DNA of 64,000 bases. Origin: Sphingomonas asaccharolytica NBRC 15499 (GTDB lineage: Bacteria > Pseudomonadota > Alphaproteobacteria > Sphingomonadales > Sphingomonadaceae). The stretch is from contig NZ_BCYU01000007.1 in assembly GCF_001598355.1 (NCBI RefSeq), positions 1 to 64,000 on the forward strand, in the 5' to 3' direction. The number at the start of each line of letters is the position of its first letter. The first letter of the stretch is position 1. Both the position numbers and the translations under genes were made by a program. The notes beneath the pieces were generated by a model. That model was not told the DNA's origin, did not search any database, and worked only from the letters and a program-made list of their open reading frames with translations. Below are positions 1 to 64,000 of this stretch, piece by piece.

Positions 1-1055
1 GTTGGCGTCGGCGCGATCGGCTCGGGCCGCCACGCGGCGAGCGCCGCTTCGTCGGGCCGTTGCGCGCTGCGATGGCCCGCGTCGTCGAGCGCACGGCGCA
101 GGCCGCTGACGATCAGCCCGCGGATCATTTGCGGCTCGCGGAATCGGACCTCGGTTTTGGCTGGGTGGACGTTGACGTCGACCATGTCGGCGGGAAGGTC
201 GAGGAAGAGTGCCACTACCGGATGCCGGTCACGCGCCAGCATCTCGGCATAAGCTCCGCGCACCGCCCCCGCGAGCAATCGGTCCTTCACCGGGCGCCCA
301 TTGACGAACAGATATTGGTGATCGGCGACGCCGCGGTTGAAGGTTGGCAGCCCCGCCACGCCGCCCAGCCGCACGCCCTCGCGCGCGAGGTCGATAGCAA
401 CGCTGTTCTCGATCAACGCGCGGTCGGTCAGCGCCGCGACGCGGCCGGGGCGATCCTCGGGCGCGTTGGTCGAGAGTGCGCGCCGCCCGTCATGCTCGAC
501 CGAGAAGGCGATATCGGGTCGTGCCATCGCCAGGCGGCGTACCACGTCGAGGCTCGCGCCATATTCCGCGCGCGGCGAGCGCAGGAACTTGCGCCGCGCA
601 GGGACTCTGTCGAACAGTGCCTCGACGCGAACGCGCGTCCCAGGCGGAAGGGCCGCAGGCCCTTCCTCCACCACCGCGCCGTTGTCGACCACGCGCCGCC
701 AGCCATCGGCACCGCGCACGCGGCTTTCGAGCGTCAGCCGGGCGACGCTGGCGATCGACGGCAACGCCTCGCCGCGAAAGCCCAAGGTGACGACATTTTC
801 GATTGCCTCATCTGGCAGTTTCGAGGTGGCGTGGCGCTCGAGCGCGAGCGCCATATCGGCCGCGGTCATGCCGCATCCGTCGTCGATGACTTCGATCAAA
901 TCCACGCCGCCAGAGGCCAGCTTGACGGCAATTCGGGTCGCCCCCGCATCGACCGCGTTTTCGACCAATTCCTTCAACGCACTGGCGGGTCTTTCTACCA
1001 CTTCACCCGCGGCGATACGGTTGACGAGATGCTCTGGAAGGCGGCGTATTGACAT
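1..1055 (-). CDS. mutL: DNA mismatch repair protein MutL, N-terminal part (runs off the left edge)
   Basis: MutL couples MutS mismatch recognition to strand incision. About 351 N-terminal codons are visible. The start is the ATG whose complement lies at 1053-1055, giving a protein that begins MSIRRLPEHLVNRIAAGEVV. The GHKL ATPase motifs follow: the ELVENAVDAGA helix (about residues 29-39), a DDGCGM box, and GFRGEAL at about 90. The later VNGRPVKDR and VNVHPAKTEVRF motifs of the transducer domain are also present. The C-terminal dimerisation domain lies outside the window. The gene is divergent from mreB, with about 140 bp between the starts. It is ordinary housekeeping content and marks the left side as core chromosome. 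Forward-strand frames over this region are antisense shadows. Confidence 0.95.
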   Translation of the reverse strand, partial: MSIRRLPEHLVNRIAAGEVVERPASALKELVENAVDAGATRIAVKLASGGVDLIEVIDDGCGMTAADMALALERHATSKLPDEAIENVVTLGFRGEALPSIASVARLTLESRVRGADGWRRVVDNGAVVEEGPAALPPGTRVRVEALFDRVPARRKFLRSPRAEYGASLDVVRRLAMARPDIAFSVEHDGRRALSTNAPEDRPGRVAALTDRALIENSVAIDLAREGVRLGGVAGLPTFNRGVADHQYLFVNGRPVKDRLLAGAVRGAYAEMLARDRHPVVALFLDLPADMVDVNVHPAKTEVRFREPQMIRGLIVSGLRRALDDAGHRSAQRPDEAALAAWRPEPIAPTP

Positions 1056-2242
<1,187 letters not shown>

Positions 2243-2311
2243 TTGAGTCTCGGGCCTGATCCAAGCCTGAGAGCGAAAGAATCCCGGGACTTCGGGGTGC
2301 GAGGGAAGTGA

Positions 2312-3187
2312 ATGGCGTCGCCACGCAACCGGCGCCCGGGTTATTCGCGGCGGGCGCAATATAGTCTGTTCATCGGCTACGTGATCGCGATCGCGGGCGT
2401 GCTCGTGGGCGCGATCCTGTTGCTGATCTCGAAGCTCGACCCGCCCGCTTTTTCGGCGTTGCGCGCCGGGACGGCGGAAGTCACCGCGCCGGTCAGCTGG
2501 GGCGTAGGCTCTGTCGTGCGAGGGATCGGGTCGATTCCCGGCTGGATCGGCAGCTATTTCGGCGTGCATGGCGAGAATGCGCGACTGAAGGAGCAGGTCC
2601 AGCGCCAGGAGCAAGTGCTGCTGAAGGCGCGCGCGATCGCCTATGAGAATATCCGCCTCAAGAAGCTGCTCAACATGCGCGAGCCGGCGATTGAGGACAT
2701 CATCAATGCGCGGCTGGTGAGCTCGTCGGCATCGAGCACGCGGCGCTATGCCCTGGTCTATGCCGGCATCGCCCAAGGCGTGCATGCCGGCATGCCGGTG
2801 CGCGGCCCCGATGGGCTGGTCGGCCGGGTGATCGAGGCGGGTCCGGACACCGCCCGCGTGCTGATGATCATCGACCCGGAAAGCGTGATACCGGTGCGGC
2901 GCCTGAAGGACGGCGCGCCGGGCTTCGCCGCCGGGCGCGGCGACGGCCTGCTCGAAGTGCGCCCGATTGCCATGACGACGGGCCAGTTCGCCCCTGGCGA
3001 CATCCTGGTGACCTCGGGGACCGGCGGCATCTTCCCGCCCAACGTGCCGGTCGCCAAGGTCACCGAGCGCGGCCGCGACAGCGCGCTCGCCATGCCGCTG
3101 GCGCGCCCCGACGCACTCGATTTCGCCACGGTGATGAAGACCTATTTGCCGCCACCGCCGCCACCCGCCCCGGACACGCGTCCGTGA
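2312..3187 (+). CDS. mreC: Rod shape-determining protein MreC
   Basis: MreC (291 aa) is a bitopic inner-membrane protein that connects MreB to PBP2 and RodA. A basic N-terminus is followed by one membrane segment at about residues 20-45, a coiled-coil stretch at about 85-115 (ENARLKEQVQRQEQVLLKAR), and the paired beta-barrel periplasmic domain. The C-terminus is proline-rich (PPPPPPAP), as often seen in sphingomonads. The start has a purine-rich Shine-Dalgarno (GGGAAG) just upstream. Its TGA stop overlaps the GTG start of mreD as GTGA, so the two are translationally coupled. Confidence 0.95.
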   Translation: MASPRNRRPGYSRRAQYSLFIGYVIAIAGVLVGAILLLISKLDPPAFSALRAGTAEVTAPVSWGVGSVVRGIGSIPGWIGSYFGVHGENARLKEQVQRQEQVLLKARAIAYENIRLKKLLNMREPAIEDIINARLVSSSASSTRRYALVYAGIAQGVHAGMPVRGPDGLVGRVIEAGPDTARVLMIIDPESVIPVRRLKDGAPGFAAGRGDGLLEVRPIAMTTGQFAPGDILVTSGTGGIFPPNVPVAKVTERGRDSALAMPLARPDALDFATVMKTYLPPPPPPAPDTRP

Positions 3188-3693
3188 GTAGGCCACCAAG
3201 CGCCTTCGCTCCCCAGACCTCGCCCACTGGCCAATGGCTCATCCCCGTCGGTTCGGTGATGGCGGGGTCGCTGGTCACCGTAATACCGTTCATCGCAACC
3301 TTCCCCGTGCTGCCGCCGTTCGGCCTGATGATCCTGCTCGGCTGGCGGTTGATGCGCCCCGAAGCCTTGCGGGTCTGGGCGCCGATTCCGTTCGGGCTGT
3401 TCGACGACCTGGTCAGTGGCCAGCCATTGGGCAGCGCGGTGATGTTGTGGAGCATGGCGTTTCTAGCGATCGATATGCTCGACCAGCGGCTGGTGGCGCG
3501 CGATTTCTGGCAGGATTGGGTGCTGGCGACCGGCGCGATCGCCTTTGCGTTGATCGGAGGGCGCTTGATCGCGACCGGGATAGAGGCGCATGTCGATACC
3601 CTGTTGTTGTTCCAGGTGATCGTCGCGGTGCTGCTCTATCCCTTCATTGCGCGATTGATTGCCTGGCTCGATCTCAAAAGGAGCCGTGCGTGA
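3184..3693 (+). CDS. mreD: Rod shape-determining protein MreD
   Basis: MreD (169 aa) is a small polytopic inner-membrane partner of MreC. The protein is very hydrophobic, with about five predicted membrane segments, and has the family hallmark PIPFGLFDDLVSGQPLGSAV around residues 60-80. It starts with GTG inside the mreC stop codon, and its own stop overlaps the GTG start of the PBP2 gene. The three genes therefore form one tight translational unit. MreD is poorly conserved, so the call rests on order, length and topology as well as the motif. Confidence 0.9.
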   Translation: MSRPPSAFAPQTSPTGQWLIPVGSVMAGSLVTVIPFIATFPVLPPFGLMILLGWRLMRPEALRVWAPIPFGLFDDLVSGQPLGSAVMLWSMAFLAIDMLDQRLVARDFWQDWVLATGAIAFALIGGRLIATGIEAHVDTLLLFQVIVAVLLYPFIARLIAWLDLKRSRA

Positions 3694-5765
3694 ACCGCCC
3701 GACGCGCCTGGTCAACGAGGTCCAGCAATCCTACAGCTTTTCGCGCCGCGCGATCGTGCTGGGCGCGGCGCAAGGCGCGGTCGCGGTGGCGCTGGCCAGC
3801 CGCATGACCTGGCTCGCGGTCATCGAGAACCAGCGCTACCAGCTGCTGGCGGAAAGCAATCGCGTCAACCTGACGATGATCCCACCACGCCGCGGCTGGA
3901 TCATCGACCGCTACGGTCATCCGATCGCCAACAACCGCACCGATTTCCGCGTCGACATCATCCCCGACCGCCTGCCCAAGGAGCAGACCGATCAGGTGTT
4001 GAAACTGCTTCAGCACCTTTTGTCGCTACCCCCCGAACAGATCGCGCGGATCCAGACCGACCTCAAGCGCGCCGCCGGCTTCCAGCCGGTTCAGGTCGCG
4101 GAAAATCTCGATTGGGACCGGTTCGCCGCGATCCAGGTGCGGCTTCCCGAACTGCCCGGCGTGGCGCCGACGCGCGGCTATTCGCGCAGCTACCCGGCCG
4201 GCCCTGCAGTTGCGCATCTGACCGGCTATGTCGGCGCGGCCTCGGCCGAACAGTACAAGCAGACGAAGAACCCGCTGTTCATCACCCCGGGCTTCAAGAT
4301 CGGTAAGGACGGCCTTGAAAAGGCGCTGGAAGAGAAATTACGCGGCTCGCCCGGTGCCAAGCGCGTGGAAGTCACGGCGCATGGCAAATTGGTGCGCGAA
4401 CTGGCAACGCGGCAGGACGTGCCGGGACACAATCAACGGCTGACCATCGACGCGGGATTGCAGGAATATGCCGCGCGCCGGCTCGGGACCAATTCGGGTT
4501 CGGCGGTGGTCATCGACATCACCAGCGGCGACTTGCTCGCCTTCGTGTCGATGCCGGCTTACGACCCCAACAGCTTTTCCGACGGTATCAGCCATCTCGA
4601 ATGGAAGATGCTGTCGGACAACGACCACGTGCCGTTGATGAACAAGATCCTCCAGGGGCTTTACCCACCGGGATCGACGGTCAAGCCGATGAACGGGCTG
4701 GCGCTGCTGCGTGCGGGGGTCAGTCCCGATGACCGCATCAGCTGCGGCGGCGCACTCCGGGTCGGCAACGGCATTTTCCACTGCCACAAGAAGTCGGGGC
4801 ACGGCCCGCTCAACCTCAAGCAAGCGATCATGGCCAGCTGCGACATCTATTTCTACGAGATGGTCCGGCGGCTCGGCTACGACCAGGTGGCGCCGGTCGC
4901 GCGGACGCTGGGGCTCGGGCAGAAGTTCGACCTTCCCTTCTCGACTCAGCGCTATGGCACGGTCCCCGACAGCGCGTGGAAGCTCAGGAAGTACAAGGCC
5001 GACTGGACCGTCGCCGATTCGCTCAACGCGTCAATCGGTCAGGGCTATGTGCTGGCCAATCCGATCCAGCTCGCAGTGATGGCCTCGCGCATCGCCTCGG
5101 GCCGGTCGTTGCAGCCGCGCATCGTGATGAACGGCAACGCGCCGATCGCCAACCCACTGCCGCTCAACCCGGAACACCTCGCCTATATCCGCGACGCCAT
5201 GTACGGCGTGGTCAATCAGGGCGGCACCGGCGGCCGTGCCCGGCTTAACATTCCCGGCGCCTCACTAGGCGCCAAGACGGGCACCGCCCAGGTTCGGCGT
5301 ATCACCATGGCCGAGCGCGCGGGCGGCGTCCGCTCGAACGCCTCACTGCCTTTCAAGATGCGCGACCATGCCCTGTTCATCTGCTTCGCGCCGGTCGAAA
5401 ATCCAAAATATGCCGCCGCCGTCGTGCTCGAACATGGCGGCCATACGGTGACCAACCTCGACACGCCGGGGATCGGGCGCGACATCATCACCTATCTGCT
5501 TGACCGCGACCGCGCGCTGAAGTCGCTGGCCGAGGTCGAGCCGACCTGGGGCGGCGATATCGCCACGCGCATGGCCGCCGAGACCGCCGCCTATAAGAGC
5601 CAGATCTCGCTGGTACAGGGCGCGCAGACCGAAACCAACGCCACCGCGGCACCGACCGACGCCCCGGCAGTCGAGGCGGCGACCGATGCCGCCAATTCGT
5701 CGGCGGCGGCGATCGCCAACACCGCGCAGCCGGCCGAAGAAGGATCGCGCGAGGTCGATCAATGA
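3690..5765 (+). CDS. mrdA: Penicillin-binding protein 2 (elongasome transpeptidase)
   Basis: This class B PBP (691 aa) is the transpeptidase that crosslinks side-wall peptidoglycan with RodA. Its N-terminal membrane anchor is at about residues 20-40 and its dimerisation domain contains IPPRRGWIIDRYG. The transpeptidase motifs are S329-T-V-K332 (nucleophile), S383-C-D385 and K529-T-G. The start is GTG 3690 inside the mreD stop (GTGA overlap), with AAAAGGAG six bases upstream. A longer frame open upstream of this start merely shadows mreD. The C-terminal ~80 residues are alanine- and threonine-rich and look disordered, an extension beyond the usual ~620 aa. Confidence 0.95.
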   Translation: MNRPTRLVNEVQQSYSFSRRAIVLGAAQGAVAVALASRMTWLAVIENQRYQLLAESNRVNLTMIPPRRGWIIDRYGHPIANNRTDFRVDIIPDRLPKEQTDQVLKLLQHLLSLPPEQIARIQTDLKRAAGFQPVQVAENLDWDRFAAIQVRLPELPGVAPTRGYSRSYPAGPAVAHLTGYVGAASAEQYKQTKNPLFITPGFKIGKDGLEKALEEKLRGSPGAKRVEVTAHGKLVRELATRQDVPGHNQRLTIDAGLQEYAARRLGTNSGSAVVIDITSGDLLAFVSMPAYDPNSFSDGISHLEWKMLSDNDHVPLMNKILQGLYPPGSTVKPMNGLALLRAGVSPDDRISCGGALRVGNGIFHCHKKSGHGPLNLKQAIMASCDIYFYEMVRRLGYDQVAPVARTLGLGQKFDLPFSTQRYGTVPDSAWKLRKYKADWTVADSLNASIGQGYVLANPIQLAVMASRIASGRSLQPRIVMNGNAPIANPLPLNPEHLAYIRDAMYGVVNQGGTGGRARLNIPGASLGAKTGTAQVRRITMAERAGGVRSNASLPFKMRDHALFICFAPVENPKYAAAVVLEHGGHTVTNLDTPGIGRDIITYLLDRDRALKSLAEVEPTWGGDIATRMAAETAAYKSQISLVQGAQTETNATAAPTDAPAVEAATDAANSSAAAIANTAQPAEEGSREVDQ

Positions 5766-5774
5766 GACTTGGCA

Positions 5775-6902
5775 ATGACTAAAGGTTCCTCCGCCAATCT
5801 CGGCTTCGTGCCCGAGCCGCTCGCGCAATTGCCGTGGAAGGTCATCCTGCTGGTCCTGGCGATCGGCTGTTTCGACCTGCTGGTGCTCTATTCGGCGGCG
5901 GGCGGACATATCCGCCCCTGGGCGCTGTCGCAGGGTGTCCGCTTCTTCGTCCTGCTCGGCGGCGCGATGGCCCTGTCGCGCGTGCGCGAAAGCACCTGGA
6001 GTTCGATCAGCCTGCCGGTCTACGGCGTCATCATCCTGATGTTGCTGGGCGTCGAGATCCTCGGCAAGGTTGCCGGCGGTGGCCAGCGCTGGCTCGAACT
6101 CGGCATCATCCGGCTGCAGCCATCCGAATTGATGAAGCCCTTCATCGTGCTCGCCTGCGCGCGCTTCTACGAGATGCTGCCCCCGGCCGAGATCCGCAAG
6201 TTCGGCGCGATCTGGCCGCCCTTGGTACTGATCGGCATCCCCGCCGCGCTGGTCATGCTCCAGCCTGATCTCGGTACCGCGCTCATGATCACCGCGGGCG
6301 GGATCACAGTGATGTTCCTCGCCGGCGTCCCGCTGCGCCTGTTCATCGGCGGCGGACTGGCCGGTGCGATCCTGGCGCCGATCGCGTTCAACTTCGTGCT
6401 CCACGATTACCAGCGCAACCGCATCCTGATCTTCATGGATCCCGAAAGCGATCCGCTCGGCACCGGCTATCACATCAGCCAGTCGAAGATCGCGATCGGA
6501 TCGGGCGGGATTTTCGGCAAGGGATTCCTCAACGGAACGCAGAGCCATCTCGATTATCTGCCCGAGGGTCATACAGACTTCGCCTTGGCGACGATGATGG
6601 AGGAATGGGGGCTAGTCGGCGGCGTGCTGCTGGTCATCGCGTGGTTCACGATCATCTGGTGGGCTGTCAATGTCGCGTTACGCTCGCAGGGCCGCTTCGC
6701 GCGCCTCACAGCCGCCGGCCTTGCTACCACCCTGTTCTTCTACGTCTCGATCAACATGGCGATGGTGATGGGCATGGCGCCGGTGGTCGGCGTGCCGTTG
6801 CCGCTGATCAGTTTCGGCGGATCGTCGCAGCTGACGGTGCTGTTGTGCATCGGCATCCTGATGTCGCTCGACCGCCAGAACCGACAACAGACTCGCTGGT
6901 AA
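5775..6902 (+). CDS. rodA: Rod shape-determining protein RodA (SEDS glycosyltransferase)
   Basis: RodA polymerises lipid II into glycan strands in complex with PBP2. The protein (375 aa from ATG 5775) has about ten membrane segments and SEDS signatures: GGGQRWLELG with RLQPSELMK near residues 100-118, the catalytic-loop region, LPEGHTDFALA, and the C-terminal GVPLPLISFGGSSQL. A TTG at 5769 is an alternative start two codons upstream. It begins nine bases after the mrdA stop and closes the mreBCD-mrdA-rodA operon. No clear terminator follows. Confidence 0.96.
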   Translation: MTKGSSANLGFVPEPLAQLPWKVILLVLAIGCFDLLVLYSAAGGHIRPWALSQGVRFFVLLGGAMALSRVRESTWSSISLPVYGVIILMLLGVEILGKVAGGGQRWLELGIIRLQPSELMKPFIVLACARFYEMLPPAEIRKFGAIWPPLVLIGIPAALVMLQPDLGTALMITAGGITVMFLAGVPLRLFIGGGLAGAILAPIAFNFVLHDYQRNRILIFMDPESDPLGTGYHISQSKIAIGSGGIFGKGFLNGTQSHLDYLPEGHTDFALATMMEEWGLVGGVLLVIAWFTIIWWAVNVALRSQGRFARLTAAGLATTLFFYVSINMAMVMGMAPVVGVPLPLISFGGSSQLTVLLCIGILMSLDRQNRQQTRW

Positions 6903-7024
6903 CGCCCAGGCGGACGCCAATTGCGGCGGCGCAAAAAAGGGGTTGCAAAGCGCGCGTGCGATGGTAATTGCCCCCCTCCCCGTCCGGGGGGCCGCTCTTA
7001 ACAGCGGCAGCCGCAAGCCGGCAT
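6903..7024. other. Gap between rodA and tRNA-Lys
   Basis: These 122 bp of GC-rich sequence contain a run of A residues (about 6934-6939) and C/G-rich tracts. The tRNA promoter must lie here, but I see no clean -35/-10 pair or terminator hairpin. Confidence 0.3.
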
Positions 7025-7100
<76 letters not shown>

Positions 7101-7254
7101 TTTTTTCAATGACTTAACGGGCGTGAAATGGGCCAGCCAACGGGCGGCTTGACGGCGGATGCACGAGGTTGGCAACCGCCGCTACCATATCTCGTTCCGC
7201 AATTGATGTTCGTACAGCTGACGCGCTTCGTTGGGGCGAAGACACCGCCTATCG
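7101..7254. other. Gap between tRNA-Lys and the alcohol dehydrogenase 3' end
   Basis: These 154 bp hold no convincing gene, repeat or terminator. It is the boundary between core genes and the aromatic-catabolism region. Confidence 0.4.
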
Positions 7255-8358
7255 TCATCCCGGCAGCGCGCCGGCTACCGGCATCACCAGCACCGGCTTG
7301 ACCACCGATCCGTCGCTGGAGGCGGCGAATGCGCGTTCGATCTCGGCAAAGGGATAGGTCCGGACAAGCTTTTCTAGCGGTAATTGGCCGGCGCGATAAT
7401 GATCTATGAGCCTGGGAATGAAGCGCCGGGGGTCGATGCCGCCCTCTACCACGCCAACGACACGTCGGCCGACAGCCATGATGGCGGAGGGATCGACGGA
7501 GATCGCTCCGCCGGGCGGATAGGCGCCGACCAGCGCCAGCGTTCCACGCGGTGCAAGCAGATCGATCGCGCGTTCCACCAATGCCGGAACACCGGTCGTG
7601 TCGACGATATAGTCGAACCCGCCCGACAGCCGTTCGATCGCATCGACCGTTTCCGTCGCGCCGAGATCGCGTGCCAGATCGAGGCGGGCGGGATGGAGGT
7701 CGAGCACCGCGATCCTGCCCGCACCGAGAATCCGTGCGGCCATCACCGCGGCCAGCCCGACCGCGCCGGCGCCGAATACCGCTATCGATTGGCCGGGTTG
7801 CAGGCGCAGCGTTTCCATCACCGTGCCGGCACCGGTCTGGATGCCGCAGCCGAGCGGGGCGAGCAAGGCGAGCGGCAAGGCGGGGTCGATCGACACCACA
7901 TTGTCGGCATGCGCAAGCGCCGAGGTGGCGAAAGCCGATTGGCCGAAGATGTTGCCCCCGACCGCCGATCCATCGCGCCGGATATCGCCCTCCCCCGGCG
8001 TCCGCGCACCGAGAAAATTGCGCGGGACGAATTCGTTGCAATAGCCAGGCTGATGATCGCCGCACGCCGCGCATCGGCCGCAACTGTGGAAGCTGAGCAG
8101 CACATGATCGCCCGGCGCGATCCCCTCGACCGCCGAGCCTACCGCCTCGACCACCCCGGCCCCTTCATGGCCCAGCACCACCGGAAAGGGGATTGGCAAT
8201 CCGCCCTCGCGCATCACCATGTCGGTGTGGCAGACACCGCAGGCGTGAATGGCGACCCGAACCTGCTCGGGTCCGGGCGGGTCGATCGTAACCGGGGCGA
8301 GCGTGAACTCGCCGCCCGGCGCCTCGACGATCGCAGCCTGTGCCGTCAGTCGCTCCAT
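7255..8358 (-). CDS. Zinc-dependent aryl/benzyl-type alcohol dehydrogenase
   Basis: A medium-chain NAD(P)-dependent alcohol dehydrogenase of about 367 aa. The catalytic zinc motif CGVCHTD and GHEGAG lie in the first ~70 residues. Four cysteines for the structural zinc are in the segment CGRCAACGDHQPGYC, and the Rossmann motif is GAGAVGLAAVMAA. It resembles the XylB/aryl-alcohol dehydrogenase branch, which oxidises benzylic alcohols to aldehydes. I prefer the ATG at 8356-8358, just after the stop of the upstream receptor gene, over an in-frame ATG at 8397 that overlaps the receptor. It is last in the minus-strand run ligK-ligU-ligI-receptor-ADH. The substrate, perhaps vanillyl or 4-hydroxybenzyl alcohol, is inferred from context. 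Confidence 0.85.
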   Translation of the reverse strand: MERLTAQAAIVEAPGGEFTLAPVTIDPPGPEQVRVAIHACGVCHTDMVMREGGLPIPFPVVLGHEGAGVVEAVGSAVEGIAPGDHVLLSFHSCGRCAACGDHQPGYCNEFVPRNFLGARTPGEGDIRRDGSAVGGNIFGQSAFATSALAHADNVVSIDPALPLALLAPLGCGIQTGAGTVMETLRLQPGQSIAVFGAGAVGLAAVMAARILGAGRIAVLDLHPARLDLARDLGATETVDAIERLSGGFDYIVDTTGVPALVERAIDLLAPRGTLALVGAYPPGGAISVDPSAIMAVGRRVVGVVEGGIDPRRFIPRLIDHYRAGQLPLEKLVRTYPFAEIERAFAASSDGSVVKPVLVMPVAGALPG

Positions 8359-8362
8359 CGGA

Positions 8363-10969
8363 TCAGAACCGGAAGCCAAACTTGGCATACCATTCACGCG
8401 GCCGGTTATAGGTCCCGAAGAACGCCCCCGCCGAAATGTTCGATCCGCCCGAGGTGAGATAGCGGCCGTCGGTCAGGTTGGTGCCGCCAACCGTTAGCGT
8501 CCAATGGTCGCCGGGCTCGCGATAGGACAGGCTGGCATTGACCGTATTGGTGGTCGGCCGGAACAACAGATAGGTGCGCTGCGCGTCGTTCCACGCGCTG
8601 GTGGTGTGGCTCCAATCGGCGAGCAATGTCAGCGATCCGCCATTGCCCAGCCTGGTTTCATAGCGCGGGCTGAGGCTGATCTGCCATTTCGGCGTCTTCG
8701 GCAGGGCTGCCCCGACCAATGTTCCAGCCTGGAAGACATTGGCCCCGCCCACCGCCGTCGCGGCCGGGGAGACATAGGTGTAATAGGCATCGGTATAGCC
8801 GACCGATCCGTTGATCGTCAGGCCGGCCACCGGTGCTGCGACCATCTCCACCTCGAAGCCCTTGATGCGCGCATTGCCGGCATTGGCGATGGTCGGCGAG
8901 GTTCCGATCTGGATGTTGAGCTGGATGCCCTGATAGTCGGTGGTGTAAGCTGCGGCGTTGAGCTGCAGCTTGTGATCGAACCAGGTCGACTTGACGCCCG
9001 CTTCCCAGGTTGTTGCCTTCTCCTCATCGAAGCCCGGCGCGACATTGCCCTGCGGATTGGTCAGGCGCGTGGTCCAGCCGCCGGTCTTATAGCCCTTCGA
9101 CCAGCTGCCATAGAACAGGATGTCCTTGGCGGCATGCAGCTGGATGCCGACCTTGGGCGAGAAGTTGGTGAAGGTCTTGCGGTTGACGCCCGGCACATAG
9201 ACGCGGACCGGATTGTTCGGATCGGGGAAGGACAATCCCTGCTGGCATGTCACTGGCGCAAGCGGGAACGGGCCGTTGGGCGTGATGTTGCCATTGGCGT
9301 CGGAACAGCCGAACAATTTGTAGTTGAACCCGTTGAGTTCCTGCTGCCCGCCCTCGAATTGCTTGTTTTCGCGCGTGTAGCGGCCGCCCAGCGTGATGCC
9401 GATCAGGTCTATCGGGCGGAAATCCACTTGTCCGAAGGCGGCGTAATTCTCGGTCTTGAGCGTATTGGGACCGTCGACCTGGACCAGCCCCTCGGCGAAG
9501 GTGACATAATCGTGCAGGTCGCCGGCTTCCTTGAAATAATAGGCCCCGACCACATAGTTGAGCTTGTTGTCGAACGCCTTGCCGAGCAGCTGCACTTCCT
9601 GGCTGAACTGCCACTGGTTCATCTTGAAGCTGAGCTGCAGGAAATTGAGCGGCGAGCCGTCGGCGTCGAGACCGGCATTCCAGTGCAAGGCGCGATACGC
9701 GGTGATCGACTTGATCGCGACATTCTTCGCCAGGTCGATATCGACGATGCCGGACACGCCCCAATTCTGGAGATTGGAATAGCTGTTGCCAGTGGCGTAG
9801 CTGCGGTCGGGATCGGCAATGACGAAGCGGCTGTCCCAGGGCAGCCGGTCGTTATTGGGATTGCCGTCGACATTGACGCTGGCGACGCTCGGCAGCTTGA
9901 ATTGCGGGCTGTACTGGGTGCTCGTCACCCCGCACAGCGCCTGCGCGCCACGCGCGGCGATTTGTGCCGACGTGGCGCCGATGCAGAAATTGTACAGCCC
10001 GGCGAATAGCGAACCGGTGGTGCCGGTCGGATCGAAGGCGGTGCCCGGCAGGTTGGTCGTGCCGGCAAAATTGCCCGGCACGGTTTCGGCGGTTCCCAGC
10101 AGCTTGTTGGCCGATGTTCCCTTGTCGCGGCTGTAATCGCCCGACAGGGTCAGCCGGACCGGGCCGCCATTGTCCCATTTGAGCTTGCCGCGCAGGTTGA
10201 AATTGTCGTTGGCGCCTTCGCGCCGCGCGCTCTCACGCCCCGCCGCGTCGAACTGGGTATAGGACGGCGAATTGTTCGCGCGCGCATCGGGATAGGGAAT
10301 GCGCTTCAGAAAACCGTCGCGCGTCCGCACCCCGAAGGTCAGCGACGAGGACAACCCATCGGCGATCGGAACGTCGACCGTGCCGCGCGCCTGGAGCAGG
10401 TTGAAGCTGCCGACGGTCATGTCGCCGCTGACGCGAAAGGTCTTGCCGGGGTCGTGGGTGACGATCGAGATCGCGCCGCCGATCGTGTTGCGCCCGAACA
10501 ACGTCCCCTGCGGTCCCTTCAGAATCTCGACGCGCTCCACGTCAGGCAGGTCCTGGTTGGCGCCGACCGTCCGTGCCAGATAGACGCCGTCGAGATAGAT
10601 GCCGACGCCGGGATCGATGTTGAAGGCGAAATCGTCCGACCCGATGCCGCGAATATAGGCGGACAGCACGGCGGTGGAGCCGGAAAAAGGCGTGCCCGCA
10701 TCGAGATTGACGTTGGGCGCGATCGCCGACAGCTGGGCGATGCTGGTGACCGCGCGCTCCTTCAGCGTATCGGCGGTGAAGGCCGAGATGGCGATCGGCA
10801 CGTCCTGGACATTTTCGGACCGCTTCTGCGCGGTGACGACGATATCGGGAATGCCGTTATTGGTCTCAACCTGGGACGGATCCACCGGGGGCGGCGCCGC
10901 CTGCGCATGCGCGAGCGACGGCAGGATGACGGTGGTCCCCAACAGGATGCCGATGATTGACGTGCGCAA
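8363..10969 (-). CDS. TonB-dependent outer-membrane receptor (PCA-cluster copy)
   Basis: A large outer-membrane receptor of 868 aa that uses TonB energy to import a substrate. A signal peptide of about 22 residues ends at AHA-QA. A plug domain follows (IVVTAQKRSENVQDVPIAIS, then VERVEILKGPQGTLFGRNT around residue 150), then a 22-stranded barrel ending in the C-terminal phenylalanine KFGFRF. This is the usual sphingomonad pattern. It lies downstream of ligI, separated by 419 bp, and only four bases before the alcohol dehydrogenase start. The context suggests uptake of lignin-derived aromatics rather than siderophores, but the substrate cannot be read from sequence. Confidence 0.92.
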   Translation of the reverse strand: MRTSIIGILLGTTVILPSLAHAQAAPPPVDPSQVETNNGIPDIVVTAQKRSENVQDVPIAISAFTADTLKERAVTSIAQLSAIAPNVNLDAGTPFSGSTAVLSAYIRGIGSDDFAFNIDPGVGIYLDGVYLARTVGANQDLPDVERVEILKGPQGTLFGRNTIGGAISIVTHDPGKTFRVSGDMTVGSFNLLQARGTVDVPIADGLSSSLTFGVRTRDGFLKRIPYPDARANNSPSYTQFDAAGRESARREGANDNFNLRGKLKWDNGGPVRLTLSGDYSRDKGTSANKLLGTAETVPGNFAGTTNLPGTAFDPTGTTGSLFAGLYNFCIGATSAQIAARGAQALCGVTSTQYSPQFKLPSVASVNVDGNPNNDRLPWDSRFVIADPDRSYATGNSYSNLQNWGVSGIVDIDLAKNVAIKSITAYRALHWNAGLDADGSPLNFLQLSFKMNQWQFSQEVQLLGKAFDNKLNYVVGAYYFKEAGDLHDYVTFAEGLVQVDGPNTLKTENYAAFGQVDFRPIDLIGITLGGRYTRENKQFEGGQQELNGFNYKLFGCSDANGNITPNGPFPLAPVTCQQGLSFPDPNNPVRVYVPGVNRKTFTNFSPKVGIQLHAAKDILFYGSWSKGYKTGGWTTRLTNPQGNVAPGFDEEKATTWEAGVKSTWFDHKLQLNAAAYTTDYQGIQLNIQIGTSPTIANAGNARIKGFEVEMVAAPVAGLTINGSVGYTDAYYTYVSPAATAVGGANVFQAGTLVGAALPKTPKWQISLSPRYETRLGNGGSLTLLADWSHTTSAWNDAQRTYLLFRPTTNTVNASLSYREPGDHWTLTVGGTNLTDGRYLTSGGSNISAGAFFGTYNRPREWYAKFGFRF

Positions 10970-11388
10970 ATTGTCCTCCCCTGAACCCGGCCGTTTCGAA
11001 CGGTCTGAGGAAGCTTGGTAGCGCGCGCCGACCCCGTCGGCTTGGATTGGAGCGAATGGCGGTTATGGACTCACGCGAACCGGGTCCGGCCTGCGGCAGG
11101 GAAATCGCGAATGGAGCTCGCGTGGCGAATTGACTCGTTTGCCGCTCTTCATATCCTCTCGGTGCCAAGAATACGCCGCTTGGGATTGAGACGATTCCGC
11201 TCCACCCTTTGTCATGCCGGGCTCGTCCCGGCATCCACCGTGGTAGTTGTCCAACGGCCGCTGGGTACGCGGCGCGGTGGATGCCGGCACAAGGCCGGCA
11301 TGACGGGTGACGCTGATTTCGACGGTTATGGACTCTTCGCAGCGGGCTCAATGCATATGCGATTCCCTGCACCCGCGAGAGCCTGCGG
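10970..11388. other. Intergenic region upstream of the TonB receptor
   Basis: These 419 bp contain no credible gene. They hold the inverted-repeat element at 11211-11304 and, closer to 10970, the presumed receptor promoter, which I cannot place exactly. Confidence 0.5.
11211..11304. repeat. REP-like inverted repeat
   Basis: Two imperfect 31-bp arms (11211-11241 and 11274-11304) begin and end with GTCATGCCGG/CCGGCATGAC and include GGCATCCACCG/CGGTGGATGCC. Each arm can fold on itself around its GCCGG core. This layout is typical of alphaproteobacterial repetitive extragenic palindromes. It lies between the ligI 3' end and the receptor promoter and may terminate transcription or protect the ligK-U-I message. 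Confidence 0.75.
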
Positions 11389-13323
<1,935 letters not shown>

Positions 13324-13331
<8 letters not shown>

Positions 13332-13998
13332 AGACGAGCCCCATCGCCTCGAGCTTGCCGCGCATGTCGTAGATGTCGAGCCCGAGCTCGCCCGCCGCCA
13401 GCCGCTTGCGCTTCGATTCCTCCGCGGCCTCGCGCGCCTGCGCCTTTTTGAGCACCGCAGCCGCGTCGGTGCGCCTAACCACACACACCCCGTCATCATC
13501 GGCGACGATCACGTCCCCCGGTTCGATCGCCGCCCGGGCGCAGACGATCGGCACGTTGACCGATCCCAATGTCGCCTTGACCGTTCCTTGCGCGAACACC
13601 GCCTTCGACCAGACCGGGAAACCCATCTGCGTCAGATCGCGAACGTCGCGCACGCCCGCATCGATCACCAGCCCACGGCATCCCCGCGCCATCGCCGAGG
13701 TCGCCAAGAGGTCGCCGAAATAGCCGTCCTCGCATGGACTGGTCGGCGCCAGCACCAGGATATCGCCGTCCCGCAACTGTTCGATCGCGACATGGACCAT
13801 CCAATTGTCGCCGGGCGGTGCCGAGATCGTGACGGCCGATCCGGCGATCCGCGCGCCGGGATAGATCGGCCGCATCCGGCTGGCGAGCAGTCCGACCCGG
13901 CCTTGTGCCTCGTGCACCGTGGCGACGCCGGCACGCGCCAGCCCGTCGATCACCGACGCATCGGCGCGCGCGATGTTGCGAACCACTCGACCAGCCAT
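13324..13998 (-). CDS. ligK: 4-carboxy-4-hydroxy-2-oxoadipate / HMG aldolase LigK
   Basis: A RraA-like class II aldolase (224 aa) that cleaves 4-carboxy-4-hydroxy-2-oxoadipate to pyruvate and oxaloacetate, the last step of PCA 4,5-cleavage. Motifs are TVHEAQGR near the N-terminus, [11 protein letters not shown], and the metal/substrate segment [13 protein letters not shown] with R and D of the GxRD type. I choose ATG 13998, which has GAGG five bases upstream; a GTG at 14004 is also possible. It is the first gene of the minus-strand operon and diverges from the LysR-type regulator. Confidence 0.93.
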
Positions 13999-14064
13999 AT
14001 CCACCTCGCCTCAAAACATTCCCCGTCAGCGCTAGAGAAGGCGCCGAAGAGGCGGCATTCACAA

Positions 14065-14081
14065 TTATCCCCCAGCGATAA
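14065..14081. promoter_or_regulatory. Inverted repeat TTATC-N7-GATAA, candidate LysR-type operator
   Basis: A perfect 5-bp inverted repeat, TTATC and GATAA around seven bases, sits in the 102-bp divergent region between ligK and the LysR-family gene. LysR regulators usually bind such symmetric sites in the divergent promoter next to their own gene. The role is inferred from placement. Confidence 0.5.
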
Positions 14082-14100
14082 GTTTTTGCTATGATCGCGT

Positions 14101-15291
14101 ATGATTACCAATGCATTCGACCTCAACATCCGGCATTTGCGCGCGATATCGGCGATCGTCCGCCACGGCAGCATGAGCGCTGCGGCCGACGCGGTGAGCC
14201 TGTCGCAGCCGGCGCTGACCCAGGGGCTCGCCAAGCTGGAGCGCCAACTGGGTGCGGCGCTGTTCGAACGCCGCCCCGACGGGATGTCGGCGACGCCCGA
14301 GGGCCAGTTGGCGAGCGAACGCGTAGATGCCGCACTCAACCATCTGACCACCGCCACCCGCGCCACCGCGCGAGGCGGCGCGCGCAGTTTCGCGCGGCCC
14401 GAATTGCTGATGACGGCGACCCAATTGCGCGCGTTCCTCGCGGTGGCGGATGCCGGCAGTTTCGTCGGCGCGGCCGACGCCACAAGCCTGTCGCAGCCCG
14501 CTATCCATCGCGCGGTCCGCGACCTCGAACAGCTGTGCGCCACCCCGCTGGTCGAACGGCGCGGACGCGGCGTCGCGCTGTCGCCATCAGGCGTCAAGCT
14601 GGCCCGCGGGATCAGGCTCGCGCGAAGCGAACTTGCCGCGCTGATCGCGGAAGTCGCGGCCGAGCCCGAGGGTGGCGGAAGCGTGGTGATCGGCGCGATG
14701 CCGCTGTGCCGCGCGTTGATCCTCCCCGCGGCGATCGCGCGGTTCACGCGCGATTTTCCCGGGACGATGATCGACGTGGTCGAGGGGTCGTGGCGCGAGC
14801 TGGTCGATCCGTTGCGTGACGGTGTGCTCGACCTGATGATCGGCGCGCTTCGTCCGACCGCCCCGCCCGATTGCGTGCAAGAGCCGCTGATGGTCGACCG
14901 GCTCGCAGTGATCGGTCGCGCCGGGCACCCGCTCGCGCAGGTCGAGCGGCCGTCGCTCGATCAACTGGCCGACTATCCCTGGATCGTCGGCCAGCCGGGA
15001 ACGCCGCTCCGTCTGCAATGGGAAGCCTTGTTCGCTGGCCGTCCCCGCCCGCGCGCGCCGATCGAATGCGGATCGGTGATGGTCATCCGCGGCGTGCTCG
15101 CCGATGGCGACTTCCTGACCCTGCTGTCGCCCGACCAGGTGGCGCTAGAGGTCGATGGCGGCCTGCTGACCACGATCGGCCCGCGGCTGGAGCACAGCAT
15201 TCGAACGATCGGCGTCACGACCCGCGAACATTGGCGCCCCACCCTGCCCCAGGCGCGGTTTCTCGAACTGCTTCGCTCGACCATCATCTGA
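14101..15291 (+). CDS. LysR-type regulator with two tandem HTH domains
   Basis: A transcriptional regulator of 396 aa, about 95 residues longer than usual for LysR proteins. The extra length is a second winged HTH. The first spans about residues 8-68 (LRAISAIVRHGSMSAAADAV then SLSQPALTQGLAKLE). The second spans about 105-165 (LRAFLAVADAGSFVGAADAT then SLSQPAIHRAVRDLE). The effector-binding domain follows from about residue 195. It is divergent from ligK-U-I and just upstream of the ligJABC run, the place where LigR-like activators of PCA operons sit. It probably senses a pathway intermediate. Both HTHs look intact, so this is not simply a degenerate copy. Confidence 0.88.
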   Translation: MITNAFDLNIRHLRAISAIVRHGSMSAAADAVSLSQPALTQGLAKLERQLGAALFERRPDGMSATPEGQLASERVDAALNHLTTATRATARGGARSFARPELLMTATQLRAFLAVADAGSFVGAADATSLSQPAIHRAVRDLEQLCATPLVERRGRGVALSPSGVKLARGIRLARSELAALIAEVAAEPEGGGSVVIGAMPLCRALILPAAIARFTRDFPGTMIDVVEGSWRELVDPLRDGVLDLMIGALRPTAPPDCVQEPLMVDRLAVIGRAGHPLAQVERPSLDQLADYPWIVGQPGTPLRLQWEALFAGRPRPRAPIECGSVMVIRGVLADGDFLTLLSPDQVALEVDGGLLTTIGPRLEHSIRTIGVTTREHWRPTLPQARFLELLRSTII

Positions 15292-15313
15292 ATCGGACTT
15301 CAGGAATTCCGAT
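15292..15313. promoter_or_regulatory. Inverted repeat ATCGGA-N10-TCCGAT upstream of the ligJABC run
   Basis: A perfect 6-bp inverted repeat begins right after the LysR gene's stop and lies 56 bp before the next gene. It could be an operator for the ligJABC operon or a weak attenuating hairpin. No T run follows, so a terminator is less likely. Confidence 0.35.
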
Positions 15314-15369
15314 AGCGATCCCGGCAAACCGATTGGGGCCTCGGCGGACATAGCGGCTAGCGCTGGGTC

Positions 15370-16242
15370 ATGGACGGAGGGATTGCCTTTATCGGATTTG
15401 GCGAAGCCGGACAGGCGTTCGCCGACGGGCTCGGCCGGCCCGCCCGTGCCTATGACCGCAAGACTTATGTCGGCCCGACCCGCCGCGCCAAGCTGAACGA
15501 TTACGACCGGCTCGGTGTGCAGGGCGCGCTGACCAACCAGGCTGCGGTCGAAGGGGCCGGGCTGATCCTGTCGCTGGTGACCGCAGACAAGGCGCTCGCG
15601 GCGGCACGCGAGACCGCGCGCGGTATCGAACCGAATGCGCTCTATTGCGACATGAATTCGGTCGCGCCGCAGACGAAACGCGAGGCGGTGGGCGCGATCG
15701 AGCAAGCCGGCGCGCATTATATAGACATCGCGGTCATGGCGCCGGTGCATCCCGCCGGGCGCGCCGTGCCGCTGTTGGTCAGCGGCCCCCAGGCCGAGCG
15801 GGCCGCGCAGGCGCTGGGCGCGATCGGCTTCGGCAATGTCCGCGTCATCGCCGGCGGGATCGGCACGGCATCGGCGATCAAGATGATCCGATCGGTGATG
15901 GTCAAGGGAATCGAGGCGCTGACTGCCGAATGCGTACTGGCGGCTGACGCGGCGGGCGTCCGCGACGAGGTCATCGCCTCGCTCGACGCCAGCTGGCCGG
16001 GTGCCGACTGGAGCCGTCGGGCCGATTACAATCTCGACCGGATGATGGTGCATGGCCTGCGTCGCGCGGCCGAGATGGAGGAAGTGGTGCGGACGCTCGA
16101 CGCGCTCGGCACCGGATCGGCGATGAGCCGCGGAACGGTCGAGCGCCAGCGCGCCATCGGATCGCGCGCTTTGTCCCCCGCCGCCACGCTCGACGCCAAG
16201 CTCGCGGCATTACTCGGCCGATCGAAGGAACAGGCTGCATGA
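15370..16242 (+). CDS. NAD(P)-binding dehydrogenase of the 6-phosphogluconate/hydroxyisobutyrate type (DUF1932)
   Basis: A 290-aa protein with an N-terminal Rossmann motif FIGFGEAGQAFADGL. The middle carries VMAPVHPAGRAVPLLVSG and the catalytic-lysine helix IKMIRSVMVKGIEALTAECVLA, followed by a helical C-terminal domain of the DUF1932 type. It is the first gene of the run ending in pobA, and its stop overlaps the ligJ start (ATGA), so it is co-translated with the PCA genes. No step of the standard PCA 4,5-cleavage pathway needs it. It may reduce or oxidise a side intermediate such as 4-carboxy-4-hydroxy-2-oxoadipate or an oxalomesaconate tautomer. That role is a guess. Confidence 0.82.
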   Translation: MDGGIAFIGFGEAGQAFADGLGRPARAYDRKTYVGPTRRAKLNDYDRLGVQGALTNQAAVEGAGLILSLVTADKALAAARETARGIEPNALYCDMNSVAPQTKREAVGAIEQAGAHYIDIAVMAPVHPAGRAVPLLVSGPQAERAAQALGAIGFGNVRVIAGGIGTASAIKMIRSVMVKGIEALTAECVLAADAAGVRDEVIASLDASWPGADWSRRADYNLDRMMVHGLRRAAEMEEVVRTLDALGTGSAMSRGTVERQRAIGSRALSPAATLDAKLAALLGRSKEQAA

Positions 16243-17260
16243 CGTTGGTGATCGACTGCCACGGCCATTACACCACGGTGCCCGCCGCCCATAGCGAGTG
16301 GCGCGAGGCGCAGAAGGCCGCGTTCAAGGAAGGCGGGACCCCGCCCCCCTACCCCGCCATCTCCGACGACGAGATTCGCGAAAGCCTGGAAGCGAACCAG
16401 ATCCGGCTGATCCGCGAACGCGGCGCGGACATTACGATCTTCAGCCCACGTGCCTCGGCAATGGCGCCGCATGTCGGCGACGAGGCGGTCGCGACCGCCT
16501 GGGCGCAGGTCAATAACGACCTGATCAAGCGCTGCGTCGATCTCTATCCGGACGTTTTCGCCGGCGTCTGCATGCTGCCGCAGAATCCGAAGGCGGACCT
16601 TGCGGGCTCGATCAAGGAACTTGAGCGCTGCGTCACAGAACTCGGCTTTATCGGTTGCAACCTAAACCCCGATCCCGGTGGCGGCCATTTCACCGCGCCG
16701 CCGCTGACCGACCATTTCTGGTATCCATTCTACGAGAAGATGGTCGAGCTGGACGTGCCGGCGATGATCCACGTTTCGGGCAGCTGCAATCCTGGGCTAC
16801 ACGCGACCGGCGCCTATTACATCGCCGCCGACACGATCGCCTTCATGCAGCTGATCGAGGGCGACCTGTTCAGGGACTTTCCGACGCTGCGCTTCATCAT
16901 CCCGCATGGCGGCGGCGCGGTGCCCTATCATTGGGGCCGCTATCGCGGGCTGGCCGACATGCTCAAGAAACCCGCGCTCGCCGTGCACGTCATGAACAAC
17001 GTGTATTTCGATACCTGCGTCTATCATCAGCCGGGCATCGACCTGCTTACCAAGGTGATCGACAGCAAGAATATCCTGTTCGGCAGCGAGATGGTCGGCG
17101 CGGTGCGCGGCATCGATCCGGAAACCGGCCAATATTTCGACGACACCAAACGCTATGTCGATGCGCTCCCGATCGGCGATGGCGAACGGCACGCGATCTT
17201 CGAAGGGAATGCCCGCCGCGTCTTCCCGCGCCTCGATCAGCAATTGAAGGAGAAGGGGCG

Positions 17261-17264
<4 letters not shown>
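16239..17264 (+). CDS. ligJ: 4-oxalomesaconate hydratase LigJ
   Basis: LigJ (341 aa) hydrates 4-oxalomesaconate to 4-carboxy-4-hydroxy-2-oxoadipate. It is an amidohydrolase-fold zinc enzyme. The N-terminal DCHGHYT motif (H8, H10), SPRASAMAPHVGD, IGCNLNPDPGGGHF, IHVSGSCNP and IPHGGGAVPYHWGR all match remembered SYK-6 LigJ closely, and the length is the same. The start overlaps the upstream dehydrogenase stop (ATGA), and its own TGA overlaps ligA (ATGA). Confidence 0.96.
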
Positions 17265-18603
<1,339 letters not shown>

Positions 18604-18641
18604 CCCGCTCCCCCGCGCAGATTTCGATCAGGAGACATGCA

Positions 18642-19592
18642 TTGACGCTTCGTATCGCCCTCGCCGGCGCCGGCGCTTTCGGCGAGAAACATTTGGACGG
18701 CCTCGCCAAGATCGACGGGGTCGAGGTGATCTCGCTGGTCGGCCGGCGGCTGGAGTCGACCCAGGCGATCGCCGCCAAATACGGCATCGGCCATGCCACC
18801 ACCGAACTGGCCGAGGCGCTCGACCAGCCGGGGCTCGACGCGGTCATTCTCTGCACGCCGACCCAGATGCATGCCAGCCAGGCGCTGCAATGCCTCGACG
18901 CGGGCAAGCATGTGCAGGTCGAGATTCCGCTGTGCGACACTCTGACCGACGGCGAAGCGGTCCTGCGCAAGCAACAGGAAACCGGCCTGATCGCGATGGT
19001 CGGCCATACGCGGCGGTTCAATCCCTCGCACCAATATATCCACCGCAAGATCGCGGCCGGCGACCTCGCCGTCCAGCAGATGGACGTGCAGACCTATTTC
19101 TTCCGCCGTCAGAACATCAATGCCAAGGGCGAGGCGCGGAGTTGGACCGATCATCTATTGTGGCACCATGCCGCGCACACGGTCGACCTGTTCGCCTATC
19201 AGGCGGGACCGATCGTCAAGGCGAACGCGGTCGAGGGGCCGATCCATCCCGAGCTCGGCATCGCGATGGACATGTCGATCCAGCTCAAGGCCGAGAGCGG
19301 CGCGATCTGCACCTTGTCGCTGAGCTTCAACAATGACGGGCCGCTCGGCACCTTCTTCCGCTATATCTGCGACAACGGCACGTGGATCGCGCGCTACGAT
19401 GATCTCGTCACCGGCAAAGAAGAGCCGGTCGACGTGAGCAAGGTCGATGTGTCGATGAACGGCATCGAGTTGCAGGACCGCGAATTCGTCGCCGCTATCC
19501 GCGAAGGCCGCGAACCCAATGCCAGCGTGGCGCAGGTCATGCCGTGCTACCGCATCCTCGACGCGCTCGAAAAGCAGCTCGCCGGATCGTGA
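18642..19592 (+). CDS. ligC: 4-carboxy-2-hydroxymuconate-6-semialdehyde dehydrogenase LigC
   Basis: LigC (316 aa) oxidises the ring-cleavage product, via its hemiacetal, to 2-pyrone-4,6-dicarboxylate with NADP. It is a GFO/IDH/MocA-family protein with the N-terminal motif ALAGAGAFGEKH, the EIPLCD segment replacing the family EKP, and the central GHTRRFNPSH. It starts with TTG at 18642, with AGGAG eight bases upstream. The nearby ATG at 18638 is out of frame and hits a stop at once. Length equals the known LigC. Its stop overlaps the GTG start of pobA. Confidence 0.95.
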   Translation: MTLRIALAGAGAFGEKHLDGLAKIDGVEVISLVGRRLESTQAIAAKYGIGHATTELAEALDQPGLDAVILCTPTQMHASQALQCLDAGKHVQVEIPLCDTLTDGEAVLRKQQETGLIAMVGHTRRFNPSHQYIHRKIAAGDLAVQQMDVQTYFFRRQNINAKGEARSWTDHLLWHHAAHTVDLFAYQAGPIVKANAVEGPIHPELGIAMDMSIQLKAESGAICTLSLSFNNDGPLGTFFRYICDNGTWIARYDDLVTGKEEPVDVSKVDVSMNGIELQDREFVAAIREGREPNASVAQVMPCYRILDALEKQLAGS

Positions 19593-20767
19593 CCACGCGG
19601 CGAACGCAGGTCGCGATCATCGGTGGGGGACCGGCCGGCCTGTTGCTGGGCCATTTGCTGCGCGCCGAGGGGATCGACTGCCTGATCGTCGAGCGCCAGA
19701 CCCGCGCGCATGTCGAAGGCCGCATCCGCGCGGGCGTGCTGGAGACGCTGACGACCGAGCTGCTGGAGCGGCTCGGCATCGATGCCGGTCTCAAGGCGCA
19801 CGGCATGCGCGAAGAAGGCTTCAACTTGGCCGACGGCGAGCACGTCATCCGTATCGACATCGCGCGACTGACCGGCAAGCACGTCGTCGTCTATGGCCAG
19901 ACCGAACTGACGCGCGACCTGATCGCGGCGGCTCCCGATCGGCAGCTGGAGATCGTGTTCGAGGCAGGCGAGGTCGCGATCCACGATCCCGACAGTGACA
20001 CCCCTTCGATTAGCTATACGAAGGATGGGATCGTCCATCGTGTGGACTGCGCGATCATCGCCGGTTGCGACGGCTTTCACGGACCGTCGCGCAAGGCGAT
20101 TCCGGCCGGCCCGGAGCGCGTCTTCGAACGGGAATATCCGTTCGGCTGGCTCGGCATCCTCGCCGATGTCCCGCCGTGCCATCCCGAGTTGATCTACTCG
20201 AACAGCGAGCGCGGCTTCGCGCTCGCGTCGATGCGCTCGCCGACGCGCAGCCGCTATTACATCCAGGTGCCGTCAAGCGAACGGCTGGGCGATTGGCCGG
20301 AAGACCGGCTGTGGGACGAACTCGAACGGCGCTTCGCCCCGCTTGCCGAGCGTCCGGTGACCCGCGGCCCGGCGCTGGAAATGTCGATCGCGCCGCTCAG
20401 ATCCTATGTCTTCGAGACGATGCGCTACGGCCGCTTGTTCCTGGCCGGCGACGCCGCGCATATCGTTCCGCCGACCGGGGCCAAGGGGTTGAACCTCGCG
20501 GCATCGGATGTCGCCTATCTGTCGGATGCGCTGATCGGCTATTTCAAGCGCGGCGACGAGAGCGGCTTGCGGGACTATGAAACCAGGGCGCTGGCCCGCA
20601 TCTGGAAAGCGGAGCGATTCAGCTGGTCGCTGACCAAGCTGATGCACCGCTTTCCCGAGGACGGCGCGTTCGAGCGCCGGATGCAACAGGCCGAGCTCGA
20701 CTATCTCGCCGGATCGCCGGCGATGCAGACCGCGATCGCCGAAAATTACGTGGGATTGCCGCTTTAA
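19589..20767 (+). CDS. pobA: 4-hydroxybenzoate 3-monooxygenase PobA
   Basis: A flavin monooxygenase (392 aa) that hydroxylates 4-hydroxybenzoate to protocatechuate, feeding LigAB. FAD motifs are GGGPAGLLLGHLL at the N-terminus, the internal GCDGFHGPSR, and GDAAHIVPPTGAKGLN near residue 288. Start and length match the PobA group. The GTG start overlaps the ligC stop (GTGA). This is the last gene of the run, and it meets the convergently transcribed transporter about 60 bp downstream. Confidence 0.95.
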   Translation: MTTRRTQVAIIGGGPAGLLLGHLLRAEGIDCLIVERQTRAHVEGRIRAGVLETLTTELLERLGIDAGLKAHGMREEGFNLADGEHVIRIDIARLTGKHVVVYGQTELTRDLIAAAPDRQLEIVFEAGEVAIHDPDSDTPSISYTKDGIVHRVDCAIIAGCDGFHGPSRKAIPAGPERVFEREYPFGWLGILADVPPCHPELIYSNSERGFALASMRSPTRSRYYIQVPSSERLGDWPEDRLWDELERRFAPLAERPVTRGPALEMSIAPLRSYVFETMRYGRLFLAGDAAHIVPPTGAKGLNLAASDVAYLSDALIGYFKRGDESGLRDYETRALARIWKAERFSWSLTKLMHRFPEDGAFERRMQQAELDYLAGSPAMQTAIAENYVGLPL

Positions 20768-20829
20768 GATCACCTTCCGGGGGTAGTGCCGTCGCGTCGG
20801 CCACCTCCCCAGAATGTATGCCAAACAAA

Positions 20830-22155
20830 CTATTTGGCCTCGTCCAGCCGCAGCTTGGCCAGCGCCAGCGCGAGCGCCGCTATGAGCGACCCCGCACCCA
20901 ACGCGATCGCGACACCCGCCAGCGGCAAGCCCGCATTGAACAACAGGCCCGCCACGATCGGCGACAGCGCCGCTCCGCCCCGCCCGATGCCGATCGCGAA
21001 GCCGGTGCCGGTCGCACGAACATGGGTCGGGAATGCCCGGGCGAAGATCGTATAAAGCCCCACCACGGCGCTGTTGGTGAATAGTCCGGAGGCGCAGGCA
21101 AGCGCGGCGAGACCGGACAGCGAGCGCACACCCGCTGCGCCGAACAGGGCGACCATCACCGACGACACCAGCAGCACGCCGATCGTCATCGGCTTCAACG
21201 CGAAGCGCTGCGCGAACAGCCCGAAGATCGCACCGCCGACGGCGCCGCCGACATTCGCCCAGACCAGCACGCCAGCCGCCTGGGCCGGCGCATGGCCGAG
21301 ATCGACGACGATCTTCGGCGCCCATTTCAGGATGAAGTAGAAGCTGACGATATGCGCGAAATAAGCGAGCGTCAGCAGCAGCGTGATGCTCCGCAGCCCC
21401 GGCTTCAGGATATCGGTCAGTGACGCGCGGTCCTCGTCCGGCGAAGGCTCGGGAAGCGACTCCACCGACGCGTGACCCATCCGCGCCAGCGTCTTATTGA
21501 CCCGATCGAGCGCGCCGGGAGGCCGGCGCGAAATAAGGAACTGGATCGGTTCGGGGACGAAGAACCAGACCAAGGGCACGAAGCAGGCCGTGACGATCGC
21601 GCCGAATTCGAACACCGCGCGCCAATCGCTTCCCTTGAGCAATTGGGCGGCGATCGAGCCGCCCAGCACCGCGCCGATCGGATAGCCGATCACCATGATC
21701 GCGAGTGAGACATTGCGGCGGCGCCGGTTGGCGAACTCGGCCGCGACCGCGTTGATCGCGGCGAGCATGCCGCCGATGCCGAGCCCGGTGATCACGCGCC
21801 ATACCGACAAGGTGATGATGTCGTGCGCGGTGGTGACCATGAACATGCCGGTCGCCATCGCCACTAGGCAGCCCAGGATCGTCCGCCGCCGCCCAATCCG
21901 GTCGGCGACGCCGCCGAGCAGCATCGATCCCACCGCCATGCCGATCAATTCCATCGACAACACCACGCCGAGCGCGGCGCGATCGATACCCCATTCGGTA
22001 GCGATGCCCGGTGCGGCGAAGCTGATCGACAGGACGTCGAAACCGTCGAGCGCGTTCAGCCCGACCGTAATCGCCACCGCCGCGATCTGGAGCGCGCGCA
22101 TCGGCGCCTCGTCGATCGTGATCCGCGGATCCTGTTGGCCAAATGTCGGCATCAT
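20830..22155 (-). CDS. MFS aromatic acid transporter (AAHS family, PcaK-like)
   Basis: A 441-aa permease with twelve predicted membrane segments. The AAHS signature DGFDVLSISFAAPGIATEWG lies in segment 1, where the aspartates are essential in PcaK. The MFS loop motif GGVADRIGRRRTIL follows segment 2. The family imports 4-hydroxybenzoate, protocatechuate or related acids through the inner membrane. It is convergent with pobA. A weak copy of the island-wide palindrome lies 14 bp upstream of its start. Confidence 0.9.
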   Translation of the reverse strand: MMPTFGQQDPRITIDEAPMRALQIAAVAITVGLNALDGFDVLSISFAAPGIATEWGIDRAALGVVLSMELIGMAVGSMLLGGVADRIGRRRTILGCLVAMATGMFMVTTAHDIITLSVWRVITGLGIGGMLAAINAVAAEFANRRRRNVSLAIMVIGYPIGAVLGGSIAAQLLKGSDWRAVFEFGAIVTACFVPLVWFFVPEPIQFLISRRPPGALDRVNKTLARMGHASVESLPEPSPDEDRASLTDILKPGLRSITLLLTLAYFAHIVSFYFILKWAPKIVVDLGHAPAQAAGVLVWANVGGAVGGAIFGLFAQRFALKPMTIGVLLVSSVMVALFGAAGVRSLSGLAALACASGLFTNSAVVGLYTIFARAFPTHVRATGTGFAIGIGRGGAALSPIVAGLLFNAGLPLAGVAIALGAGSLIAALALALAKLRLDEAK

Positions 22156-22169
22156 CCCCTCCCAGAATA

Positions 22170-22190
22170 TTTATATGTTACACAAACGAA
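22170..22190. promoter_or_regulatory. Weak copy of the ATTGTA-N9-TACAAT palindrome upstream of the AAHS transporter
   Basis: Arms TTTATA and AACGAA around nine bases. Read on the minus strand the arms are TTCGTT and TATAAA, which resembles the ligM-site arms TTCGTT and TACATA. It ends 14 bp from the transporter start. This is the weakest of the series. Confidence 0.35.
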
Positions 22191-22245
22191 TAATAAGGCC
22201 GTTTCGAGCACGTTTCCACAGGCGTCGCGCGGCGGGCCGACATAG

Positions 22246-23037
22246 CTAGTACCAATAAGCGATCGCGCGCATCTCGATCGACGCTCGCGGCACGGCATCG
22301 GCCGGGCATCGCGGATCGTCGAACGCGACGTGCGGCACCGAATGCGCTCGATCGGGATCGCTGTCATTGGTCTTGAAAATGATCGCCTCGTCGCGCGACA
22401 GGTCCGCGAACCAATGCCAGCGATGCTCCGGAGAATGCGCGACCACCAGGCCCTCGAACGACCACATGATTTCTCCATCCCGATCGAACATCGCGTCCGC
22501 CGGCAACAGGTCGCCGGGCGCGACGCTGCGCGCGTCGCACAAGGCAAGCGGCACATCCTGCGGCGCCGGCGAAATCGCCCGCCAGACATTGTAATGAACG
22601 ACTCGCCGCGGCTCTCCGGCACCGGCGGGCAGGGATCGCGCGCCGAACGCGACCGCGGTCGTGTCGGAGACGTCGACATGCGCGAACCGCGCCGGCCTGG
22701 AATTGTCCAGCGCGCCGGACAATGTCGACCGCTCGGCGAAGCGCAATACACCCGTCCCGGTCACGACGACGTCGTCCGCCCCCGACACGCGCCGGACCAA
22801 GTCGGCTATTTCCTCTGGATGGATACGCCCCACTTCCGCCGCGTCGGCGAAATCGGTCACCATGCTGCGATGCCGCACCAGCGCGAACCCTTCGCCGTCG
22901 AGCGTCGTCGTCAATTCCCGTGCGTTGCGGATCGCCATCGGCCGTGGATCGAGGGCGACCGTGTCGCGGCTCGAATCATTGGCGAAATAGCACATGCGCT
23001 CCCCACTACGGGCGACGTAGTTGATAGCGACCTGCAT
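22246..23037 (-). CDS. CmcJ/NvfI-family putative non-heme iron oxygenase, copy 1
   Basis: A 263-aa protein of the CmcJ/NvfI (hydroxylase/desaturase AsaB-like) family, whose characterised fungal members are Fe(II)/2-oxoglutarate-type enzymes. The features that fit are FAHVDVSDTTA (a possible H-x-D iron pair), NVWRAISPAPQDVPLALCD, and a distal histidine in SPEHRWHWFADLSRDEAIIFKTNDSD. I choose ATG 23037, which has GAGGAGAGAGG upstream, over an in-frame ATG at 23142. A paralogue lies at 37464-38321. No role in lignin catabolism is known to me. The gene diverges from the second TonB receptor. Confidence 0.75.
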   Translation of the reverse strand: MQVAINYVARSGERMCYFANDSSRDTVALDPRPMAIRNARELTTTLDGEGFALVRHRSMVTDFADAAEVGRIHPEEIADLVRRVSGADDVVVTGTGVLRFAERSTLSGALDNSRPARFAHVDVSDTTAVAFGARSLPAGAGEPRRVVHYNVWRAISPAPQDVPLALCDARSVAPGDLLPADAMFDRDGEIMWSFEGLVVAHSPEHRWHWFADLSRDEAIIFKTNDSDPDRAHSVPHVAFDDPRCPADAVPRASIEMRAIAYWY

Positions 23038-23205
23038 CAAGTCCTCTCTCCTCAAACGGCCCCACCATCGATCCGCCGGGGTCACGATCTTTTTGCGCAG
23101 CATGAAGCGCTTAGCGTGAACGCGATGCAGTGCGTACATCATCCGCCCAAAGGCAAAAGAGTGGCGGTTATAGGGGTAGTTTCACTACTCCTTGTCAAGC
23201 GATCA

Positions 23206-23226
23206 ATCGTATGTCCTACTAACAAT
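23206..23226. promoter_or_regulatory. ATTGTA-N9-TACAAT-type palindrome upstream of TonB receptor 2
   Basis: Arms ATCGTA and AACAAT around nine bases. It lies in the divergent region between the CmcJ-like gene and the receptor, 81 bp before the receptor start. It is one of the island-wide operator series. Confidence 0.55.
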
Positions 23227-23307
23227 ACGCACCCATGAAGGTGCGCACGGGCGGCACGCTTTCCGGGAGGGAAAGCGAGGCCACACCGTTTCAGGAGAGG
23301 ACATACG

Positions 23308-25827
23308 ATGCAGAACCCTATTCGTTCGCACGCCTCATTGGCATTGTTGACCAGCGTTTCCGCGGCGGGATTATTGTGCGCCGCACCGGCCCAGGCCCAG
23401 GATGCGAATGCCTCGTCGCCGGCCACGGCTCCGGCGCCGCAAACGACGGCGCCGCCGGCGCCCGAGGCGCAGGCCCAGAACGACGCCTCGGGCATGCAGG
23501 ACATCATCGTCACCGCGCAGTTCCGCAAGGAGCGGTTGCAGGACACGCCGCTTGCGATCACCGCGGTCAATGCCGCCCAGCTCGAGGCGAAGAATCAGAC
23601 CAACCTCGCCCAGATGGCTGACGCGGCACCCAACGTGTCGCTCAAGCCGCAAGGCGCGTCGTTCGGTCCCTCGATCTCCGCCTCGATCCGCGGCGTCGGT
23701 CAGAACGACTTCAACCCGGCCTATGAACCGGGTGTCGGCATCTATATCGACGACGTCTATTATCCGCAGCTGACCGGCGCGGTGTTCGACCTGCTCGACG
23801 TCGACCGGGTCGAGATATTGCGCGGCCCGCAAGGCACTTTGTCCGGGCGCAATTCCGAAGGCGGCGCGATCAAGCTCTATTCGAAGATGCCGAATGGCGA
23901 GACCAGCGGTTATGTCGAGGCGACCTACGGCTCGCGCAATCGGATCGGCCTGCGCGCCGGCGCCGATTTCAAGCTGACCGACACCCTGTTCGGGCGGATC
24001 TCCGGCGTGTTCAAACAACAGGACGGTTTCGTCGACCGGATCGACTATGGCTGTGCCAACCCAGGCAGCGGGGTTCCCGCGACGCAACCGGCCGGCCATT
24101 GCAAGATCGATAAGCTCGGCGGCATCGGCTATCAGGCGGTGCGCGGCATCCTTCGCTGGGAACCGAGCAGCAAGCTCGATGTGACGGTGATCGGCGACTA
24201 TACGCATGACGAACACACGATCGCGGGCGAAGTGCTGCTGGCGGTCCAGACGGTCAACAACGGCAACGTCAACGCGGCGCCCGGAGTGCCGTATGACAGC
24301 CGCTTCATCTGCGGGCGCTTCTGCAACTACATCACGGTGGGGCAGCCGGCGGCGACCTGGGCGGGACCGGTGGCGCCCGGCGTCCCCATGGCGGCGACCC
24401 AGGGTAACGATCGCAGCCTGTACGACGGCTGGGGCGTTTCGGGCCAGATCAACTACCGGTTGAGCGACGCCATCTCGCTCACGTCTATCACCGGCTATCG
24501 CAAGTTCGACACGCGGTTCGATTCGGACGACGACCTGTCGCCGGCGAATATCGGCTTCGGTCGCAATCGGTTGAAGAACTGGAGCTTGAGCGAGGAATTG
24601 CGGCTGAGCGCCAAGCTGGCCAAGGGCATCGATCTGACCGTCGGCGGTTACTACTTCAAGCAGAAGTCGGTCTACGATTCACAGCAGGATCTGCGCTACG
24701 TCGTGATCCCGCTGCAATTCCTCCAGCCCGACCCGACCGAAGCCGAGGCCAAGGCGTTCTTCGCGCATCTGTCCTGGGAAGCTTTCCACGGCTTCACACT
24801 CAGCGGCGGCGTCCGTTACACCGACGAGTCCAAGGACCAGACCTATTACCGCCTAAATTACAATGGCACGGTCAATGCCTTCCTCGATCCGGTCGGCGCG
24901 GTTTACGGCGTTGGGTATTCCGGGCCGGACACGCGCGACTATAACGGCAACGGCAATACGAGCGAAATCGTCACCGCGCTGTCGGGACTGACTGCCAAAT
25001 ATAGCGCCAAGCGCTGGGATTATCGGATCGCGGCCGATTACCGCTTCTCGCCCGAGCTGATGGTCTATGCCTCCTTCTCCACCGGCTTCAAGGGCGGCGG
25101 CAGCAACCCGCGGCCATTCAACGCGCAGCAGGTGATCTCCTTCCAGCCGGAAGAGCTGCGCGCCTATGAAGTCGGCTTCAAGAGCGACCTGTTCGACCGC
25201 AAGCTCCGCTTCAACGTCGCCGGGTTCATCAACGACTATACCAATATCCAGATCCCGGTGCTTACCTGTCCAACCGCGCCCTGTGCCGCGCGGCTCAATG
25301 CCGGGGCTGGCAAGATCAAGGGGTTCGAGGCCGAATTGTCGCTGTTCCCGGTCCAGGGTTTGGCGATCGACGCGTCGCTCAGCTATCTCTCGTTCAAATA
25401 TGACGCGAGCAGCCTGAATCCGGCGGCGGCCTATCCGACCAACCCGGGCGGCGTCCTGTCCAGCGATCCGCCGACCGTGCCGCCGTGGAAGTTCAGCGCG
25501 GGCGCCCAGTACAAGATCGAGATGGGCAGCGCCGGCAGCATCACGCCGCGCGTCGACATGACCTATCAGGACAAGCAATTTACCGGGCCGACCGTGATCG
25601 GCACGACGCGAATCCTGAACTTCATCCCTTCCTATACCCTGGTCAATGCGCGGCTGACCTGGGCCAATGAGACGGGAGACCTCAGCGTCTCGCTCGAGGC
25701 GCAGAACCTGTTCGACAAATATTATCTGCTGACGATCTTCGATCTGCGCGGCGCCGGCGCCGGCTTCCGCAAGGGCAGGCCGGGGTCTCCGCAGGAGTTC
25801 GCGGTGACGATCAAGAAGAAGTTCTGA
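23308..25827 (+). CDS. TonB-dependent outer-membrane receptor (lignin-dimer cluster copy)
   Basis: An outer-membrane receptor of 839 aa. The signal peptide ends around APAQAQ at residues 26-31, followed by an alanine/proline-rich linker. The plug is DIIVTAQFRKERLQDTPLAI, then VDRVEILRGPQGTLSGRNS near residue 180. The C-terminal barrel ends in KKKF. It sits immediately upstream of the paired glutathione S-transferase genes. A stem-loop lies at 25846-25876 between them. Uptake of lignin-derived dimers is the likely job, by context only. Confidence 0.92.
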   Translation: MQNPIRSHASLALLTSVSAAGLLCAAPAQAQDANASSPATAPAPQTTAPPAPEAQAQNDASGMQDIIVTAQFRKERLQDTPLAITAVNAAQLEAKNQTNLAQMADAAPNVSLKPQGASFGPSISASIRGVGQNDFNPAYEPGVGIYIDDVYYPQLTGAVFDLLDVDRVEILRGPQGTLSGRNSEGGAIKLYSKMPNGETSGYVEATYGSRNRIGLRAGADFKLTDTLFGRISGVFKQQDGFVDRIDYGCANPGSGVPATQPAGHCKIDKLGGIGYQAVRGILRWEPSSKLDVTVIGDYTHDEHTIAGEVLLAVQTVNNGNVNAAPGVPYDSRFICGRFCNYITVGQPAATWAGPVAPGVPMAATQGNDRSLYDGWGVSGQINYRLSDAISLTSITGYRKFDTRFDSDDDLSPANIGFGRNRLKNWSLSEELRLSAKLAKGIDLTVGGYYFKQKSVYDSQQDLRYVVIPLQFLQPDPTEAEAKAFFAHLSWEAFHGFTLSGGVRYTDESKDQTYYRLNYNGTVNAFLDPVGAVYGVGYSGPDTRDYNGNGNTSEIVTALSGLTAKYSAKRWDYRIAADYRFSPELMVYASFSTGFKGGGSNPRPFNAQQVISFQPEELRAYEVGFKSDLFDRKLRFNVAGFINDYTNIQIPVLTCPTAPCAARLNAGAGKIKGFEAELSLFPVQGLAIDASLSYLSFKYDASSLNPAAAYPTNPGGVLSSDPPTVPPWKFSAGAQYKIEMGSAGSITPRVDMTYQDKQFTGPTVIGTTRILNFIPSYTLVNARLTWANETGDLSVSLEAQNLFDKYYLLTIFDLRGAGAGFRKGRPGSPQEFAVTIKKKF

Positions 25828-25845
25828 GGCAATCACGAGGCGAAC

Positions 25846-25876
25846 GCGGCGGGGATGGTGCGACCGTCCCTGCCGC
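25846..25876 (+). other. Stable stem-loop between the receptor and GST genes
   Basis: Fourteen-base arms (25846-25859 and 25863-25876) pair at 12 of 14 positions around a three-base GCG loop. No T run follows, so it may reduce readthrough or protect the 3' end of the receptor mRNA rather than terminate fully. Confidence 0.5.
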
Positions 25877-25898
25877 GCATCGCGAGGAACGAAGCGAA

Positions 25899-26675
25899 AT
25901 GGCGGAAACACCGAGCGTCACTCTCTATCATTGGGAACCCAACGCCAATTCGGGCAAGCCCATGTTGACCCTGTTTGAAAAGGGCGTGGCGTTCGACAGC
26001 CATTATCTCGACCTGCTGAACTTCGACCAGCACAAGCCCGATTATCTCGCGATCAACCCGCTCGGCACGATCCCCGCCATGACCCATGGCGACCTGGTGC
26101 TGACCGAATCGACCGCGATCATGGAATATGTCGATGAGGCATTCGCCGGGCCGCGGCTGATGCCCGACTCCGCCGTCGATGCCTGGCGCGTGCGCTGGTG
26201 GATGAAGTTCATGGACCAATGGCTCGCGCCAAGCTTCTCGATGATCGGCTGGAGCGTGTTCGTCGGACCGTCGGTGCGCAGCCGCGATCCGGCGGAACTC
26301 GACGCGGCGATCGAACGCATCCCCCTGCCCGAACGCCGGATCGCCTGGCGCAAGGCGATCAGCGGCGCGTTTTCGGCGGAAGAGATGGCTGAATCGCAAC
26401 GCCGCGTCGCGGCCGGTATCGGCCTGCTGGAACAAGCGCTCGGGCAGCGCGAATGGCTCGCGTCGGACAGCTATAGCCTTGCCGACATCAATGGCTTCAA
26501 CCTGGCGTACGCGCTGCCTTTGTCGCAGCCGCATTTGTCCAATGACGAGCTAACGCCCTATATCATGCGCTGGTTGCGGGCGATCTATGCGCGGCCAGCG
26601 ACCAAATCGTGCTGGGCACTCGGCCGCACCGACATGGCCAGGCGCGTCACGATCCTGGAGGGGGAGCCGGCATGA
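25899..26675 (+). CDS. LigF/BaeA-like beta-etherase glutathione S-transferase (candidate catalytic subunit)
   Basis: A 258-aa GST with the beta-etherase-type N-terminus LYHWEPNANSGKPML. Asn17 falls where BaeA and LigF have the asparagine proposed to activate glutathione. The LTESTAIMEYVDEAF glutathione-binding segment is near residue 67, and the C-terminal helical domain includes ERIPLPERRIAWRKA. Such enzymes cleave beta-aryl ethers after C-alpha oxidation. Its stop overlaps the start of a second divergent GST (ATGA). This arrangement is expected for a heterodimer like BaeAB, described in Novosphingobium aromaticivorans as cutting the beta(R) ether. No LigE homologue is seen in the window, so this pair may fill that role. 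Confidence 0.8.
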   Translation: MAETPSVTLYHWEPNANSGKPMLTLFEKGVAFDSHYLDLLNFDQHKPDYLAINPLGTIPAMTHGDLVLTESTAIMEYVDEAFAGPRLMPDSAVDAWRVRWWMKFMDQWLAPSFSMIGWSVFVGPSVRSRDPAELDAAIERIPLPERRIAWRKAISGAFSAEEMAESQRRVAAGIGLLEQALGQREWLASDSYSLADINGFNLAYALPLSQPHLSNDELTPYIMRWLRAIYARPATKSCWALGRTDMARRVTILEGEPA

Positions 26676-27421
26676 CGATCACCCTGTATCACGGCGAACC
26701 CAACGGCCCCTCGCTGACCGTGTTGGCGGCATTGTTCGAGAAAGGCGCGGACGCCGCGCTCGAGCGCATCGATCTCGCCGCGGGCGCGCGGCACGGCACT
26801 GACGTGCCGCGGGCGATGGAAGTGGATCATTCGATCGAGGGCGAAGGTCCCGTCTTGGTGGTCGACGGCATCCCGATGGCGGACAGCGTGTTCCTCGCCT
26901 GCTATCTCGACGATGTCGGACCCGGCCCGGATTTGCGGCCGAGCGACCCCTATGATCGCTGGCGGATGATGACCTGGTGCCGCTACATCGTCGAACGCGT
27001 AGCGCCCGCCGCGGCTTATCTGGGGGTCGAGGCCAATCCGCCCGCGCACGTGCCGCAGGGCGTAGCGAGTGTCGATCTCGCCGAGCGCTGGAGCGATGCC
27101 GTGGCGGGCAAGATCGACGATGCCAGGCGCGCCGACAGCCGCGACAAGATCGTTCAGGCGGTCGAACGGATCGAGCGCGAATTGAGCGACGGCCGCGACT
27201 GGCTGATCGATGCATTTTCGATCGCCGACCTGGAAAGCTATGCCTGGCTCGCGGGGATGACCGAGCTCGTTCCCGAGGCTTTTGCCGGCCGCCCGCGCAC
27301 CGCCGCCTGGCTGGCGCGGGTCAAAGCCCGGCCCGCTGTGGCGCGCGCGCTCGGCATGGCGACCAGCGCAGCGCCCGAACGCATCTGGGCTCCCGGCCCC
27401 GAGATCAATCGCTGGGGTTGA
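26672..27421 (+). CDS. Divergent LigF-related GST lacking the activating Asn (candidate BaeB-like partner)
   Basis: A 249-aa GST translated from the ATGA overlap with the preceding GST. Its N-terminus is LYHGEPNGPSLTVLAALFEKG. Where the neighbour and LigF have A-N-S, it has G-P-S, so the putative glutathione-activating asparagine is replaced by proline (residue 13). The usual TESTVICEYLED segment is changed to MADSVFLACYLDD. Both changes suggest a structural or substrate-binding subunit. With the tight coupling this supports a BaeA/BaeB-like heterodimer, though I cannot confirm orthology. The next gene, the PQQ dehydrogenase, starts 37 bp downstream. Confidence 0.78.
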   Translation: MTITLYHGEPNGPSLTVLAALFEKGADAALERIDLAAGARHGTDVPRAMEVDHSIEGEGPVLVVDGIPMADSVFLACYLDDVGPGPDLRPSDPYDRWRMMTWCRYIVERVAPAAAYLGVEANPPAHVPQGVASVDLAERWSDAVAGKIDDARRADSRDKIVQAVERIERELSDGRDWLIDAFSIADLESYAWLAGMTELVPEAFAGRPRTAAWLARVKARPAVARALGMATSAAPERIWAPGPEINRWG

Positions 27422-27458
27422 TCGCGCGTCGATCGTCATCTTTGGAGGAAGGCACCGA

Positions 27459-29603
27459 ATGGCTTCGGCACTGCAGCGTACCAATCTAATAGCCCTGTTC
27501 GCAGCCAGCATGGCGTTGACCGCTGCCGGCTGCAGCCGCGACGGTGGCAGCGATGGTTTCGTGGCCAAAGGCGGCGTCGACGCGGCGCGTATTACCGCCG
27601 CGGCACCCGACCAATGGCTCTCGACCGGCCGCACCTATGACGAACAACGGTTCAGCCCGTTGAGCGCGATCGACACCGGCGATGTCGGCAATCTCGGACT
27701 TGCCTGGTCCGCCGACCTCGACACCGCGCGCGGCCAGGAGGCGACGCCGTTGTTCGTCGATGGCGCGCTCTACGTTTCGACCGCCTGGAGCATGGTCAAG
27801 GCCTATGACGGGCAAACCGGCAAGCTGCTCTGGTCTTATGACCCCGCGGTGCCGCGCGAGACGTCGGTCAAGACCTGTTGCGACGCGGTCAATCGCGGCG
27901 TGGCGGCATGGGGCGACAAGGTGTTCGTCGGCACGCTCGACGGCCGGCTGGTCGCGCTCGACCGCGCCACCGGCAAACCGGTCTGGTCGGTGGTCACGGT
28001 CGACCAGAGCAAGTCCTACACCATCACCGGCGCGCCGCGCGTCATCGATGGTCTGGTGATCATCGGCAATGGCGGTGCCGAATTCGGCGCGCGCGGTTAT
28101 GTCACCGCCTATGACGCGCAAACCGGCGCGCAGCGCTGGCGGTTCTACACCGTCCCTGCCCAGCCCGGCACCGAGCAGCAACCCGATTACCTCAACAAGG
28201 CCGCGTCGACCTGGTTCGGCGAATGGTGGAAACAGGGCGGCGGCGGCACCGTCTGGGACTCGATGGCCTATGATCCCGCGCTCGACCTGCTCTATATCGG
28301 CGTCGGCAACGGCTCACCCTGGAACCAGGCCTATCGGTCGGAGGGCAAAGGCGACAATCTCTATCTGTCGTCGATCGTCGCGATCCGGCCCAAGACCGGC
28401 GACTATGTCTGGCATTATCAGACGACGCCGGGCGACAGCTGGGACTTCACCGCGACGCAGCACATCATCCTCGCCGACCTCACCATCAACGGACAGAAGC
28501 GCAAGGTGCTGATGCAGGCGCCAAAGAACGGTTTCTTCTACGTGCTCGACCGCACCAACGGTAAGCTCATCTCGGCCAAAAATTTCGTGCCGGTCAATTG
28601 GGCGACCGGGATCGACATGAAGACCGGCCGCCCGATCGAAACGCCCGAGGCGCGCTATTATAAGACCGGCAAACCGTTCATCGGCTCGCCCGGCGCCGGT
28701 GGCGCGCATAGCTGGCAGCCGATGGCGTTCGATCCCAAGACCGGCCTGGTCTTCATTCCGACCAATTTGGCCGCTTTCCCCTATTTCCCGGCCAAGGATT
28801 GGAAGGCCGCCAAGCTGGGCTTCAACGTCGGGGTCGACATGGGCGCCGCGGCGATGCCGGCCAATCCGCAGATCCGCGCCGCGGCGGCGCAGGCGACGAC
28901 CGGCGCGCTGATCGCCTGGGATCCGGTCGCGCAGAAGGAACGCTGGCGCGTATCCTATAAGGGACCCTGGGATGGCGGGCTGCTCGCGTCGGCCGGCGGC
29001 TTGGTCTTCCAGGGCAATGCGACGGGCGAGTTCGCCGCTTATGCCGCCGCGGACGGCCGCAAATTATGGTCCTTCCCGACCCAGACCGGCGTGATCGCCG
29101 CGCCGATCAGCTATTCGATCGGCGGCGAGCAATATGTCGCCGTGCTGGCCGGCTGGGGCGGCATCTGGGCGCTCGCACCAGGCGTGCTGTCGGACAAGAG
29201 CGGGCCGAGCCGCAACATCAGCCGGCTGCTGGTGTTCAAGCTCAACGGATCGGCGACCTTGCCAGCAGCACCGCCGCTCAACCAGACGCCGCTCGATCCT
29301 CCGGCCTCCACCGCACCGGACGCGGTCATCGCCGCCGGCGGCGAACGGTTCGGACGCTATTGCGGCACGTGCCACGGCGACGCGGCGGTTGCCGGCAGCC
29401 TCGTCCCCGACCTCCGCCATAGCGGCGCGCTCAACGACGCCGCGACCTGGCGCCAGATCATTTATGAGGGTGCGCTGAAGGACAATGGCATGGTCAGCTT
29501 CAAGGCAGTGATGACACCCGAGGAGATCGAGACGATCCGTGCCTATGTCATCAAGCGGGCCAATGAGGACAAGGCGCTGGAAAAGGCGACCGGAAAACAG
29601 TGA
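27459..29603 (+). CDS. PQQ- and heme c-dependent alcohol dehydrogenase, lipoprotein
   Basis: A quinohemoprotein alcohol dehydrogenase of 714 aa. The N-terminus has a lipobox (MALTAAGC) ending at Cys24, so it should be lipid-anchored in the periplasm. The eight-bladed PQQ propeller shows repeated LDRATGKPVW/YDAQTGAQRW-type W motifs and the vicinal disulfide TCCDAVNRG near residue 145. The C-terminal cytochrome c domain carries CGTCHG near residue 630. It would oxidise primary or aryl alcohols to aldehydes or acids and pass electrons to the respiratory chain. TGGAGGAAG precedes the ATG. No PQQ biosynthesis gene is in the window. A gamma-hydroxyl of a lignin fragment is a plausible substrate, by context. 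Confidence 0.88.
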   Translation: MASALQRTNLIALFAASMALTAAGCSRDGGSDGFVAKGGVDAARITAAAPDQWLSTGRTYDEQRFSPLSAIDTGDVGNLGLAWSADLDTARGQEATPLFVDGALYVSTAWSMVKAYDGQTGKLLWSYDPAVPRETSVKTCCDAVNRGVAAWGDKVFVGTLDGRLVALDRATGKPVWSVVTVDQSKSYTITGAPRVIDGLVIIGNGGAEFGARGYVTAYDAQTGAQRWRFYTVPAQPGTEQQPDYLNKAASTWFGEWWKQGGGGTVWDSMAYDPALDLLYIGVGNGSPWNQAYRSEGKGDNLYLSSIVAIRPKTGDYVWHYQTTPGDSWDFTATQHIILADLTINGQKRKVLMQAPKNGFFYVLDRTNGKLISAKNFVPVNWATGIDMKTGRPIETPEARYYKTGKPFIGSPGAGGAHSWQPMAFDPKTGLVFIPTNLAAFPYFPAKDWKAAKLGFNVGVDMGAAAMPANPQIRAAAAQATTGALIAWDPVAQKERWRVSYKGPWDGGLLASAGGLVFQGNATGEFAAYAAADGRKLWSFPTQTGVIAAPISYSIGGEQYVAVLAGWGGIWALAPGVLSDKSGPSRNISRLLVFKLNGSATLPAAPPLNQTPLDPPASTAPDAVIAAGGERFGRYCGTCHGDAAVAGSLVPDLRHSGALNDAATWRQIIYEGALKDNGMVSFKAVMTPEEIETIRAYVIKRANEDKALEKATGKQ

Positions 29604-29614
29604 AGCATCGCCAT

Positions 29615-29635
29615 ACTGTATCCATGGCGTACAAT
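29615..29635. promoter_or_regulatory. ATTGTA-N9-TACAAT-type palindrome upstream of the amidohydrolase
   Basis: Arms ACTGTA and TACAAT (one mismatch to the consensus) around nine bases, 67 bp before the amidohydrolase start and just after the PQQ dehydrogenase. It is a member of the island-wide series. Confidence 0.65.
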
Positions 29636-29702
29636 AACCGCTATGCGCCGTCGCGCTGCGTCGCCCGCTAGCGACAGGCCGCAACGCGTCTGAGGAGAGT
29701 TC

Positions 29703-30575
29703 ATGCCCATCGATCCCAGCAAGGTCGTCGCGATCGACGTCCACGTCCATGCCGAGGTGTCGTGCCACGACCCCGAGGATCCGGTGATGGCCAAGTTCTT
29801 CGACGCGGCATCGGCCTATTTCAAGGCCGATCGCAAGCGGCCGACCATCCCCGAGACGATCGACTATTACCGCGCGCAGAACATCGCCTTCTGCCTGTTC
29901 ACGGTCGATTGCGAGAGCGGCATCGGTGCCAAGCGGATCAGCAATTACGAAATCGCCGAGCTGGCCGGGCAGCATGCCGACATCGTCATTCCGTTCGCCT
30001 CGATCGATCCGCGCAAGGGCAAGTTCGGCGCCCGCGAGGCGCGCGACCTGGTCGAGAATTGCGGCGTCAAGGGCTTCAAATTCCACGGTATCATGCAGGA
30101 TTGCCACCCGGCCGATCGTGTCGCCTATCCGATCTATGAAGTGATCGCCGAATATGGCTTGCCGGCGATCTTCCACACCGGCCATTCGGGCATGGGCACC
30201 GGGATGCGCGGTGGCGGCGGCGTCCGCCTTAAGTACGGCCAGCCGATGCTGGTCGACGATGTCGCGGTCGATTTCCCCGACATGAAGATCATCCTGGCGC
30301 ATCCGAGCTGGCCATGGACCGACGAGAGCCTGTCGATGGCACTGCACAAGGACAATGTCTTCATCGACCTGAGCGGCTGGTCGCCCAAATATTTCCCCAA
30401 GCAAGTGATCCAATACGCCAACACCCAGCTCAAGCATAAGATGATGTTCGGCTCGGACTGGCCGCTGATTCGTCCCGAGAAATGGATCGATGCAGCCAAG
30501 GAAGCAGGGTTCCGCGACGAGGTGCTGCCGCTGATCATGAAGGACAATGCGGTGCGCGTGCTCGGCCTAGGATGA
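29703..30575 (+). CDS. Amidohydrolase family 2 protein
   Basis: A 290-aa metal-dependent amidohydrolase with DVHVHAE (H14, H16) at the N-terminus, VKGFKFHGIMQDCHP, IFHTGHSG, ILAHPSWPW and the late FGSDWPLI aspartate. It therefore keeps the full metal-site pattern. Members of this branch include decarboxylases and the CouO-type hydrolase of 4-hydroxyphenyl-beta-ketoacyl-CoA in hydroxycinnamate breakdown. I cannot tell which applies. It begins its own unit under a palindromic operator and is followed 56 bp later by a LigF-like GST and folD. Confidence 0.8.
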   Translation: MPIDPSKVVAIDVHVHAEVSCHDPEDPVMAKFFDAASAYFKADRKRPTIPETIDYYRAQNIAFCLFTVDCESGIGAKRISNYEIAELAGQHADIVIPFASIDPRKGKFGAREARDLVENCGVKGFKFHGIMQDCHPADRVAYPIYEVIAEYGLPAIFHTGHSGMGTGMRGGGGVRLKYGQPMLVDDVAVDFPDMKIILAHPSWPWTDESLSMALHKDNVFIDLSGWSPKYFPKQVIQYANTQLKHKMMFGSDWPLIRPEKWIDAAKEAGFRDEVLPLIMKDNAVRVLGLG

Positions 30576-30631
30576 AGCGCGCCGACGCACCTTCCGACAC
30601 CCCTACATGCTCATCCTTTGAAAGCAGGCCG

Positions 30632-31396
30632 ATGGCACTCAAACTCTATCATGCCGAACCTTTGGCCAATTCGCTCAAGTCGATGGCGCCGTTGTTCGAG
30701 AAGCAGCTTCCGTTCGAGAGCATCTACGTCAACCTCCACAAGTTCGAACAGCACGAATCCTGGTTCCTGGCGATCAACCCCGAAGGCCAGGTGCCCGTGC
30801 TCGATCATGACGGAACGATCGTGACGCATTCCACGGTGATCAACGAATATCTCGAAGACGCTTTTCCCGATGCGCCGCCGCTCCGGCCGAACACGCCCGC
30901 GGGCAATGCGCGGATGCGTTATTGGAACAAGTTCGTCGACGAGCATGTGATGAACCACGTCTCCATGCACGGCTGGCATCGTCTCGTCGGTCTGATCGCG
31001 CGCAAGATCGCGGCCGGCGAGTTCGAACAACTGATGGAGCGCATCCCCCTGCCCGACCAGCGCAGGAAATGGATGGCGGCGCGCTCGGGCTTCTCCGAGC
31101 AGCAGTTGGCCGACGCGACCGCGAAGATCGAATATGCGGTGGACAAGGTCGAACGGCAGCTCGATGGCAATCCCTGGCTTGCCGGCGAAAGTTTCACGCT
31201 TGCCGACATCAACTTCTATTCGCATTGCGGCATGATGGTCGAACGGATGTTCCCCGAGATGGAGATCGCCAAACGCGCACCGCGGCTGGTCGAGTGGCGC
31301 GATCGCGTGACGGTGCGTCCAGCGATGCAGCAGGCGCTGACGATGCCGGACCATACCGAACCCGGCTTACGCACCTGGTCGGGACACGCCCGCTGA
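30632..31396 (+). CDS. LigF-like glutathione S-transferase
   Basis: A 254-aa GST of the beta-etherase group. The N-terminus LYHAEPLANSLKSMAPLFEK keeps the Asn-Ser pair (N13, S14). THSTVINEYLEDAFPDAPPLRP and the C-terminal-domain motif MERIPLPDQRRKWMAARSGF match LigF-type proteins. I start at ATG 30632, because sequence upstream reads only as overlap with the amidohydrolase 3' end. Its stop overlaps the folD start (TGATG). It could be a second LigF-type enzyme, or the catalytic partner of a heterodimer with one of the other GSTs. Confidence 0.82.
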   Translation: MALKLYHAEPLANSLKSMAPLFEKQLPFESIYVNLHKFEQHESWFLAINPEGQVPVLDHDGTIVTHSTVINEYLEDAFPDAPPLRPNTPAGNARMRYWNKFVDEHVMNHVSMHGWHRLVGLIARKIAAGEFEQLMERIPLPDQRRKWMAARSGFSEQQLADATAKIEYAVDKVERQLDGNPWLAGESFTLADINFYSHCGMMVERMFPEMEIAKRAPRLVEWRDRVTVRPAMQQALTMPDHTEPGLRTWSGHAR

Positions 31397-32298
31397 TGCT
31401 GGCGGAGATCGTCGACGGACGCGCGCTCGCCCGCAAGGTGGTGGAAGATGTCCGCGCGGGCATGGCCTCGCTCGATCGCGCGCCGGGACTGGCCGTGATC
31501 CTGGCCGGCGACGACCCAGCCAGCCACGTCTATGTCAACGGCAAGGTCAAGCGCGCGCGCGAAATCGGCTTCAACGCCGAGGTCATCCTGCTCCCGGCCG
31601 ACACGACCGAGGATCGCGTGCTCGCCGAGATCGCTGCGCTCAACGCGCGCGACGAGATCGACGGCATCCTCGTCCAATTGCCGTTGCCCGATGGCATCAA
31701 CACCTTGCGGGTGATGGCGGCGGTCGATCCGGCAAAGGACGTCGATGGCCTCCACGCGCTCAATGCCGGCCGGCTGAGCCAGGGATCGGGCGGTCTGATC
31801 CCGTGCACACCGCTCGGCTGCATGAAGATCATCCGTTCGCTCGTGCCCGACCTCACCGGCAGCCACGCCGTCGTGATCGGCAGCTCGAACATCGTCGGCA
31901 AGCCGATGGCGGCGTTGCTGCTCGATGCGCGCGCCACGGTGACCCAGACCCACATCCATACCCGCGACACGCAGTTCATCTGCCGCGGCGCGGACATCTT
32001 GGTCAGCGCGGTGGGCAAGCCCGGGCTGGTGCGCGGCGACTGGATCAAGCCGCGCGCGATCGTGCTCGACGTGGGAACGACCCGCGTCGCCAAGCCCGAA
32101 GGCGGCCACCGCATCGTCGGCGACGTCGCGTTCGAGGAAGCGCTGCACGTGGCGGGGGCGATCACGCCGGTGCCCGGCGGGGTCGGGCCGATGACGATCG
32201 CCTGCCTGATGGAAAACACCCTGACCGCCGCCCGCGCGCGCGCCGAAGCGCGGCGATCCGTCCCGCGATCAGTCGCCGAAAAAGCCTGGCTCGCGTAG
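31396..32298 (+). CDS. folD: Bifunctional methylenetetrahydrofolate dehydrogenase/cyclohydrolase FolD
   Basis: FolD (300 aa) converts 5,10-methylene-THF to 5,10-methenyl- and 10-formyl-THF. Motifs are YVNGKVKRAREIG with the catalytic lysine, VQLPLPDGIN, DVDGLHALNAGRL, the NADP motif VIGSSNIVGKPMAALL, and PVPGGVGPMTIACLMENT. It is coupled to the upstream GST (TGATG). Its neighbour 400 bp downstream is ligM, whose reaction produces methyl-THF, so this copy most likely serves demethylation. Its TAG stop lies inside the left edge of the ~150-bp repeat. Confidence 0.93.
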   Translation: MLAEIVDGRALARKVVEDVRAGMASLDRAPGLAVILAGDDPASHVYVNGKVKRAREIGFNAEVILLPADTTEDRVLAEIAALNARDEIDGILVQLPLPDGINTLRVMAAVDPAKDVDGLHALNAGRLSQGSGGLIPCTPLGCMKIIRSLVPDLTGSHAVVIGSSNIVGKPMAALLLDARATVTQTHIHTRDTQFICRGADILVSAVGKPGLVRGDWIKPRAIVLDVGTTRVAKPEGGHRIVGDVAFEEALHVAGAITPVPGGVGPMTIACLMENTLTAARARAEARRSVPRSVAEKAWLA

Positions 32299-32445
32299 GT
32301 TGAGAACCAAATAAGCCGTTGTGCTTAAAGCGATCTGTTTCCCTCACTCGTCACCCCAGCGAAAGCTGGGGTCTCAAGCAGTATCGCATCACCGCCAGAG
32401 ACCCAGCTTTCGCTGGGGTGACGGGAGTATGTTGGGATGACGGGA
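32297..32445. repeat. ~150-bp palindromic repeat element, copy 1
   Basis: It begins TAGGTTGAGAACC and contains two opposed hairpins built on CCCCAGC-GAAA-GCTGGGG (arms 32350-32375 and 32398-32422). It ends near TGACGGGA. A second copy with long-range similarity is at 56338-56489. The TAG at its left edge is the folD stop codon. The core resembles alphaproteobacterial REP elements, but the copy extends well past the hairpins. Confidence 0.8.
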
Positions 32446-34099
<1,654 letters not shown>

Positions 34100-34163
34100 T
34101 TCCCGTTATCGATAGACCATGGGCAGCTGCCCCGCAGTGAGCCGCCCAGAGCGCCGCCGACCG

Positions 34164-34592
34164 TCAGAAGGCGAGCGAGCCGCGACGCTCGGCAAAGCGC
34201 CAGCCTTGCTCGGTCAGGACGAATATGTCGCGGAACCCGCCAACCAGCGGCGGCGCGTCCGCCGCGGTGAACAGCAGCATCGCGCTGCTGCCGTGGGCGC
34301 GCGTCGCGCTTTCGACCGTGATAACGATATTCGAGCAGACGTGATACGTCGTGCGCGGCGGCCGCGCCTGGAATGCGGCGAGGATCGCATCCCGTCCGAC
34401 GATCGGCGCGTCTGGCGCGGTCGGCCGGGTCATGAGCCCGTCCGGCGCGTAGAGCGCGGCGACGTCGTCCCAGCGCGCGGCGTCATTGAGTTGAGCATAG
34501 AGGCTGATCAGCCGAGCGCAGTCCCATTCGATCGCGCGCCGATCCGCCGCGGACATTCCGCGGACGCTATCCGTGTCAACGCCTTGGGTCAT
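34164..34592 (-). CDS. Small NTF2-like (SnoaL-type) protein
   Basis: A protein of about 142 aa with the alpha+beta barrel pattern of the NTF2/SnoaL superfamily: an N-terminal helix with IEWDCARLISLYAQLNDAARWDDVAALYAPDG, VGRDAILAAF, then strands ending GWRFAERRGSLAF. I start at ATG 34592; an in-frame ATG at 34625 would overlap the SDR stop region. It follows two dehydrogenase genes in the same operon and may act as a small isomerase, dehydratase or lyase on their products. The function is unknown. Confidence 0.75.
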   Translation of the reverse strand: MTQGVDTDSVRGMSAADRRAIEWDCARLISLYAQLNDAARWDDVAALYAPDGLMTRPTAPDAPIVGRDAILAAFQARPPRTTYHVCSNIVITVESATRAHGSSAMLLFTAADAPPLVGGFRDIFVLTEQGWRFAERRGSLAF

Positions 34593-34631
34593 TGCCGAGC
34601 GTTCCTTTCCTTCGGCCGCGGCCAACCCGCC

Positions 34632-35522
34632 TCACGCATCGGCGCGCCGGCGCTCGCCGCCCGGTACGCCATGCGCGACGCGCTTCTCATATTCGGGATC
34701 ATCCTCGGGCCGGGCAAGCGCCGTCATCACCCGGGTGTGAATATCCTCCAGCGTGCCGCGAAATTCGGGATAAGGCAGGATGTACAACTGATCCCGCTCG
34801 ACACCGTCGAGGACATAGCGCGCCAGCGTCTCCGGCTCCATGCCGACCTCGATCACGCGTTTCAGATGCGCGAACATCGCCGGATCGGCGCCGTAATAGC
34901 CGGTGTTCCGCAGATGCTCGGGCCGCGTCAGCACCGCTTCGTGGATATTGGTGTTGACCGCGCCGGGGCACAGGATCGAGACGCCGATACCATGGTCGGC
35001 CAAGTCGAGCGCGAGGCATTCGGACAGGCCGCGGATCGCCATCTTGGCGGTGCAATAGATGCCGGTACCCTTGAGCGCGACGAACGCCGACATCGACGCC
35101 GTGTTGACGATATGGCCGCCATTGCCGCGCGCGATCATGCGCGGCACGAACGTCTGGATACCGTTGATGACGCCATTGAGATTCACCGACAACTGCCAGT
35201 CCCAATCCTCATAGGTCGCCTTTTCCAACGGCCCGAAGATCGACACGCCGGCGGTGTTGAACAGCAATTCGACCGGGCCGAGCCTGGCTTCGACCGCATC
35301 CGCCGCCGCTGCGTAGGCGGCGCGGTCAGTGATATCGAGCTTGACCGGCATCACCTCGAAATCGGTCTGGTCGAACCAGGCCATGGCCTCGTCGAGATGA
35401 TCCTGGCGGATATCGGCGATGGCGACCTTGCACCCGGCCTGTGCGAATATCTTAGCCTGGCCGAGCGCTACTCCCGATCCGCCGCCGGTGATGAAGGCAG
35501 TGCGCCCCGCAACGCTGGTCAT
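34632..35522 (-). CDS. LigD/LigL-type C-alpha short-chain dehydrogenase, copy A
   Basis: A 296-aa SDR with AFITGGGSGVALGQAKIFAQ (NAD motif), ADIRQDHLDEA, NTAGVSIFGP, the catalytic Ser of VNTASMSAF and the YxxxK of IYCTAKMAIRGL. Long stretches, such as DWQLSVNLNGVINGIQTFVP followed by RMIARGNGG, resemble LigD and LigL, which oxidise the alpha-hydroxyl of beta-aryl ether dimers to the ketone needed by etherases. The ATG overlaps the stop of copy B (ATGA). Order in the operon is SDR B, SDR A, NTF2-like. Confidence 0.85.
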   Translation of the reverse strand: MTSVAGRTAFITGGGSGVALGQAKIFAQAGCKVAIADIRQDHLDEAMAWFDQTDFEVMPVKLDITDRAAYAAAADAVEARLGPVELLFNTAGVSIFGPLEKATYEDWDWQLSVNLNGVINGIQTFVPRMIARGNGGHIVNTASMSAFVALKGTGIYCTAKMAIRGLSECLALDLADHGIGVSILCPGAVNTNIHEAVLTRPEHLRNTGYYGADPAMFAHLKRVIEVGMEPETLARYVLDGVERDQLYILPYPEFRGTLEDIHTRVMTALARPEDDPEYEKRVAHGVPGGERRRADA

Positions 35523-36469
35523 CGTGCCATGTCCTCTTTCTTGCCGTGACGAGCGAGCTCTTCGTCGAATATCGGATTGCCGAGCAGGAAGCCGATCGCC
35601 TCCGCGCGCTCGCGGTTGATCGGCTCGTCGGGGAAGGAAGCGAGGATCGCGTCGAACCGTTTGCGCATGCCGGCAGCGAATTCGGGATGAGTGAGGATAT
35701 AGAGGTCGTTGTTGCGGATGCCCGCGAGGACGCGCTCGCCGACCTCGTCCGCTCCCATCCACAGCGGCGATACCGGCCGCTTCTCCAGCTCCGCCTCACG
35801 GGTTTGATACCCACTGTCGCTCTTGAACCGGTCGGGACGCAACTCGCCCGACAAGGCGATATTGCTCTGGACCGGGCCGGGCAGGAAGGCCGAAACCCCG
35901 ATATTCTCCGCCGCCAGCTCACCGCGGATCGCTTCCGAAAGCCCCAGCACCGCTGCCTTGGCGGCGGTATAGGTCGCCGAAAAGGGTATCGGAATCAGCG
36001 CCGATTGCGACGAGGTGGTCACGATCTGCCCGCCTTCGCCATGCGCGCGGATTCGCGGCAGGATGGTGACGAGACCATTGATAACGCCGCCGAAATTGAC
36101 TCCCATCGCCCAATCCCAATCGTCGTAGCGGGCATCGACGATCGGCCCCATGATGCCGATCCCGGCATTGCCGATCAGCATATGAATCTTGCCGAACCGC
36201 GCCTCGGCAGAGTCGGCCGCTCGCGCGAAGCCGGCGCGGTCGGTGACGTCCAGCACGACGGTTTCGACCCGCGCGTCGTCACCGAGCGAGGCGCGCGTCT
36301 CCGCCAGCGAGTCCGCGCGAATATCGGCGATCACGACATTGGCGCCCGCCCGCACCAAGGCACGCGCGATGCCGAGTCCGATGCCGTTGGCACCCCCGGT
36401 GATGAACGCCGTACGACCGGCCACATCGGCCATGGGGGCAGGCCGCGGCGCGGCCATTGCTTCCGACAT
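35519..36469 (-). CDS. LigD/LigL-type C-alpha short-chain dehydrogenase, copy B
   Basis: A 316-aa SDR with AFITGGANGIGLGIARALVRAG, the coenzyme-specificity segment VVIADIRADSLAE, GNAGIGIMGP, Ser in VTTSSQSAL and YTAAKAAVLGLSE. The DWDWAMGVNFGGVINGLVTI stretch groups it with LigL/LigN/LigO-type C-alpha dehydrogenases. The two copies may act on opposite alpha-carbon configurations, as LigD/LigO and LigL/LigN do in SYK-6. AAAGGAGAG lies just before the ATG at 36469. It is divergent from an XRE-family regulator 175 bp away. Confidence 0.85.
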   Translation of the reverse strand: MSEAMAAPRPAPMADVAGRTAFITGGANGIGLGIARALVRAGANVVIADIRADSLAETRASLGDDARVETVVLDVTDRAGFARAADSAEARFGKIHMLIGNAGIGIMGPIVDARYDDWDWAMGVNFGGVINGLVTILPRIRAHGEGGQIVTTSSQSALIPIPFSATYTAAKAAVLGLSEAIRGELAAENIGVSAFLPGPVQSNIALSGELRPDRFKSDSGYQTREAELEKRPVSPLWMGADEVGERVLAGIRNNDLYILTHPEFAAGMRKRFDAILASFPDEPINRERAEAIGFLLGNPIFDEELARHGKKEDMAR

Positions 36470-36644
36470 CTTACTCTCCTTTTATCGTGCCCGCCGTCGG
36501 TCCGGGATGATCGGCAGCCGGTATTTCCGGACATTTCCCGATACTCCCGGCCGCGCCGCCACAAGGTTGCGGTTTAGCTTGCAGAAGCTGGATAGAACTA
36601 GAAGACCGCTGGCTATGCCATTATTGGAGCTAACTGGATAAACC
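36470..36644. promoter_or_regulatory. Divergent promoter region of the SDR operon and the XRE regulator
   Basis: These 175 bp hold both promoters. A short inverted repeat AGCTT-GCAG-AAGCT is at 36576-36589 and could bind the neighbouring regulator. The island palindrome is not present here. Confidence 0.4.
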
Positions 36645-37463
36645 ATGGCCCATCGCGAAGAACTCACCCGATTCCTCAAGGCGGCGCGCGCCAAGCTGTC
36701 GCCGGCGGATGTCGGCCTGCCATGCGGCACGCGGCGGCGCACGACGGGATTGCGGCGCGAGGAAGTGGCGACGCTCGCGGGGATGAGCGTCACCTGGTAC
36801 ACTTGGTTCGAGCAAGGCCGCGAGGTGAGGTTGTCGGCGCCGATGATCGAGCGGCTCAGCGCCACGTTGCGGCTCGACAAGAACGAGCGCGAATTCCTGT
36901 TCGCGCTCGCCCAGCATCGTCCGCCCCCGCTGACCGCAGTCGCCGACGAGCAGGTCCATCCCGGGACGCAGCATTTGCTCGACAGCCTGTCGATCCCGGC
37001 TTTGGTCATCGTCGAGGACTGGACGGTGATCGGCTGGAACGACCTCGTCGCGCGCGCTTTCCGCGATTATGGCAGCTTGCCGCTTGCCAAGCGCAATCTG
37101 TTCAAGATCCTGATGCTCGACGACCGCTATCGCAGCGATCCCGACCATTTCCGCGAAATGGGGCAGCGGCTGACCGCGCGGTTCAAATGGGATTACAGCC
37201 GCACCGCGCGACCCGAAGTTTTCGATGCGATCATCGCGGAGATGTACGAACGGTCCGAGCTATTCCGGCAATATTGGCAGGAATCGGAAATCCTCGCCCA
37301 TTTCGAGCACACCAATGTCGCCGATATGCCCGACGTGGGCGAGATCATCTTTCGGCATACCTCCTACGCGATCGAGGAAGCGCCGGGACAGCGGCTGATC
37401 CTGTTCGCGCCCAACGATCCCGAAAGCGCCGCCAAGCTGGCAAAACTTGCCGCCAAACGCTGA
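36645..37463 (+). CDS. XRE-family regulator with MmyB-type ligand-binding domain
   Basis: A 272-aa protein. The N-terminal HTH (about residues 8-85) contains RRRTTGLRREEVATLAGMSVTWYTWFEQGRE, the signature of the HTH_31/MmyB group. The C-terminal domain (about 105-265) binds small hydrophobic ligands in characterised members. Such proteins commonly repress a divergent dehydrogenase gene. That fits here, because it faces the SDR B/A operon. It is convergent and directly abutting with the CmcJ-like gene that follows. Confidence 0.88.
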   Translation: MAHREELTRFLKAARAKLSPADVGLPCGTRRRTTGLRREEVATLAGMSVTWYTWFEQGREVRLSAPMIERLSATLRLDKNEREFLFALAQHRPPPLTAVADEQVHPGTQHLLDSLSIPALVIVEDWTVIGWNDLVARAFRDYGSLPLAKRNLFKILMLDDRYRSDPDHFREMGQRLTARFKWDYSRTARPEVFDAIIAEMYERSELFRQYWQESEILAHFEHTNVADMPDVGEIIFRHTSYAIEEAPGQRLILFAPNDPESAAKLAKLAAKR

Positions 37464-38321
37464 TCAGTTGAAATAGGCGATCGCGCGGAATTCGTAACTT
37501 TCGCGCGTCACCGCGTCCGGCCGACTGGTGTCGTGGAACGCCGTATGCGGCGCGCGCCAAGCGCGGTCGTGATCGCTGTCGTGGAACTTGATGAAGATCA
37601 CTTCGTCGGCAGTCATATCGGGGAAGTACCACCAGCGATGCGCCGGATTGTAATGGAAGATCGTGGCCGCCGCCATCTCTTCCTCGCCTTCGATCGGCGC
37701 ATAAAGTGCGTCGCCCTCGGGAATCTCGTCGACATCGACCTTGACGTTGGCGACCGCATCCTCGTCGCCGACGCTGCCTGCTTCGCATAACGCGAGCGGC
37801 CAATCCTGCGGCGGCGGCGAAAAGGTGCGCCATAGGCTGAAGGCGATGAAGCGGGTGAAGCTAGTGCCGGGCGCCGCTTTGTCGAACAACGCCTTCGCGA
37901 TCCGGTGTGCCGTCGCGGTGTTGAAATCGACATGCGCTTCGGCTGCGGGCGGCTGAATCCGCGCGCCGGAAATGACCGGCGAGCGCAATTGCCCGCTCAT
38001 CGGCACGACGAGGTCGCAACCGGTGAGCATGCGCGCGACGTCCGCCACCTCGGCGGGATAATTCGCCACCGCTTTCGGGTCGCGGAAATCGCTCACGCCG
38101 CTGACGTGGCGCGCCAGGCAGAAACCATGTTTGTCGAGCGTGAACGGCTCGGGCGCGAGCCGCGCGTTGCGGATCGTCACCGGATAGGATTGGTAGATTC
38201 CGGTATTCACTTCGCGCCCGGGCGCCCAGAATCGCCGATTGATCTTCGATGTCGGGACGAGATAATCGATCCTGGTCTCGACCGCCGGTGCCGCCGTGCT
38301 GCGATTGATGACTGTCGCCAT
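37464..38321 (-). CDS. CmcJ/NvfI-family putative non-heme iron oxygenase, copy 2
   Basis: A 285-aa paralogue of the gene at 22246-23037. Matching landmarks are AEAHVDFNTATAHRI (H-x-D), SLWRTFSPPPQDWPLALCEAGS, NPAHRWWYFPDMTADEVIFIKFHDSD (distal His) and the C-terminal YEFRAIAYFN. I start at ATG 38321; the open frame upstream runs over the Nu-class GST. It is 25 bp downstream of that GST in the same direction, so the two are probably co-transcribed. The chemistry is unproven. Hydroxylation or desaturation of a lignin fragment is a reasonable hypothesis. Confidence 0.75.
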   Translation of the reverse strand: MATVINRSTAAPAVETRIDYLVPTSKINRRFWAPGREVNTGIYQSYPVTIRNARLAPEPFTLDKHGFCLARHVSGVSDFRDPKAVANYPAEVADVARMLTGCDLVVPMSGQLRSPVISGARIQPPAAEAHVDFNTATAHRIAKALFDKAAPGTSFTRFIAFSLWRTFSPPPQDWPLALCEAGSVGDEDAVANVKVDVDEIPEGDALYAPIEGEEEMAAATIFHYNPAHRWWYFPDMTADEVIFIKFHDSDHDRAWRAPHTAFHDTSRPDAVTRESYEFRAIAYFN

Positions 38322-38346
38322 CGTCGTTTTTCCGCCTTTCCTTTGC

Positions 38347-39015
38347 TTAGGACAGGATGGTCTTGCCCTGGAGGACCGTCTTCTTCTCCATTTCCGTGGC
38401 CTTGGGCGGCTCGGGCACGAGCAGGCCGCGCTGCACGGCCGGACGCACCGCGACGGCGTCGAACCAGCGCTGTAGATGCGGGAGCCCGTCAATCGGCACC
38501 TGTGCCCAATCATGGCCCCTGACCCAGGGAAAGCAGGCGATGTCGGCAATCGAATAATCGCCCGCCAGATAGTCGCGATCGGCCAAGTGCGCGTCCATCA
38601 CGCCGAACAGCCGCCGGCTCTCACGGACATAACGGTCGATCACCTTGGGTAAGCGATCCTCGAAATAGCGGTTGAATACCGTCGCTTGGCCCATCATCGG
38701 CCCCAGCCCCGACATCTGCCACATCACCCATTGGATGACGCGGCTGCGCCCCTTGGTGTCGGTGGGGATGAACCGGCCAAATTTTTCGGCGAGATAGATC
38801 AGGATCGCGCCTGATTCGAAGACCGCGAAATCGCCTTCGTCATGATCGACCAGGGTCGGTATCCGGCCATTTGGATTGAGCGCGACGTACCAATCCTGCT
38901 TCTGGTCGAGGTTGGTGAGCGAGATTACCCTCACCTTGTACGGCACGCCCAGTTCCTCGAGCATGATCGCGGCTTTCCAGCCGTTCGGCGTTTCCGACGT
39001 CAGCAATTCGAGCAT
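38347..39015 (-). CDS. Nu-class glutathione S-transferase (YfcG-like, candidate glutathione lyase)
   Basis: A 222-aa GST beginning [22 protein letters not shown], with the Nu-class Thr9 and Asn11. Further landmarks are [26 protein letters not shown] and the [19 protein letters not shown] segment characteristic of YfcG/Ure2p-like enzymes. In Novosphingobium aromaticivorans a Nu-class GST removes glutathione from both enantiomers of the beta-etherase product, so the same role is likely here, overlapping with LigG. It is divergent from ligF across 229 bp. I prefer ATG 39015 over the in-frame start at 39045. Confidence 0.85.
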
Positions 39016-39244
39016 ATGCGAGCCTTTTTCTCTCCTGGCCGGCAAGCCAAGCAGAGCGAGGCCTCGCCTACAAGGTGACCGCTTACGCTATCACTGCCGA
39101 TGACACCCTGGATCGTGCATTGCGCCCGTCTGAGGGGTAGCTCGACTAATAGAACAGGTGGTCTTCTTGCGAAGCGCGGCAACCATCGTCACCGCTATCC
39201 GCAACGTGTGAAAACGCACGGTCCGGGAAGAGGAGGAAGCGCTG
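39016..39244. promoter_or_regulatory. Divergent region between the Nu-class GST and ligF
   Basis: This 229-bp region must hold two promoters. No island palindrome and no strong hairpin is visible. AGAGGAGGAAG is a strong Shine-Dalgarno for ligF. Confidence 0.4.
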
Positions 39245-40003
39245 ATGTTGACCCTGTATAGTTTCGGTCCGGCCGCCAACTCGCTCAAGCCGCTGCTCGC
39301 TCTGTACGAAAAGGGCCTGCCGTTCACCCCGCGCTTCATCGACCCGCGGAAGTTCGAGCATCATGAGGAGTGGTTCAAGAAGATCAATCCGCGCGGCCAG
39401 GTGCCGGCGCTCGATCACGATGGCCACATTATCACCGAATCGACGGTGATCTGCGAATATCTGGAAGACGCCTTTCCCGACGCGCCGCGGCTGCGCCCGG
39501 CCGACCCGGTAGCGACCGCGGAGATGCGGGTGTGGACCAAATGGGTCGACGAATATTTCTGCTGGTGCGTATCGACCATCGGCTGGGAGCGGATGATCGG
39601 CCCGATGGCGCGCGCTTTGTCCGATTCCGAGTTCGAGGAGCAACTCGCGCGCATCCCGGTTGCCGAACAGAAGGTCAAATGGCGCAACGCCCGCAACGGC
39701 TTTCCGAAAGAGGTGCTCGACGAGGAGATGCGCAAGATCGGCGTGTCGGTCGACCGGCTGGAGAAAAGGCTGTCGCAGAGTCCCTGGCTGGCCGGCGACG
39801 ACTATACGCTGGCCGACATCTGCAACTTCGCGATCGCCAACGGCATGCAGCATGGCTTCGCGGAAATTGTGAACCGGGAGGCGTCGCCCCATCTGCTCGC
39901 CTGGATCGAGCGGATCAACCAACGCCCGGCGGTGCGCGAAATGTTCGCGCGATCGCAAAGCGAAATGCCGTCGCGTGCGCCGGCGCCTGCGTCAGCTGCC
40001 TGA
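39245..40003 (+). CDS. ligF: Beta-etherase LigF (glutathione S-transferase)
   Basis: LigF (252 aa) cleaves the beta(S)-aryl ether of C-alpha-ketone lignin dimers, forming a glutathione conjugate and a phenol. Near-identical stretches to remembered SYK-6 LigF include LYSFGPAANSLKPLLALYEK, EWFKKINPRGQVPAL, ITESTVICEYLEDAFPD, EMRVWTKWVDEYFCWCVSTI and LADICNFAIANGMQ. The glutathione-activating Asn12 and Ser13 are kept. It is followed 16 bp later by ligG, as in SYK-6, and then by an aldehyde dehydrogenase. All lie in one operon. Confidence 0.95.
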   Translation: MLTLYSFGPAANSLKPLLALYEKGLPFTPRFIDPRKFEHHEEWFKKINPRGQVPALDHDGHIITESTVICEYLEDAFPDAPRLRPADPVATAEMRVWTKWVDEYFCWCVSTIGWERMIGPMARALSDSEFEEQLARIPVAEQKVKWRNARNGFPKEVLDEEMRKIGVSVDRLEKRLSQSPWLAGDDYTLADICNFAIANGMQHGFAEIVNREASPHLLAWIERINQRPAVREMFARSQSEMPSRAPAPASAA

Positions 40004-40019
40004 GGAGATCGAGACCGTC

Positions 40020-40841
40020 ATGAACTGGAACGATGAACCGCCGGGCGGCGCGCTCAGGATGTACCATATTCCGGGCTGCCCGTTTTCCGAGCGCGTGGAG
40101 TTGCTGCTCGACCTCAAGGGGCTCGACGGCATCATGGCCGATCACGAGATCGATATTTCCAAGCCGCGCCCCGACTGGCTGCTGCAAAAGACCCGCGGCA
40201 CCACTGCTTTGCCCGCGCTCGAGCTGGAAAATGGCGAGACGCTCAAGGAAAGCATGGTGATCATGCGCTATTTCGAGGATCGCTTCCCTGAGCGCCTCGT
40301 CGCGCGCCGCGATCCCTATGAGCATGCGGTCGAAGCGATGTTGTGCGCCACCGACGGCCAATTCACCGGCGCGGGCTATCGCATGATCCTCAACCGCGAT
40401 CCCGCCAAACGCGACGAGCATCGCGCCGAGGTCGATGCGCAATATACCCGGCTCGACGACTTTCTGCGTCATTACGCGCCCGACCGCGATTTCCTGTTCG
40501 ACACGTTCGGCTGGGCCGATGTCGCGTTCGCGCCGATGTTCAAGCGGCTGTGGTTCCTCGACTATTACGAGGCATACGAGATCCCGCAGCACCTCACCCG
40601 TGTGCTGCGCTGGCGCGAGGCATGCCAGGCGCACCCGATCGTCCAGCGCCACCACAGCCATCGCGAGCTGATGACGCTCTATTACGATTATTCCCAAGGC
40701 GGCGGGAACGGGCGCATCCCCGACGGGCGCAGCGTCTCCAGCTTCACGCTTGACCCCGCCTGGGACACGCGGCCGATGCCGCCGCGCGACAAATGGGGCA
40801 CGCCCGCGACCGACGTCGAGCTGGGGCTCGTCCTCTCCTGA
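40020..40841 (+). CDS. ligG: Glutathione lyase LigG (omega-like GST)
   Basis: LigG (273 aa) removes glutathione from the etherase product to give the hydroxypropiophenone. The catalytic cysteine is Cys20 in YHIPGCPFSERVELLLDLKG. DISKPRPDWLLQKTRGTTALP, the TGAGYRMILNRD-type segment and YYDYSQGGGNGRIPDGRSVS match SYK-6 LigG. The ATG at 40020 has GAGGAG upstream. A Nu-class GST able to do a similar reaction sits just across the divergent promoter. Confidence 0.94.
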   Translation: MNWNDEPPGGALRMYHIPGCPFSERVELLLDLKGLDGIMADHEIDISKPRPDWLLQKTRGTTALPALELENGETLKESMVIMRYFEDRFPERLVARRDPYEHAVEAMLCATDGQFTGAGYRMILNRDPAKRDEHRAEVDAQYTRLDDFLRHYAPDRDFLFDTFGWADVAFAPMFKRLWFLDYYEAYEIPQHLTRVLRWREACQAHPIVQRHHSHRELMTLYYDYSQGGGNGRIPDGRSVSSFTLDPAWDTRPMPPRDKWGTPATDVELGLVLS

Positions 40842-40866
40842 ACTTTCGCCAAGAGGATTTCCTGCC

Positions 40867-42309
40867 ATGAAAAGCTATCCGCAGAACTATATCGACGGCC
40901 GTTGGGTCGACAGCAAAGGCGGCCGCAAACATACGGTCATCAACCCCGCGACCGAGCAGCCGGCCGGCGAGATCGTGCTCGGCACCGCGGCCGATGTCGA
41001 TGACGCGGTCCATGCCGCGCGGCGCGCGTTCGACAGCTTTTCGCAGACGTCGAAGGACGGGCGCATTGCCCTGCTCCAGCGGATCATCGCCGAATATCAG
41101 AAGCGGATCCCCGACATCGCCGAGGCGATCGCGATCGAAATGGGCTGCCCGATCTCGATCGCGCAAACCGCACAGGCCGGTTCGGGCCTGGGTCATCTCG
41201 GCAATGCGCTGAAGGCGCTGCAGGATTACCAATTCGCCGAGAAGATTGGCGACAATACAGTCGTACGCGAGCCGATCGGCGTGGCCGCGCTGATCACGCC
41301 GTGGAACTGGCCGATGAACCAGATCGTCGCCAAAGTCGGCCCGGCGCTCGCTGCCGGCTGCACGATGATCCTCAAGCCATCCGAGGAAGCGCCGAGCTCG
41401 GCGGCGATCTTCGCCGAGGTGATGGACGCGGCAGGCGTGCCGGCGGGCGTGTTCAACCTCGTCCAGGGCGACGGCGAAGGCGTCGGCACCGCGCTGGCCA
41501 AACATCCCGATATCGACATGATGAGCTTCACCGGATCGACCCGCGCCGGGATCATGGTAGCCAAGAACGCCGCCGACACGGTCAAGCGGGTCGCGCAGGA
41601 ACTGGGCGGCAAGTCGCCCAATATCATCCTCGAAGGCGCGCCGCTCGATCAGGCGCTACCTGGCGGGGTCGGCGGCGTGCTGCTCAATTCCGGCCAGAGC
41701 TGCGTGGCGCCGACGCGCATGCTGGTGCACCGCTCGCAGCATGACGAAGCGGCGGCCAAGGTCGGCGCGATGTTCGCCGCCAAAGCGGTCGGCGACCCGC
41801 TCAGCGAAGGCGATCATATCGGCCCCGTCGTCAACCAGCGCCAATGGGACCGCATCCAGGGCCTGATCCAGCAGGGCATCGACGAAGGCGCGACCCTGGT
41901 GACCGGCGGTACCGGCAGGCCCGACGGGTTCGATACCGGCTTCTACGTGAAGCCGACCGTCTTCGCCGACGTCACCCCCGACATGACGATCGCGCGCGAG
42001 GAGATTTTCGGGCCGGTCCTGGTGATCATGCCTTACGCCGACGACGCCGATGCGGTCCGTATCGCCAACGACACGCCTTATGGCCTCGGCGCCTATATCG
42101 CCGGCGACCCGACCAAAGCGAAGACCATTGTCGGCAAGCTCCGCGCGGGCGCGGTGTTCGTCAATGCCGGCGGGCTCGCCTTCGACATGCCGTTCGGCGG
42201 GTACAAGCAATCGGGGAATGGCCGCGAATTCGGTAAGTTCGGGCTGGAAGAATTCCTCGAGGTGAAGTCAGTGATCGGCGCCCTGCCGGAAGACGCCGTC
42301 CCCGCCTGA
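40867..42309 (+). CDS. Aldehyde dehydrogenase, ligFG operon
   Basis: A 480-aa NAD(P)-dependent aldehyde dehydrogenase with TPWNWPMNQI, the catalytic Glu of QELGGKSPNI, Cys in NSGQSCVAPTRM, and IFGPVLVIMPY. It follows ligG by 25 bp. After LigF and LigG the fragment is a hydroxypropiophenone, whose gamma-alcohol is oxidised to an aldehyde and then an acid. This enzyme could do the second oxidation, with the PQQ dehydrogenase as a candidate for the first. The substrate is inferred from operon position only. Confidence 0.85.
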   Translation: MKSYPQNYIDGRWVDSKGGRKHTVINPATEQPAGEIVLGTAADVDDAVHAARRAFDSFSQTSKDGRIALLQRIIAEYQKRIPDIAEAIAIEMGCPISIAQTAQAGSGLGHLGNALKALQDYQFAEKIGDNTVVREPIGVAALITPWNWPMNQIVAKVGPALAAGCTMILKPSEEAPSSAAIFAEVMDAAGVPAGVFNLVQGDGEGVGTALAKHPDIDMMSFTGSTRAGIMVAKNAADTVKRVAQELGGKSPNIILEGAPLDQALPGGVGGVLLNSGQSCVAPTRMLVHRSQHDEAAAKVGAMFAAKAVGDPLSEGDHIGPVVNQRQWDRIQGLIQQGIDEGATLVTGGTGRPDGFDTGFYVKPTVFADVTPDMTIAREEIFGPVLVIMPYADDADAVRIANDTPYGLGAYIAGDPTKAKTIVGKLRAGAVFVNAGGLAFDMPFGGYKQSGNGREFGKFGLEEFLEVKSVIGALPEDAVPA

Positions 42310-42422
42310 GGCATTTACGGGTGCCGGCCGGCGTCCGGCCAGCCGGCACCTGACTCCCAAGCGGCCGGACTTCCGCCGCGATTCCCGTCACGCACTCGCT
42401 TGCTTCCTGCGTCATCGTCGTT

Positions 42423-42443
42423 ATTGTACGCCTAGCATACAAA
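42423..42443. promoter_or_regulatory. ATTGTA-N9-TACAAT-type palindrome upstream of ferB
   Basis: Arms ATTGTA and TACAAA (11 of 12 consensus arm positions) around nine bases that end GCA. It lies 67 bp before the ferB start in the 201-bp gap after the aldehyde dehydrogenase. It is one of the best members of the series and a likely FerC site by function. Confidence 0.7.
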
Positions 42444-42510
42444 TAACGGCGAGGGAGATTCGGCACGTATCCGACCGGCATCTGCCCCGCGCAGACTGGG
42501 ATGACGAACG

Positions 42511-43350
42511 ATGAGCGAAGGCAATGCGCAGGATGTAGTGTCATATCGGGTCGAGGACCGGATCGCCTGGGTCTATTTCGCGCGGCCGGAGAAGCGCAAC
42601 TGCATGAACCCGGCGCTCAATCGCCGGATGATGGAAGTGCTCGACGAGCTCGAATATCGCGACGATGTCGGCGCGCTGGTTCTGAGCGGCGAAGGAACCG
42701 CCTGGTCGGCGGGCATGGACCTCAAGGAATATTTTCGCGAGACCGAGGCGCAGGGCCTGCGCGGCGTCCGCCAGTCGCAGCGCGAAAGCTATGGCTGGTT
42801 CCGGCGGCTGCGCTGGTTTCAGAAGCCGACCATCGCAATGGTCAACGGCTGGTGCTTCGGCGGCGGCTTCGGCCCGCTTTTCTCGTGCGACCTCGCGATC
42901 TGCGCCGATGAAGCGCAATTCGGGCTGAGCGAGATCAATTGGGGCATCCTGCCCGGCGGCGGCGTGACCAAAGTCGTGGTCGACCTGTTGTCGATGCGCG
43001 ACGCGATGTGGATGACGCTGACCGGCGATCTGATCGATGGCCGCAAGGCGGCGGAGTGGAAGCTGGTCAACGAGAGCGTGCCGCTCGACCGGCTGGAAAC
43101 CCGCGTCCGCGAAGTTGCCGAGATGCTGCTCAAGAAGAACCCGGTCGCGCTCAAATTCGCCAAGGACGCCGTGCGTCGTGTCGGCTCGATGACCTATGAC
43201 GAGGCCGAGGATTATCTGGTCCGCATGCAGGAAGCGGCCAATTTCCACGATAAGACCGAGGGGCGCAAGGAAGGCATCCGCCAGTTCATCGACGAGAAGA
43301 GCTACAAGCCCGGCCTTGGAGCTTACGACCAGCAGAAGGCAGGCGCTTAA
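42511..43350 (+). CDS. ferB: Feruloyl-/p-hydroxycinnamoyl-CoA hydratase-lyase FerB
   Basis: A crotonase-family enzyme (279 aa) that hydrates and cleaves feruloyl-CoA to vanillin and acetyl-CoA. WVYFARPEKRNCMNPALNRRMMEVLDE, the oxyanion-hole segments GEGTAWSAGMDLKEYF and NGWCFGGGFGPLFSCDLAI, and LSEINWGILPGGGVTK are characteristic of the hydroxycinnamoyl-CoA lyases (Ech/FerB). It is convergent with ferA, unlike the ferBA operon of SYK-6. A strong hairpin lies between them. Confidence 0.93.
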   Translation: MSEGNAQDVVSYRVEDRIAWVYFARPEKRNCMNPALNRRMMEVLDELEYRDDVGALVLSGEGTAWSAGMDLKEYFRETEAQGLRGVRQSQRESYGWFRRLRWFQKPTIAMVNGWCFGGGFGPLFSCDLAICADEAQFGLSEINWGILPGGGVTKVVVDLLSMRDAMWMTLTGDLIDGRKAAEWKLVNESVPLDRLETRVREVAEMLLKKNPVALKFAKDAVRRVGSMTYDEAEDYLVRMQEAANFHDKTEGRKEGIRQFIDEKSYKPGLGAYDQQKAGA

Positions 43351-43369
43351 GGGCCTGCGGAAACCTTGC

Positions 43370-43389
43370 GCTCCTGCGAAAGCAGGAGC
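43370..43389. terminator. Hairpin between convergent ferB and ferA
   Basis: Perfect 8-bp arms GCTCCTGC and GCAGGAGC close a GAAA tetraloop, 20 bp after the ferB stop and about 85 bp before the ferA stop. The same GCGAAAGC core occurs in the ~150-bp repeats, so it may be a short REP unit acting as a bidirectional transcription barrier. There is no T run. Confidence 0.5.
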
Positions 43390-43474
43390 CCAGGGTTGCT
43401 GGCCGTTTCCCCGCAATTCTGGCTCCTTGCTCGCTGAAATGAGTCCCAGGAGCAGACGCTAAAAGACGTGGCCC

Positions 43475-45616
43475 TCAGGTCTGGATCAATGCATCGAGCG
43501 CGATCGCGCCTTGCCCGCGCGGATAGACCATCACCGGATTGAGGTCGATCTCACGGATCGCCGGCGTCGCCGCCACCACCGCACCGAGGGCGTCGACTAG
43601 CGCTGCCACCGCATCGACGTCCATCGCCGGCTCCCCGCGAAACCCGTCGAGCAGCGGGGCAAGACGCAGGCGGCGCAATTCGGCGACAATGGCATCGCGA
43701 TCGAGCCCAGCAGGGAGCAACCGCACGTCGTGGAGCAGTTCGGCGCTGACTCCGCCGAACCCGAACAGGATCGTCGCTCCCCAATGCGGGTCGTTGCGTG
43801 CGCCGACGATCAGCTCGATGCCGCGTGCCGCCATCGGTTCGACCAGCACGCCGTCCAATGTCAGATCGGGCCGCGCCGCGGCCACCGCGGCCTGCAGCTT
43901 CGCCCATCCGTCGCGAACTTCTTGTGCGTCGGCCAGGCCGACTACCACGCCGCCAGCATCGCTCTTGTGCGGCAGCGCCGCCGCCTGGGCCTTGAGCACG
44001 ACCGGATAGCCGAACCGATCGGCGGCGGCGACTGCCTCTTCGGCCGATCCGGCGAGTGTGCCGGATGGAAAAGCGATGCCACGCGCGCCGAGCAAATCCT
44101 TGGCGCGATATTCGGTTACTGTCGCGCCGGCCTCTGGCAGCCCCACCAGCGGTGCCGCATCACCCGTCGGAAGCACGGCAATTTCTCCGGTCGACCGCAT
44201 CCTGGCCAGCGCGTGCAAGGCGCGTTCAGCGGTCGGCAGGTACATCACGCCTTCCGCCCGCAGCGCGGCGACATCCTCGGCCAGGACGATACCGCCTTCG
44301 TCGACGCCAGCGACGATCACCGGTTTGCCCGGCGGGCTCGAGCGCAAAGCGTCGAGCACCGCAGCGAATTTGATGTGCGACGTGCCGGTGTCGGTCTGGA
44401 TCAGGGTCACCAGGATCGCGCCGATGCGGTCGTCGCCCGCCAGCGCGGCGATCGTCCGTCCATAGATTCCGGGATCGACCAGGCCTTGCGCGGTCACGTC
44501 GAGCGGATTGCTGACCGGTACGAAATCGGGCAGCGCCGCGCGCAATGCCGGGCTGTCGGCATCGCCGAGCAGCGGCAGGGCGATCCCGAGCGCTTCGGCC
44601 TGATCGAGCATGATCGCCTTGAACGCCCCCGATTCCGCGATCACGCCGAGCCCCCTTGCGACCGGCGCGGCATAGCGCGCGACCATTTCTACGACGTCGC
44701 CCAGTTCCTCCAGCGTATCGACCAGGATTACCCCGGCGCGTTCGACATGGACGCGCATCACCTCGTAATCACCGGCCATCGCGCCGGTATGCGTCGCCGC
44801 GCTCGCCGCACCCGCCGCGCTGCGGCCGGGATGGAGCAGCACTACCTGCTTGCCGGCGGCGCGCGCGGCCCGGGCCGCCGCCAGGAAGCGCGCCGGCTTG
44901 CGGAAATGTTCGACGATCATGCCGACCACCGACGTAGCCGGATCGCCGACCAGATGGTCGAGATAATCCTCGACCCCGCTGGCCGCTTCGTTGCCGGTCG
45001 AGATGTAGCAGCTGAGCGGCACTTCGCGCGCGATCATCGTCGTCGCCAGCACCGCCGCCATCGCGCCCGATTGCGACACGATGCCGACCCGACGATCGCT
45101 ATCGACACGCGGTTCGGGCAGTTCGATGAAGGTGAGCGCGATGCGATCGACGAAATTGACCAGGCCGAGGCAATTGGGGCCCTCGACGATCATATCCGCC
45201 CCCGCCGCGATCCGCGCGATCTCCTGCTGGTCGGCCAAGCCTTGCGGCCCATCCTCGGCGAATCCAGCCGAAAAGACGATCGCCGCGCCGACGCGACGCC
45301 CGGCCAGGCCACGGATCACGTCGAGCACGCCCGCGCGGGGAATCGCGAGCACCGCGACGTCGATCCCTTCGGGCAGATCGTCGACGGTGGCGACGCAGCC
45401 TCGGCCGCCAATCTCGGCCCGCTTCGGATTGACCAGATGGATCTCGCCGTCAAATCCCTGTCGCTCAAGATTGGCAAGCACAGACGCGCCGAGCGCGCCG
45501 GGTTTGTCCGAGGCGCCGACGATCGCCACCGAGCGCGGCCGCAGCAACCGGTCGAATCGCAAGGCCGCCTCGACGTCGTTCCCGATGATCTGGTTCTTCG
45601 CCGTCGTCGCCACCAA
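43475..45616 (-). CDS. ferA: Feruloyl-CoA synthetase FerA (ADP-forming type)
   Basis: FerA (713 aa) activates ferulate, coumarate and related acids with CoA. It belongs to the NDP-forming acyl-CoA synthetase superfamily. It has a CoA-binding Rossmann domain (VAIVGASDKPGALGASVLANL), two succinyl-CoA-ligase-like domains with the SQSGAMAAVLAT motif, and an ATP-grasp domain near residues 490-700 (YPVVLKAQAAALPHKSDAGGV). Length and architecture match FerA of SYK-6 rather than AMP-forming Fcs enzymes. It has its own palindromic operator 46 bp upstream, separate from ferB. Confidence 0.92.
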   Translation of the reverse strand: MVATTAKNQIIGNDVEAALRFDRLLRPRSVAIVGASDKPGALGASVLANLERQGFDGEIHLVNPKRAEIGGRGCVATVDDLPEGIDVAVLAIPRAGVLDVIRGLAGRRVGAAIVFSAGFAEDGPQGLADQQEIARIAAGADMIVEGPNCLGLVNFVDRIALTFIELPEPRVDSDRRVGIVSQSGAMAAVLATTMIAREVPLSCYISTGNEAASGVEDYLDHLVGDPATSVVGMIVEHFRKPARFLAAARAARAAGKQVVLLHPGRSAAGAASAATHTGAMAGDYEVMRVHVERAGVILVDTLEELGDVVEMVARYAAPVARGLGVIAESGAFKAIMLDQAEALGIALPLLGDADSPALRAALPDFVPVSNPLDVTAQGLVDPGIYGRTIAALAGDDRIGAILVTLIQTDTGTSHIKFAAVLDALRSSPPGKPVIVAGVDEGGIVLAEDVAALRAEGVMYLPTAERALHALARMRSTGEIAVLPTGDAAPLVGLPEAGATVTEYRAKDLLGARGIAFPSGTLAGSAEEAVAAADRFGYPVVLKAQAAALPHKSDAGGVVVGLADAQEVRDGWAKLQAAVAAARPDLTLDGVLVEPMAARGIELIVGARNDPHWGATILFGFGGVSAELLHDVRLLPAGLDRDAIVAELRRLRLAPLLDGFRGEPAMDVDAVAALVDALGAVVAATPAIREIDLNPVMVYPRGQGAIALDALIQT

Positions 45617-45662
45617 AACCCATCCTCTCCGATCTCGCCCATTCGCGGTGAGCGTTTGCCAG

Positions 45663-45683
45663 ATTGTATCTCAAGCAAACAAT
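45663..45683. promoter_or_regulatory. ATTGTA-N9-TACAAT-type palindrome upstream of ferA
   Basis: Arms ATTGTA and AACAAT (one mismatch) around nine bases ending GCA, between the ferC stop and the ferA start. Confidence 0.7.
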
Positions 45684-45705
45684 TTAGCAAGCTGGGCTCT
45701 GCCGG

Positions 45706-46152
45706 TCAGTCGTCGTCTCGTCGCGCCGCGCGGGGTTTGCGGAGTTTCTTCAACAAGGCCATCAGCGTCGCGCGCTCGGCCGCGGTCAGGTCGGCGGCGA
45801 GGCGACGGTCGGACTCGCGCAATTGATCGAGCATCTCCGCCACCCGCTTCTCACCGTCGGGCAGCAGGTGCAGGGCATTGGTGCGCAGATCGCGTCCAGG
45901 TCGACGCTCGATCAGGCCGCGATCGACCAGCACATTGACCAGCTTCATCGCGCTCGACCGGTTCACGCTCAGCGCCTTGCCCAGCGCGGTCTGGTCGCAT
46001 CCCGGATTGGCGCGAATGAGCAGCAACGCGGTCAGCTTCGCCGGCGTCAGCCCGTATGGCGCGAGCATCAGCCGCGCATCCTCTATCGCGATCAGATGGG
46101 CGAGTTCGATCCGGTACCCCAGCAGCCCGTCGAGATCGCTTCCTTGTTTCAT
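45706..46152 (-). CDS. ferC: MarR-type regulator FerC
   Basis: A 148-aa winged-helix repressor. The HTH is at about residues 45-85 (LTALLLIRANPGCDQTALGKALSVNRSSAMKLVNVLVDRGLI), followed by the wing with RRPGRDLRTN. In SYK-6 the MarR-type FerC represses ferBA and is released by hydroxycinnamoyl-CoA. Here it lies upstream of ferA and divergent from an aldehyde dehydrogenase. A palindrome of the island series sits 23 bp from its own start, consistent with autoregulation. Orthology to FerC is supported by context as much as by sequence. Confidence 0.85.
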   Translation of the reverse strand: MKQGSDLDGLLGYRIELAHLIAIEDARLMLAPYGLTPAKLTALLLIRANPGCDQTALGKALSVNRSSAMKLVNVLVDRGLIERRPGRDLRTNALHLLPDGEKRVAEMLDQLRESDRRLAADLTAAERATLMALLKKLRKPRAARRDDD

Positions 46153-46175
46153 CGGTCGAGTACCATCTTGTCAAA

Positions 46176-46196
46176 ATTGTATGCCCGGCGCACAAA
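46176..46196. promoter_or_regulatory. ATTGTA-N9-TACAAT-type palindrome between ferC and the aldehyde dehydrogenase
   Basis: Arms ATTGTA and CACAAA around nine bases, 23 bp from the ferC start and 80 bp from the aldehyde dehydrogenase start. It is placed to control both. Confidence 0.7.
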
Positions 46197-46276
46197 GGCC
46201 GAAACGTGTCGCATCTTTTCCTGATTGCGACGCCGATTGCCAGCGCAATGCCGGCGACCGAACAAGGAGAGTGGTG

Positions 46277-47695
46277 ATGGAACGCGATTTCAGGATGCTG
46301 ATCGATGGCGAACTCGTCGAGGGCGCGACCAGCTTCGAGGTTATCAATCCGGCGACGGGCAGCGCGTTCGCGCAGTGTCCCAAGGCGGATCGCGCCCTGA
46401 TCGATCGCGCCGTTGCCGCGGCCAGACGCGCCTTCCCGGCCTGGTCGGCGACTCCCATCGAACAGCGCGCGGCGTTGGTCGATAAGCTCGCGGATGCGCT
46501 TGAGGCGCGCGCGGGCGAGTTCGCCAGCCTGCTGACCAGCGAACAGGGCAAGCCGCTCGACCAGGCGATGTTCGAGATGATGGGTAGCATCTTCACCCTG
46601 CGTGCATTCGCCGCGATGCGGGTCGAACCCAAGACCTTGCGCGAAGAAGGCGGCAACACGGTGATCGAGCACCGCACCCCGCTCGGGGTGGTCGCGTCGA
46701 TCACGCCGTGGAATTTCCCCGTCATCCTCTTGATGAACAAGCTGGGCCCAGCGCTCGTCACCGGCAACACGATGGTCGCCAAGCCCGCGCCGACCACGCC
46801 GCTCACCACCTTGCTGTTCGGTGAGATCTGCCGGGACATTCTGCCTGCGGGCGTGTTCAACACGGTGTGCGACCAGAACGACCTGGGCGAAGTGCTGACC
46901 ACGCATCCCGACGTCGACAAGGTCGCCTTCACCGGGTCGACCGCGACCGGCAAGAAGGTGATGGCCGCGGCGGCGCAGGGCGTGAAGCGCGTCACGCTCG
47001 AACTCGGTGGCAACGACGCGGCGATCGTTCTCGACGACGTCGATCCGCGCCAGGTCGCGCAAAAGGTCTATGGCGGCGCGATGGCCAATGCCGGCCAGAT
47101 CTGCGTCGCGATCAAGCGCGCTTACGTGCCCGAACCGATGTACGACGAATTCTGCGACGAGCTCGCCCGCTTGGCGCGCGAAGCGGTGGTCGATGACGGC
47201 GCTAAGCAGGGTACCCAGGTCGGTCCGATCCAGAACAAGATGCAGTTCGAGAAAGTGAAAGCGTTGCTCGACGACGCCAGGCAGCGCGGCACCGTGCTGG
47301 CCGGCGGCGAAGCGCTCGACCGTCCCGGATACTTCATCCCGCCGACGATCGTGCGCGACCTCGACGACGATGCGCCGCTGGTACGCGAAGAGCAATTCGG
47401 TCCGGTGCTGCCGGTGCTCAAATATGACGATATCGACGATGTGATCGCGCGTGCCAACGATTCCGAATACGGCCTGGGCGGCACCGTTTGGGGCAAGGAC
47501 CTGACGCGCGCTACCGACGTTGCGAAGCGGATCGATTCGGGCACCGTCTGGGTCAACCAGTATCTGGCGATCGACCCCAACATCCCCTTTCGCGGATCGA
47601 AACAATCGGGGATCGGCGGCGAGCTGGGCGAAGCGGGGCTGCACGAATATACTCAGCCGCACATCATCAACGTCGTGGCGCTCGAGGATGCCTAA
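46277..47695 (+). CDS. Aldehyde dehydrogenase next to ferC (candidate vanillin dehydrogenase)
   Basis: A 472-aa aldehyde dehydrogenase with TPWNFPVILLMNKLGPAL, catalytic Glu in LELGGNDAAIVLDD, Cys in NAGQICVAIKR, and EEQFGPVLPVLKY. The ATG at 46277 follows AAGGAGAG. It is divergent from ferC and shares its operator, so it should be induced together with ferulate breakdown. That would suit a vanillin dehydrogenase turning the FerB product into vanillate for LigM. Two other aldehyde dehydrogenases are in the window and I cannot assign LigV by sequence alone. Confidence 0.82.
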   Translation: MERDFRMLIDGELVEGATSFEVINPATGSAFAQCPKADRALIDRAVAAARRAFPAWSATPIEQRAALVDKLADALEARAGEFASLLTSEQGKPLDQAMFEMMGSIFTLRAFAAMRVEPKTLREEGGNTVIEHRTPLGVVASITPWNFPVILLMNKLGPALVTGNTMVAKPAPTTPLTTLLFGEICRDILPAGVFNTVCDQNDLGEVLTTHPDVDKVAFTGSTATGKKVMAAAAQGVKRVTLELGGNDAAIVLDDVDPRQVAQKVYGGAMANAGQICVAIKRAYVPEPMYDEFCDELARLAREAVVDDGAKQGTQVGPIQNKMQFEKVKALLDDARQRGTVLAGGEALDRPGYFIPPTIVRDLDDDAPLVREEQFGPVLPVLKYDDIDDVIARANDSEYGLGGTVWGKDLTRATDVAKRIDSGTVWVNQYLAIDPNIPFRGSKQSGIGGELGEAGLHEYTQPHIINVVALEDA

Positions 47696-47733
47696 AGCGC
47701 GGCGACGGTCCGAGGGCAGTCACCGTCGCTTCG

Positions 47734-47754
47734 CATATATGATCTATACACAAA
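47734..47754. promoter_or_regulatory. ATTGTA-N9-TACAAT-type palindrome upstream of the core-MetE gene
   Basis: Arms CATATA and CACAAA around nine bases, 49 bp before the start. The left arm is degenerate. Confidence 0.45.
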
Positions 47755-47803
47755 CGCGAAATGGCGGCATGGTCGTTCGATAATCCGAGGAAGAGGAGCG
47801 CCC

Positions 47804-48931
47804 ATGCCGATCGCGACGACCCATGTCGGTAGTTTGCCGCGCGGCCCCGAACTGACGCCCCTGCTGCTAGCCCGCGACCATGGCGAGCCCTATGACGCGG
47901 AAGCGTTCGATACCGTCGTCCAGGCGGCGGTCGACGCGGCGGTGGCGGCGCAGGTCGACGCGGGCGTCACGATCGTCAGCGACGGCGAACTCGGCAAGGT
48001 CGGCTATTCGACTTACATGATCGAGCGCTTGTCGGGCTTTGGTGGCCATACCGACCGCAAGCCAGCGCTCGATCTCGCACCGCTGCCTAATCTCCGCGCC
48101 AAGCTGGCGCACATCATGGGGGCGCAGGAATTCATCCGCGCCTCGTGCATCGGGCCAGTTCGGCTGGTTACCCTCCAGCCGCTGCACGACGACATCCGGC
48201 GCTTCCGGAGCGCGCTCGACCGGCACGGCGAAGGCACGCGCGCGTTCATGAACGCCGCCTCGCCTGGCTTGATCACGGCGTTCCAGAAGAACGCTCATTA
48301 CCCTAGTCACGAGGCTTATCTTGCCGACCTCGTCGCGGCGATGCAGCCCGAATACGAGGCGATCGTCGCGGCCGGATTCGAATTACAGCTCGATTGTCCC
48401 GACCTCGCTATGTCGCGCCATACCGGTTATCAGGAAATGGACGAGCCGACGTTCCTCAAGGCGATCGCGGCCAATGTCGACGCGCTCAACGCCGCGACCG
48501 CCAATATCGCGCCCGACCAGATGCGCATGCACATCTGCTGGGGCAATTACGAAGGACCGCACGACCACGATATTCCGCTCGAGCGGATCATCGATATCGT
48601 GCTGAGGGCGCGGCCGGCGACCATCCTGTTCGAAGCGGCCAATCCGCGTCACGAGCATGAATGGGCGGTTTGGCGCGATGCCGACATCCCCGACGACAAG
48701 CTGCTCGCGCCCGGCCTGATCGACACCTGTTCAAACTATCTCGAACATCCCGAGCTGATCGCGCAGCGAATCGAACGCTTCGCCGGCATTGTCGGCCAGG
48801 ACCGCGTGGTCGCGAGCACGGATTGCGGATTCGGCACCTTTGCCGGCTATGGCAAGATCGATCCGATCGTGACCTGGGCCAAATTACGAAACCTGCGCGA
48901 AGGCGCCGATATCGCCGCCGCCCGGCTCTAG
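47804..48931 (+). CDS. Core-MetE-like cobalamin-independent methyltransferase
   Basis: A 375-aa protein equal to the catalytic C-terminal half of MetE, without the N-terminal domain of ~750-aa MetE. It begins with TTHVGSLPRG. The zinc ligands are visible as H-x-C in MRMHICWGNYEGP, Glu in ILFEAANPRHEHE and Cys in VASTDCGFGTF. LQLDCPDLAM is the usual substrate-binding segment. Core-MetE proteins move methyl groups to homocysteine or similar thiols. Placed among LigM, DesA and MetF, it could use the methyl-THF made by O-demethylation. The donor cannot be read from sequence. Confidence 0.82.
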   Translation: MPIATTHVGSLPRGPELTPLLLARDHGEPYDAEAFDTVVQAAVDAAVAAQVDAGVTIVSDGELGKVGYSTYMIERLSGFGGHTDRKPALDLAPLPNLRAKLAHIMGAQEFIRASCIGPVRLVTLQPLHDDIRRFRSALDRHGEGTRAFMNAASPGLITAFQKNAHYPSHEAYLADLVAAMQPEYEAIVAAGFELQLDCPDLAMSRHTGYQEMDEPTFLKAIAANVDALNAATANIAPDQMRMHICWGNYEGPHDHDIPLERIIDIVLRARPATILFEAANPRHEHEWAVWRDADIPDDKLLAPGLIDTCSNYLEHPELIAQRIERFAGIVGQDRVVASTDCGFGTFAGYGKIDPIVTWAKLRNLREGADIAAARL

Positions 48932-48976
48932 TTCGGGGGAGTAGCGGGCGGCGCCGTGATCGGGCAATAAACGTTC

Positions 48977-49723
48977 ATGGCAGATGCCGCATCATCCCCC
49001 GTCAAATCGGCGACACGCACGCTCGACATCATCGAATATGTCGTGGCGCGCGATCGCCCCGTCGTCGCCCAGGAGATTGCGGCGGCTCTGGTCATCCCAG
49101 TCAGTAGCTTGTCCTATCTGCTCAACACGCTGATCGATCGCGGATATCTGGCGCGTGCCGGCCGCCGTTACACCGCCGGCCCGGGTCTCGCCCGACTGCA
49201 GGCGCGCGCGCACGGCTTTTCGCTCGCCGAGCGGGTCGCGCCGCTGGTCCGCTCGTTGCGCGTCCAGCTCAATGAGACCGCGTCCTTCTTCGTCCGGATC
49301 GGCTGGGAAGTGGAAGCGCTGGTGACCGAAACCAGCGAGCATGCGTTGCGCTATGCCGTCCAGATGGGCACGCGGACCCCACTCCACGGCTTCGCGGCGG
49401 GCAAGGCCATCCTGGCCGCTTTGCCCCAAGCCGAATTCGAAACCTATCTCAGCGAGTCGGAGCGACGGGCATTCTCGCCCGCCACGATCACCGATGCCGA
49501 TGCTTTGCGCGCCGAGATCGCCGCCATTCGCCAGACGGGCATCGCCCGGACTCGCGAGGAACATACGCCAGGCATCCAGGGGATTGGTTGCGCCGTATCG
49601 ATCGACGGCGAATTGCTCGGGGCGTTCAGCGTCGCGATTCCCTCGGTCCGGTTCGATGCGGAGGTCGAACGGCACGCCGCGGAACTGCTCAAGCGAACGG
49701 TGGCCTTGCTCGAAGCCGCCTGA
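48977..49723 (+). CDS. IclR-family transcriptional regulator
   Basis: A 248-aa regulator with an N-terminal HTH (about residues 10-70: SATRTLDIIEYVV, VSSLSYLLNTLIDRGYLARAGRRY) and a C-terminal GAF-like effector domain containing TRTPLHGFAAGKAILAALP and IGCAVSIDGELLGAFSVAIP. It follows the core-MetE gene by 45 bp and is convergent with desA. IclR proteins often control aromatic-catabolism operons and may control the C1 genes here. Confidence 0.88.
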   Translation: MADAASSPVKSATRTLDIIEYVVARDRPVVAQEIAAALVIPVSSLSYLLNTLIDRGYLARAGRRYTAGPGLARLQARAHGFSLAERVAPLVRSLRVQLNETASFFVRIGWEVEALVTETSEHALRYAVQMGTRTPLHGFAAGKAILAALPQAEFETYLSESERRAFSPATITDADALRAEIAAIRQTGIARTREEHTPGIQGIGCAVSIDGELLGAFSVAIPSVRFDAEVERHAAELLKRTVALLEAA

Positions 49724-49774
49724 CCGCATTTCCGACGATGCGGAAACATCGCCGGAAATGCGGGACGGACCTTG

Positions 49775-51172
49775 TCACGTCAGTTGGTGAGTGCGCCAGC
49801 TCTCGGCATAGCTGTCGCGCGCGACCTCGGAATAGGGAACCGGCGCCACAATGGCCTTGATCTCGGTCTGGACATGGCGCTCGACCGTCGGCTTGCGCGT
49901 GCCGCCATCGGGCTCGCCCCATAACAAGGTGACCTCGGTGCCGGGCACGGCATGATCGGCCTCGATCATCGCCAAGGTCAGCATCCGCCCTTCATTGGCG
50001 CTATAGCTGATCCAGGTCGAAACACCGACCTGCTTTCCGTCCCTGAGCACCTGGTCATAGGGGTGCATCGAATAGACGGCCGATGGGAATTCCATATATT
50101 TAGCACGATCTCCTCGCGTGAATTGCGAGCTGATCACGCGCATCAAATCCTCATTGTCGAGCGCCAGCGTCACCTTCTTGCGATGCGGCAGGCCCGCCAT
50201 CCGCTCCAGGGCATCACGGCCGATGAAATCGTGGTCGAACTTGACGAACGGGCCGTAACCGAGGTCCCACGGCGTCAGATAATAGTCCTCGATCGACTCG
50301 GGCACAAAGCTGCCCCCGATCGACGCCTTGCCCTCATAGCTGTTGGCCGACAGCCATTCGCGGAAACCGCGCGTCCCCTCGCCGGTATAGGTCGCGGGCA
50401 AGGGCGACGGGATCCAGCCCGATTCGATCGTGTTCGACGAATAGGTGCGGCCGCCGACCAGCGCCAAACCGAATTCCTTGCCGGCGTCGATCAACGCGTT
50501 GCGCACAACGTCGTAATCGGCCCATGGCCCGAACAGTTCGTAGCCCGGCTGCCCCGCCATGCCGTGGCGCAGCGCGCGCACTTCCTTTCCGGCGATCGCT
50601 AGCCGCGTCATGTGAAAGAATTTGAGATCGGGCGGCGTCGCGCCCATCGCCTTTTCCAGCGTTTTCATGGCGTTCGGCCCCTGAAGCTGGAAGCGATAGG
50701 AACGGCGATTTTCCGGGTCGGGGCGGACCGCGGTGCGCTCGTCGCGCGACACGGTGACGTTCCAGTCGCCGGTCGCCGCGTGATATTCGATCCATTCGAT
50801 CGTCGGCGCGCGGCCGACCAGGTTGAACTTGTTCTCATCGAGATAGAACAGGATGACGTCGCCGATGACGTAGCCGTCAGGCGTCACCGGCACGAACTGC
50901 TTGGCGCGATCGGGCACGAAGCCCTTGAAGCTGTTGACGCCAAGATGGTTGAGCATCGCGAATGCATCCGGCCCCTCGACCGCGAGGTCGACCATGTGGA
51001 ACGACTGGTTGAACAATACACAGGTTTTCGACCAGGCCTGCTGTTCGCTGCGCCAGTTCGAATATTCGGCCGGCACGCCCGGATAGACATTGGGTCCGCT
51101 TTGCTGGTTGCGCAGCAATTCGACGATATCGCCGCTGGCATCCAGCAACTGTTGCAGGGTCTGTTCGGTCAT
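49775..51172 (-). CDS. desA: Tetrahydrofolate-dependent syringate O-demethylase DesA
   Basis: A LigM paralogue of 465 aa with the GcvT-like fold. RNQQSGPNVYPGVPAEYSNWR, VLFNQSFHMVDLAVEGPDAFA, LFYLDENKFNLVGRAP, RHGMAGQPGYELFGPWADY and KYMEFPSAVYSMHPYDQV follow remembered SYK-6 DesA rather than LigM. DesA moves a methyl from syringate to THF, giving 3-O-methylgallate. The start follows GAAGGAGCGTGAG, which lies in the 3' end of the upstream hydrolase gene. Only one base separates the two, so they are coupled. Confidence 0.9.
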   Translation of the reverse strand: MTEQTLQQLLDASGDIVELLRNQQSGPNVYPGVPAEYSNWRSEQQAWSKTCVLFNQSFHMVDLAVEGPDAFAMLNHLGVNSFKGFVPDRAKQFVPVTPDGYVIGDVILFYLDENKFNLVGRAPTIEWIEYHAATGDWNVTVSRDERTAVRPDPENRRSYRFQLQGPNAMKTLEKAMGATPPDLKFFHMTRLAIAGKEVRALRHGMAGQPGYELFGPWADYDVVRNALIDAGKEFGLALVGGRTYSSNTIESGWIPSPLPATYTGEGTRGFREWLSANSYEGKASIGGSFVPESIEDYYLTPWDLGYGPFVKFDHDFIGRDALERMAGLPHRKKVTLALDNEDLMRVISSQFTRGDRAKYMEFPSAVYSMHPYDQVLRDGKQVGVSTWISYSANEGRMLTLAMIEADHAVPGTEVTLLWGEPDGGTRKPTVERHVQTEIKAIVAPVPYSEVARDSYAESWRTHQLT

Positions 51173-51173
51173 C

Positions 51174-51929
51174 TCACGCTCCTTCAGGACAATATGATAT
51201 TGATGATGTGGCGGGCTGTTCCAGCCAGTCCGCGATCGCGACGTTGAGTGCGTCGGGCCGTTCGGCGGGCAGCATGTGCCCTGCCCCCTCGATCACGACC
51301 AAGCGCGCGTCGGGGATGAGCGCGGCGATCGCCTCATGCTGGACGGGCGGGCTCCAGCGATCCTCGCTGCCGACCGCGACCAGCGTCGGACAGCCGATAG
51401 CCGGCAACAGGCTTTCGATCTCGGGCCGCGACAGCAACGCGGCGATCTGCGCCTCGAAACGCGCCAGGCCGGCGTCGACGCACATTGCGTAAAGCTCTTG
51501 GTATAGATCGCCCCGCGGCCGCGACGGCGCGATCATCGGCGGCAGCCAGGCATCGACCAGCGCTGCCATGCCGCGTTCCCGCCCGAAATCGCGCAGCGCG
51601 TAGCGCTTGGCCGCCTCTCCTTCCCCCGGCAGGTGAACGCCCGTGCTGAGCAATGCCAGCCGGTCGACCCGATCGCCCGCGGATCGAACGATTTCCAGCG
51701 CTACGCGCGCGCCCATCGAATGGCCAAGCAGGGCAAAGCGCGCAGGAGCGACATCGAGCACGCGCCGCGCCATATCCGCCAGTGTGTCGGCATCTCCATA
51801 ATCGGGCACTGGCCACACCTCGGCAAAAGCATCCGCTTGCGCCGTGAAAATGCGCGAATCGCAGATCAGTCCCGGCAGCATCACGAGCGGGAGAGGTTCG
51901 GCAGCAGGCTCAGATAACTTCACACACAT
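51174..51929 (-). CDS. Alpha/beta hydrolase coupled to desA
   Basis: An alpha/beta-hydrolase-fold protein of about 251 aa. The nucleophile elbow is GHSMGARVAL, the early strand has VMLPGLICDSRIF, the acid is near VGSEDRWSP, and the histidine is in IEGAGHMLPAERPD, so the Ser-Asp-His triad is complete. I start at ATG 51929; an in-frame start at 52001 would run into the divergent region toward metF. It could hydrolyse an ester or CoA thioester of a syringyl or vanilloyl compound before DesA acts. The substrate is unknown. Confidence 0.8.
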   Translation of the reverse strand: MCVKLSEPAAEPLPLVMLPGLICDSRIFTAQADAFAEVWPVPDYGDADTLADMARRVLDVAPARFALLGHSMGARVALEIVRSAGDRVDRLALLSTGVHLPGEGEAAKRYALRDFGRERGMAALVDAWLPPMIAPSRPRGDLYQELYAMCVDAGLARFEAQIAALLSRPEIESLLPAIGCPTLVAVGSEDRWSPPVQHEAIAALIPDARLVVIEGAGHMLPAERPDALNVAIADWLEQPATSSISYCPEGA

Positions 51930-51935
51930 GAAGTT
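51916..51935. promoter_or_regulatory. Inverted repeat AACTTC-N8-GAAGTT over the hydrolase start
   Basis: Perfect 6-bp arms flank eight bases, one of whose trinucleotides is the start codon of the hydrolase-desA operon. It lies in the short divergent region with metF and differs from the island palindrome, so it may be a site for another regulator such as the IclR protein. Confidence 0.4.
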
Positions 51936-52015
51936 TTCAGCTATACGAAATATCAAAGTCGCGATAGAGGTTATCGACACGCGGCGCTCGAAACCGCGCA
52001 AGAGCGAGAGGGCCC

Positions 52016-52888
52016 ATGGGAATTCCTGTCCTGCACCCCGCCTGGACGCGGCCGGCCAATGGCATGACAGACGGCTATTCGCTCGAAATGACGGCGAAGG
52101 ATCGCCCTGCGCTATTCGAGGTGGCGGACGCCATCGCGCCCGAAACGCCGGTCGCGATCACCTTCCTGCCCAACGAAACGATGGATGCCCGGATCGAGGC
52201 CGCCATCGGCCTGCGCGCGCTCGGCTTCGAGCCGATGCCGCACCTTTCCGCGCGCCGAATCGCCTCCCATGATGAACTGGCGCAGATGGTGGCGCGAACG
52301 ACCGCCGAGGCGGATGTGCGCCGCGTCTTCCTGGTCGCCGGCGACCCGCCCGTCCCCGCTGGACCATTTGCGGATACGATGTCGCTGATCGACACCGGAC
52401 TGTTCGAACAACATGGCATCCAGGCGATCGGCATCGCCGGCCATCCCGAGGGGCACCCGGCGATGGACGAAGCGGCACGCTGGGAAGCGCTGGCGGCCAA
52501 GCATGCGGCGATCACCGAACGCGGCATGGCGACGCTGATCGTCACGCAATTCGCCTTCGACGCCGCGCCGATCCTCACCTGGCTGGCGGAACTTCGCGCG
52601 CGCGGCATCGATTGCCCGGTGCGGATCGGCGTGCCGGGGCCGGCCGGGATCAAGACCTTGCTTCGCTATGCAGCGCATTGCGGGGTTGGCGCATCGGCCT
52701 CCGTCATGTCGAAATACGGCGTCTCGCTCACGCGCTTGCTCGGGTCGGCCGGACCCGACCGGCTGGTCGCCGATTTCGAGCGCGGGCTAACGCCGGCGCA
52801 CGGTGCGGTGCGGCTGCATTTCTATCCCTTTGGCGGGCTCGCCCGAACGGTCGAGTGGATCAACACTTATCGGGCCGCGTCGCATTGA
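52016..52888 (+). CDS. metF: Methylenetetrahydrofolate reductase (MetF-like), O-demethylation type
   Basis: A 290-aa TIM-barrel MetF-family protein. [36 protein letters not shown] near residues 45-80, [24 protein letters not shown] and [14 protein letters not shown] are typical. It interconverts 5-methyl- and 5,10-methylene-THF. In SYK-6 a metF gene accompanies ligM to recycle the methyl-THF made by demethylation. Here it heads the metF-purU-folB run and diverges from hydrolase-desA by 86 bp. The run most likely works in the methyl-THF-oxidising direction. Confidence 0.9.
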
Positions 52889-52914
52889 CCGGCGGCACTC
52901 TTGCGGAGTTTGAC

Positions 52915-53766
52915 GTGAATCCAACCTTCGTCCTGCGGCTATCCTGCGCCGATCGGCCGGGTCTGGTCGCCAAGGTCGCGACTTTGCTCGCCGATCATGG
53001 CGCCAACATCACCGACGCGCAGCAATTCGACGACCCCGCCACCGGCCGGTTCTTCATGCGCGTCGTGTTCGTCGTGACGGGCGGCGGTATTGACGACGTG
53101 CGGGCCGCTTTCGCTCCCGTGGGAACGGCGATCGGCGCGGATTGGGCGATCCACGATGCCGCCGAACTTAAACGCGTGCTGCTGATGGTGTCGAAATTCG
53201 ACCATTGCCTGGGCGACCTGCTCTACCGTCGGCGCATCGGCGAATTGCCGATGGATGTCGTGGCGATCGTTTCCAATCATCCCAAGACGGCGCTGCACAC
53301 CACTATGATCGGCGACATACCGTACCACCATCTGCCGGTGACCAAGGACAACAAGCACGAGCAGGAAGCGGTGCTCAAGCGGATCGTCGACGAGACCGGC
53401 GCCGAGCTCGTCGTGCTGGCGCGCTACATGCAGATCCTGTCGGACGATCTCAGCCGTTTCCTGTCGGGCCGCTGCATCAACATCCATCACAGCTTCCTGC
53501 CGGGGTTCAAGGGCGCCAAACCCTATCACCAGGCGCACGAGCGCGGCGTCAAGATGATCGGCGCCACCGCGCATTACGTGACCGCCGATCTCGACGAAGG
53601 ACCGATCATCGCCCAGGATGTCGAACCGATCAGCCATGCCGATACGCCCGACGACCTTGTCCGCAAGGGGCGCGATATCGAACGGCGCGTGCTGGCGGCG
53701 GCGGTCGCCTATCATCTCCAGGACCGGGTGTTGCTCAATGGCCACCGCACCGTCGTTTTTAGATAG
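52915..53766 (+). CDS. purU: Formyltetrahydrofolate deformylase PurU
   Basis: PurU (283 aa) hydrolyses 10-formyl-THF to formate and THF, the exit of the one-carbon flow. The N-terminal ACT domain (residues 1-80) includes [24 protein letters not shown]. The formyltransferase domain has [35 protein letters not shown] and [16 protein letters not shown] with the catalytic Asn-His-Asp set. I choose GTG 52915, with GGAG six bases upstream; a TTG at 52885 inside the metF stop is an alternative. It overlaps folB by 29 bases. Confidence 0.93.
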
Positions 53767-54178
53767 CGGGCCGCGCGGCGCCGCAGCGTCGCGGTCGGTC
53801 CGCGACCTTTATGCGCTCGCCACTCATGTCCGGGTCGACGACCTCCGGATTTCCGCGCGCATCGGGATCAATCCCGACGAGCGCGATCGGCGGCAGCCGT
53901 TGCTCGTGTCGGTCGACCTCGAACTCGCGGGCAAAGGGCCGGTCGGCTCGCTCGGTCAGTCGGTCGATTATCGCCGGATCGCCGCCGAAGCGGAGGATCT
54001 CGGTTCTGACCATATCGAGCTGATCGAAACCTATGCCCTGCTGCTCGGCGAACGGTGCCTCGAACTCGGGCCGGTGGAACGGGTCGAGATCATCGTCGCC
54101 AAACCCGAAGCGCTGCCCCGCGGCACGGCCTCGGTACGGATATCGCTGACGCGGCGGGAGCGGCACGATGGGCAATGA
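53738..54178 (+). CDS. folB: Dihydroneopterin aldolase-like protein FolB
   Basis: A 146-aa protein of the FolB/FolX family. A poorly conserved N-terminal extension precedes the core [33 protein letters not shown], then [32 protein letters not shown] and [20 protein letters not shown]. The aldolase makes the pterin precursor of folate. The start overlaps purU by 29 bases, so its expression is tied to the C1-recycling genes. A dedicated folB here suggests extra THF demand during O-demethylation. Confidence 0.88.
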
Positions 54179-54569
54179 CATCGCGGTTTCCGGCGGTCAT
54201 CGCGAACCCGCGTCTCGGCAATACCGGCTGCGGCGCTTTTCCTTCCGGGCCGGGATCAATCCCGAGGCTCAGCGTGTTCTCGCGGACCTCGCGCGCCAGC
54301 TGACGCTGCAGATCCATGGCGTCGAGAGCTGCGACCTGGCGTTCGACCGCGCGGCCAACCAATGGGTCGAATACACCGTCCGGACCGATCGCTGCCCGGT
54401 CGGCGAGGACATAGCCCCCGACGCCGCCAGGGCGCTGCTGGCGCGGCTTCGCTCGGCGGAGCTGGGTGAGGACTATCTGGCACCATGCCCCGCGGGCAAG
54501 AAAGCTCAAGTCGAGGAAGCGCCAGAGGCAGGATCGGACGAAAAACGAGATCGGTTCGGCGTCCGGTAA
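54168..54569 (+). CDS. Hypothetical protein co-translated with folB
   Basis: A 133-aa soluble protein that I do not recognise. It overlaps folB by 11 bases and ends the metF-purU-folB run. The sequence begins [20 protein letters not shown], has a short amphipathic helix (PEAQRVLADLARQLTLQIHG), cysteines in VESCDLAF, DRCPVGEDI and LAPCPAGKK, and a charged C-terminus. Codon use is like its neighbours, and the tight coupling argues for a real gene. A role in folate or one-carbon metabolism is guilt by association. Confidence 0.65.
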   Translation: MGNDIAVSGGHREPASRQYRLRRFSFRAGINPEAQRVLADLARQLTLQIHGVESCDLAFDRAANQWVEYTVRTDRCPVGEDIAPDAARALLARLRSAELGEDYLAPCPAGKKAQVEEAPEAGSDEKRDRFGVR

Positions 54570-54592
54570 AGTCAGGCATTCCCGTTCGGAAA

Positions 54593-54613
54593 ATTGTATG
54601 TAAGACACACAGA
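54593..54613. promoter_or_regulatory. ATTGTA-N9-TACAAT-type palindrome upstream of the CoA ligase
   Basis: A perfect left arm ATTGTA and a right arm CACAGA around nine bases ending ACA, 102 bp before the CoA ligase start in a 146-bp gap. Confidence 0.55.
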
Positions 54614-54715
54614 CGAATCCGACTGCATGCCGGCAGGAACGGGCCATCGAACGGCCGAGCTCCGGAATGCGGCCGTGTTCGACAACGATAAGTATGGCGC
54701 AGGGAGAGAGCGGCG

Positions 54716-56278
54716 ATGCGCAACATCGATTATTTCGACAAGCAGGCGCGGCTGCATCCCGACCGTATCGTGCTGGTCGCCGGTGACGAGCGCTATACCT
54801 ATGCCGAGATGGCGACGCTGTCGCAGCGGCTGGCCGGCGCGCTGCTCGCCGACGGCCTGGCGCGCCAGGAAGCGGTCGCGGTGATGTCGCCCAATCACGG
54901 CTCGGTGCTGATCGCGATGCTCGGGCTGTGGCGCGCGGATGCCGCCTGGATTCCGGTCAACACGCGCAACGCACTCGACGCCAATATCCAATATCTCAAC
55001 TATGTCCGCGCCAGCTGGCTATTCTATCATTCGAGCTATGCCGCCGACGCTCATGCCGTCGCGCGGCAAGTCCCGACGATCCGGCGGCTGATCTGCCTCG
55101 ACGCCGCGGAAGGCGGCAATGCCTCGCTCGCCGATTACATTCTGCCGGAGGGCTCGCCACCGGTGCCCGACGGCGGCGACCCGACCGGTAATGGCGAGGA
55201 TCTCGCCGCGATCATCGCCACCGGCGGAACCACCGGACCGGCCAAGGGCGTGCGCGTGCTCAACCGCAGCTGGGGCACGATGCTGGAGACGATCGCGCAT
55301 CTGATGCCCGCCGAGGCGCCGGTCTTCCTCGCCACCGCGCCGCTGACCCATGCCGCCGGCCCCTTCACCATGGCGGGAATCGCGATGGGCGCGACGGTCG
55401 TGGTGCTGTCCGGCTTCGAGGCCGACACGGTGATGGCCGCGATCGGCGAGCATCGCGTGACCCATATGTTCCTGCCGCCCACCGCGCTCTACGCGATGCT
55501 GGCTCATCCGCGGGTCGGCGCGTTCGATTATTCGAGTATGCGCTATTTCCTGCTCGCCGGATCGCCCGTCTCGCCGGACAAATTGCGCCAGGCGGTCGGC
55601 GTGTTCGGGCCCTGCATGTGCCAGAGCTATGGCCAGACCGAATGCCACCTCGTCGCTACCTGGCTGTCGCCGCAGGTCGTCGCGGCGGCCGCACGGGGCG
55701 AGCATCCGGAGCGGCTGGGAAGCTGCGGCACGGCGACGCTGTCGGTGCGGGTCGAACTGATGGACGATGACGGCCATATCCTGCCGACCGGCGAAGCGGG
55801 CGAGATCGTCGCACGCGGCGGGATCGTCGGCGGCGGCTATTTCGAACTGCCCGAGGCGAGCGCCGAAGCCTGGGAGCATGGCTGGCATCATACCGGGGAT
55901 GTCGGCCGGCGCGACGAGCACGGTTTCTATTATATCGTCGACCGCAAGAAGGACATGATCGTCTCGGGCGGGTTCAACGTCTTCCCGGTCGAGGTCGAGG
56001 CCGCGATCATGGAACTGCCCGAGGTGATCGACGCCGCGGTGATCGGCGTGCCCGACGAGAAATGGGGCGAAGCGGTGACGGCGTTGGTCGTTCTGTTGCC
56101 CGGACGGTCGCTCGATGCCGAAGCGATCCGCGCGCATTGCAAGGCGCAATTGGGTAGCGTGAAGGCTCCCAAGACCGTGCTGTTCCGCAGCGAATTGCCG
56201 CGCACCCCCGTCGGCAAACCCGACAAGAAGGCGATGCGCGCCGAATTCTGGTCCGACACGGGGCGCAACGTCAACTGA
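54716..56278 (+). CDS. AMP-forming acyl/aryl-CoA ligase
   Basis: A 520-aa ANL-superfamily adenylating enzyme. The P-loop is IIATGGTTGPAKGV, followed by SYGQTE, HTGDVGRRDEHGFYYIVDRKKDMIVSGG, and the C-terminal lysine in RTPVGKPDKK. It resembles fatty-acid or aryl-CoA ligases without matching a known benzoate-CoA ligase in particular. It is a single-gene unit under an island operator. It could activate a lignin-derived acid such as vanilloylacetate or a phenylpropanoic acid, complementing FerA. The substrate is unassigned. Confidence 0.88.
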   Translation: MRNIDYFDKQARLHPDRIVLVAGDERYTYAEMATLSQRLAGALLADGLARQEAVAVMSPNHGSVLIAMLGLWRADAAWIPVNTRNALDANIQYLNYVRASWLFYHSSYAADAHAVARQVPTIRRLICLDAAEGGNASLADYILPEGSPPVPDGGDPTGNGEDLAAIIATGGTTGPAKGVRVLNRSWGTMLETIAHLMPAEAPVFLATAPLTHAAGPFTMAGIAMGATVVVLSGFEADTVMAAIGEHRVTHMFLPPTALYAMLAHPRVGAFDYSSMRYFLLAGSPVSPDKLRQAVGVFGPCMCQSYGQTECHLVATWLSPQVVAAAARGEHPERLGSCGTATLSVRVELMDDDGHILPTGEAGEIVARGGIVGGGYFELPEASAEAWEHGWHHTGDVGRRDEHGFYYIVDRKKDMIVSGGFNVFPVEVEAAIMELPEVIDAAVIGVPDEKWGEAVTALVVLLPGRSLDAEAIRAHCKAQLGSVKAPKTVLFRSELPRTPVGKPDKKAMRAEFWSDTGRNVN

Positions 56279-56337
56279 CCGCGCGGGACGATGGCGTCCC
56301 CGGCCCAGCATGTCCCGGGCGCGGGATCTGCGCTCCT

Positions 56338-56489
56338 AGGTTGGAAACCCAAATTAGCCGTTGTTCTTAAAGCGATCCATTTCCCTAACTCGTCATCCCA
56401 GCGAAAGCTGGGATCTCAAGCGGCGTCGCGTCACTGCCAGAGACCCCAGCTTTCGCTGGGGTGACGGGAGTATGTCGGGGTGACGGGAG
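56338..56489. repeat. ~150-bp palindromic repeat element, copy 2
   Basis: It matches copy 1 (32297-32445) over its whole length, including TTAGCCGTTGTTCTTAAAGCG-like sequence left of the paired hairpins (arms 56392-56417 and 56440-56465). A perfect 10-bp inverted repeat CCTAGGTTGG / CCAACCTAGG at 56335-56344 and 56524-56533 flanks it. The element may therefore extend to 56533, where it supplies the TAG stop of the AraC-family gene. Confidence 0.8.
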
Positions 56490-56528
56490 GGTGCGCTGGT
56501 GGTGACGACAGCAATGTGAGTCCCCAAC

Positions 56529-57455
56529 CTAGGCCCGGTCGCGCCAGCCGCTCGGCGTTTCGCCGAAGCGCCGGCGGAAGCAGCGGCTGAAAAAGGCCGA
56601 GTCGGAAAAGCCAATATCGAACGCGATCTGCGTGACGGAGCGCCCGTCGCGCCGCCGCAACGCCTCCGCCGCGCGTTGCAGCCGCTGCTCGGCGATGAAC
56701 CCGGTCGGCGTCGCCGCGACATGGCGGGCGAACGCCTTTTGCACGGCGCGCGCGCCCAGCCCCGTCATCTCGGCGATCCGTGCCGTCCTCAGGTCGGGAT
56801 CGTGAAGATGCGAGAGCGCGTAATCGACCGGATCGCGCGGCGGCTCGTCTTCTCGCGCGGTGCCGCGAAGACATGCCATGCGGGCAAGATCCGCAAGGAC
56901 GGTATCGACTCCCTGTTCGAGCCGGTCGAGCTTGGCGCGCTCGACCCAAAGCCCTTCGAGCATCCGGCCGAACAGCGATACATGCGGATCGTGCCCGTCG
57001 AGCTTATGCGCATGCCAGTCGCGCGCGGCCGCGTCGGCACCCAGCATCGGCGCCGGAACATGGACGATCAGGCAGTCGTTGGCGTCGGAAATATCGATCG
57101 TATAGGGCGCGGCTTCGTCCGCGATGACGATATCCCCTCCTCCGGCGATGGCGACGCGGCCCGCCTGGGTCATCGTCAGCCGGCCGCGGCGCTGAAAGTG
57201 GAAGACCAGATTGCGATCGTCACGGACATCGCGGGCACGGTCGACGCGAGCGCGGTCGCTGCGGGCATGCGCCACCGCCAGATTGCCGATCGACCAGCGC
57301 GCCAGGTCCGCGCGGATCCCGGCGGGGACATCGGCGACCATGCCGGGAAAGGTCTCGGCGACCAGCAAGCGCCAGAAATCCTGCCGCCGCTCGTGCGGCA
57401 CCATGCGGGTGGTGAACAGCTCGACCACGCTCAACGGACTTGCCCTCCCGCTCAC
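56529..57455 (-). CDS. AraC-family transcriptional regulator
   Basis: A regulator of about 308 aa. The N-terminal part resembles AraC_binding_2 (cupin-like) sensor domains: FWRLLVAETFPGM, LVFHFQRRGRLTMTQAG. Two C-terminal HTHs occupy about residues 210-305: LRTARIAEMTGLGARAVQKAFARH and SVTQIAFDIGFSDSAFFSRCFRRRFGETPS. The start is GTG 57455, with other GTG/TTG codons nearby, so it is uncertain. A palindrome of the island series lies 55 bp upstream. The stop TAG falls in the terminal repeat of repeat copy 2. Confidence 0.87.
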   Translation of the reverse strand: MSGRASPLSVVELFTTRMVPHERRQDFWRLLVAETFPGMVADVPAGIRADLARWSIGNLAVAHARSDRARVDRARDVRDDRNLVFHFQRRGRLTMTQAGRVAIAGGGDIVIADEAAPYTIDISDANDCLIVHVPAPMLGADAAARDWHAHKLDGHDPHVSLFGRMLEGLWVERAKLDRLEQGVDTVLADLARMACLRGTAREDEPPRDPVDYALSHLHDPDLRTARIAEMTGLGARAVQKAFARHVAATPTGFIAEQRLQRAAEALRRRDGRSVTQIAFDIGFSDSAFFSRCFRRRFGETPSGWRDRA

Positions 57456-57510
57456 CGGTCGTACCGGACGACCTTATGCCCTGCCCGGTCTGCGCCGAGC
57501 TTGTGCACCT

Positions 57511-57531
57511 ATTGTATCCCTATCATACTTT
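57511..57531. promoter_or_regulatory. ATTGTA-N9-TACAAT-type palindrome upstream of the AraC gene
   Basis: A perfect left arm ATTGTA and a right arm TACTTT around nine bases, 55 bp from the AraC start. It suggests that the island repressor also controls this second regulator. Confidence 0.55.
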
Positions 57532-57576
57532 TTGCACAAGCGGAGGGCGCAGGGGCCGCACGTTAACGCGCTAGGC

Positions 57577-58479
57577 CTATCCGTCGCCGCGTGCCGCCTG
57601 CCGCGCCGCGCGATAGCCGTCGCGCCGCATCTTCTCGAAAGCGAGCCGCTGCTGGAACGCCGAATCCTCGGGATAGTCGCGAAACGCGTCCAGCACGTCG
57701 TCGAACACCTCGCGTAATTCATCCCGGAATTCGGGATGCGAGAAGATGTAGAAGCGATTGGCGAGGACCGCCTCGATCACGCGCGCGGCGATGACATCGG
57801 GCTCCATGCCCGCCTGATGGATTTGCTCGAGTCGTCCGACGTTCGTCGGGTCGACCGCTTTCGCCCCCGCTTTCAACTCGTCGGGGCGCACCTCATCGCT
57901 CGCGAAGATGTGACTCTTGACCAGGCCGGGGCAGAGCACCGAGACGCCGATGCCATGCGGCGCCAGGCTGTAGCGCAAGGATTCGCTCATGCCGCGCACC
58001 GCGAACTTGGCGGTGTTGTAGATGCCGGGCTGCGGTCCGCAGAGAAAGGCGGCCATCGAGGCGGTGTTGACGATATGGCCCCCGCCGCCCCCCGCCTTCA
58101 TCCGGGGGACGAAGGTCATCACCCCGTTGACGACGCCGTGGAGATTGACGCCGAGCACCCAATCCCAATCATCATAGGATGAATCGTCGATCGTCTGGAA
58201 CAGGTTCACCCCGGCATTATTGAACACCAGGCTGACGGGTCCCAGTTCCGCCTCGACCCGATCGGCGGCCGCGGCAAACCCGTCGCGCGACGCAACGTCG
58301 AGCTGCACGCCGATCACATCCTGATTGTCGAGCGTCGCGAGCGCCGCGTCGATCGCGTCTTGGCGGATGTCGGCCAGCGCGACCTTGCATCCTTCGGCCA
58401 GCAATGCCCGCACGAGCCCGAGTCCGATGCCATTGGCACCGCCGGTGACGAATGCCGCGCGTCCAGCCAGATCCTGCAA
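57577..58479 (-). CDS. LigD/LigL-type C-alpha short-chain dehydrogenase, copy C
   Basis: A 300-aa SDR with AFVTGGANGIGLGLVRALLAEG, VALADIRQDAIDAAL, NNAGVNLFQ, Ser in VNTASMAAF and YNTAKFAVRGMSE. DWVLGVNLHGVVNGVMTFVP followed by RMKAGGGGG groups it with copies A and B and with LigD. I start at TTG 58479 (GAGAGG five bases upstream), the point where SDR homology begins. Frame upstream is open but not SDR-like. It is divergent from an MFS transporter with a palindrome between them. Confidence 0.83.
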   Translation of the reverse strand: MQDLAGRAAFVTGGANGIGLGLVRALLAEGCKVALADIRQDAIDAALATLDNQDVIGVQLDVASRDGFAAAADRVEAELGPVSLVFNNAGVNLFQTIDDSSYDDWDWVLGVNLHGVVNGVMTFVPRMKAGGGGGHIVNTASMAAFLCGPQPGIYNTAKFAVRGMSESLRYSLAPHGIGVSVLCPGLVKSHIFASDEVRPDELKAGAKAVDPTNVGRLEQIHQAGMEPDVIAARVIEAVLANRFYIFSHPEFRDELREVFDDVLDAFRDYPEDSAFQQRLAFEKMRRDGYRAARQAARGDG

Positions 58480-58539
58480 TTCGCCTCTCCCATGGGCGGC
58501 GGGAATTTGTTTGTCACCGCACGCATTTTTATCTCGCCT

Positions 58540-58560
58540 TTTGTATCCAACACGTACAAT
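58540..58560. promoter_or_regulatory. ATTGTA-N9-TACAAT-type palindrome between SDR C and the MFS gene
   Basis: Arms TTTGTA and TACAAT (11 of 12 positions) around nine bases, almost midway between the two divergent starts (60 and 58 bp). Confidence 0.7.
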
Positions 58561-58618
58561 TTGCCAAGCAGAAACGATGAGCCCGCAAGCGGCCCACGTG
58601 ACGGTGAGAGGAATGCCC

Positions 58619-60034
58619 ATGGCGATTGGGATCGCGACGGCGGCGGACATGACGACCGGCGAACGGGAAGCGGAAGCCGCGCCGCATCCCTCGCGCATCT
58701 GGCCCTCGTCGCCGCGCGCTTATTGGGCGCTCACGGTGATCGTGCTGGCGACGTTCCTGACCTTTTTCGATCAAGTCGTGTTCGGCATGCTGGCGCAGCG
58801 GATCAAGACCGATTTCGGGTTGAGCGATGCCCAGCTCGGCTTCTTGGGCGGCCCGGCCAGCATCATCTGCTATTTGTTCGTCGGCATTCCGCTGGCGCGG
58901 CTCGCCGATATCTATCCGCGCAAATACGTGCTGGCGGGCGGCGTGGCGGTGATCGGCTCGATCATTGCGCTGGGCGGCCTGGCGCAGAATTTCTTCCAGT
59001 TCGTCGGCTCGCGCGTCTTCCTCGCGGCGGGCGGATCGGCGCATGCCCCGGCTTCCTATTCGCTGCTGGCCGACGCCTTTCCGCCGCGCAAGCTGACTCG
59101 CGCCTTCGCCTTGCTCCAGTTCGGCTTCATCGGCGGCACCACATTGGGGCCGATCGTCGGCGGGATGCTGATCGCGATGACCGCGCATTGGGCGCCGACC
59201 GAATTTGGCGGCCTCCGGATCTTCGCCTGGCAATGGATCATGATCTGGGTCGGCCTGCCCGGCTTGCTGGTTGCTTTGCTGTTCCTGACGGTGAAGGAAC
59301 CGCCCCGCCTCGCGCCCGCGCCCGACGCGCCACAGCCGCCGCGCGACGCTTCGCTCGGCCGCCGCCTCCTGACCTTTACCGGGCTCGACGCGATCCGCGC
59401 GATCCATGCTCGCGGCCGGGTCTATTATCCTTTGTTCGCCGGGCTTGCATTGAGCGCTGTAGAAGTTTTCGGGCTTCAATTCTGGCGAGTCCCGTTCATG
59501 ATCCGCACCTTCGGCTGGGATGAACGCCAGATCGGCGCGGTGATGGGCGGCATGATCCTGATCGCCTCGCTGGCCGGGCTGGTGCTCGGCGGCGTCCTGG
59601 TCGAATGGCTGGCCAAGCGCCACAAGGATGCCAATGTCCGTGCCGCGGCGATCCTGTTCGGCGGCGTGACGATTTGTTCGATCCTGTCGCCGCTAATGCC
59701 CAACGGCTATCTGTCGCTCGGCGTGATGAGCGTCGGCGCGATGTTCGGTATTGCCGGCGCGGTTCCGCAGAACGCCGCGATCCAGCGTGTCGCGCCCAAT
59801 GCGATGCGCGGACAGGTCACTGCGATCTACCTGTTCATGTTCACCTTCTTCGGGGCGATGGGTAGTTTCGTCGTCGGCCTGGTGCAGGACTATGTGATCG
59901 GGAACGAGGCCGAGCTGTGGAAGACGTTGGTGCTGACCGCGTCGATCCTGCTGCCGATCGCCACTTTGTGCATGGTGCGCGCCATCAAACCCTATCGAGA
60001 GGAAGTCGAGCGGCTGGAAGCGGCGGGAAGTTGA
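58619..60034 (+). CDS. MFS transporter
   Basis: A 471-aa permease with twelve predicted membrane segments. ATFLTFFDQVVFGMLAQRIK lies in segment 1 and RLADIYPRKYVLAGGV in the MFS loop 2-3 motif. VGMAFGIAG-like helices and a long central loop (PPRLAPAPDAPQPPRD) follow. It resembles the sphingomonad group near the truncated MFS at the right edge rather than AAHS. I prefer ATG 58619, which has GAGAGG seven bases upstream, over earlier in-frame ATGs. It probably imports an aromatic monomer or dimer. Confidence 0.87.
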   Translation: MAIGIATAADMTTGEREAEAAPHPSRIWPSSPRAYWALTVIVLATFLTFFDQVVFGMLAQRIKTDFGLSDAQLGFLGGPASIICYLFVGIPLARLADIYPRKYVLAGGVAVIGSIIALGGLAQNFFQFVGSRVFLAAGGSAHAPASYSLLADAFPPRKLTRAFALLQFGFIGGTTLGPIVGGMLIAMTAHWAPTEFGGLRIFAWQWIMIWVGLPGLLVALLFLTVKEPPRLAPAPDAPQPPRDASLGRRLLTFTGLDAIRAIHARGRVYYPLFAGLALSAVEVFGLQFWRVPFMIRTFGWDERQIGAVMGGMILIASLAGLVLGGVLVEWLAKRHKDANVRAAAILFGGVTICSILSPLMPNGYLSLGVMSVGAMFGIAGAVPQNAAIQRVAPNAMRGQVTAIYLFMFTFFGAMGSFVVGLVQDYVIGNEAELWKTLVLTASILLPIATLCMVRAIKPYREEVERLEAAGS

Positions 60035-60056
60035 CTCGCTCGCGCGGGCAGCGCAC

Positions 60057-60077
60057 ATTGTACGTAAAGCATACAAT
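60057..60077. promoter_or_regulatory. Best ATTGTA-N9-TACAAT palindrome, upstream of the NTF2-like gene
   Basis: Both arms match the consensus exactly (12 of 12) around nine bases ending GCA, only 12 bp before the ATG at 60090. A protein bound here would block initiation or early elongation, so the site is most likely a repressor operator. Confidence 0.75.
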
Positions 60078-60089
60078 TAGGAGAGATTG

Positions 60090-60848
60090 ATGTCCGAGGC
60101 CGATCGCATCGCGAAACTCGAATCCACCGTCGAGCAATTGTCCCGCCGTCTGCTGCAGCGCGAGGACGAGCTCGATATCCGCAAGCTCCAGTACCTCTAT
60201 GGCTATCTGATCGACAAATGCCTCTACAACGAGACGGTCGACCTGTTCGCCGACGATGGCGAAGTGCGGTTCTTCGGCGGCGTTTGGAGAGGCAAGGAAG
60301 GCGCCCGCCGGCTCTATGTCGAGCGGTTCCAGAAGCGCTTCACCCACGGCACTAACGGACCGATCGACGGCTTCCTACTCGATCACCCGCAGATCCAGGA
60401 TATTATCGACGTCGAGCCGGGTGGCGAGATCGCCTATGGCCGCGCGCGCTCGATGATGCAGGCCGGGCGGCACAAGGATTATACCGATCCAAGCAACCCG
60501 ATGATGGGCGCGCGCCAATGGTGGGAAGGCGGAATCTACGAGAACACCTATCAGAAGGTCGACGGCGTCTGGCGCATCAAGGTGCTCAATTACCTGCCGC
60601 AATGGCATGCCGATTTCGAAACCGGCTGGGCTAATACCCGGCCCGAATATGTCCCCTTCCCTACCCAGACTTTCCCTCAGGATCCGACCGGCCCCGACGA
60701 GCTGATCGCCGATAGCTGGTTGTGGCCGACGCACAAGGTCGTGCCTTTCCATATGAAGCATCCGGTGACCGGCAAGGAGATCGTCGCCGAGCGCTGGCAG
60801 GGCGATATCGACCGCGCGCAGGCGAGGACCGCGGAGCCCGCGGTCTAG
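60090..60848 (+). CDS. NTF2-fold protein, candidate dehydratase/lyase (LdpA/LsdE-like?)
   Basis: A 252-aa SnoaL/NTF2-superfamily protein. An N-terminal coiled-coil helix (KLESTVEQLSRRLLQREDELDIRKLQYLYGYLIDK) precedes the core DLFADDGEVRFFGGVWRGKEGARRLYVERF, with KVDGVWRIKVLNYLPQWHADFETGW in the last strands. This superfamily includes LdpA/LsdE, gamma-formaldehyde lyases that convert lignin diarylpropanes to stilbenes in sphingomonads. The gene's place beside lignin-catabolic enzymes makes such a role possible, but other dehydratase roles fit equally. AGGAG precedes the ATG. It leads an operon with an aldehyde dehydrogenase and ligW. Confidence 0.78.
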   Translation: MSEADRIAKLESTVEQLSRRLLQREDELDIRKLQYLYGYLIDKCLYNETVDLFADDGEVRFFGGVWRGKEGARRLYVERFQKRFTHGTNGPIDGFLLDHPQIQDIIDVEPGGEIAYGRARSMMQAGRHKDYTDPSNPMMGARQWWEGGIYENTYQKVDGVWRIKVLNYLPQWHADFETGWANTRPEYVPFPTQTFPQDPTGPDELIADSWLWPTHKVVPFHMKHPVTGKEIVAERWQGDIDRAQARTAEPAV

Positions 60849-60876
60849 TCTCGATCAGCGCTCACCAAAACACAGG

Positions 60877-62310
60877 ATGCCGATGACCTATCCCGAACTC
60901 TGCATGGTGATCGACGGCGAGCGCGTGCGCGGCGGTGGGCGGCGGACGCACGACGTGGTCAACCCGGCGACCGGCGACACGCTCGCCGCGTTGCCGCTGG
61001 CGGACCCGGTCGATCTCGATCGTGCGCTCGACGCCGCCGCGCGCGGTTTCCGCCGCTGGCGCCATTCGACGCCGCACGAACGCGCCGCCGTGTTGCAAGG
61101 CGCGGCGCAGCTGATGCTCGAACGTCAGGACGAGCTCGCCCGGGTCGCAGTGCTCGAGCAAGGCAAGACTCTGGCCGAGGCCAAGGTCGAAGTGCTGATG
61201 AATGTCGGCCTGTTCAACTTTTATGCTGGGGAGGTTTTCCGCCTCTACGGCCGCACGCTGGTTCGTCCGGCCGGGCAAAGATCGACGGTCAGCCGCGAGC
61301 CGGTCGGACCGGTCGCGGCGTTCGCGCCATGGAATTTCCCGATCGGCAATCCAGGCCGCAAGCTGGGCGCACCGATCGCGGCGGGATGTTCGGTGATTCT
61401 GAAAGCGGCTGAGGAAACGCCGGCCTCGGCGCTCGGCGTGCTGCAGTGTCTGCTCGACGCCGGCCTGCCCGGTGAGGTGGCGCAGGCAGTGTTCGGCGTG
61501 CCCGACGAGGTGTCCCGGCACCTGCTCGGCTCGCCTGTCATCCGCAAGCTGAGCTTCACCGGCTCGACTGCGATCGGCAAGCATCTCGTGAAGCTGGCCG
61601 CCGACGACATGAAGCGCACCACCATGGAGCTGGGCGGCCATGGCCCGGTGCTCGTGTTCGACGACGTCGATGTCGACCAGGTGCTCGATACAATGGTCGC
61701 CGCCAAATATCGCAACGCCGGCCAGGTTTGCGTCTCGCCCACCCGCTTCATCGTCCAGGAGGATGTATACGATCGGTTTCGTTCGGGCTTTGCCGAGCGC
61801 GCCGGACGGATCGCTGTCGGCGACGGGCTCGACCCCGCGAACCAGATGGGGCCGATGGCCAATCCGCGGCGCACCGACGCGATGGAGCGGCTGATCGGCG
61901 ACGCGACGGCACGCGGCGCTACCTTGTTGGCCGGCGGCGGACGGATCGGCAATCGCGGCTTCTTCCATCAGCCGAGCGTGCTGTCGGACGTTCCGCTCGA
62001 CGCCGCGGTCATGAACGAGGAGCCGTTCGGCCCGGTCGCGATGATCAACCCGTTCGCCAACGAGGAGGCGATGCTCGCCGAGGCCAACCGCCTGCCTTAC
62101 GGGCTCGCGGCTTACGCCTGGACGCGCGACGCCGGACGCCAGCGGCGGATCGCGCGCGAGATCGAAAGCGGGATGGTTGGAATCAACACGACGATGATCG
62201 GCGGTGCCGACGCGCCTTTTGGCGGAGTCAAATGGTCCGGCCATGGCGCCGAGGACGGGCTCGAGGGCGTCGAAGCCTGCCTGGTGACCAAAGCGGTGCA
62301 TGAGGGCTGA
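60877..62310 (+). CDS. Aldehyde dehydrogenase, ligW operon
   Basis: A 477-aa aldehyde dehydrogenase with APWNFPIGNPGRKLGAPIAAG, catalytic Glu in MELGGHGPVLVFDD, Cys in NAGQVCVSPTRF, and EEPFGPVAMINPF. It resembles the succinate-semialdehyde/aryl-aldehyde branch. It lies between the NTF2-like gene (28 bp) and ligW (54 bp) on the same strand. If the NTF2 protein makes an aldehyde or stilbene precursor, this enzyme could oxidise the resulting aryl aldehyde, for example 5-formylvanillate-like compounds, to the acid used by LigW. That link is speculative. Confidence 0.84.
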   Translation: MPMTYPELCMVIDGERVRGGGRRTHDVVNPATGDTLAALPLADPVDLDRALDAAARGFRRWRHSTPHERAAVLQGAAQLMLERQDELARVAVLEQGKTLAEAKVEVLMNVGLFNFYAGEVFRLYGRTLVRPAGQRSTVSREPVGPVAAFAPWNFPIGNPGRKLGAPIAAGCSVILKAAEETPASALGVLQCLLDAGLPGEVAQAVFGVPDEVSRHLLGSPVIRKLSFTGSTAIGKHLVKLAADDMKRTTMELGGHGPVLVFDDVDVDQVLDTMVAAKYRNAGQVCVSPTRFIVQEDVYDRFRSGFAERAGRIAVGDGLDPANQMGPMANPRRTDAMERLIGDATARGATLLAGGGRIGNRGFFHQPSVLSDVPLDAAVMNEEPFGPVAMINPFANEEAMLAEANRLPYGLAAYAWTRDAGRQRRIAREIESGMVGINTTMIGGADAPFGGVKWSGHGAEDGLEGVEACLVTKAVHEG

Positions 62311-62364
62311 ACCCGGCGACCGCATTCCTGAACTTTTCCTTTTCGTGGCAAACGGAGCGACCCC

Positions 62365-63420
62365 ATGACCCATGCGCTGAACACCGGAGGCGACCGCGGC
62401 TATCTCCGCATCGCGACCGAGGAAGCTTTTGCCACCCGCGAGCAGATCGATGCCTATCTGCGCATGGTAGGCGACGGCACCGCCGATAAGGGCATGACGT
62501 CGTTATGGGGCTTCTATGCGCGGTCGCCGTCGGAGCGCGCGATGCTGATCATCGAGCGGCTGCTCGATCTCGGCGAGCGCAGGATTGCCGACATGGACGC
62601 GACGGGGATCGACGTTGCGATCCTGTCGCTCACCTCGCCCGGGGTCCAGCCTCTGCTCGACACCGACGAAGCCAAGGCGATGGTATCGCGCGCGAACGAT
62701 TATCTCGCCGAACGCTGTGCCGCCTATCCGACGCGTTTTGTGGGCATGACCTCGATCGCGCCGCAGGATCCCGAATGGTCGGCAGCCGAGATCAGGCGCG
62801 GCGCGAACGAGCTTGGTTTCAAGGGCGTGATGGTCAACAGCCACACCCACGGCCATTATCTCGACGAGCCGCAATTCGACCCGATATTCCGCGCGCTCGC
62901 CGATACCGGCCAGCCGCTCTACATCCATCCCCAGACGCTGCCCGACGCGATGATCGGCGGGATGATCGAGGCCGGGCTCGACGGTGCGATCTTCGGCTTC
63001 GGGGTGGAGACCGGCATGCATCTGCTCCGGCTGATCACCACTGGAATCTTCGATCGCTATCCCGACCTCCAGATCGCGGTCGGCCATGGCGGCGAAGCAA
63101 TCCCCTATTGGCTGTACCGCATCGACTTCATGCACAAAGCCGGCGTCGCCTCGCAGCGGTACGAGCGGCTCAAGCCGCTCAAGAAAGGTATGGTCGCCTG
63201 CCTGCGCGAGAACGTGCTGGCGACCAGCAGCGGCCTCCCCTTCCCGCCGGCGATCAAGCTGATGCTCGAGGTGATGGGCGAGGATCGCGTGATGTACGCA
63301 ATGGACTATCCTTACGAATATGTCGCCGACGAGGTCCGCGCGCACGACCTGCTCGATATTCCCGATGCTACCAAGAAGAAGGTCATGCAGACCAACGCCG
63401 AACGCGTGTTCGGACTATGA
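62365..63420 (+). CDS. ligW: 5-carboxyvanillate decarboxylase LigW
   Basis: LigW (351 aa) decarboxylates 5-carboxyvanillate to vanillate in biphenyl-type (5,5') lignin breakdown. It is an amidohydrolase-superfamily, metal-dependent, non-oxidative decarboxylase. GYLRIATEEAFATREQIDAYL, GMTSLWGFYARSPSERAML, LGERRIADMDATGIDVAIL, GLDGAIFGFGVETGMHLLRL and GEDRVMYAMDYPYEYVADE follow remembered SYK-6 LigW closely. The companion genes ligX, ligZ and ligY are not in this window. Its stop overlaps the next MFS start (ATGA). Confidence 0.94.
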   Translation: MTHALNTGGDRGYLRIATEEAFATREQIDAYLRMVGDGTADKGMTSLWGFYARSPSERAMLIIERLLDLGERRIADMDATGIDVAILSLTSPGVQPLLDTDEAKAMVSRANDYLAERCAAYPTRFVGMTSIAPQDPEWSAAEIRRGANELGFKGVMVNSHTHGHYLDEPQFDPIFRALADTGQPLYIHPQTLPDAMIGGMIEAGLDGAIFGFGVETGMHLLRLITTGIFDRYPDLQIAVGHGGEAIPYWLYRIDFMHKAGVASQRYERLKPLKKGMVACLRENVLATSSGLPFPPAIKLMLEVMGEDRVMYAMDYPYEYVADEVRAHDLLDIPDATKKKVMQTNAERVFGL

Positions 63421-64000
63421 GCGCGGGAGCGGGTGCGAGCCGGCCGCTGCCCGGCGCGTGGTACGCGCTGGCCCTGGTCGCCGCGACCCAGGCGATCAGC
63501 CTGCTCGATCGCAACATCCTCGCGATCCTGGCGCCGGCGATCAAGGCGGACCTGAAGATCGGCGATGCCGAGATGGGCTTGTTGTACGGCACGGTGTTCG
63601 CCCTGTTCTACGCGCTGTTCTCGCTGCCGCTGGGGCGGCTGGCGGATGGCTGGATTCGGACCAGGCTGCTGGCGATCGCCATCCTGTTCTGGTCGCTCGC
63701 AACCGGCACGGCGGCGTTCGCCGGCGGCTCCCTGCTCCTGATGCTGTCGCGGCTGGGCGTCGGCATCGGCGAGGCCGCGTCGCAGCCGGCCGGTACCAGC
63801 CTGCTCTACGATTATTTCCCGCGTCGGCGCCGCGGCACAGTGATGGCCATCCTCGCGGCGGCGATCGCGATCGGACTGGGCGGCTCGCTGGTGATCGGCG
63901 GCGGCGCGGCCGATTGGTGGCACAGGCGTTACCCGACCGGCGGCGCGCCCTTGGGCCTGGCCGGCTGGCAATTCGCCTTTCTGGTCGCGGCCTTGCCGGG
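63417..64000 (+). CDS. MFS transporter, N-terminal part (runs off the right edge)
   Basis: The first ~194 codons of an MFS permease coupled to ligW by an ATGA overlap. Segment 1 has ISLLDRNILAILAPAIKADL, loop 2-3 has RLADGWIRTRLLAI, and RLGVGIGEAASQPAGTSLLYDYFPRRRRG matches the family 4-5 region. About five to six membrane segments are visible. It probably imports the substrate of the ligW operon. Confidence 0.85.
   Translation, partial: MSAGAGASRPLPGAWYALALVAATQAISLLDRNILAILAPAIKADLKIGDAEMGLLYGTVFALFYALFSLPLGRLADGWIRTRLLAIAILFWSLATGTAAFAGGSLLLMLSRLGVGIGEAASQPAGTSLLYDYFPRRRRGTVMAILAAAIAIGLGGSLVIGGGAADWWHRRYPTGGAPLGLAGWQFAFLVAALP

Follow-up and report, generated by a model that had tools for sequence, protein, structure and literature searches.

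A BaeAB-like GST pair in Sphingomonas asaccharolytica and the near-fixed C-terminal tail of its B subunit

The two adjacent GST genes described here, GST1 and GST2 of S. asaccharolytica NBRC 15499, very probably encode an orthologue of BaeAB, the glutathione-dependent β-aryl-ether-cleaving heterodimer. Judged from sequence and by analogy with characterised pairs, we put the probability of this reading at roughly 90%. The genes lie in the window, that is, the whole 64,000-nucleotide stretch of contig NZ_BCYU01000007.1 that was analysed, and the features discussed are collected in Table 1. An earlier note on this DNA had proposed a BaeAB-like heterodimer; as a statement of orthology this is borne out by the identity to SxeBaeAB, the tree, the presence of the Asn in A and not in B, the neighbouring genes and the lack of a LigE. 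BaeAB is already a known enzyme, and what is of value to follow up here is the tail of the B subunit and a second family of pairs.

Table 1. Coordinates of the gene pair, its sites and its neighbours in the window.
Feature	Position	Strand	Remarks
Protocatechuate 4,5-dioxygenase beta-subunit-like protein, Gfo/Idh-type dehydrogenase (read as LigC-like) and 4-hydroxybenzoate 3-monooxygenase	17710-20767	+	
CmcJ/NvfI-family oxidoreductase	22246-23142	-	267 bits; in lignin-catabolism region
GST1, baeA-like, predicted catalytic subunit	25899-26675	+	258 aa; Asn17-Ser18
Asn17 codon of GST1	25947-25949	+	AAT; equivalent of BaeA Asn14 / LigF Asn13
GGAGGGGGAG, Shine-Dalgarno-like site for GST2	26657-26666	+	by eye; within GST1 3' end
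GST2, baeB-like, predicted partner subunit	26672-27421	+	249 aa; Pro13-Ser14
ATGA stop/start overlap, GST1/GST2	26672-26675	+	
Pro13 codon of GST2	26708-26710	+	CCC; replaces the glutathione-activating Asn
GPEINRWG, C-terminal octapeptide of GST2	27395-27418	+	
PQQ-dependent dehydrogenase	27459-29603	+	C-terminal cytochrome domain; homologue near BaeAB in 46/55 loci
Amidohydro_2 protein	29703-30575	+	homologue near BaeAB in 44/55 loci
Third GST, LigF2/DesD-like	30632-31396	+	43% to SYK-6 LigF; homologue near BaeAB in 25/55 loci
FolD gene	31396-32298		
LigM, vanillate/3-O-methylgallate demethylase	32696-34099	+	889 bits
CmcJ/NvfI-family oxidoreductase	37464-38549	-	253 bits; in lignin-catabolism region
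Nu-class-like GST, candidate glutathione lyase	38347-39015	-	PDB search, run on 38347-39012, one residue short
LigF, expected β(S)-etherase	39245-40003	+	65% to SYK-6 LigF
LigG-like GST	40020-40841	+	PDB 4g10/4yap/4yav, presumably LigG, E 7e-119
DesA, syringate demethylase	49775-51172	-	895 bits

The gene pair and its orthology to BaeAB

The genes overlap in an ATGA, as the earlier note had said. The closest PDB entry to both subunits is LigF (4xt0; E 4e-41 for GST1 and 2e-13 for GST2), and its ANS aligns with the ANS of GST1, within the motif E-P-N-A-N17-S18-G-K-P, in agreement with the proposed match of Asn17 to the LigF asparagine. These residues are numbered Asn13/Ser14 in LigF and Asn14/Ser15 in BaeA (Kontur et al., 2018; PMC6369299). 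GST2 reads E-P-N-G-P13-S14-L, so that Pro does occupy the Asn position, and Ser14 is retained in all 74 aligned B subunits. The earlier note also described a remodelled ESTVICEYLED segment. That sequence belongs to the window LigF, and its counterpart in GST2 is ADSVFLACYLDD. The change is smaller than the description suggests: the acidic residue of the D/E-S motif is D or E in 74/74 B subunits and the Ser is present in 70/74 (alignment including the window). The suggestion that the overlap ensures equal synthesis was overstated: an ATGA is no guarantee of it, GST2 has its own Shine-Dalgarno-like GGAGGGGGAG, and the spacing varies among 75 pairs (4-nt overlap 35, 1-nt overlap 24, one base apart 12, other 4; the counts are approximate, start codons having been picked automatically). 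According to Kontur et al. (PMC6369299), the baeA and baeB genes overlap in all species but one.

Locus L041 of Sphingobium xenophagum NBRC 107872 has two neighbouring genes whose products match GST1 at 86.1% identity (458 bits) and GST2 at 67.5% (327 bits). In their methods, Kontur et al. (PMC6369299) state that SxeBaeAB came from this strain, and it is through the strain name, not a protein accession, that the pair was equated with SxeBaeAB. Both values lie above the >50% identity and >200 bits by which Kontur et al. define the relationship, with SxeBaeAB and not the N. aromaticivorans pair as the reference. The same paper reports that SxeBaeAB was purified as a two-polypeptide enzyme that cleaved β(R)-MPHPV and not β(S)-MPHPV, and gives a kcat/Km for BaeAB on β(R)-MPHPV of about 150 per mM per s. 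The nearest relative is Sphingomonas mali NBRC 15500, at 98% (A) and 94% (B), among the best 80 of 140 relatives.

The pairwise identities are close to those published. GST1 and GST2 are 25.4% identical to each other; GST1 is 35.6% identical to SYK-6 LigF and 36.5% to the window LigF, and the corresponding values for GST2 are 27.6% and 28.2%. The published values are about 24% for BaeA and BaeB, with BaeA below 36% and BaeB below 30% to LigF homologues (PMC6369299). A phylogeny had been proposed in the earlier note as a check, and a maximum-likelihood tree of 57 proteins, calculated without LigE, places GST1 in the BaeA group (99/95), GST2 in the BaeB group (100/95) and LigF outside both. Neither GST1 nor GST2 matches the LigE-type model NF042997 at E 0.001.

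Named loci were obtained by running an alignment of GST1 orthologues against titled genome records and keeping the best 80 of 140 relatives, which were picked with the peptides YHWEPNA and NSGKPML[AT]. The presence of Asn-Ser in 80/80 A subunits is partly by construction, since these peptides include the motif region; Asn-Ser is also found in 13 family orthologues of GST1 that were selected without them. A B-type partner follows A in 79/80 named loci, and the contig of the last (L061) ends there. Automatic recovery of B succeeded in 75 of the 80, giving 73 full-length subunits, one cut by the contig end (L039) and one apparently frameshifted (L048). In three further loci (L086, an in-frame read-through, L082 and L095) B was found by tblastn, and in L099 it is truncated. 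Among the 73 full-length B subunits, 58 have Pro at the Asn position and 15 have Ala; Pro thus predominates in this set, as against the Ala reported for N. aromaticivorans BaeB.

A separate family sample comprised 149 genomes including that of the window, of which 26 matched GST1 at E 1e-20. In all 12 other genomes whose best match to GST1 is 62-81%, a homologue of GST2 (47-59%) lies directly downstream, so the pairing is no accident; in a thirteenth (L022, 59% to GST1) the partner is more distant, at 36%. BaeA orthologues followed by distant B subunits were also seen among the named loci, at L082:10773-11555 and L095:10757-11536; these partners are 36-38% identical to GST2, have Phe at the Asn position and fall outside the 73 counted. 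When a BaeB profile was run against 385 Alphaproteobacteria genomes, with at most six candidates scored per genome, the window held the sole true BaeB (388 bits), the other matches reaching at most 118 bits and ending before the tail.

It might be argued that GST1 and GST2 form two independent homodimers that happen to share an operon, with GST2 a drifting duplicate. GST2 does evolve faster, with a mean pairwise identity of 0.59 as compared with 0.74 for A (74 pairs), in line with a published remark that BaeA is more conserved than BaeB (PMC6369299). We consider this explanation highly improbable, given the near-constant B-type partner downstream of A, the 35 of 249 GST2 positions, the last eight included, that are invariant over 56 sequences below 85% identity, and the three orthologous BaeAB pairs that were purified as two-polypeptide enzymes (PMC6369299). 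A and B distances correlate (r 0.73, 74 aligned pairs).

The C-terminal tail of the B subunit and a second family of pairs

GST2 ends in WAPGPEINRWG. The octapeptide GPEINRWG is exact in 73/73 full-length named B subunits and is also present in L048 and L086, making 75 of the 77 named homologues with a readable tail; the tail formed no part of the selection of these sequences. The deviating tails are GPEHSRWG (L095) and GAEHSRWG (L082), both from the distant B subunits described above. The tail is the most conserved 8-mer of B, with an entropy of 0 (56 sequences below 85% identity, window included), as compared with an entropy of 2.0 for the variable C-terminus of GST1. Because the residues are fixed and their codons vary synonymously among B genes, selection acts on the tail peptide; a cause at the level of DNA is ruled out by the same synonymous variation.

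The tail was then sought more widely, using a DNA pattern for GPExxRWG plus a stop codon (the pattern also admits TGG). Across the family it gave 36 sites in 29/298 genomes, with none for the reversed-pattern control among the matches listed. Across the phylum it was found in 3/398 genomes, one of them outside the family, with one for the control; the site in that one genome closes a frame of 51 aa and was rejected as spurious. Thirty of the 36 family sites were fetched: two lack a stop codon, and 28 are the C-terminal ends of GST2 homologues (BLAST E ≤2.5e-17 for the best match of each). For those 28, the upstream A subunit was recognised by NANSG in 20 and lay among the GST1 matches in 5, the locus being too short in the remaining 3. 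Sorted by tail, the 36 sites comprise GPEINRWG (21), GPE[PLAF]GRWG (10), three others (GPEISRWG, GPEVSRWG and GPEHARWG) and two false.

The GPExGRWG group, which we call type II pairs, occurs in 10/298 family genomes. The upstream A subunit reads (YT or HT)WEPNANSGKPL in 9/9 fetched and is 44% identical to GST1 (two computed), and the type II B subunit is 29-38% identical to GST2. Nine type II pairs were included in the tree described above. Their A subunits form one group and their B subunits another (100/100 each), and the type II A group is joined to BaeA (99/98). The two B groups are not cleanly joined, as a long-branched Nu-class row is placed next to them, so the tree does not settle on one origin for type I and type II B subunits. 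Of four 19-kb type II neighbourhoods (L186-L189), three have a large frame close to the pair that would fit a TonB receptor in size, together with frames that look SDR-like by eye; Pfam typing of the flanks identified a TonB receptor and an SDR in L189, and MFS transporters in L187 and L189.

The strings GPEINRWG and EPNANSGKP were absent from the open literature searched. The word 'tail' does not occur in the main text of Kontur et al. (PMC6369299), and an unremarked display in supplementary Fig. S4 of that paper is possible. Among the matches listed in the sphingomonad and etherase literature, as represented by titles and abstract openings, none describes a second heterodimeric GST pair.

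The AlphaFold model of GST2 has a pLDDT of 91.6, with residues 244-249 below 50, and among the structures listed it is nearest to LigF (Z 25.5, 222 aligned, rmsd 2.1). For the pair, the single A-B frame of the orthologue L086 was folded, being used only as a single chain; random sets of alignment rows were tried until the placement of rows was clean (alignment A6), and alignments A3 and A4, in which all or part of the B rows fell on the A half, were rejected. The model has two GST units, a pLDDT of 89.3 and a pTM of 0.90, values that suggest a well-defined placement of the two predicted halves relative to each other. LigF 4xt0 is the structure nearest to the A half (Z 30.7), and the structure matches of the whole model cover residues 1-251 only, which is the A half. 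The models give no position for the tail, as its confidence is below 50 in GST2 alone and the mean pLDDT over the final seven residues of the A-B chain is 53.

It is worth adding that in L086 (4562-6175) baeA and baeB form one 537-aa open reading frame. We considered this as proof of a complex through gene fusion and rejected it: the junction, set against those of relatives, points to a TATATAT run that has grown by 2 nt (TA), and the sequence comes from a metagenome assembly.

Taking the tail and the type II pairs together, we tentatively propose, at somewhat less than even odds, that sphingomonads have a broader class of GST heterodimers to which BaeAB belongs as one branch, each with a catalytic NANSGKP subunit and an Asn-less helper that carries a near-fixed GPExxRWG tail. 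The tail might then be the working part of the helper, becoming ordered on binding of substrate or glutathione, completing the active site of the partner and setting its stereoselectivity. It offers a cheap and specific target for mutation, and a nearly unique tag by which to find further candidate heterodimeric GSTs.

Neighbouring genes and stereochemical coverage

β-O-4 ethers are the commonest linkage in lignin, and the earlier note had argued that, with LigF present and no LigE homologue in sight, the GST1/GST2 pair would complete stereochemical coverage. The window does encode a LigF (Table 1). The absence of LigE extends beyond the window to the whole assembly, which is rated 100% complete: the best score on NF042997 is 45.7 bits against a cut-off of 440, and the window LigF scores only 31.8. 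The cut-off is passed in 20/149 family genomes, with matches in 0/14 control genomes, and one family protein above it matches the PDB β-etherase 4yam/4yan, which we take to be LigE, with E 3e-117. With LigF present and LigE absent, the proposal of full coverage is a reasonable one, and BaeAB is apparently the sole β(R)-etherase of known type predicted in this genome.

A GST1 orthologue of 58% identity or more is present in 14 genomes (window included), of which 9 pass the NF042997 cut-off and 5 do not (G000, G025, G075, G111 and G117, the last 87% complete), so that 4 of the 13 other family genomes with such a BaeA orthologue also seem to rely on BaeAB alone. Kontur et al. (PMC6369299) cite a further strain, Sphingobium sp. 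YG1, that has BaeAB but no predicted LigE. Searches for LigE only would overlook genomes that use BaeAB for the β(R) half.

Neighbours were counted in the 55 named loci with full flanks, within 10 kb of BaeAB, a homologue being taken as a match that spans half of the query at 40% identity or more (42% for the GST). The PQQ dehydrogenase and the Amidohydro_2 protein are the most constant of those tested, and a TonB receptor homologue is found in 32/55 loci. To our knowledge, neither the PQQ dehydrogenase nor the amidohydrolase has an assigned or settled role in β-ether cleavage. In N. aromaticivorans, Saro_2870, a putative PQQ-dependent ALDH, was assayed, and the ALDH Saro_2869 oxidised a β-5 intermediate (PMC11323797); both are close to BaeB by locus-tag number. 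NaLigF2 (Saro_2865) lies in the same N. aromaticivorans cluster as BaeAB (PMC6369299). Taken together, these genes make the cluster look like a broader lignin-dimer locus. Saro_2865, the likely counterpart of the third GST in Table 1, is called NaLigF2 by Kontur et al. (PMC6369299) and DesD elsewhere (PMC12997858), two names that imply differing functions.

These neighbours bear on a rival reading, in which the GST heterodimer has the BaeAB fold but acts on a different substrate, for instance some other lignin dimer or else a hydrophobic aromatic ether, and cleaves MPHPV incidentally. The constancy of two neighbours with no settled β-ether role would fit this, as would the proximity of Saro_2870 and Saro_2869 to BaeB and the existence of the related type II pairs (A 44%, B 29-38%). 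Against it, an enzyme 86%/67% identical to GST1/GST2 has been tested and cleaves β(R)-MPHPV, and the pair is surrounded by genes for LigF, a LigG-like GST, LigM and the protocatechuate pathway. We regard another principal substrate as improbable.

Mechanism and comparison with known systems

On the BaeAB reading, GST1 would bind glutathione and a ketone dimer of the MPHPV type, and its Asn17 would activate the thiol, which would attack the β carbon and release the phenol. GST2, in which the Asn is replaced by Pro, could not activate glutathione in the same way; it would supply the second half of the dimer and let BaeA accept the β(R) substrate, to which its conserved tail probably contributes. 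LigF would take the β(S) substrate, and the LigG-like GST, the Nu-class GST or both would strip glutathione from the products. B keeps most other residues of the glutathione site (Ser14 and the D/E-S Ser), so it may have a residual or different activity.

The heterodimer, the β(R) specificity and the role of the BaeA Asn were established by others on close orthologues (PMC6369299), and it is by analogy with these that we infer heterodimerisation, activity and β(R) stereospecificity in S. asaccharolytica; Kontur et al. caution in the same paper that sequence alone does not predict the stereospecificity of β-etherases. A catalytically poor partner somehow renders BaeA active and β(R)-specific, and the authors of that paper had no crystal structure in 2018.

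The system most like the present one is BaeAB itself (N. aromaticivorans Saro_2873/Saro_2872 and the homologues of S. xenophagum and PP1Y; Kontur et al., 2018). It shares the gene order, the overlap, Asn-Ser in A, the loss of Asn and retention of Ser in B, the phylogenetic placement and a LigF2-type GST nearby. It differs in that N. aromaticivorans BaeB is reported to have Ala at the Asn position (PMC6369299) where GST2 has Pro, and in that N. aromaticivorans has a LigE and the S. asaccharolytica genome does not. The type II pairs (L023, L024, L148-L150, L156, L157, L159-L161 and L164) have in common with it NANSG in A, a tail of the same kind at the end of B (GPExGRWG) and adjacency, whereas their B subunits have His at the Asn position in those read. 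LigF, the homodimeric β(S)-etherase of SYK-6 (4xt0), resembles both subunits as their closest PDB entry and shares Asn-Ser with GST1, but it is only 36% identical to GST1 and 28% to GST2 and belongs to a separate clade, and the true LigF of this genome is encoded apart from the pair. Finally, the homodimeric β(R)-etherases LigE/LigP (NF042997, 4yam/4yan) have the same stereochemical role as that expected of GST1/GST2, but belong to a distant GST group.
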